This document shows, piece after piece, positions 1-27,037 of a DNA stretch of 27,037 nucleotides. The DNA is taken from positions 1-27,037 of IMG/VR virus record IMGVR_UViG_3300030943_000792; one strand, written 5' to 3'. The position numbers and the translations under genes are program-made. Position 1 is the stretch's first letter. Each line of letters opens with the position of its first letter. The DNA comes from a virus. The notes beneath the pieces are model-generated. The model was given only the letters and a program-made list of their open reading frames with translations. It did no database searches and was not told the DNA's origin.

Positions 1-165
1 GCCGCTCACTGTGCAGTAGCTCACCGTGCCGCCGCTCACTGTGCAGTAGCTCACCGTGCCGCCGCTCACTGTGCAGTAGCTCACCGTGCCGCCGCTCACT
101 GTGCAGTCGCTCACCGTGCAGCCGCTCACCGTGCAGCCGCTCACCTTGCAGCCGCCCACCGTGCA
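1..165. repeat. 15-bp tandem repeat (30-bp higher-order unit) inside a pentapeptide-repeat gene
   Basis: Eleven consecutive 15-bp units fill this stretch. Positions 1-30, 31-60 and 61-90 are identical 30-bp pairs of units; 91-120 differs at two positions, and the units from 121 to 165 are more diverged. There are no spacers, so this is not CRISPR. Read on the minus strand in the frame of the gene ending here, each unit encodes one five-residue repeat of the type C/G-T-V-S-x. The array continues past the left edge. Near-identity at the DNA level suggests recent expansion by slippage or unequal recombination. Confidence 0.9.
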
Positions 166-312
166 GTAGCGGATTATTATTCCGTATGGGAGATTTTCAC
201 CGGAAATCTCATATTCTACAATTTCCGCACGCTTCCCTTTTGTGGGATCTGCTATCCATTTGGCGTGCTCTTCGAGTATTGCTGTCAGTTCGTTCTTGCT
301 CATCTTTTTCAT
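1..312 (-). CDS. Pentapeptide-repeat protein, partial (C-terminus off the left edge)
   Basis: The frame starts at ATG 312, behind an AAGGAGG Shine-Dalgarno (317-323, 4-nt spacing), and stays open to base 1, giving 104 visible residues. The N-terminal ~25 residues (MKKMSKNELTAILEEHAKW, then a PTKGKRAE-like segment) resemble the helical leader seen in front of many phage and bacterial pentapeptide-repeat proteins (K-x-E-L-x-x-I-L-E-x-H-x-x-W, then KRA). From about residue 50 to the edge the sequence is repeats of five: CTVGG, CKVSG, CTVSG, CTVSD, GTVSY and so on. The central position is Val instead of the usual Leu/Phe, and small or polar Cys/Gly/Thr take the A-D/N positions. Such repeats form right-handed quadrilateral beta-helices. 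Known members include DNA-mimic gyrase protectors, but most have no assigned role and none is inferred here. It is last in a three-gene minus-strand operon, 35 bp after the stop of its upstream neighbour. Confidence 0.75.
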   Translation of the reverse strand, partial: MKKMSKNELTAILEEHAKWIADPTKGKRAEIVEYEISGENLPYGIIIRYCTVGGCKVSGCTVSGCTVSDCTVSGGTVSYCTVSGGTVSYCTVSGGTVSYCTVSG

Positions 313-347
313 GGTGCCTCCTTTCAATACAACGGTTGGTTGGTGCG

Positions 348-584
348 CTACGATCCGAAAGGGTGGCCTGGACCAAAATAGTAGCTAAAATCTTGATTCA
401 GGCGCGCCTTTAATGTTCGCCACGCTTGAGAACAACAAATTCTGATCTGATCGGACGAGGGATTTTCTGGAAGCTCCACAAATTCAGCTTCTCCCTCTTG
501 AATGTTTGGACCAAGTAGAGCAAATGCGCAATTGCCATCTACTCCGAGTGCTGCCCGTTCGTACAAAATTCCGTCAATTTCCAT
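348..584 (-). CDS. Hypothetical small protein, 78 aa
   Basis: I do not recognise this protein. The start chosen is ATG 584 (MEIDGILYERAALGVDGNCA...), with AGGAG ten bases upstream. A longer frame back to 659 overlaps the upstream gene and lacks a better ribosome-binding site. The product is 78 residues, mixed hydrophobic and acidic, with no signal peptide, membrane segment or repeats. The segment DQIRICCSQAWRTLKARL looks like an amphipathic helix and carries two adjacent cysteines. It lies between two other small minus-strand genes (28 bp and 35 bp gaps), so it is probably part of the same transcript from the promoter at 867-895. Small unassigned genes transcribed away from the morphogenesis block are common in early or accessory regions of tailed phages. 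Confidence 0.6.
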   Translation of the reverse strand: MEIDGILYERAALGVDGNCAFALLGPNIQEGEAEFVELPENPSSDQIRICCSQAWRTLKARLNQDFSYYFGPGHPFGS

Positions 585-612
585 GGTGTTTATGCTCCTC
601 TCAATGTGCTGG

Positions 613-834
613 TTATGCTGTGAGTTCTGACAAAAGATCGTCATCACTGATTTCGTCAAGCATGGCAGTAGGTGTCATGCCCAGAAACCGATACTCGGCT
701 TCCAGTTCCTTCTCAGCGGCCTTGACCTCACGGGAGCGGAAATCAACTTCACACGAAGTGGTTGCGGCGCTAAGCCGTGCCTTTTCACGCTGGAGACGTT
801 CGTAGATGGCCACTAAGTGCGAAGTGTCAGTCAT
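613..834 (-). CDS. Hypothetical small coiled-coil protein, 73 aa
   Basis: ATG 834 (MTDTSHLVAIYERLQREKARL...) is preferred over the upstream ATG at 861 because CAGGAG lies 5 bases in front of it, and because the predicted transcription start from the promoter at 867-895 would fall near 860. The 73-residue product is strongly helical and charged. Residues ~10-50 (ERLQREKARL, then REVKAAEKELEAEY) read as a coiled coil, followed by a short C-terminal acidic segment (DEISDDDLLSEL). There is no enzyme motif. It is the first gene of the minus-strand operon. The function is unknown; the shape resembles many small phage early proteins, but no specific family can be named. Confidence 0.65.
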   Translation of the reverse strand: MTDTSHLVAIYERLQREKARLSAATTSCEVDFRSREVKAAEKELEAEYRFLGMTPTAMLDEISDDDLLSELTA

Positions 835-866
835 GTTTTCTCCTGTACTGCTCATCAACAATTACA

Positions 867-895
867 AATATACTCTATGACTACATTGATGTCAA
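867..895 (-). promoter_or_regulatory. Strong sigma70-type promoter for the minus-strand operon
   Basis: On the minus strand TTGACA (890-895) is followed by a 17-nt spacer and TATATT (867-872). This is a perfect -35 and a five-of-six -10 at the ideal distance. Transcription would start near 860, about 26 nt before ATG 834. The -35 lies in TTGACATCAA, a 10-bp inverted repeat with a 2-bp centre (TTGA/TCAA arms), which could be a repressor site. I see no equally good forward promoter in the rest of the AT-rich 862-1079 gap between the divergent genes. Confidence 0.75.
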
Positions 896-1079
896 TAGGT
901 TCATGTAAATAATTATGATTTATTTTTAAGGTAGAATGTAGCGAGATAAACTACTGCTAAATAGATGATTATGAGCTGATTACATAAACGTATCGGTACT
1001 CCTTATTGACGCATAGCGACACGCTTCAACTTGTTTTGTGCTATCTATAGATATACGTGCTACTTGGAGATGATTATCC

Positions 1080-1547
1080 ATGATATATCCAGATGAAAAG
1101 GAATGGGAGAACGGTCCAGAAGCGGTAAGATCCCTCAGGACAAACAAAATGATCGAGGGGATCATAGAAGGTAAAACAGCGTCTCAGTCGGCTCAGTTGG
1201 CAGGTTTCGGTCCCGCTGCGTGCAGAACTCCATGGAAATTAATCCCTCCCGATGAAATGCGGTCACGATTCCAGCAAATAGCTGAAAAGAAGGGGCTTAC
1301 ATTAGATAAGATCGGCGACAAGATAAGCTCTCACTTAAACGCTAGAGCGAGTTATGTTGATAAAGATGAAGGGCTTATACAATCTAATGTCCCTGATTAC
1401 AAGGTGCAGCAAAAGGCTTTAGATCAGCTCACTACCTTATTAGGTATGCAGGACGCAAGCAAGGTGGCACAGGGTGGCTCTACGATCAGTTTGAGCATAT
1501 CTGGGCCTGCTGCTGATCGTCTGGCTGCGATGCTGAGCGGAGAGTAA
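1080..1547 (+). CDS. Putative terminase small subunit-like protein, 155 aa
   Basis: Small terminase subunits bind phage DNA and hand it to the large subunit for cutting and packaging. The visible support is moderate. Residues ~27-50 (IIEGKTASQSAQLAGFGPAAC) look like the N-terminal helix-turn-helix of the family. Residues ~75-125 (TLDKIGDKISSHLNAR, then VPDYKVQQKALDQLTTLLGM) match the family's pattern of a helical oligomerisation core ending in a 'pDyktq..Al..l..LlG' segment. Length is normal for the family. ATG 1080 has GGAG ten bases upstream. It is separated from the large subunit (3000) by ~1.45 kb of small genes, which is less usual than direct adjacency. It could instead be another helix-turn-helix DNA-binding protein. 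Confidence 0.6.
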   Translation: MIYPDEKEWENGPEAVRSLRTNKMIEGIIEGKTASQSAQLAGFGPAACRTPWKLIPPDEMRSRFQQIAEKKGLTLDKIGDKISSHLNARASYVDKDEGLIQSNVPDYKVQQKALDQLTTLLGMQDASKVAQGGSTISLSISGPAADRLAAMLSGE

Positions 1548-1555
1548 GCAAGCGC

Positions 1556-1641
1556 GTTATACAGTATTTGAGCATTTGTTATACGATTTTGGTTGCCTTG
1601 TTATACGTTTTGCTGTATAACGTTATACAGAGGCGTTATAC
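1556..1641 (+). promoter_or_regulatory. Array of GTTATAC boxes at 22-bp period; probable operator of the ribbon-helix-helix gene
   Basis: GTTATAC occurs at 1556, 1578, 1600, 1622 and 1635, plus one inverted copy (GTATAAC) at 1615-1621. The first four direct copies are spaced exactly 22 bp apart, close to two helical turns, so they present the same DNA face. The inverted copy and the copy at 1622 make a perfect 18-bp palindrome, CTGTATAACGTTATACAG (1613-1630). The last copy sits between the Shine-Dalgarno (AGAGG, 1629-1633) and ATG 1642. Clustered short boxes with helical phasing are typical of cooperative binding by ribbon-helix-helix dimers, and the next gene encodes such a protein, so autoregulation is the simplest inference. 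An iteron-like role cannot be excluded. Confidence 0.8.
1593..1621 (+). promoter_or_regulatory. Predicted promoter embedded in the operator array
   Basis: TTGCCT (1593-1598, four of six consensus bases) is followed by a 17-bp spacer and TATAAC (1616-1621, five of six). The -10 lies inside the left arm of the 18-bp palindrome, and a GTTATAC box falls in the spacer, so binding to the array would occlude RNA polymerase. Transcription would begin around 1628, leaving a short leader before ATG 1642. The prediction is by eye only. Confidence 0.5.
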
Positions 1642-2076
1642 ATGAGCAAATTGATAGCGATACGTATACCCGACGATCTGTCTGACAGGGTGGATTCCCG
1701 GTGTGTTGTGCGCAAGCAGAGCAGGACAGATGTATTGATTGAGGCAATCGAGCGGGGATGGACAATAGATGACCCCGTAGTAATCAACCGTCCAGATGGT
1801 AGCGCTACTTATTGTGTGCAGAGCGAGGTACATCCATCAGACGCAAAATACGCGGAGATCTCATCTATTCCACGGCCAACCATAGACGATCTACGCTCCA
1901 TCTGCGCTGGCAACCTCCCCCACGGCGTGCATTCGGTTTACGAGCCTGAGCCGGATGTGACGCCCAGGTGCTGCGAGTGTGATCGCACCATGATAGGCAA
2001 GGCAATCAAGGGGCGCGGCGTAGTGTGGGCGTGCGCTGATAGCGGCTGTGCTATGCACGGCAGGGAGCAAAAGTAA
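1642..2076 (+). CDS. Ribbon-helix-helix DNA-binding regulator with C-terminal Cys-rich (zinc-ribbon-like) tail
   Basis: Residues 1-42 fit the ribbon-helix-helix (Arc/CopG/MetJ) fold: a short beta strand with alternating residues (KLIAIRIP), helix A (DDLSDRVDSRCVV), a turn with R24-K25-Q26-S27-R28, and helix B (TDVLIEAIERGW). These proteins dimerise and insert the beta ribbon into the major groove. The 100-residue extension is unusual for this fold; it ends in CCEC at 110-113 and C131-x4-C136-x2-H139, spacing that could hold one zinc. The gene starts directly behind the phased GTTATAC array, with AGAGG as Shine-Dalgarno. Its stop overlaps the next start by one base, so the downstream small genes are probably co-regulated. 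Likely a transcriptional autorepressor; the target set beyond its own promoter is not visible. Confidence 0.75.
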   Translation: MSKLIAIRIPDDLSDRVDSRCVVRKQSRTDVLIEAIERGWTIDDPVVINRPDGSATYCVQSEVHPSDAKYAEISSIPRPTIDDLRSICAGNLPHGVHSVYEPEPDVTPRCCECDRTMIGKAIKGRGVVWACADSGCAMHGREQK

Positions 2077-2258
2077 TGAGACGAAAAGAAGTAGTGGATA
2101 AGATGGAGCGAATACTGGCTTATCGTGGTGGCTGTACCCTGCGTGTAGACGATAAAGTGTATGCGGCTGCGATTAAATTTCTCCTAGAAGAGATTGAGCG
2201 CGTGGAGCATACTATGATCCAAGCCTTGCATGACAAAGTACAAAAGGGGAATAAATGA
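2076..2258 (+). CDS. Hypothetical small helical protein, 60 aa
   Basis: The start codon shares one base with the stop of the regulator gene (TAATG), and GGGAG lies ~10 bases upstream, which supports translational coupling. The product is 60 residues and predominantly helical, with a central RGGCTLRVDDKVYAAAIKFLL and a charged C-terminal helix (EEIERVEHTMIQALHDK). It has no membrane segment, signal peptide or recognisable motif. I do not recognise the family. Its position in a run of overlapping tiny genes behind the ribbon-helix-helix regulator suggests an accessory or regulatory cassette rather than a virion component. Confidence 0.55.
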   Translation: MRRKEVVDKMERILAYRGGCTLRVDDKVYAAAIKFLLEEIERVEHTMIQALHDKVQKGNK

Positions 2259-2452
2259 AACCGGGAGAGATCAAGGTAATAAACGGCAAGATATATGGGA
2301 TGTGCTCCCAGTGTGAGAGCATCGTACGCATAGATAAACCTCTGATCGGATCGCTGCATCTTTGCTCTAATACTCCCCCTGAGCAGACTGCACTACAGAT
2401 TCAAGGACAACGAGAGCACCCGCATGAATACGGGATGCTGGGAAGGATTTGA
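2255..2452 (+). CDS. Hypothetical small protein with Cys-x2-Cys knuckle, 65 aa
   Basis: ATGA overlap with the upstream gene and a purine-rich AAAGGGG site fix the start. The 65-residue product has C17-x2-C20 and H35-x-C37, enough for a small single-zinc knuckle (MCSQCESIVRIDKP...SLHLC). The C-terminal third (PPEQTALQIQGQREHP) is polar and probably unstructured. No family is recognised. Like the tail of the regulator two genes upstream, it is a small Cys-bearing protein, so the cassette contains at least two candidate zinc-binding products. Function unknown. Confidence 0.55.
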   Translation: MKPGEIKVINGKIYGMCSQCESIVRIDKPLIGSLHLCSNTPPEQTALQIQGQREHPHEYGMLGRI

Positions 2453-2454
2453 AT

Positions 2455-2541
2455 ATGCTGATTGTAGAGATATATGCAGTAGTATGTTTGGCTATGGTCG
2501 TTGGCGTGATTGTGCGCAACACAATCCGTCCGGAGTTGTAG
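2455..2541 (+). CDS. Small single-pass membrane protein, 28 aa
   Basis: A short frame begins two bases after the previous stop. AAGGA lies seven bases before the ATG, which is as good a ribosome-binding site as any in the window. The product is MLIVEIYAVVCLAMVVGVIV followed by RNTIRPEL: about 20 hydrophobic residues, then an Arg-containing tail. This predicts a single transmembrane helix with its C-terminus in the cytoplasm. At 28 residues it is below most gene-calling cut-offs. Phage proteins of this kind include holin or antiholin-like and host-membrane-acting peptides, but nothing here identifies which. Close coupling and a clean hydrophobic profile are the reasons to believe it is real. 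Confidence 0.5.
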   Translation: MLIVEIYAVVCLAMVVGVIVRNTIRPEL

Positions 2542-2850
2542 CAATCCACACTTGCACATCTAATCAACCCCTAGCGCGTCTGTCTACCCTATATGCTCAC
2601 AGCAGGCAGGCGCGTATGATTGAGTGTGAAAGCTAGGTTGGAGTCCCAGTCGAGGCCACCGGGGTGCCCTAACCCTGCCGGTAGCTGATGGTAACGGATG
2701 AAATTTGAAGTGGTTCCACACGCGACACGAAACAATTCAATGGGCCATGGCTAGCATATGAAAAACCATAGATGCTGTGTGGTAAAGTGTTGATGTAGAA
2801 AAAATTTGCACCAAAAAATCTGGCGCGTTATGATGGTGTTTAGGTGATGT
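2542..2850. other. 309-bp stretch without a convincing gene
   Basis: All frames here are broken or lack ribosome-binding sites. There is an imperfect GC-rich hairpin around 2660-2685 (ACCGG...CCGGT arms with inner GGT/ACC pairs), without a T-tract. The last ~100 bases are AT-rich with A-runs (from about 2796) and could hold a promoter for the terminase cluster, but no -35/-10 pair stands out. The region lies just upstream of the terminase block, where packaging signals (cos or pac) are often found; nothing in the sequence proves one. Confidence 0.4.
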
Positions 2851-3000
2851 ATGGCAAAGGCGATGCGGGAATCGAAGGAGACGCCAAAGATGGAGGCGCG
2901 TTCTCATAGTGCTCAGTTCTTGAAGTCGGCAGTAGCGGCTAAGGTGGGGAAGAAGTCTCCGGGCCTTGGGGATGCTGTTCGTGGCATGAAGAAGAAATAG
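2851..3000 (+). CDS. Hypothetical basic 49-aa protein upstream of the large terminase
   Basis: The frame starts at ATG 2851 with TAGGTGA 4 bases upstream and ends in a TAG whose final G is the first base of the terminase GTG start. The 49-residue product (MAKAMRESKETPKMEARS... to ...GDAVRGMKKK) is rich in Lys and Arg with few acidic residues and no hydrophobic core segment. It is likely nucleic-acid-associated or partly disordered. I do not recognise it. The one-base overlap with the terminase start suggests its translation may deliver ribosomes to the terminase gene, which lacks a good Shine-Dalgarno of its own. Tiny basic genes beside terminase are seen in several phage groups, but no specific role is claimed. 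Confidence 0.55.
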   Translation: MAKAMRESKETPKMEARSHSAQFLKSAVAAKVGKKSPGLGDAVRGMKKK

Positions 3001-4760
3001 TGCAAATAACCGAGAAGAACATAGGCCGGTACCTTGAATGGTGGCATAAGGAGAGACACCTTGCGCGCACGGATTTGGTGTGGTTATCGAATAATGTTCT
3101 TGGTTACCCGGATGTTTCTGATCGTGTGCATGGCCCTATTATCGAAGCGCTGCAAAAATTTCCTGGTGCGATTGAATCACATAAAACGGTAGACGACTAC
3201 CGGCAGGCTATGGGAGGGAGGGTTCTTTGGGAGCCAAGATGCAAGATGGAGTTGCTTCCTCCTAACCATGGATTTGAGCAAAGCAGAGACAATCTTATCC
3301 TGTTCCCTCGTGGCCACATCAAAACTACAATCGTTTCAGTGGCGCACTCGATTCAGTGGATTCTAAACTACCCAAACGTCAGGATTCTGGGAACAACAGC
3401 GACCGAGACGCTGATTACCAGTATCGTACTTGAGATTCGCAACCACTTCATCCTGAATGACCAACTTCGACTTTTGTTTCCTGAACTGTGCCCACAGGCG
3501 AAGGATGGGAAGATCCCAGAGTTTGGTAATCTGAGCGGGTTCACCTGCCCGGCAAGAGATAACAACAACAAGAAACTAGGCCCTGGTGGAAAGGAACCAA
3601 CGTTTCTTGCTTCAACTGTTGGTTCTGCGATCACCGGATACCATGGTGACGTTCAGAAAAGTGACGATCTTGTTGAAAAGATTAACTCTTCTAGCCAAAA
3701 CGGAATAGATGACGTGATTCGCCATGCTGGTTCGATGGGCGATTTGCTGGAGAAGTACAATACAGACGACCACGAGAAGCCCTTGAAGGGGTGGACAGAC
3801 ATGGTCGGGACCCCTTGGGATTTTTCCGATCTGTATCAGGTGCGCCGCAACCACCACGCGGAGCAGATTACCAAAGGGCTAAAGCCGTCATTCAATCTTG
3901 TGGTAAGAAGTGCCGCCCCGAACTGGCCAGATGGCCCTTTCCTGTGGCCGGAGCGCATGGGATACACAGCTCTCAAGGAAATTGAAGACGATCCCATGAA
4001 GGGTCCAGCGCAGCTCGCGGCGCAGTATCTCATGAACCCTATCGTAGCTGGACAAGGGCTGATTGATGATGTAAAGCAGTTGATCTGGACTCCTGAAAAG
4101 ATCATGGACCAACTTTTGCCTAGGATGAGCCTGTATGCGGCTCTTGATGTAGCTGGTATGGAAGACGTTAAGGGAAACGATTCTGATTTTACTGTACTTA
4201 CGGTGGGCGGTTTTGCAAACGCTAGACTCTACATTCCATTCATGCTGTATGGTAGACCTCCAGTTGAGGAGGTAATTGAATGGATATTCAGCGTTTTCGA
4301 TAAGTATCCTGGAATCATAAAGCTAAAGATCCAAAAACAGGCTCTTGAGAGAGTTTTGCTGTCAAATCTTCGTCGAGAAATGAGCAAACGTGGAAGATTT
4401 TTGCCTATAGATGCTCAACCGGCAGATAATCAGCAGTCAAAAAAGTCTAAAATCAGAGGGTTACGCCCTTGGTTCCAAGGTGGGAATATACGTTTTTCTG
4501 ATTCTTTGCCATATAGAACGGCAATCGAGACTGAAATAAAGGGATTCCCAAAATACAGGCATGATGACATACTGGATACGCTTACTGATCTCATGAACGA
4601 AGGTAAAAGCGTGAATTCAGGTGTTTTAAGTAATAGGGTTGAGGCGTACGCTGTTACTAGCACGTTTCATGACCCAATTTCATTGATTCTTGCCGAACAT
4701 TATCAAGATGAAGACCAGTTTTATCCAAAGGTCGATAGAGATACAGGATTCCCGGCGTGA
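3000..4760 (+). CDS. Terminase large subunit (packaging ATPase and nuclease)
   Basis: This is the motor that translocates phage DNA into the prohead and cuts it. The 586-residue length is normal. A Walker A-type P-loop is visible at residues ~102-110 (FPRGHIKTT, with Lys108), preceded by a Q/R-rich segment. The segment after 'FLASTVGSAITGYHGD' (~202-217) ends in D222-D223, the usual site of the Walker B acids. The C-terminal RNase H-like nuclease domain shows ALDVAG (D383), a nearby DSDFT (D395/D397) and HDDILD (D522/D523) as candidate metal-binding acids. The start is GTG 3000, overlapping the stop of the small basic gene; no better start is evident. It is followed by portal and capsid genes, the canonical order. 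Phages with this 'RGHxKT' style of P-loop often package podovirus-type genomes. Confidence 0.92.
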   Translation: MQITEKNIGRYLEWWHKERHLARTDLVWLSNNVLGYPDVSDRVHGPIIEALQKFPGAIESHKTVDDYRQAMGGRVLWEPRCKMELLPPNHGFEQSRDNLILFPRGHIKTTIVSVAHSIQWILNYPNVRILGTTATETLITSIVLEIRNHFILNDQLRLLFPELCPQAKDGKIPEFGNLSGFTCPARDNNNKKLGPGGKEPTFLASTVGSAITGYHGDVQKSDDLVEKINSSSQNGIDDVIRHAGSMGDLLEKYNTDDHEKPLKGWTDMVGTPWDFSDLYQVRRNHHAEQITKGLKPSFNLVVRSAAPNWPDGPFLWPERMGYTALKEIEDDPMKGPAQLAAQYLMNPIVAGQGLIDDVKQLIWTPEKIMDQLLPRMSLYAALDVAGMEDVKGNDSDFTVLTVGGFANARLYIPFMLYGRPPVEEVIEWIFSVFDKYPGIIKLKIQKQALERVLLSNLRREMSKRGRFLPIDAQPADNQQSKKSKIRGLRPWFQGGNIRFSDSLPYRTAIETEIKGFPKYRHDDILDTLTDLMNEGKSVNSGVLSNRVEAYAVTSTFHDPISLILAEHYQDEDQFYPKVDRDTGFPA

Positions 4761-4780
4761 AGGAGTGATAAAGTGATCCT

Positions 4781-5254
4781 ATGGTAACGGTAGATTCGAA
4801 TGCCCCTCCTCCGATGGCTGCAAGCAAGGCTACAGATGCAAATTCAGCTCCCCCACTTGGAGGGTTTGAGCAGCGAACCAGTGAGGGAATTCCCCTATCT
4901 CCTGGAGAGTGGTCGGCAGACGAAGCCAAACGTATAGTTCTGGGAGATTTCAATCGGGCAGCGGCAGACAGGTCTACCAATTATGAAACAAAGTGGCAGA
5001 ATGCCGCAAGCATCTACTCAGCGGTACGTAATGGAGAAAAATTTTGGGATGGATCGCGTACTCCTCGCGCCAATATGCAGATTTGGCACGCTTTCACCCA
5101 GGTAAATGCACTTCGCCCACAATTGATTGACGCTATTTGTGGAGCGGATCTCGATTTCAATCACCCAGATTCAGCAAGTTCGTGCTTTGATGCAAAGCCA
5201 AATGAGTTCTCTTGGCGGTCTTGTAAAGTTCCAGACATTCCGCTATTGCGTTGA
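4781..5254 (+). CDS. Portal protein, N-terminal fragment (frame broken)
   Basis: The portal is the dodecameric ring through which DNA enters and leaves the head. This frame gives the N-terminal part. After a Pro/Ala-rich leader, the segment from ~66 to 124 (NYETKWQNAASIYSAVRNGEKFWDG..., IWHAFTQVNALRPQLIDAICG) matches portal N-termini, which combine a W...Y...W-G helix pair with a 'v..v.p.l...l' helix. It then diverges into nonsense-like residues and stops at 5254. The correct continuation is in the frame one base later, so the shift must lie between 5127 (just after a stop in the second frame) and 5251. The homopolymers CCC (5164-5166) and TTT near 5154 are the nearest indel-prone places. The AGGAG at 4761-4765 lies 15 bases before ATG 4781, longer than usual. 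Confidence 0.75.
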   Translation: MVTVDSNAPPPMAASKATDANSAPPLGGFEQRTSEGIPLSPGEWSADEAKRIVLGDFNRAAADRSTNYETKWQNAASIYSAVRNGEKFWDGSRTPRANMQIWHAFTQVNALRPQLIDAICGADLDFNHPDSASSCFDAKPNEFSWRSCKVPDIPLLR

Positions 5255-6890
5255 CCGCCTTACTGAAGACGCAACAGTTTTAGGGAATGGAATATGGGAA
5301 TGGGGATGGGATGGCCCGAGAACTGTTCAAGTTGTCCAATGGGAGAGAGTTGTAGAGCCTGAAGTTGCAATGTCTGAGCACCCAATGCTTCCAGGCGTGC
5401 AGATCCCAATGCATACTGGGCGCACAGTGAGCTATGTGAGACAGTATTTCAAGCCACAGATCGAAAGCAAATTCTTCCTTGATCCTGTTGATTTGATGGA
5501 TTTTTATATCGATCCGAATACCCGATCAACAAACACACAAAAGGCTGGATTTTGCATCCGTCGCCATATGATGACGATTGAAAAACTGGCAGAATATAGA
5601 GATCAGGAAGGTTTCGACATCCCTGACGACATCACACTGTACCGCCTAAGCCAGCAAAAGACATTTACTGAAGGGGATACGACACGGCAGGCGATTCAAA
5701 GCTATCGTGGCGTAAACTATCAGCCCGGGCAAGATCAGTCTGTGGACCCTCGACTTGCCAGGGTAGAAGTTCTCCGCTATTGGCAGAAAAATCATCATGT
5801 ATGGCTTTTAGGCCGTGAGCATATTGCTTATAACAAGCCAAACCAATATCAGGCACTCCCGTTTCTTAACTGGTGCTATGTCAACGCGTTACATAGCTTC
5901 TATGGGTATTCTATCCCCGAACTGCTCGATTCTGGTCAGAAGCTCATCAAAACATTGACAGACGGAAGACTTGACGAGTTGAATTTGATTCTGCATCCTC
6001 CATTTATTACCAAGTTGGGGATGGCGCGGACTCAGAGCAAGATGAAATTACGCCCTGGTGCAAACTGGGAAGCGGAAGACCCAAGTAAAGACGTTCAGCG
6101 CCTTGAGATGGGGAACGTAACTCAGCAAGCATTTACAGAGGTTCAGCTCGTTGAAAACAGAGACCAAAAAGTCACAGGAATTACGGACCTTGCTGTGCTC
6201 GGTACTCCATCCAGTGGAGGTAACTCCGCGAATCGTACCGCGACTGGAGTGCAGGCTCAAACCAACGCGTCTAATTCGAGAGTCCATGGCCTTGTTGCAA
6301 ATATCGAAGATCAAACCTTAAATCCAATGCTTACTCAGCTTTGGCAGTTGATTTGCATGTTTATGGACCCGCAGCAGATTCTGACGATTCTCGGACCCGA
6401 TGGACAGAGCTTCCAAGTTGACCCGGTGGACATTCTCAACGCCGATCCCAAGTTTAAGCTCAAGACCGCGAATAACATGAAGATGCGGGCCGCGATGCAG
6501 GGTGGTGGACTCCAGACGTTGACCCAGTACGTCCTCAACCCTGAGATCATCACTGCCATGGGAGAACAACAGCAGAAGACGCTCGACATTGAGCAGTTCA
6601 CCGAATTCTACCTCGACGTTTATAACGTAAAGGCATTCAACCTATTCCGCCCAATGACTCAACAAGAGCTTCAGGCGCAGCAACAACGTCAACAGCAGTC
6701 TGGACAGGAAAAGATGCATCTCCAGCAGGCAAGGTTGCAGAATATGAGCGCAGATGCCCATGAGCGTGATGAAACTCAGATTATCGTGGCAACACTGAAT
6801 GCGCTCGCCAAAATTGGGGCGTTGAACGAAGTCCTTGGAATAGCCAGAGATGCAGAAATAAAATCAGCGAAGATCCTTGAGGCGCAATAA
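5127..6890 (+). CDS. Portal protein, main body (second frame)
   Basis: This frame carries most of the portal, from about QQVRALMQSQMSSLGGLVKF (residues 16-35) to a Gln-rich C-terminal helix (QQELQAQQQRQQQ) and a final helical tail. The nominal first codon is a TTG with no Shine-Dalgarno, so it is almost certainly not an independent gene. Joined to the fragment at 4781-5254 it makes a protein of about 700 residues, the size expected for large podovirus portals. Visible features include the stem and wing region 'FFLDPVDLMDFYIDPNTRS', the crown-side helix 'SGQKLIKTLTDGRLDELNL', and the Gln-rich C-terminal barrel-like helix. The stop overlaps the next start by one base. The break may be a real mutation, an assembly indel, or programmed frameshifting; no classical slippery motif was seen. 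Confidence 0.85.
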   Translation: MTLFVERISISITQIQQVRALMQSQMSSLGGLVKFQTFRYCVDRLTEDATVLGNGIWEWGWDGPRTVQVVQWERVVEPEVAMSEHPMLPGVQIPMHTGRTVSYVRQYFKPQIESKFFLDPVDLMDFYIDPNTRSTNTQKAGFCIRRHMMTIEKLAEYRDQEGFDIPDDITLYRLSQQKTFTEGDTTRQAIQSYRGVNYQPGQDQSVDPRLARVEVLRYWQKNHHVWLLGREHIAYNKPNQYQALPFLNWCYVNALHSFYGYSIPELLDSGQKLIKTLTDGRLDELNLILHPPFITKLGMARTQSKMKLRPGANWEAEDPSKDVQRLEMGNVTQQAFTEVQLVENRDQKVTGITDLAVLGTPSSGGNSANRTATGVQAQTNASNSRVHGLVANIEDQTLNPMLTQLWQLICMFMDPQQILTILGPDGQSFQVDPVDILNADPKFKLKTANNMKMRAAMQGGGLQTLTQYVLNPEIITAMGEQQQKTLDIEQFTEFYLDVYNVKAFNLFRPMTQQELQAQQQRQQQSGQEKMHLQQARLQNMSADAHERDETQIIVATLNALAKIGALNEVLGIARDAEIKSAKILEAQ

Positions 6891-7192
6891 TGCAAGCAGA
6901 TGAACTTCAGCTAGCCATTTCATATGCGGATCTCGCTCAATCTATAGCGTTTAATGACTTTTTGAGATATCAAAGAGTAGAATGCGAAAGACTTGAACTT
7001 GCCGCATTGAATGCGCCAGCAACAGACTTTGAGGCATGTCGATCTGCGATAATAGCATGGCAGCAACGACGCTTAGTAGTGAAAACGCTAGAACAAGCTG
7101 TAATTGATTCAGCAAACGCACTAAAATCAGAAGAACTGGAGAACCAAGATGCCCGAACCGATGCAGACAGAGCCAGCCGTGCAGGCTGGTAA
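6890..7192 (+). CDS. Hypothetical helical protein between portal and scaffold-like gene, 100 aa
   Basis: The start overlaps the portal stop by one base (TAATG), and the frame runs 44 bases into the next gene. The 100-residue product is almost entirely helical and rich in Ala, Glu and Leu (QLAISYADLAQSIAFNDFL, then ECERLELAALNAP, then VVKTLEQAVIDSANAL), so it is probably a helical bundle or coiled coil. No motif is recognised. Small helical proteins encoded between portal and scaffold are common in podovirus-type head modules and may assist head assembly. That is inference from position only. Confidence 0.6.
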   Translation: MQADELQLAISYADLAQSIAFNDFLRYQRVECERLELAALNAPATDFEACRSAIIAWQQRRLVVKTLEQAVIDSANALKSEELENQDARTDADRASRAGW

Positions 7193-7991
7193 CGAAGGAA
7201 GTGGAGACCCCGCTTTTGACGCCGCAATTGCTGAGGCTTCAGCGCAACCAACTGAAACAGAGACGACTGTTGATCCTGAAAAGGCAGAAGAATCTGCGCC
7301 AGCATTACCCGAGCCTGATCCGGATTTTACCTTCTCTACCCTGGAAAACGGCCAGCGCGAGATGCGACTTGCAACAGGTCAGGTATATAGGGGAAAAGAC
7401 GACTCTGATTTATATGCTCAACTGGCTAAAGCCCAGGTATCGGCATCAAAGCGTATTGCAGAGCTTTCGCGAGTTCCTGAGCCTGCCACTGTCGCTACTA
7501 CTCCAAATCCTATACCAGAAATAGACCCGACAGCGCTGGCCATTGCGGATCTCATGGCTCCGGCTTTTGGTGTCAAGAATGGTGCAGAGCTTGTGTCGGC
7601 TTTTGCAGAACAGCAGAGAATCAGTAACGCACAGCAAGAGTTTATGGCAGCGCAACAGGCAAACTATGAAGCTGCAAACTTCTTCCGTGCTGTTCCTGAA
7701 TTCTCGAAGTCTCAGGCCGATGCAGACCGTATTGATGGATTTCTGCAGGAGAACAATCTCCCATTCAATGCAAAAACTGCTGAAATGGCTTATTACACGC
7801 TCAAAGCAAAGGGAGAAATGAGCGTTTCTTCTGCTACATCAAAACCTTCTCCCCCTAAAAATCATATGCCTCCTCCTCCGACAGGGACTTCTCCGGCCAA
7901 TACTGGGAAAGGTGCCCCAACCGAAAAAGACCTTTGGGCGATGACCCCTGAACAGCTTGAGGCGCTGATTACATCTGCAAATCCACAATAA
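7149..7991 (+). CDS. Probable scaffolding or minor capsid protein, 280 aa
   Basis: The position directly before the major capsid gene and the composition suggest a scaffold. The N-terminal ~60 residues are acidic, rich in Glu, Pro, Ala and Thr, and probably disordered. A short folded segment follows (FTFSTLENGQREMRLATGQVYRGKDDSDLYAQLAKAQ, ~60-97, broken here by function rather than by sequence). After a second Pro-rich linker comes a helical region (~125-225: LAIADLMAPAFGVKNGAEL, then AVPEFSKSQADADRIDGFL). The Pro/Thr/Gly-rich C-terminal tail ends with TEKDLWAMTPEQLEALI, a small C-terminal helix like those by which scaffolds dock on capsid protein. There is no sequence signature that proves the role. 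Most of the gap to 8143 is leader for the capsid gene. Confidence 0.6.
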   Translation: MPEPMQTEPAVQAGNEGSGDPAFDAAIAEASAQPTETETTVDPEKAEESAPALPEPDPDFTFSTLENGQREMRLATGQVYRGKDDSDLYAQLAKAQVSASKRIAELSRVPEPATVATTPNPIPEIDPTALAIADLMAPAFGVKNGAELVSAFAEQQRISNAQQEFMAAQQANYEAANFFRAVPEFSKSQADADRIDGFLQENNLPFNAKTAEMAYYTLKAKGEMSVSSATSKPSPPKNHMPPPPTGTSPANTGKGAPTEKDLWAMTPEQLEALITSANPQ

Positions 7992-8142
7992 AAACTTGCA
8001 TATTTTACTAAGTTGTGTTTATCCTCAGTATAGCGAAGCAATGGAGACCCCATTTCCTAGCTACCGCACTCCGAGAGACCCCCGGCAGTGAGACTTGCTG
8101 AAGTTGGCTAAATAACTCATTTCTTGACCTCGGAGACACGAT

Positions 8143-9102
8143 ATGCCAGCAGTTCCCGTCGGCACTACCACGCAAAATCCCGGATTGCTGCACCAAGCAT
8201 CCGCGATTTACTTCGTAAAAAAGGGACTTGACCGCCTCATGCCGGAACTTTATTTCTGGCAGCTTGGGTACAAGGTCCCTTTGCCCCGCAATGTGGGCCG
8301 CACGATTCAAATGTTCCGCTTTAATCTGCCTGGACAGAATACCATCCCAGCGGCAGAAGGCGTGAACCCCAACCCGGTTCCTCAATCCAGCTATCCGATT
8401 ACCTCGATTGTCGAGCAGTATTCAGATTACATGGATTCGTCCACCCTGTACGATGAGACGGATATCAACTCCATCGGTGCAGCCGCGCAGATGGTTGAAG
8501 ACCTTTCGTTCCGCGCCGCGCTTTCCACCGACTCCATCACCCGCGCTGAGATCGACTCGAATACGGCCTACACCGTTCCGACGATTGGCGCAAACCTGAC
8601 CGTGGCCGACTTCAAGGCTAATGTCACGCTGATGAAGGGGTCCAACGTCCGGCCTTATGGTTCTGGCGATTGGATGGCTGTCATTCACCCCTATGTGGAA
8701 TACGACATTATGTCGGATAATACGGCTGGCGGCTTCATCGACTGCATGAAGTACCAGCAGGGAACAAAATTGCTTAACGGTGAAATCGGTAAGGTGGCAG
8801 GTTGCCGACTGATGACCTCCACCAATGTGAACATCACCGGCACAGCCCCCAATCAGCTCTACTCGGCGTACATCTTTGGCTACCAGAGCTTCTGCGTTAT
8901 CCCGCTTGAAGGTTCTGGACCTTCGACTGTTACCGACCCGAAAAATCAGCGATTCAAGGTTTCTGTCGTCAAGCCTGGAATCGGCCCGAGTAACCCCACT
9001 GGTGAAATTGGCACTATCGCAAGCTACCGATTTGTGATGGCGTCCAAGATCACCGATCCTCAACGTATGCGCATTATGCAATGCGACGCTTCGCTGGTCT
9101 AA
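8143..9102 (+). CDS. Major capsid protein, N4-gp56 family-like
   Basis: This is the HK97-fold shell protein. At 319 residues it fits the N4-gp56 family in its N-terminal 'YF.KKGLDRLMPELYFWQLG' helix, the following 'VPLPRNVGRTIQMFRF' strand with its Pro and Gly, and the 'AAEGVNPNP' loop. It also matches in the later 'ADFKANVTLMKGSNVRPYG' helix and 'WMAVIHPYVEYDIM' strand, which are typical of the family's A and P domains. GGAGA lies 7 bases before ATG 8143. The preceding 150-bp leader is one of the longest gaps in the structural cluster, and codon choice in the gene is visibly C-ending (ACC, TCC, ATC, GGC) compared with its neighbours, as expected for the most abundant virion protein. Confidence 0.85.
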   Translation: MPAVPVGTTTQNPGLLHQASAIYFVKKGLDRLMPELYFWQLGYKVPLPRNVGRTIQMFRFNLPGQNTIPAAEGVNPNPVPQSSYPITSIVEQYSDYMDSSTLYDETDINSIGAAAQMVEDLSFRAALSTDSITRAEIDSNTAYTVPTIGANLTVADFKANVTLMKGSNVRPYGSGDWMAVIHPYVEYDIMSDNTAGGFIDCMKYQQGTKLLNGEIGKVAGCRLMTSTNVNITGTAPNQLYSAYIFGYQSFCVIPLEGSGPSTVTDPKNQRFKVSVVKPGIGPSNPTGEIGTIASYRFVMASKITDPQRMRIMQCDASLV

Positions 9103-9112
9103 AGGAGACCCT

Positions 9113-9772
9113 ATGGCAAACACAAATACTCCGTACATTGCGAAGCCAGCAGCGTCACTCGCCAATCCGATCACGACTGCTGTTGTCTTTCAGCAAACCT
9201 CTTCCCCCATCGCTACCGTTGCAGCGACGCAGACCGCCAAGGCTGTTTTCGTCAAATACAATGGGTTTTCTCAGTATGGGGTTGGCGTATCGAACAACGT
9301 TGACTTGGCTCGCATTCGTGTAACGGCTGCTGGACGAGCTACGGGTGGAACGAATGTTAACTTCACTCCCTCTCTTTTGATCGCTCCTGCTGCTGCCAAT
9401 ACCGGAATCTCGCTTACCCTGGCAACGAATACGACCGTCTTCAGTCCGACTGCAATGGCGTTCAACTCTGCCAGCGGAAATTGGGTTATCACGGCTGAAT
9501 TGCTTTGGGATCCGATCTCCGGACAGATCAATGGCCTATCCTCGGGTTACGGGGGCGCTACCACTCAGACCACCACGGCTGTTACGGCTATCACCCCTCT
9601 CACTGGATATACTCAGTCACCGACCGTTTCGAGCCAGTCCTATACCACTGCAGTAACGATTCCAGCGCCAACCGGCGAAATGGTTCTTTACTTCGGAGTT
9701 GCTGGTCTGTTCTCGACTACCAACGCGGGAAACATTGCCTATCTCGATCTGCTTCAGGTAGACGAGCTGTAA
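9113..9772 (+). CDS. Structural protein, possible head decoration, 219 aa
   Basis: An AAAGGAGA site lies directly before ATG 9113, ten bases after the capsid stop. The product is rich in Ala, Thr, Ser, Val and Gly, has no cysteine, and reads as beta strands throughout (AKAVFVKYNGFSQYGVGV, then NWVITAELLWDPISGQI, then GEMVLYFGVAGLFS). This is the profile of small virion surface proteins. I do not recognise a family. It shares composition, position and Shine-Dalgarno style (GGAGACC) with the following gene and with the capsid gene, so strong co-expression is likely. The head role is inferred from position between the capsid protein and a terminator. Confidence 0.6.
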   Translation: MANTNTPYIAKPAASLANPITTAVVFQQTSSPIATVAATQTAKAVFVKYNGFSQYGVGVSNNVDLARIRVTAAGRATGGTNVNFTPSLLIAPAAANTGISLTLATNTTVFSPTAMAFNSASGNWVITAELLWDPISGQINGLSSGYGGATTQTTTAVTAITPLTGYTQSPTVSSQSYTTAVTIPAPTGEMVLYFGVAGLFSTTNAGNIAYLDLLQVDEL

Positions 9773-9782
9773 GGAGACCATC

Positions 9783-10241
9783 ATGCCAAGCGCAGGAACG
9801 ATTCAACCGAACTCGAAGCTGTTGGCCTCCGGTACAGCACTTGCAACCGGGAATACTGCTTCATTCACTATGCCCTACGCTGATGCCTATCGCCTTATCT
9901 TGGTGATTGGCACGGTTTCAGGCACAAACCCAACTTTTGATGCTGTTCTCCAAGATTCGCCTGATGGTGGAACCACATGGGTCAACCTGCCCTTGCGGTT
10001 TACCCAGATGACGGCTACTGGAACGGCTGCAACTAACCCGTACATCATTTTCAAGCCTGTATCTATCTCTGATGCGGCTTCTGCTGGTGTAACGGCGGCA
10101 ACTGGCGGAGCAACTGCTACCAATACGCCAATCAACGTAAAAAATGTGCGGTTGGCTTACACTGTTGGCGGGACTTCTACTCCAACATTCCCGTTCAGCC
10201 TGTACGCCAATACCATCACCCGTGGTCAGATTGGCCTCTAA
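9783..10241 (+). CDS. Structural protein, possible head decoration, 152 aa
   Basis: AAGGAGACC precedes ATG 9783 at a good distance, ten bases after the previous stop. The product is all-beta in appearance, without cysteine. The pattern 'YRLILVIGTVSGTNPTFDAVL QDSPDGGTTW', split here for length, resembles the 'l.v...vsg..ptl...lq.S.DggtTW' layout often seen in small phage structural proteins that form a jelly-roll or Ig-like surface domain. The C-terminus (VRLAYTVGGTST, then PFSLYANTITRGQIGL) continues the strand pattern. It is the last gene before the terminator at 10254, closing the head block. The exact role is unknown. Confidence 0.6.
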   Translation: MPSAGTIQPNSKLLASGTALATGNTASFTMPYADAYRLILVIGTVSGTNPTFDAVLQDSPDGGTTWVNLPLRFTQMTATGTAATNPYIIFKPVSISDAASAGVTAATGGATATNTPINVKNVRLAYTVGGTSTPTFPFSLYANTITRGQIGL

Positions 10242-10253
10242 CCGTATCTAGAT

Positions 10254-10287
10254 CGCAAAAGCCTCTCTTCAGCGGGAGGCTTTTGCG
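10254..10287 (+). terminator. Intrinsic terminator, 12-bp stem
   Basis: CGCAAAAGCCTC (10254-10265) pairs perfectly with GAGGCTTTTGCG (10276-10287) around a 10-nt loop. The GC core (GCCTC/GAGGC) flanked by AAAA and TTTT gives the classic A-tract/hairpin/T-tract shape, which works in both directions. It begins 12 bases after the stop of the last head gene and marks the end of the highly expressed capsid block. Confidence 0.85.
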
Positions 10288-10301
10288 TTAGAATGGTGTG
10301 T

Positions 10302-10865
10302 ATGAGCAGTCCACAGGCAATCGACGGAATAAAGCTAAAAGAGCAAGCTGAGCAGATACTCATTGAAGCGGACAGAGAGAAGCATAGGAATGCCGCTGAT
10401 TCGGCTTTGGCTAAGCATAGAGCTACCGTAGAGGGTAAGGATGGGTGTTTCCTTACGACATATGCTTCGGCGCAGCTAGGAAGGCCACTGGCGCGGAAAG
10501 TACTTATTGAGCGCCTGTCAAGAATGAACCCTAACCTTGTTTTTGAGCAAAGCAAGAACTTCCCAAGCATCGGAGCTGTATACGTACTTGACCCGACTGC
10601 AAATTTGAATGATCCTGATGAGCGCTGCCGTGGGCGTCGTCATATCGTCGGTATGGAATGGACTGGCCTTTCCCCTGAATTTACTATCCGCAAAATCGGG
10701 AACGATGAATGGGGAAAGTTGAAGATGATTGGACAGGTTCGCGGTTGGCGCACAATACTTTCTCGCCTCATTCATGAAAGACTGATAGGCGTAGCAGAGG
10801 CAGAGCGTGTATTCTCAATTGCAAAGGGGCGAGAGTCCCAAAGATGGTACGAGGAGATTAACTGA
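10302..10865 (+). CDS. Hypothetical protein after the head block, 187 aa
   Basis: I do not recognise a family. Two starts are possible, ATG 10293 and ATG 10302, and neither has a Shine-Dalgarno. The first lies only 5 bases beyond the terminator hairpin. A -10-like TAGAAT (10289-10294) would place a transcription start at about 10301, so a leaderless message beginning with ATG 10302 is conceivable. The N-terminal ~50 residues are a charged helix (IKLKEQAEQILIEADREKHR). The middle contains VLIERLSRMNPNLVFEQS, then VYVLDPTANLNDPDERCRGR, and the C-terminus has another helix pair (GWRTILSRLIHERLIGVAEAE). It looks cytoplasmic and soluble. One-base overlap with the next gene. Confidence 0.6.
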   Translation: MSSPQAIDGIKLKEQAEQILIEADREKHRNAADSALAKHRATVEGKDGCFLTTYASAQLGRPLARKVLIERLSRMNPNLVFEQSKNFPSIGAVYVLDPTANLNDPDERCRGRRHIVGMEWTGLSPEFTIRKIGNDEWGKLKMIGQVRGWRTILSRLIHERLIGVAEAERVFSIAKGRESQRWYEEIN

Positions 10866-11521
10866 TGGCATGGCCTAAAGGTGTACCGCGCAAGCCGCAG
10901 GAGGAAGAATTGAAAGAGCATATGGAGCAGCAGACCGTAGAGGAAGTATGCGGGGTTAAGGATGGTGACTATCCCTCTTTAGACGAATTCGTTTCGGAAC
11001 TTTCTGATCGCGCAAAGACCACCGCCGACAAGGTAATTGAATCTGACAATCTCGTAACCGCATTCCTCACGGCCATGCGCCAGATGAGTGCCGAGAACCG
11101 GGAAACCACTCTCGCAGCTATTCAGGAACTAAAGAAGCTCTCGCCGGAAGACCAGGAGAAGGCCGACCGTGAGAAACAGCAACTCATGGAGCAAACCTTG
11201 CGCCGGGTTGAAGCTGCGAAAGCTCAAGAGGAAGAGATTGCAGAACGGCAGGAAATGTGCCTTCATGTTATGCCTAATGGGCAGACGAACTTTCGCGGCC
11301 AAGTTTTATCGAACGGATGGGCGCATGTGTTCTGTTCGTATTGCCACAAGTCTTACGACTTTGAAGCAACTGACGTTGAAGCAAATAAAAGTGGCTTGAA
11401 CGTGGACAAGTGGGGGCCTAATGCTCATGCAATAATCCGCAACCGCGTAGCGGCTTCCAAGCAACTTACTCCTCCTCCGGTTCCACGTGTTCCGGCTGGA
11501 GCAACCATCATCTTCGGGTAG
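10865..11521 (+). CDS. Hypothetical coiled-coil protein with Cys/His cluster, 218 aa
   Basis: The start shares one base with the previous stop (TGATGG). Residues ~75-135 are a long charged coiled coil (MRQMSAENRETTLAAIQEL, then KADREKQQLMEQTLRRVEAA, then AQEEEIAERQEMC). This is followed by a compact segment with C137, H139, H159, C162, C165 and H166 (CLHVMP...AHVFCSYCHKSYDF), whose H-x2-C-x2-C-H spacing could bind a zinc ion. The C-terminus is Pro/Val-rich. I do not recognise the family. It sits at the head-tail junction of the gene order, where virion-assembly factors are common, but a role cannot be assigned. Confidence 0.6.
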   Translation: MAWPKGVPRKPQEEELKEHMEQQTVEEVCGVKDGDYPSLDEFVSELSDRAKTTADKVIESDNLVTAFLTAMRQMSAENRETTLAAIQELKKLSPEDQEKADREKQQLMEQTLRRVEAAKAQEEEIAERQEMCLHVMPNGQTNFRGQVLSNGWAHVFCSYCHKSYDFEATDVEANKSGLNVDKWGPNAHAIIRNRVAASKQLTPPPVPRVPAGATIIFG

Positions 11522-11524
11522 AAA

Positions 11525-12403
11525 ATGCCTACACTGTCAACTAATCCGAGCGCTCCTGTTGGGATCTATAACCCTTCGTCGATGAACTGGCAGCAAGTTT
11601 TCGACTTTACGCGTCGGCAGGGCGCTGGATCAGTGCAGGTATCCCAATCAGACATTTTGATTATCTGTCAATTGGTTTCTTCCAGGATATGGACTGCTCA
11701 TCCGTGGCAATTTACTTTGACAACTACCGCAGGCATACCGGCAGTCAATGGTCAGCAAAACTATCCGATGCCTTCTGACTGCTATCGGCTGGTTAAGGCA
11801 TGGCTGCGCTATCCTCAACCCGTTGTAGGCTCATCCAATACTGTCCCTCCCTTCGATGATCCTGCATATCTTGCCTATCAAGCCGCGCTTGCATCGCAGA
11901 CCTATGTGCAGGGGCAGGACTTGAAGATAGACTCGCCTGCTTTTTTCTTCTATCCCTTAGATGTTGTGAAGACGCTAGATAATAACCTTTACCCAAATAC
12001 AGCACAAAAGATCCACCAGATAACGCAGATAGGCAACTCGGGGGAGTGGCGTCTTTCGCAGGCCACGTACGTACCTGCCGATCAGCCTTTTGAGTTATTT
12101 GGACAATACCAGCCATTCTCGCCAAAGATCATAGACTTGGGAAAACTTCTATGGATGCCAGACAATTACTCAAATCTTGCTGAGGCGGGTATCCTCTACT
12201 ATCTATACAAGGCAAATAATGACCCAAGGGCTGGAGCTGCATCTTTCCAGAATGGGCGCATGGTGTATTCTGGGCAGCTTGCAGTATGGATGGGTGAAAT
12301 AGAGATGGCCGCAGAGCAAGAGCGCGAGGGGTCTGTAGATACATTCTCCCCCGAAGATTCTCTAGGATCTAACTTGGCAGCGCAGGGAATATGGATTCCG
12401 TAA
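11525..12403 (+). CDS. Probable head-tail connector or tail-tube adaptor protein, 292 aa
   Basis: After a Pro/Ser-rich start, the pattern 'QVSQSDILIICQLVSSRIWTAH PWQF' (split here) with a following 'NYPMPSDCYRLVKAWLRYP' strand resembles podovirus adaptor proteins. These have a helical 'd.l...In.a...i....pW.f' core and a beta-rich segment that contacts the portal. The C-terminal ~60 residues form a helix pair (NLAEAGILYYLYKANNDPRAG, then YSGQLAVWMGEIEMAAEQERE) typical of the same group. It precedes the tail fibre-junction and beta-propeller proteins, as expected for a connector. The family call is by pattern only; a tail tubular A-type function is the best guess. Confidence 0.55.
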   Translation: MPTLSTNPSAPVGIYNPSSMNWQQVFDFTRRQGAGSVQVSQSDILIICQLVSSRIWTAHPWQFTLTTTAGIPAVNGQQNYPMPSDCYRLVKAWLRYPQPVVGSSNTVPPFDDPAYLAYQAALASQTYVQGQDLKIDSPAFFFYPLDVVKTLDNNLYPNTAQKIHQITQIGNSGEWRLSQATYVPADQPFELFGQYQPFSPKIIDLGKLLWMPDNYSNLAEAGILYYLYKANNDPRAGAASFQNGRMVYSGQLAVWMGEIEMAAEQEREGSVDTFSPEDSLGSNLAAQGIWIP

Positions 12404-12413
12404 TGGAGGAAGT

Positions 12414-13031
12414 ATGTCAGTAACGGTAACGGTAAATGTGGCATCTCTTGCCGGTGGAACTAGTCCAGGGGCATACGTTCTTGTAACTCTGCTCAATTGC
12501 GGGTCATCTCCGTCTGTTGTAAATACCTCCACTCCGGTACCGATTACGCAGAAGTTTTACCCGTATAACGGTACGGTATCCTGCACTTTATACGACAACA
12601 TAACGCAGATTGCCTGCGAAGGGAATATGCTGTCGTATTATTCGTTCTCTCTTGTGAGCGGTGGTGTGACGACCTTCATCAAGAATGTCGAATTGCCTCC
12701 AGGGACGTTCAATCTTGCCAATCTTGCCAATGTGACTACTCCCCCCTGGCAGGCTGGAGTAATTCAGGGACCGCAGGGAATAGCCGGGCCTACTGGAGCG
12801 GCTGGAGGAACTCCATTTTATGTGCAGCTTGTTGGCACAAAAGACGGCGTAAACAAGATATTCTCGTTGCCATTTTCAAATACTCCTTCGCTTTGGGTAG
12901 TTGTGCAAAACACTGTGATCGTAAGCCCATTTCTAACAACTCCATATGGGTATACGACTCTTAATAATGTTGTTACATTCAACACGGCTCCAGAATCAAC
13001 CGATGAGCTTGAATCTTTCGGGGTCTACTAG
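12414..13031 (+). CDS. Tail or neck protein with beta-sandwich N-terminus and short collagen-like linker, 205 aa
   Basis: GGAGGAAGT lies just before ATG 12414. Residues ~1-105 read as a beta-sandwich of the kind found in phage upper-collar and fibre proteins. That type alternates strands, a 'DN.tqI.C.gn..sYysFsl' segment and a 'v.LPpGtfnL' strand. Residues 119-130 are a short Gly-x-y run (GPQGIAGPTGAA), a mini collagen-like linker often used for trimerisation. The C-terminal ~70 residues follow the 'DGVNKIFSLPFSNTPSLWVVVQ...' layout of a widespread small phage tail domain that ends in '..t.it.ntaP...D.le...vY'. Probably a trimeric tail appendage or neck protein. Three-base gap to the next gene. 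Confidence 0.6.
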   Translation: MSVTVTVNVASLAGGTSPGAYVLVTLLNCGSSPSVVNTSTPVPITQKFYPYNGTVSCTLYDNITQIACEGNMLSYYSFSLVSGGVTTFIKNVELPPGTFNLANLANVTTPPWQAGVIQGPQGIAGPTGAAGGTPFYVQLVGTKDGVNKIFSLPFSNTPSLWVVVQNTVIVSPFLTTPYGYTTLNNVVTFNTAPESTDELESFGVY

Positions 13032-13033
13032 AA

Positions 13034-16000
13034 ATGGCTGATTCTCCTCTCAATCAACTGACGTATCTAGGTATCGATAAACCTACACTAGGCTATCGCA
13101 CGAATACGTCCCCAGTTGATGAGTCACCGCATTGGACATTTGGTTCTGCAAACACCATGTCTACAATCACTGGAGAGATGGAGAAGCGTCCGGGATTTTC
13201 TTTTGCTGTCGAAAGTGCGCTATCAAGCATCCCGGGAGTTATTAGACGCTTGTTTACGTGGCGCAGGTGGACTCAGACCGTTCTTGATCCTACTACGAAT
13301 ACGGGAGTATCAAAGGAAGGCTCTTTCTTTGTAATGGCTTCGGTTGAGACGGAAACCACTGGGTATCTATCCCAAGTATGGAAATATGAAGTTGGCGCAG
13401 ATAGCTCGTTTTCTATGATTTACGCTGACGCTACTTCAACTACTTCGCAGCCGTTCGATTTCATTACATCTAACAATTTTGTGTTCTTTGGGAACGCCAC
13501 AACTCGCGAGAATATGCGCAAGTACAACGGTACCGCTGTAAGCGCATCAAACATTACTACATTGTGGGGGCTAGACCCCCCGGAAGCTCCTCCGTCTAGA
13601 ACACTTGTAAGCCCCACTCTCCCCCCTGGACTTGCATTTAATGGGACCACACTTTCTGGAACTCCTACTAAAAGCGGGACATATTCAGTTACGTTCACCG
13701 CTACAGATCCTTCGTATAATGAGAATGACTCTGATACCGATGCGGATCAGGTAACACAGTCTATAACGTTTACAATCAATGAGGCTGTTCTTGATTGGGA
13801 GAACGATTCCGGCCCCCTTGCTTTTGGAGAAAAAGGAGTAGCGTATTCAAGCTCTGAAGTGCAAGCATGGGGAGGTACTTCCCCATACACCTATTCGATT
13901 GAATCAGGATCATTGCCAACTGGGTTAAGTATCAACGCGACGACCGGTGTTATATCGGGTACCCCGACAAGCCTAGGCGATCACACTTTTGTGGTAAAAG
14001 CTACTGACACATATACTTACAGCGCAACAGACACAAAGACTCATACACTAAAGCGCGTCTATACGATATTTATCGGTAGTCCATCTATATCTATTGCCCC
14101 CCCCACGCCCACTACTGGCACCGTGGGGATAGATTACACAGGGAAGATCACGCCAACAGGGGGGACAGCCCCTTACTCGTATTCTACAGTGTCAGGAACT
14201 CCCCCCTCTGGCGTATATCTCGATACAGATGGAACGGTTAGCGGCACCCCCGCTGTTACGGGGATCTATACGATTGTCTTTCAGGTAAATGACAGCGCAG
14301 GTCTGTCGAATCAGGTAAAAGTCGTATACAAAATATATTCTTCATCGCTTGCTATAGCGACATACCCAGATCCAAAAGCAGGCAAGGTTGGATATGCCTA
14401 TAGTTATACCCCTTTTGCAAGTGGCGGCACGCTTATTCAGACAAGCACTTCTACTGTAAACAATCACTCTAGCGCTTGGCAGTTTGTCGGTACCCAGTTC
14501 CGTACAGCGCATACTCCTGTAGTTACGCCTCTGTCCGCATTGACATTTACAGGATTCTCCCCACTTCCCTCAAGTGCGACGGTGATCGGTTTAAAGTTTA
14601 GCACGCTCAACATTTCACAGAGCACATCTACAGGCTACGTGTCTAAGGTGTCTTTGTGGCAGGCAGGCGATACGATTGGTGAGCTAAAGACTCCTAATAC
14701 TGAATTTACTACCGCGTTGACTACGGCAGAGTTCGGTGGACCTGTTGACACATGGGGGCTTACCGCCCAAGATATTACGGACTTGGTAAACGATCCTACT
14801 GGTGGATTCGCAGTAGCAGTAAACGTTCCTGACACTATACGCGTATTTATCGGACAGCCATTCAAGAGAACAGTTTATTATTCAGATCCCACTGCCGGAC
14901 TTAAAATTACAATCACCGCCGAGCCAAACGCGCTTACGGCGCAGACGGGATATATCTATGGTCAGACATTTACTTCCCAATATGGACATGAATCTGCAAT
15001 GTCGTATCTGTCCGCATCTACCGGACCATTTACAGATATGGCAATAAGGTGCAATGTAATATCATCGGCAGACCCGCAAGTGGGAGGAGCAGCAAGCGGA
15101 GTTCCTAATGGAATAAACTTGTATCGCTCGACAGATGGAGGAGCGTCAGACCCTTCTCTCATGAGGCTTATTGCATCGCTTAATAACGTGAGTGCGACAT
15201 ACGTTGATACAACTTTAGACACAGATCTTGGCTTGCAAACTGGGCCTGCTCTGTATGTCAATGATCCACCGCAGCCCCTCCATGGGTTTGTTTGGGCTAA
15301 TGGACGCATATGGGGCAAGAAAGACAACAAGACTTGGTTTACCGGGAATGAAGAGATAACCAATGGGATACCGGCAGAATGCATGTCAGATGCTATCAAT
15401 GGGAACTATTACACTTGGCCTTCCGCAGTGGGAGGAATGGCTGTAACTTCAAATGGAGTTGATATTGGGATTGATGAACAGTTCTGGCAGATTTCAGGCG
15501 ACACACTTTCCACCTTTAGAAAGTCAAAACTCCTCCAGGGAGGAGGCGTAAAATATCCGACAAACATAATGTCAGTTGGAGATAATGTGTACTGGATTGA
15601 CACATCTAAGCAGGGATGGTCTTCTGCCGATGGAGAGTTTGGAGAAAATATTCGACCGGATCTGGCATCGCTAACTCTCTCTAAGGCGTTTATCGGTCTG
15701 CACAAGTCAAAACTTTTCAACTGGATATACATCCTTGATTCGGTAAACTCTATCCTCTATGTGTACAATCTTGACCTAAACCAATGGAACACTCCTTGGC
15801 AGTTTGGGTCAAAAATGACTGCCATTATTTCAGGCGAAATAACGGATGGAAATATTGAGCTTATTGCGGCGTTTGATAATGGGCATGTGATGTACTTGAA
15901 TCCAGATGGGTTTGTAGACGACGGGGTGAAGTATTCAGACGCTCTTAAATCAAATCTTTTAGCGATTGTCCCTGGAAGAGGAACAACTCTTCGCAATGCC

Positions 16001-16330
16001 GCAGAAGTAAGAAAAGTTACCCAGTTTGACATGGAAATCTCTACTGTGCAAGATGGGCAAGAGTTTATCCCAAAATCTCCCGAGTTCTTTGGATGCATCG
16101 TAGATGATGACCCCGGGCAATCAGTGCAGGATCAGTATTTTGACCTTTCTACGAATATTTGCAACCCTCAGTATCAAGACCAAACCGTTCAAAAGAGGTA
16201 TATTATACCTAAGAGATGGATGGTTGATCAGGCCGTACCAAGCGGAAGGCGCATAGCTTTCATGGCAAAATGGGATGCATCTGATCAAGGATGGACGATG
16301 TTTAGTTTCGACATAGCCTGGAGGACGTAA
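13034..16330 (+). CDS. Large tail-hub (nozzle-like) beta-propeller protein with inserted Ig-like repeats, 1098 aa
   Basis: Residues 1-180 and 634-1098 look like the two halves of a podovirus tail-nozzle (T7 gp12-type, tail tubular B) propeller. The first half has EKRPGFSFAVE, VIRRLFTWRR, QPFDFITSNNFVFFGN and MRKYNGT. The second half has YGQTFTSQYGHESAMS, NGINLYRSTDGG, NDPPQPLHGFVWANGRIWG and YVYNLDLNQWNTPWQFG. Between them sit bacterial Ig-like (He_PIG-type) repeats at ~187-249, 253-347 and 349-434, with the hallmark LPxGLxxxxxTGxxSGTPxxxGxYxxxxxATD. A fourth repeat is cut after its first strands (~437-465), followed by a different beta-sandwich (~466-632) with the AEFGGPVDTWGLTAQDI layout. 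Ig-like repeats of this type often contact host surface glycans. Cytoplasmic assembly is likely, since no signal peptide is present. The stop overlaps the next start by one base. Confidence 0.75.
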   Translation: MADSPLNQLTYLGIDKPTLGYRTNTSPVDESPHWTFGSANTMSTITGEMEKRPGFSFAVESALSSIPGVIRRLFTWRRWTQTVLDPTTNTGVSKEGSFFVMASVETETTGYLSQVWKYEVGADSSFSMIYADATSTTSQPFDFITSNNFVFFGNATTRENMRKYNGTAVSASNITTLWGLDPPEAPPSRTLVSPTLPPGLAFNGTTLSGTPTKSGTYSVTFTATDPSYNENDSDTDADQVTQSITFTINEAVLDWENDSGPLAFGEKGVAYSSSEVQAWGGTSPYTYSIESGSLPTGLSINATTGVISGTPTSLGDHTFVVKATDTYTYSATDTKTHTLKRVYTIFIGSPSISIAPPTPTTGTVGIDYTGKITPTGGTAPYSYSTVSGTPPSGVYLDTDGTVSGTPAVTGIYTIVFQVNDSAGLSNQVKVVYKIYSSSLAIATYPDPKAGKVGYAYSYTPFASGGTLIQTSTSTVNNHSSAWQFVGTQFRTAHTPVVTPLSALTFTGFSPLPSSATVIGLKFSTLNISQSTSTGYVSKVSLWQAGDTIGELKTPNTEFTTALTTAEFGGPVDTWGLTAQDITDLVNDPTGGFAVAVNVPDTIRVFIGQPFKRTVYYSDPTAGLKITITAEPNALTAQTGYIYGQTFTSQYGHESAMSYLSASTGPFTDMAIRCNVISSADPQVGGAASGVPNGINLYRSTDGGASDPSLMRLIASLNNVSATYVDTTLDTDLGLQTGPALYVNDPPQPLHGFVWANGRIWGKKDNKTWFTGNEEITNGIPAECMSDAINGNYYTWPSAVGGMAVTSNGVDIGIDEQFWQISGDTLSTFRKSKLLQGGGVKYPTNIMSVGDNVYWIDTSKQGWSSADGEFGENIRPDLASLTLSKAFIGLHKSKLFNWIYILDSVNSILYVYNLDLNQWNTPWQFGSKMTAIISGEITDGNIELIAAFDNGHVMYLNPDGFVDDGVKYSDALKSNLLAIVPGRGTTLRNAAEVRKVTQFDMEISTVQDGQEFIPKSPEFFGCIVDDDPGQSVQDQYFDLSTNICNPQYQDQTVQKRYIIPKRWMVDQAVPSGRRIAFMAKWDASDQGWTMFSFDIAWRT

Positions 16331-16947
16331 TGGTGAGTTTTCTGAAGTTCCCAGACAATTCGCAACTTTCCACCACAGACGATGCGCGCCTATCGCGAAT
16401 AGAGGCCACTCTTCCATCCAAGGTTCACGGGAATACGACGTACTCTAACTCCTCCTTGGCCGTCCCCTCGACTGGATCTGTTACTTCCTTGGGGACGATT
16501 GCTCCTACTGGGATTACGGCAACTGGATCTACATTCGCTTTTACGGTAGAAGGGTATTTTGCATTTACCTCTGATGGGAATTCGATAAAAATTTACTGGG
16601 ATGGCACAAACGGCTCCAAGCTGATGAAGATCCTTAGGGCAGATGGATCAAATTTTTCTATCGCGGCTGGGAGTAAGACAATTGGCGGTCTTACAGCAAA
16701 TACGCAGTATGGATTCGCAGCTTTTGTGGCAGTCGCTCAGCCAAACCACCTGTCTTTTGCCAAGGGTAATAAAGGAACGCCAAAGTTTGCCTTCTCCCCT
16801 ACAGCTACGGCAGAACAAAAATCGACAGCTAAACGTACTTTGAGACTTACGACAAATGAGCGCATCACAGAAGGATTCATCTACTTTACGGCAAATGCGG
16901 GAGCCTCTGGGCTAGGCACAGGAACATATGCAGGACAGAATCAATGA
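16330..16947 (+). CDS. Tail-associated beta-rich protein, 205 aa
   Basis: The ATG shares one base with the stop of the propeller gene (TAATGG). The product starts with a short helix (DDARLSRIEATLP), followed by a Thr/Ser/Gly-rich all-beta body. The segment 'FTVEGYFAFTSDGNSIKIYWD' (split by function) and 'GGLTANTQYGFAAFV' is fibronectin type III-like in layout: the latter resembles the L-x-P/A-x-T-x-Y strand that precedes the end of such domains. The C-terminal ~40 residues are a Thr-rich strand pair. No cysteine. Likely a small tail appendage or fibre-anchor protein. The call rests on composition and position between two tail genes. Confidence 0.55.
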   Translation: MVSFLKFPDNSQLSTTDDARLSRIEATLPSKVHGNTTYSNSSLAVPSTGSVTSLGTIAPTGITATGSTFAFTVEGYFAFTSDGNSIKIYWDGTNGSKLMKILRADGSNFSIAAGSKTIGGLTANTQYGFAAFVAVAQPNHLSFAKGNKGTPKFAFSPTATAEQKSTAKRTLRLTTNERITEGFIYFTANAGASGLGTGTYAGQNQ

Positions 16948-17342
16948 GAAATCATATTTATGTCAGGCCGTTAAGGTTGTACGATGAAGAGGATAAGGCT
17001 GCTTTTGTGTCAGCAGCAGACGCAAGCGGGAAAGAGTTCCCAAGGTTTGTATTCACTTTGCCGACCACTCGCATCATGGTTGCAGAAATGGGGAGCGAGA
17101 TTGTCATGTATCAGCCGCAATTCGTTTCTCTAAACTTTGGGTCACTGATACCTAATGGGAAGCAGCCGGATACGCTCATGGCGTCTGCTCAGCATCAGCT
17201 CTTAGCCGCAGCTTATACGAGAGCACATTCAGAAGGGCTTGCAGACATATTTACGCTAAGCAATAACGCGCAGACAAGGAAATTAGCATTGCGACATGGG
17301 TTTATCGAGCGCCTGGACGCTATGAGATTGGAGATACGATGA
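16944..17342 (+). CDS. GNAT-fold-like protein, possibly catalytically degenerate, 132 aa
   Basis: ATGA overlap with the upstream gene and AGGA ~7 bases before set the start. GNAT enzymes transfer acetyl groups from acetyl-CoA. Residues ~86-130 match the C-terminal half of that fold: a long helix (LMASAQHQLLAAAYTRAHSE), the strand DIFTLSNN, then A-x-x-R-K-L-A-L-R-H-G-F-I-E-R and a last strand (AMRLEI). The N-terminal half has a plausible sheet (IYVRPLR, RIMVAEMGSEIVMYQPQFVS). However, the acetyl-CoA pyrophosphate loop (R/Q-x-x-G-x-G/A) is not visible before the long helix, so activity is doubtful. It may be a structural or modifying virion protein. It sits in the middle of tail genes with ATGA overlaps on both sides. 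Confidence 0.55.
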   Translation: MRNHIYVRPLRLYDEEDKAAFVSAADASGKEFPRFVFTLPTTRIMVAEMGSEIVMYQPQFVSLNFGSLIPNGKQPDTLMASAQHQLLAAAYTRAHSEGLADIFTLSNNAQTRKLALRHGFIERLDAMRLEIR

Positions 17343-17968
17343 GCCAAGATACATCCTCACAAAAAGGGCAGCTAAACACGCAGAATCAATTGCAGTCCCA
17401 GGCTCAGAATTCGGAGAATCAGCTTTTGCAGCAAAACAACGCTGCTCTATCTCCATACCTTACAGGGAATAAGGGGTTTACTCCTGAACAGCTTGCGGCA
17501 TTAAACTCTCAGGCTCTAGGGCAGAATGCATCAAAATACAATCAAGCTACACAGCAGACAAACCAGCAGCTTGCCGCGCGCGGAGAAGGTCTAGGGAATA
17601 TGCCTAGCTCCGGAGTGGCTGCTACCGGATACGGAAACTTGCAGGCTGCAAAGGCGGGAGACTTGGCCGACTCTCTTAGGACAGTCACTCTCAATAATGC
17701 GCAACAGGCCTTAGCCAACAAGTTCAATGCTGCTTCAGTTTTGAGCGGAAATGCACAAACATATGCGGGAAATGTAGGCACATACGGATCTGGGGCGTCA
17801 AATGCTCTAGGGGATCTGACTCAGGCGCAATCAAACACATGGCAATCTCAATTTGGGAAGGCGGCTGGATCGGCTGTAGGTGGCGCAGCAGGAGCATTTA
17901 CGGGAGGTTTCGGAGCTTCGGCGGCTGGGCAACTAAGTAAGTCTCTTGGATGGGGGGGGAGCAAATGA
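17339..17968 (+). CDS. Probable internal virion (DNA-ejection) protein with C-terminal glycine-zipper segment, 209 aa
   Basis: ATGA overlap with the previous gene. The product is rich in Gln, Asn, Ala, Ser and Gly, has no cysteine, and begins with a polar helical stretch (QLNTQNQLQSQAQNSENQLL). The C-terminal ~45 residues contain a Gly/Ala zipper (AAGSAVGGAAGAFTGGFG) of the type that packs helices in membranes. This combination of a polar helical body and a glycine-zipper tail is common in small podovirus ejection proteins that insert into the host envelope. The position immediately before two larger Ala/Gln-rich proteins supports that. The sequence is low-complexity, so a family name is not possible by eye. 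Confidence 0.55.
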   Translation: MSQDTSSQKGQLNTQNQLQSQAQNSENQLLQQNNAALSPYLTGNKGFTPEQLAALNSQALGQNASKYNQATQQTNQQLAARGEGLGNMPSSGVAATGYGNLQAAKAGDLADSLRTVTLNNAQQALANKFNAASVLSGNAQTYAGNVGTYGSGASNALGDLTQAQSNTWQSQFGKAAGSAVGGAAGAFTGGFGASAAGQLSKSLGWGGSK

Positions 17969-19500
17969 GTACTACGCCAACTATTACCGATCAACCCATC
18001 ACCGCGCAGGACCCTCGCGTTGCGCAGATTCTCGCTTTGATTCGGGCGAAGAGTGGAAATGTTGCAGCCCCAGAAACCTCGTCTGTTTCTGTTGATACCA
18101 CAATCCCACAGCAAGTTGCTCCTCCAAGCCCAAGTATTCCCGGAATGCCTTCGCTTGCATCTCAGGTTGCCACTAGCCCTACCTCGGCACCTTCGGATAC
18201 GCAGAGCGTACCGCAGATGCCAGTAGCCCAAAATCCGCAGCTTCCACAGGCGCAGGCTCCTAATGTAACCTTGGCGAAGGCTGGCCCGATTAAGTCATTC
18301 CTACAAAGCCTTGTCTCTGGGCTAGGTACAGCCACGTATGCAGGCTCTCAGGCGGCTTTGCAGCATCTTGGTATGCCCACGGACTACGAGAAGCAGCAAG
18401 ATGCTTTAAAGATCGGCTTGCAACAGCAACAGCAGAACTCCACGGAAGCTCTCCGGAAGGCACAGCAAGAGCTTTATGGGGGGAAACTGGAGCAACTCCA
18501 ATCTCAGTTGACCCCTACGCAGATACCAAATGACGCTTCAAAATATGGAGCATTCGCGGGGACTACTCTCCCTCTCAGTGCAGCTCAAGCAGTCATGCAA
18601 AAGATGGAAGCCCTTGCTAATGCAAAAGACATAGCTTTAGGGAAGAATGAGACGACGCTAAAGGGGAAAGAGATTCAGTATGGACCAGATTCTTATCTTA
18701 GAAAGGGTGTACGTTCGGTAGATGGGAGAATACAGCTTTACGATAAAGCCACTGGAGAAAAACTTAAGGACATGGGGGAGGATAGCTCTATTATCGCTGG
18801 CGTAGCGAGAGCTAATGCCTTTGCTCGTGCCCGCGCCCAATATACCCCCTTCTCTACCACGGACGAGAACGGCTCCCCAACGGTCGTTTCCAATATGCAA
18901 GCCCTTCTGAGCGGGGCACCAAAACAGAGCTTTACTGAAGCGCGTAATCTAACCTCTGACATGGTTGGAGTCAAACAGTATCAAGATATTTTAGACCAGA
19001 AGATTTCTCCAAATCTGTCTGTGCTCAACGACCCTACACAGCGTGCTGTAATTGCGCACACCTTATCTGAAGGCAAGAATGCATCCCCTGGAGCTATTCA
19101 GGCGCTCATTACCAGCGGACTGCAAGAAGGGGCTTTAAGCAAAGAGGGGGCTGCGCTTGCTGCTGGCATCATGCAGGCACGTGAGTTTGGATCTGTTGCG
19201 CGTAAATACGGCGGCAATATGAACGGTACAGAGGGGCTGATGGACCGCATCATATCCAATCAGGCTTCTCCTCTTCACGCGGAACAATTGAATAGAGATT
19301 TGATCCAGAATGATCGCGCATTTACTGCCAAGGCTTTGAACTCCATCACCACCTTGATGAGCAATACTAAGCGCACAGCAGCAAAAGGATCAACAAATAC
19401 ACCTAGCGATAATTCGTCGCCACAGCGCCCTTCTGGGGTTCCTGCAAATGCGCAATATATAACCGATCCTAAAACCGGGAAGAAGGGATGGGCTTGGTAA
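17965..19500 (+). CDS. Probable internal virion (DNA-ejection) protein, 511 aa
   Basis: ATG 17965 is preferred over an in-frame ATG 15 bases upstream because it overlaps the previous stop as ATGA and follows GGGGGGAGC. The first ~100 residues are Pro/Ser/Thr/Gln-rich and disordered. A short hydrophobic helix (SFLQSLVSGLGTATYAGS) follows at ~115-135, then a Gln-rich coiled coil (KIGLQQQQQNSTEALRKAQQ). A larger helical body has GVARANAFARARAQ and SEGKNASPGAIQALITSG segments. No cysteine in the whole chain. This resembles the medium-sized member of podovirus ejection-protein sets. Function is inferred from composition and order, not from a family motif. Confidence 0.5.
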   Translation: MSTTPTITDQPITAQDPRVAQILALIRAKSGNVAAPETSSVSVDTTIPQQVAPPSPSIPGMPSLASQVATSPTSAPSDTQSVPQMPVAQNPQLPQAQAPNVTLAKAGPIKSFLQSLVSGLGTATYAGSQAALQHLGMPTDYEKQQDALKIGLQQQQQNSTEALRKAQQELYGGKLEQLQSQLTPTQIPNDASKYGAFAGTTLPLSAAQAVMQKMEALANAKDIALGKNETTLKGKEIQYGPDSYLRKGVRSVDGRIQLYDKATGEKLKDMGEDSSIIAGVARANAFARARAQYTPFSTTDENGSPTVVSNMQALLSGAPKQSFTEARNLTSDMVGVKQYQDILDQKISPNLSVLNDPTQRAVIAHTLSEGKNASPGAIQALITSGLQEGALSKEGAALAAGIMQAREFGSVARKYGGNMNGTEGLMDRIISNQASPLHAEQLNRDLIQNDRAFTAKALNSITTLMSNTKRTAAKGSTNTPSDNSSPQRPSGVPANAQYITDPKTGKKGWAW

Positions 19501-21308
19501 TGGGTGGATTCTCACATTTCGTTCCCGATGAAAGCCAACCATCATATTCCCACTTTGTCCCGGACAATAGCGGCCCTGTGCCGCCGAACATTACCGACAA
19601 TCCAAAGGGTGAGGGAACCTATGCAATGTGGAACGATAGGGGCCAGAAACTCGGCATCCCTTATTCGCAGGTTCCGGCAGCTAAACAGAAAGGATACAAG
19701 TTCGACACAAATCCAGATCAGTCTGGATCACTTCCAGCAGTACGATACGTGAAAGATGCCGTATATTCCGGGAACAAAGGTCAGCCAAGCAACGCAAGTC
19801 TATATTGGGAGGGTTTAACCAATCCTATTGGAAGTGGAGCGAATCAGCAAGGAGTATATGGAGGAATAAAACAGGTAGGTGGTCAAGCAATCAAGACTAT
19901 GGCGCAGCCCATAATGCATCCTATTGACACGCTCGGCGGAATGGCAAAGATCGCTGGAGATGCCATTACAGGTGGCTCACAAGCAGCGGGAGAGGATATT
20001 ATTGGTCCTATTATCCAGCAATACATTCAAGACAAGCAGCAGGGCGGTCATGCGCTGGCGCTAGAGAATCTAGCTGGCAATCTAGCTGGACAGGTCGAAG
20101 GAGGAAGGGCAATCGGTGGAGCAGTATCTAAAACGGTTCCTGTTGTAAATGACATAGGAAGCGCGATACGAACGGCTGCTATTGGTAATCCCGATGTGCC
20201 TCTCACGCGTGGATTGGGAATTACCGCCCGGACAAAGACAGGGCTTTCTTCACTACAAGCATCTGGAGAAGCATCTCCTCTAGATGTTTCTCTTGAAGAT
20301 GCCCAGGGAGCTCGACCTTATGGGAAGGGGGCAAAAAATCTTGAAGACCTCCAAGCAAAACTAACTGATGCAAGAAAAGAAATCAATGCCCCGCTCAATA
20401 CCGCTCTTGACGCAGTAGGGGGTAGAACAATTCAAGGACCGGATGGTCCTGCTACCATCAGTGATCTTGAGTCCCAACGCGCACAGCTTTCCGCGCAACT
20501 CAGGGGTTTGCAGCAGAAAGACCCTCTCGCTATCCAGACTGCTTTGCAAAAAGGCATGGGGGAAGCTGATCTAAAAGCTAGATACGATGCAATCGTGGAT
20601 GCGATGACACCGCATCTTGATTCTACTGGCATCGATTCTCGTCTCATCCGCCAGCAGGATGCTCAGGTGGCGTCTATTTATTCCAAGATTGCAGGTCGCA
20701 CAACCCTACCCGAAGCGACTAAGCCTTATGGGTTTGCTCGTGTTGGTGACCTTGCAAAATTTGGCAGTGGAAGCGGCATTGATCTTTTAGCTCCAGCAAA
20801 AACTCTAGGTAGCATCACGAAAGACATTGCAGCGGGACGGTATTGGAGCGAAAGGCCAACTGATGTCAATCTCCGCGAGGGATTCCGTTTGGCTGGCCCT
20901 AAGCCTGATTTCGGTACTCCATCGCCCCAATTCATACAGAAGCCTGCGCAACTGACGAGCGGTACTATTGAGTTGCAATCTCCTAGCAGTCCACAGGTAG
21001 GACCATCTTCCCCCGCAATTAACATTGCACCTGATACACGAGCAGCAAGGCTTGGACTCTTGCTTAAGGCCCCTCCGATTGAGTTGCCTGGAACGGTTGA
21101 AGTAACTCCACAACCGCCATCCTATGCAGGAACAACACAGACTCGGCTCGGAAGACTCCTTACTTCTAGCACGGATGAGCAGAATATCCCGCTGTCCGAA
21201 AAGGTGGATATTTTCCCTAATCAGTTGCCGGGCTCTAAACGTTCCGGAGGGACAAAACCAACTATAAGTCCGAAGTTGGCTGAAATCCTAAAAAGGAAGG
21301 GAAGATGA
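19500..21308 (+). CDS. Probable large internal virion (DNA-ejection) protein, 602 aa
   Basis: Two in-frame starts exist (19488 and 19500). 19500 is chosen because it overlaps the previous stop as TAATG, like most neighbours. The N-terminus carries a short duplicated motif, SHFVPD at residues 5-10 and 17-22, in an otherwise disordered leader. The middle has Gly/Ala-rich helical segments (ALENLAGNLAGQVEGGRAIGG) and a coiled coil (KNLEDLQAKLTDARKEI). The C-terminal third is Pro/Ser-rich with a basic end (EILKRKGR). No cysteine anywhere and no peptidase or muramidase motif that I can recognise. Likely the largest of the three ejection proteins. ATGA overlap with the next gene. Confidence 0.5.
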   Translation: MGGFSHFVPDESQPSYSHFVPDNSGPVPPNITDNPKGEGTYAMWNDRGQKLGIPYSQVPAAKQKGYKFDTNPDQSGSLPAVRYVKDAVYSGNKGQPSNASLYWEGLTNPIGSGANQQGVYGGIKQVGGQAIKTMAQPIMHPIDTLGGMAKIAGDAITGGSQAAGEDIIGPIIQQYIQDKQQGGHALALENLAGNLAGQVEGGRAIGGAVSKTVPVVNDIGSAIRTAAIGNPDVPLTRGLGITARTKTGLSSLQASGEASPLDVSLEDAQGARPYGKGAKNLEDLQAKLTDARKEINAPLNTALDAVGGRTIQGPDGPATISDLESQRAQLSAQLRGLQQKDPLAIQTALQKGMGEADLKARYDAIVDAMTPHLDSTGIDSRLIRQQDAQVASIYSKIAGRTTLPEATKPYGFARVGDLAKFGSGSGIDLLAPAKTLGSITKDIAAGRYWSERPTDVNLREGFRLAGPKPDFGTPSPQFIQKPAQLTSGTIELQSPSSPQVGPSSPAINIAPDTRAARLGLLLKAPPIELPGTVEVTPQPPSYAGTTQTRLGRLLTSSTDEQNIPLSEKVDIFPNQLPGSKRSGGTKPTISPKLAEILKRKGR

Positions 21309-21505
21309 GCGCAAAGGTTTTTACTCCAAAACTCGGAGGAGCTAGACCGAGGCTATCGGCACAGCTTAGTTCCCCAACTTTGATCCAGTTCACTCCGAAA
21401 ATGCTGGCGGCTGTTCAGGGTGCCGCTGCAAAGGTTGCTGCGCAGAAAAAGACCAGCAAGTCAAAGACTTCGGCTATACTTAAAGCGTTAACGGGGAATT
21501 TCTAG
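21305..21505 (+). CDS. Hypothetical small basic protein, 66 aa
   Basis: ATGA overlap with the previous gene. The 66-residue product is strongly basic (KVFTPKLGGARPRL, then KVAAQKKTSKSKTS) with an Ala-rich middle helix and no acidic residues visible. It may bind DNA or line the ejection complex. It is the last tightly overlapped gene before the distal fibre-like block. I do not recognise the family. Confidence 0.55.
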   Translation: MSAKVFTPKLGGARPRLSAQLSSPTLIQFTPKMLAAVQGAAAKVAAQKKTSKSKTSAILKALTGNF

Positions 21506-21513
21506 GAGGCGTT

Positions 21514-21843
21514 ATGCAGAAGGACAATCTTCGCAAGCTGGCAATTACAACCGCTCTTACGTCGGGAGACAATACGCTTGTGGGTGGAGGACAGCTTGGT
21601 ACCGGGATTGGATCTATCCGAGTATGGCAGGTAGAGCTTGAATCGTCCGGGGCTGAGGTAATCGCTCCCAAATCTGGAACAACTGCTATCCCTGGAAAGA
21701 TTATTCTCACGGACGCTGGATCTACGGTAGTGCTTCAGGCTACTGGCGCACCTTGGATGGAATGCCTCCCTGGACAAAGCCTAGTATGGAATCTGACCAC
21801 AGGTGGCACACTCACAGGGGCTATTTACTATTCGCTGGCTTAG
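21514..21843 (+). CDS. Small beta-rich virion protein, 109 aa
   Basis: TAGGAGG lies 5 bases before ATG 21514. The product has the layout of a widespread ~100-residue phage surface domain: an N-terminal 'T.LtsGDNTLVGGGQLGTGI' strand, 'IRVWQVELESSGAEVIAPKSG', 'IPGKIILTDAGSTVVLQATG', then 'W.eC.PGqSLVWNLTTGGTLTGAIYYS'. This matches the pattern '..i.v....l.ssga.~v.f.sG...i.G...l...g......g.~~~~~gesL.l~~s.~g.v.G.~~Y' found in decoration or adhesion proteins. It has one Cys and no signal peptide, unlike the four proteins after it. A possible capsid decoration or tail-tip protein; family name not certain. Confidence 0.55.
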   Translation: MQKDNLRKLAITTALTSGDNTLVGGGQLGTGIGSIRVWQVELESSGAEVIAPKSGTTAIPGKIILTDAGSTVVLQATGAPWMECLPGQSLVWNLTTGGTLTGAIYYSLA

Positions 21844-21853
21844 GAGATTGAAC

Positions 21854-22693
21854 ATGAGAAAGGTTTTTGCCATTGTTGCGCTTATTGTGTTTGGATCGAT
21901 AGCAAATGCACAGATTGATCTAAATTCTAAGCGTACGGCTCCACAGGTGAAGGGAATCGTCCAGCCAGTTAACGGAGGTCTAGGACTCGATACTTCCTCC
22001 TCAACAGGGTGCCCAAAAGTAACTGCTGGAGTGTGGAGCATCAGCCCATCAAACTGCACTGGATCTAGCGTAGCGTTTACGATCAACAGCTTTACAGGAT
22101 GCAATGGATCTTTGGAGCTTGGCGCAACCGTGGTAAATCCGGTTTGCACGGCTACTTATTCCACAACTCCCACAAGCGCAACGATTACAAATACGGATGG
22201 AATCAGTTCACCTACGAACATGATTTCTCCATTTACAAGTACCACGATTACAGGAAGTTTCGTACATACTTCGATTGCGACTACCACTATGACACTTACG
22301 GCGGTTGGAACATCCACGCAAACGGCTACCCAGGCATACACATGGAACCCGCGTATATTCGCTGGCGTTGGAGCGTCTGGGGCAACATCAACCGTTACAG
22401 CTTCAGGGACTAATGCCGTTCTATCGACTTCCGACGTTATCCCAAGCATCCAGATCGGTCCCGAATCGGTAGGGCAGACTATTGGGTCTTTCTCCCCATC
22501 TGGGCAGGTTATTTACCTTCTTCTAACTGGGGGGAGCCATACATTTATTGACGTTGGCACAGGGTTCCCGTTTGCGTTCAACGCTCCTTTAACTGTTTCG
22601 TTTGTAAATGCTAACGGAGTGACAATTACCATGTATTTGTACGCTAGCACCAATAGTTTGACTGGGACATTCACCCCGAAGATTGTGAGCTAA
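21854..22693 (+). CDS. Signal-peptide-bearing beta-rich protein of the fibre-like cluster, 279 aa
   Basis: ATG 21854 is chosen because TAGGAG sits 9 bases upstream and because it gives a textbook Sec signal peptide (MRKVFAIVALIVFGSIANA, then Q; AxA cleavage site after residue 19). A longer frame from 21803 would overlap the previous gene. The mature ~260 residues are Thr/Ser/Gly-rich and all beta in appearance, with four cysteines (an even number) within the first ~110 residues. The middle repeats short Thr-rich strands (TSATITNTDGISS, TSTTITGSFVHTS), and the C-terminus ends in LTVSFVNANGVTITMYLYAS. I do not recognise a family. It is the first of four consecutive exported proteins, with a 1-bp gap to the next. 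Confidence 0.7.
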   Translation: MRKVFAIVALIVFGSIANAQIDLNSKRTAPQVKGIVQPVNGGLGLDTSSSTGCPKVTAGVWSISPSNCTGSSVAFTINSFTGCNGSLELGATVVNPVCTATYSTTPTSATITNTDGISSPTNMISPFTSTTITGSFVHTSIATTTMTLTAVGTSTQTATQAYTWNPRIFAGVGASGATSTVTASGTNAVLSTSDVIPSIQIGPESVGQTIGSFSPSGQVIYLLLTGGSHTFIDVGTGFPFAFNAPLTVSFVNANGVTITMYLYASTNSLTGTFTPKIVS

Positions 22694-22694
22694 A

Positions 22695-23561
22695 ATGCGC
22701 AGATTATTTCAAATCGTATTTTTGGCATCTAGTATTGCATATGCCCAGATCCCCGTACCACAGATAGGTCTTACGGGCAATATCGGGTGCCAGGGGTTCC
22801 CATGTGTCAATAGCGGAACTCTGGTTATGTCGCTAGATGTAGATCACTACATGACCGTGCAAGAGACTTCCGCTCAGTACATTAAGGTGACGAGCAGTGT
22901 ATCTCTTACGGCTACCAGGAACCTAGTAGCGCCATCTGGAAAATTCAACTTCACAATACAGAATGCCACTACTGGAGGTCAGTCTATCCAGATCATAGGA
23001 TCTAGCGGGACTGGCATAACGATTACCAATGGATCTACGGTAGGTGTTTGGAACGATGGTACCAACTTTGTGCAAATTGGCGTCGCGGGTGGGTCTGGAA
23101 CTGTAAATAGCGGAGCTACTGGGCAAGTGGCATATTATCCTTCCAGTGGGTCAGCAGTAAGCGGGACAAGCACTCCCTCTGTGACTACGATTTCCGCAGG
23201 GCATGTCATCGGCAACAGCTCCACTCCTACGGCGGCTGTAGGCGCAGCAGCAGGTTCGGGAGCGACGATTTCAATGACTTGCTCAGGATCGGCTATTTCT
23301 TGCCATTCCACAGATGCGGCTGGCGGGTTCTTTCTAGCAACAGGAACCGGAGCTACGACGGGGGTTGTGGCCACTATCACATGGAACGTGGCATATACGG
23401 CCAGCCCTAACTGCTCCCTGTCGTTTATTGGAATGGCTGTACCAACTGGATTAAATGGAGCACTTAGTACAGGAACGAGCACAACTGGAATGACCATATA
23501 CACCAACACTGCCTTGACATCGAGTAGTAGCTACACGATTGGGTATATGTGCATCCAATGA
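22695..23561 (+). CDS. Signal-peptide-bearing fibre-like protein, 288 aa (shares N-terminal module with next gene)
   Basis: Starts with a Sec signal peptide (MRRLFQIVFLASSIAYA, cleavage after residue 17, Q at +1). Residues ~22-125 form a module that recurs in the next gene. It includes a conserved C-QGFP-C pair (C32, C37), 'ETSAQYIKVTSSVSLTATRN' and 'NATTGGQSIQIIG', ending in 'VWNDGTNF'. Residues ~205-288 match the common C-terminal head of phage fibres: 'ATGTGATTGVVATITWNVAY' with 'PNCSLSF' and a final 'SSSYTIGYMCIQ'. Six cysteines in total, an even number. Fibre heads of this type usually bind host receptors. A signal peptide on such a protein is odd, since virion proteins normally assemble in the cytoplasm. 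No Shine-Dalgarno is obvious; translational coupling with the previous stop (1-bp gap) is likely. Confidence 0.75.
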   Translation: MRRLFQIVFLASSIAYAQIPVPQIGLTGNIGCQGFPCVNSGTLVMSLDVDHYMTVQETSAQYIKVTSSVSLTATRNLVAPSGKFNFTIQNATTGGQSIQIIGSSGTGITITNGSTVGVWNDGTNFVQIGVAGGSGTVNSGATGQVAYYPSSGSAVSGTSTPSVTTISAGHVIGNSSTPTAAVGAAAGSGATISMTCSGSAISCHSTDAAGGFFLATGTGATTGVVATITWNVAYTASPNCSLSFIGMAVPTGLNGALSTGTSTTGMTIYTNTALTSSSSYTIGYMCIQ

Positions 23562-23568
23562 GGAGAAA

Positions 23569-25341
23569 ATGAGAATACTGGCATTAATATCGATTTTCGT
23601 GTCACTGTCATTTACCGCAGTAGGACAGATAAGTTCTCCGCAGATCCCTCTCACTGGGAATATCGGATGCCAGGGGTTCCCATGCCTAAACAATGGAACT
23701 CTCATTATGGCAACTGATGCAGATCGCACGATGACGGCAGTGGAGACAAGCGCTTTTTACATCAAGGTAACCAGCTCAGTATCATTGACCACCACGCGCA
23801 AATTGATCTCTCCCGCCGGGAGATTCTTTTTTACCATAGAGAATGCTACCACTGGTGGGCAGAGCATACAGGTCATAGGGCAGTCAGGAACGGGCGTTAC
23901 CATCCCTAATGGGGGAATGGTAAATGTGTGGAATGACGGAACGAACTATATTTCAACCCTGTCATACGGGCTAGCTGGATCGCCAAATATAACCGTAGGG
24001 GCTGTAAATGCCAGCAGCCTTACAGCTAGTGGGCTGTCTGTAGGAAACTGCGTACAAGTCACCACTGGAGGATTGCTTACCACCACAGGGAGCGCTTGTG
24101 GAACTAGCAGCGGAACCATTACTGCTACTGGGACTCCAGCTTCAGGGAATTTAGCTTTTTTCAGCGGGGCAACATCGATCACATCTGGCAACCTGAGCGG
24201 AGATATGACAACGTCCGGAACAGGCGTTACAACTTTAGCGACAGTCAGCACTACATATGGGGCTTGTGGTTCTGCGTCAACATCTTGCGTGCCAACGACA
24301 AATGCTAAAGGACTTGTTACATCGCAGACCGCACCTAGTATTCAGATAGCAGAATCGCAGGTTACGAACCTGACAACAGACCTCGCTGCAAAACAGGCGA
24401 CGGGGAACTACATTACGGCGCTGACTGGAGATGTGACGGCAGGAGGACCAGGCTCAGCAGCGGCAACCGTGGTGCACGCTCCGGCCAGTGGCATCACAGG
24501 AACAACTCTTGCATCAAATGTGGTTGGTTCATCGCTTACATCTGTCAGTACATCTCCTGGCGTTACTACAGGGGTTTGGAATGCTGGAAATGTTACAGCG
24601 CCAACCATTACCGCAACGGGAGACCCATCGACAGGGAATTTGCGCGCAACCAGCACAACTGGCGGTGATCTGCGATTAACAAATACTTCTGTCACTAATG
24701 GGACATGGGATATTGGGAACATACCCAGCGCATTAACTTACAATGGCCACACTTATGCGGCTGGAGTAGGTCTGCAATTATTTAATACATATAGCGGCGT
24801 AGATGCCTTAGTTGTGGATACCACTAATGCGGCATTTAATATCCCCTTGTATGTAAATGGTAATATTTCTGTTTCTAGCTGCACTGGGTGCGTACAGGTA
24901 TCTCATATCCCATCAATATTTACCACAACTTCAACATCTTATGTAAATACCGGCATATCGCTTTCAATTCCTTCAGTAGCAGCAGCAAAGGCATATATGG
25001 GGAGATGTAATATAGGATGGGGGAATGCCAGCTCATCGGCTACTACATATTTTGCCTATAGCCTTACCAATGCCCCTATAGATATAGTTCTTATGAATTC
25101 ATTTATGACCACCAATACTATCAGCAGTCAAACGTCATACTGGAGCGATTTAGGCACACAGCCTTCTCATATAATAAATAGCGCTTCTCCTGGTGCCACG
25201 GCAGATTATGTTGTTTCTTTTGATTTTACATTATATGAAGCAGCAAATACCAGCAACACGCTAAATATACAGATAAAAACAAGCGATGCTTCTTATGCAG
25301 CACATGCGTCAGCAGGAAGTGCTTGTACATTGTATAACTAG
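23569..25341 (+). CDS. Signal-peptide-bearing modular tail-fibre-like protein, 590 aa
   Basis: ATG 23569 follows AGGAG and overlaps nothing; it gives a Sec signal peptide (MRILALISIFVSLSFTAVG, Q at +1). A 30-base longer in-frame start inside the previous gene is less likely. Residues ~22-125 repeat the module of the previous gene (C34, C39; ETSAFYIKVTSS; NATTGGQSIQVIG; VWNDGTN). Residues ~190-320 are a classic tail-fibre shaft (GNLSGDMTTSGTGVTTLA, then IAESQVTNLTTDLAAK, then NYITALTGDVTAGGPGSAAA). Residues ~450-590 are a separate C-terminal module (FTTTSTSYVNTGISLSIPS, then YMGRCNIGW, then NTLNIQIKTSDASYAAH) that recurs in the next gene. Ten cysteines in the chain, an even number. Probably an exported or surface-displayed adhesin or fibre. 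Confidence 0.78.
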   Translation: MRILALISIFVSLSFTAVGQISSPQIPLTGNIGCQGFPCLNNGTLIMATDADRTMTAVETSAFYIKVTSSVSLTTTRKLISPAGRFFFTIENATTGGQSIQVIGQSGTGVTIPNGGMVNVWNDGTNYISTLSYGLAGSPNITVGAVNASSLTASGLSVGNCVQVTTGGLLTTTGSACGTSSGTITATGTPASGNLAFFSGATSITSGNLSGDMTTSGTGVTTLATVSTTYGACGSASTSCVPTTNAKGLVTSQTAPSIQIAESQVTNLTTDLAAKQATGNYITALTGDVTAGGPGSAAATVVHAPASGITGTTLASNVVGSSLTSVSTSPGVTTGVWNAGNVTAPTITATGDPSTGNLRATSTTGGDLRLTNTSVTNGTWDIGNIPSALTYNGHTYAAGVGLQLFNTYSGVDALVVDTTNAAFNIPLYVNGNISVSSCTGCVQVSHIPSIFTTTSTSYVNTGISLSIPSVAAAKAYMGRCNIGWGNASSSATTYFAYSLTNAPIDIVLMNSFMTTNTISSQTSYWSDLGTQPSHIINSASPGATADYVVSFDFTLYEAANTSNTLNIQIKTSDASYAAHASAGSACTLYN

Positions 25342-25377
25342 GTAATAATTGTTTTAGGAAAATAGCGAGGAGAGCAG

Positions 25378-27037
25378 ATGAAAATAATTATTACGACAGT
25401 GGCGGGTCTTGTATTAGCGATCACGTGTGCACATGCCCAGATCATTAACCCGAAGCCAGCCTCAAGTATCATCACAGGATCTTCACTCCCCGCAACGTGC
25501 AACGTGAATCCAACGCAGATTTACAGCGTTGTTTCGGGAGGGGTTACTTCATCTTATTATTGCTCGGCTACTAATACTTGGTCAGCATTTGGAAGTGGCA
25601 GTGGTGGCATGAAGACGCGCACATGTACAACAGGGGATTCTCTCGACACGTATTCTGGCTATCAGTCGATATGCAATTCGTCTTCACCTGTGGCTCTTAC
25701 CATCTCTGCGCCAAGCTCTTTGCCTGTCGGCTATGTCGGTATAATTTCAAATCGAGGTACTGGCACTGTTACGCTTACTCTCACATCGGGGGGCGTCTAT
25801 GTAAATGGCGTTTACTCTGCCACGCTGACTGTCGGGCCGGATCAATCGGCGAATATTGCGCTCGACCCGGACGGCACTGATTTTACTTCGCAGAGATCCT
25901 TGATTGCAGGAACAAACGTAACGTTAGGCTCTGATGGGTCAATCAATGCGTCTGGCGGAGGGAGCGGAACAAGCTACCTATACGGGACGGCAAGTTCAAC
26001 CGTCACCGCTGCTGGCAATGTAGAGGTACAGGGCGGCATCAATACGGGCGGTGGCCCGGCAGGTCTTACCGAGCGTTGGCAGCAATTCAGCTTTACAGGG
26101 ACATTCACACAGTGGGGGTTGGTTTGCCAATCCACTTCGGCTGCAAATACCGTTACTAATTGCCCTGCCAGCCCCTACGTGGTGGTAGGAGTTGCCGTTT
26201 ATCAGCCTACTGCCACCACTGTGATGGTGGCAATGGAGGGGAGTACAATCCCGATTAATGCATCAGCAGCCGTTACGGTTGGGCATACTGCATGTGGAGG
26301 TACGACGGTTGGGTATATCACAGATTCGGGGGCATCATCTGCTTGCCAGCTTCAGCAGACTGTGGGTATCGTGCAGGCGATCACGGGGACGTGGCAAGCG
26401 TTCCCAGACGGTACGGCCTTCCCTACCCTTTCGAGCACTCTTCCTCTTGTTCTACTGAAAAACATCAACCCCACTTTTAATATGGGGTCTTCATATTGCT
26501 TGACAAAATACAGCACATCATTGTCAGGGTTGATTACTTGCTCCGGGACCCAAGATAACGGCACATCGGCTATTTCTGGAGAGCCTCTATATACACTACA
26601 GGGACACGCATTAGACATTTCTACCACCACTGTAGCGATTACAGGGACGAGTTTCACAACGACCGGGTATTACTTTCCTGCGACAACCACAATTGCAGCA
26701 AAATCCAGCTATATCGGACGCTGCCACATTGCTTGGCAACAAGCAACGGCAGTCGGAACAGTGCAGTTTGCGATTGCAACGAGCGCTGCGCCGACTCACC
26801 TGTTTGTAACCTCAAGCACAAATCCGCAAACGCTTTCAGGCGCTACCCCGTATACCACGTCGGACATTACGACGGCGACAACCACGGCAGTGACAGCGGC
26901 AATCACCCCGGGCACAATCAACACTACCTACTTCACCGATTTAGATGTAGACCTTAGTCAGTCCACAACGGCCAACACGTTGACACTATACGGCTTAACC
27001 AGTAGCGCGTCAGACGCTTTGAATATTCTGCCGGGGA
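25378..27037 (+). CDS. Signal-peptide-bearing fibre-like protein, partial (C-terminus off the right edge)
   Basis: GAGGAG lies 5 bases before ATG 25378, and the frame stays open for 553 codons to the end of the window. Residues 1-20 are a Sec signal peptide (MKIIITTVAGLVLAITCAHA, Q at +1). A small two-Cys segment follows ('LPATCNVNPTQIY...YYCSATNTW'), a pattern I associate with exported bacterial surface proteins. The long Thr/Ser/Gly-rich beta body contains 'VTLGSDGSINASGGGSGTSY' and 'TERWQQFSFTGTFTQWGLVC'. From residue ~415 onward the chain follows the C-terminal module of the previous gene: 'STTTVAITGTSFTTTGYYF', 'SSYIGRCHIAW', 'FTDLDVDLSQSTTANTLTL'. At least 11 mature cysteines are visible. 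A 36-bp gap separates it from the previous gene. Confidence 0.75.
   Translation, partial: MKIIITTVAGLVLAITCAHAQIINPKPASSIITGSSLPATCNVNPTQIYSVVSGGVTSSYYCSATNTWSAFGSGSGGMKTRTCTTGDSLDTYSGYQSICNSSSPVALTISAPSSLPVGYVGIISNRGTGTVTLTLTSGGVYVNGVYSATLTVGPDQSANIALDPDGTDFTSQRSLIAGTNVTLGSDGSINASGGGSGTSYLYGTASSTVTAAGNVEVQGGINTGGGPAGLTERWQQFSFTGTFTQWGLVCQSTSAANTVTNCPASPYVVVGVAVYQPTATTVMVAMEGSTIPINASAAVTVGHTACGGTTVGYITDSGASSACQLQQTVGIVQAITGTWQAFPDGTAFPTLSSTLPLVLLKNINPTFNMGSSYCLTKYSTSLSGLITCSGTQDNGTSAISGEPLYTLQGHALDISTTTVAITGTSFTTTGYYFPATTTIAAKSSYIGRCHIAWQQATAVGTVQFAIATSAAPTHLFVTSSTNPQTLSGATPYTTSDITTATTTAVTAAITPGTINTTYFTDLDVDLSQSTTANTLTLYGLTSSASDALNILPG

Follow-up and report, generated by a model that had tools for sequence, protein, structure and literature searches.

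A candidate Sec-exported, disulfide-bonded tail-fibre module in a lineage of uncultured tailed phages

Introduction

In the textbook view tailed phages complete their assembly in the cytoplasm; why, then, should such a phage encode four consecutive fibre-like proteins that each begin with a Sec-type signal peptide? The question is raised by the IMG/VR record IMGVR_UViG_3300030943_000792, all 27,037 nucleotides of which (the window) were analysed here. The four genes, on the plus strand and designated W1 to W4, come after the ejection and tail genes in the late (virion) operon. A preliminary description from the sequence proposed that their products are exported and disulfide-bonded, and serve as displayed adhesins, superinfection blocks, decoys or parts that join virions after lysis. 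Below we consider the evidence for export, the ancestry of the proteins and the roles that they might play.

Signal peptides at the start of four late genes

The four genes start with ATG codons at 21854, 22695, 23569 and 25378, which are preceded, in that order, by AGGAG, translational coupling, GAGGAG and GAGGAG; the second and fourth of these starts are the earliest possible in their ORFs. The predicted signal peptides are MRKVFAIVALIVFGSIANA in W1 (21854..21910; rule score 9.96), MRRLFQIVFLASSIAYA in W2 (22695..22745; 7.73), MRILALISIFVSLSFTAVG in W3 (23569..23625; 7.40) and MKIIITTVAGLVLAITCAHA in W4 (25378..25437; 8.93), each with a cut before Q. The scores come from a rule-based detector that evaluates the charge of the n-region, an uncharged hydrophobic core and a small-x-small site, and their range (7.4–10.0) confirms the Sec-type N-termini claimed in the preliminary description for all four proteins, which by these rules have the n-, h- and c-region architecture of Sec/SPI-exported proteins. 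No start codon on either strand in the rest of the window scored above 5.2, and across seven records (this phage and six relatives) a score of 7 or more was reached by only 3 of the 249 genes not belonging to the fibre cluster.

The residue following the predicted cleavage is Gln in all four, and a lipobox Cys is found in none, which makes lipid-anchored display unlikely. Between relatives, the signal sequence is 28% identical as against 66% for the mature N-domain, and lower in each of 78 pairs, a faster divergence that is expected of real signal peptides. For W1, the ribosome-binding site and position of the signal peptide are conserved in L014/L003 despite the diverged sequence. No in-frame alternative start with a good ribosome-binding site lies nearby downstream of the signal peptides, and hence a second, signal-less isoform looks unlikely.

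The exported proteins are not the sole fibre candidates in the genome: a 205-aa protein with a collagen-like stretch (12414..13031, plus strand; phrog_11431 virion structural protein, E 0.005) and a second fibre-like protein (16330-16947) both lack signal peptides. Directly upstream of W1 lies a conserved 109-aa protein, again without a signal peptide (21514..21843, plus strand), which occupies the same place in L003/L014, L016 and L017 and is possibly a cytoplasmic neighbour or acceptor.

Might these instead be cellular secreted proteins, on a host fragment or on a contig carrying host genes? Diderm surface proteins do use such signals, and the AQ cleavage context, which is common in Acidobacteriota and Bacteroidota, may hint at a host from one of these. 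However, the record encodes an SU10-type portal (PF23899, E 1.3e-30) and a terminase, five related records have exact end repeats, and the homologues of these proteins are phage tail fibres. The only match from a scan of genome contigs for cellular or prophage relatives was spurious, translating to an unrelated, stop-containing sequence. The contents of the contig thus refute the host-fragment reading, and we judge a cellular origin in any form to be very improbable. A search for tRNA genes as a clue to the host recovered none. The phages sharing the exported fibre trait are uncultured, tailed and mostly of soil type (IMG/VR groups).

Cysteine parity points to cleavage and disulfide bonding

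Our recount agrees with the preliminary description in finding 4, 6 and 10 cysteines in W1, W2 and W3, respectively, and none in three ejection-like proteins of the same strand (17339..21308); the incomplete W4 has 12 so far, one of them inside the signal peptide. In an automatically assembled set of exported chains, the cysteine number is even in 43 of 44 mature chains, as delimited by the predicted cleavage, versus 30 of the 44 precursors; in a hand-checked set the mature count is even in 41 of 43, and among control genes without a signal peptide an even number occurs in 45 of 70. Where the signal peptide itself holds an odd number of cysteines (13 chains), the mature count is even without exception. 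Further, the CxxxxC cysteines of the N-domain discussed below are either both present or both missing in all 19 aligned sequences. Because the cysteine number turns even once the signal peptide is removed, cleavage of the signals and disulfide bonding of the mature chains are well supported on evolutionary grounds.

The same observations bear on the idea that the N-termini are uncleaved hydrophobic segments, which would keep the fibres attached to the particle or to the inner membrane while virions assemble, with the cysteines oxidising after lysis, as may be the case in Milano. Disulfides can indeed form in phage receptor-binding proteins without any described export, as in the virion of Agrobacterium phage Milano (PMC10811340). 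Nevertheless, in those 13 chains parity is even only with the segment removed; the small-x-small sites before Q are conserved while the h-region sequence is not; and the cysteine pairs are missing from signal-less homologues. Hence, we consider uncleaved segments improbable.

Descent from tail fibres and tail spikes

Searches of Pfam and PHROGs with W1–W4 recovered no family, nor a gp17-like N-terminal anchor, and DNA and protein queries of INPHARED (the tail region of the window, W1 and W3) gave no match; only the signal-less homologues described below had matches there. The ancestry emerges instead from the N-domain of W2 (22746..23090, plus strand), which combines a QIPxPQIxLTGNIGCQGFPC leader with the CxxxxC pair and is modelled with pLDDT of about 86-96 over residues 21-110; a C-terminal beta domain follows (23268..23558, plus strand; low-confidence model). 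The mature W3 chain (23626..25338, plus strand; 10 cysteines) has an N-domain of the same type, 50% identical over 237 aa, and a longer C-terminal part. All 22 relatives of W2 and W3, from about 18 IMG/VR phage groups, carry a signal peptide and a QIPAPQI-like leader at the N-terminus.

An alignment of 19 such sequences (A4) recovered 245 relatives of the N-domain, among them about 60 distant homologues (HMM scores 53-72) that differ at the N-terminus and have neither a signal peptide (0/60) nor the cysteine pair. In cultured phages of Roseobacter, Planktothrix and Pelagibacter, these signal-less homologues carry tail-fibre or spike annotations, and PHROG tail-fibre matches occur as well, which backs the "fibre-like" label of the preliminary description. 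The N-domain fold matches the Solidus gp83 tailspike (Z 8.3) and the Pa223 capsid spike, CBA120 TSP4, and T4 gp10 and gp9 (Z 5-6.5), all middling scores. The exported proteins range from 218 to 2011 aa, with widely variable C-termini, as in receptor-binding proteins, and include catalytic modules (GDSL; tail-spike phrog_3783). To judge from the alignments, the usual first ~40 residues of the tail-fibre N-domain are replaced by the signal peptide and the QIPAPQIxLTGNIGCQGFPC leader, a change whose direction we infer; virion binding may have been lost along with the usual N-terminus.

W1 offers a parallel case. Its mature chain (21911..22690, plus strand; 260 aa, 4 cysteines) is modelled as two Ig-like beta domains (AlphaFold2 pLDDT 83), with generic Ig-like PDB matches at residues 52-147 and no closer family. 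An exported W1 occurs in 12 groups and a signal-less one in five, with location and neighbouring partner unchanged, which suggests one role reached via two routes. The five signal-less homologues have 0-1 cysteines each and N-termini that are T7-gp17-like or of other kinds; an exported N-domain gene lies directly downstream in all five. In an alignment of 17 homologues, the pair that they lack is Cys83/Cys98 of W1 (22100-22102, 22145-22147). L028 and L011 encode fusions of a T7 gp17-type N-terminal anchor (phrog_1640/5510) with the W1 C-terminal domain, which have neither signal nor cysteines. L030 carries the anchor domain of L025 (48% identity, z 13.6) together with a signal peptide and extra cysteines. 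On the W1-domain tree all independent pairs contrasting signal peptide and cysteines point in the same direction or tie; with about three switches and only 2-3 pairs, this link cannot reach significance.

The mature W4 chain (25438..27036, plus strand), truncated where the record stops, has a different N-terminal region and no database match; a protein scan of viral contigs with W4 was likewise negative.

Taken together, the family-wide signal, the parity that is even only after cleavage and the absence of the cysteine pairs from signal-less homologues strongly support the export and disulfide bonding proposed initially. With the usual front end swapped for a cleavable export signal and paired cysteines gained, the exported fibres are probably made outside the cytoplasm.

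A possible route to the virion, and free action as the alternative

We propose that W1–W4 constitute a tail-fibre/tail-spike module whose products would be exported by Sec, cut by signal peptidase I at the small-x-small site before Q, and disulfide-bonded as mature chains in the periplasm. They would most likely meet the cytoplasm-assembled particles only once the envelope breaks at lysis, and then join them, with W1 as the base and W2–W4 as distal receptor-binding or depolymerase parts. For the module itself we regard this scheme as having about an even chance of being correct; that a tailed-phage lineage in general builds its receptor-binding fibres in this way, joining them at or after lysis, we rate slightly below that. 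Among the roles initially suggested, post-lysis joining fits best.

The main alternative, appreciably less probable but a serious contender, is that the exported, disulfide-bonded proteins are no longer virion parts, and that such detached fibres or spikes act free as enzymes or adhesins. They might degrade extracellular polysaccharide, coat the host surface, or occupy receptors and so block superinfection or the binding of progeny to debris. The loss of the usual tail-fibre-family N-terminus, the GDSL and tail-spike-like modules, and the five relatives that keep a signal-less W1 (two of them with the T7-type virion anchor) all favour it, and the signal-less fibre-like proteins remaining in the genome (12414-13031, 16330-16947) also count against a module that joins the virion. 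Against free action stand the receptor-binding-protein-like variability in size and C-termini, the placement of the genes in the late virion operon, the failure to find a lipobox or an outer-membrane anchor, and the two routes to what seems to be one role in W1.

If the joining of exported fibres to particles is correct, a fibre family rerouted via the host secretion and oxidation machinery would break the rule of cytoplasmic assembly: phages could use disulfide-stabilised adhesins, infectivity would hinge on the host's Sec and Dsb functions, and in mixed infections particles could acquire fibres from one another. Should they act free instead, W1–W4 would belong to a new class of adhesins or depolymerases that phages secrete and that are built from tail fibres. 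In both cases, annotation or host-range tools that equate a signal peptide with a non-virion protein would miss the candidate receptor-binding proteins here.

Comparison with known systems

A literature search for exported or signal-peptide-bearing tail fibres of tailed phages found no precedent. The closest relatives are the tail fibres and spikes with the N-terminus MATYxNNLRLKEIxTGDExGTWGTSTNTNLELI (phrog_31104), from Roseobacter phages CRP-901/902, Planktothrix Pag-Yong1, Synechococcus MinM2 and Pelagibacter HTVC023P. They share modular C-termini and an N-domain core aligning via SDADxTxT...YxKVTSSVSLTATRxL...ENATTGGQSI...G with the W2/W3 group, but the known members have neither signal peptide nor cysteine pair, and the W2/W3 group lacks that conventional leader. 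Similarly, where the T7 gp17-type fibres of L028/L011 join the anchor to the W1 C-terminal domain, W1 of the window has a signal peptide and no anchor. The attachment or branching domains of T4 gp10/gp9 and CBA120 TSP4 resemble the N-domain in fold, and these proteins are assembled in the cytoplasm without signal peptides.

Phage-encoded export for superinfection exclusion is known from T5 Llp, a lipoprotein that blocks receptor binding; however, Llp is small, whereas W1–W4 lack a lipobox and have 260-570 aa when mature. The target proteins of phage DGRs are reported to be without detectable signal peptides (PMC6199706). In Milano, disulfides involving receptor-binding proteins lock the sheath and baseplate of the contractile tail, and the text of that paper mentions neither signal peptides nor the periplasm (PMC10811340). 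Disulfides, predicted in our case, are common to both, but those of Milano lock contractile-tail parts. Structural proteins with Sec signal peptides do occur in filamentous phages, as the coat proteins pIII and pVIII; those phages are membrane-assembled and extruded, whereas the module described here belongs to a tailed phage with an SU10-type portal and a terminase.

Genomic setting of the fibre cluster

The virus record, presumably an IMG/VR entry, is 27,037 bases long, and the window spans all of it. Its late module is podophage-like, comprising a terminase with weak matches to many phage terminases, a portal (Pfam SU10_portal, E 1.3e-30), a capsid-like protein, an adaptor-like protein with a weak SU10_adaptor match, a nozzle-like protein of 1098 aa with Ig repeats and three ejection-like proteins without cysteine. 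These are followed by the gene for a 109-aa protein and then by the four fibre-like genes W1 to W4 (starts 21854, 22695, 23569 and 25378), the last of which is incomplete, reaching past the record end. The window also codes, at 12414-13031, for a fibre-like virion protein without a signal that carries a collagen-like GPQGIAGPTGAAGG stretch and is a candidate conventional appendage. Several phages have a gene for about 131 aa, acetyltransferase-like by eye, inside the virion module between the nozzle and ejection genes (window 16944-17342 and, in loci of related viral records, L014:3247-3642, L016:957-1352, L019:3327-3722 and L030:3076-3477). Cysteine-rich short-repeat proteins without a signal were seen at window 1-327 on the minus strand (VSGCTVSG-type repeats) and at L047:6384-7235 (47 cysteines in 283 aa).

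Signal peptides as a family trait

The preliminary description had assigned N-terminal Sec signals to all four fibre-like proteins, and this is borne out: they score 7.4-10.0 with a rule-based detector that looks for an n-region of positive charge, a hydrophobic core free of charges and a small-x-small site, and each start has a ribosome-binding site or overlaps the preceding stop. No other signal above 5.2 was detected in the window on either strand from any start codon. Across seven records, namely the window and six relatives (five with exact end repeats of 123-127 bases, one with a long, inexact overlap), a score of 7 was reached from automatic starts by 12 of 20 genes inside the fibre cluster as against 3 of 249 outside it, some cluster signals being missed by the automatic calls where the start was wrong or the c-region charged.

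The signal peptide is a family trait. About 18 further IMG/VR phage groups contain relatives, and several of these groups have quite different capsid-tail modules. All 22 proteins bearing the N-domain, the conserved N-terminal domain of mature W2 and W3, start with a signal peptide whose end lies immediately ahead of QIPAPQI or a variant. The detector rule accepts 20 of them; the two that it rejects each have a single basic residue close to the cleavage site. Mean identity is 28% for the signal peptides as against 66% for the mature N-domains, and the signal is the lower in 78/78 pairs. Such divergence, with the character kept while the letters drift, is how real signal peptides behave.

Cysteine parity and the predicted removal of the signal

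In an automatically compiled set of all complete signal-bearing genes of at least 100 aa in twenty loci, the cysteine number is even in 43 of 44 mature chains as against 30 of 44 precursors. Thirteen precursors have an odd count within the signal peptide, and the remainder is even in every one (L018:13355, a lipoprotein with no other cysteine, is best left out of account). Among genes of these phages that lack a signal and have at least two cysteines, 45/70 have an even number; against this baseline 43/44 has a probability of about 1e-7, the counts being not fully independent since some chains are homologous, though their cysteine numbers range widely. A hand-checked list gives an even mature count in 41/43 (2 to 46 cysteines), and the GCQGFPC cysteines of the N-domain are both there or both missing in 19/19 proteins. 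The simplest reading of these counts is that the signal is removed, leaving mature chains with paired cysteines only; we consider export with cleavage and disulfides highly probable.

Signal-bearing proteins and their signal-less tail-fibre relatives

About 60 more distant N-domain homologues were found on other viral contigs, nearly all starting with MATYxNNLRLKEIxTGDExGTWGTSTNTNLELI or a variant, and none with a signal peptide or the cysteine pair. Cultured Roseobacter, Synechococcus, Planktothrix and Pelagibacter phages have homologues that are annotated as tail fibre, tail spike or tail protein, and several metagenomic ones match PHROG tail-fibre families. Alignment reveals a core domain common to both sets, whereas a signal peptide and a QIPAPQIxLTGNIGCQGFPC leader here replace the first ~40 residues of the known family. 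The W2 N-domain model, confident over residues ~21-110, best matches in the PDB the Solidus gp83 tailspike (Z 8.3, 84 residues, 2.9 A), then a chaperone-substrate complex (Z 7.1), the Pa223 capsid spike and CBA120 TSP4 (both Z 6.5) and, lower, T4 gp10 (Z 5.2) and gp9 (Z 5.1); many phage tail proteins match in BFVD. Phage attachment or spike domains dominate the top matches of the model, though at middling Z values. While the N-domain is conserved, total chain length varies from 218 to 2011 aa, as usual in receptor-binding proteins.

W1 is modelled as a disordered start and two Ig-like beta domains, the C-terminal of which has 17 distinct relatives, window counted. Twelve are exported, ten with an FTGC-x14-C pair, one with other domain cysteines and one with four cysteines elsewhere; the five non-exported ones have 0-1 cysteine per whole protein. 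Two of these five, in L028 and L011, have a T7-gp17-like N-terminus in common, which in L028 matches phage tail fibres. L030 and the signal-less L025 share one anchor domain (48% identity, z 13.6), L030 having in addition a signal peptide and more cysteines. The domain tree has only about three switches of the signal, too few for this W1 contrast to reach significance by itself.

The same clusters also encode proteins from other families that have both a signal and cysteines (L008:4926-6941, L013:6942-9059, L014:14819-16048, L020:5146-7483, L028:11977-14076 and L029:5474-8856), so that there are entire operons for 2-5 exported proteins. The L008 protein carries a GDSL esterase domain; L015 has a weak match to this domain and L019 a tail-spike-like stretch (phrog_3783). 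In L024, a second exported N-domain gene (9720-9914 and 9898-10599) is apparently frameshift-broken, with an intact first copy upstream. Downstream of the fibre genes, small lipoproteins with an LAGC lipobox (L018:13355-13723; L013:10985-11377) are possibly Rz1-type spanins, which would indicate a diderm host.

Possible assembly after lysis or action as free proteins

Established, or nearly so, are the signal peptides and the fact that they are conserved, together with the pairing of cysteines and the tail-fibre homology. We propose that the precursors would be exported through Sec, the signal cleaved, and the mature chains oxidised and trimerised in the periplasm, with the fibres joining particles at or after lysis. 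Joining at that stage is plausible, since the P22 tailspike adds to heads. Assembly of phage parts is possible in mixed extracts, too, as in T4 in vitro complementation (PMC9576892). The most telling cases are five relatives whose signal-less W1 directly precedes an exported N-domain protein: as parts of a single fibre, the two can meet only once the envelope is broken. In the main rival reading, the exported chains have ceased to belong to the virion and work on their own, as depolymerases, adhesins or receptor blockers; we find this distinctly less probable than joining to virions, itself an evenly balanced call.

Comparison with known systems

Filamentous phages have structural proteins that bear signal peptides. 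In phage Milano, receptor-binding proteins are disulfide-linked (PMC10811340). What differs here is that tail fibres are probably rerouted through secretion; as a search of the open-access literature gave no description of Sec signals on the fibres of tailed phages, we regard this rerouting as new, signal-bearing phage structural proteins and disulfide-linked receptor-binding proteins being already known.
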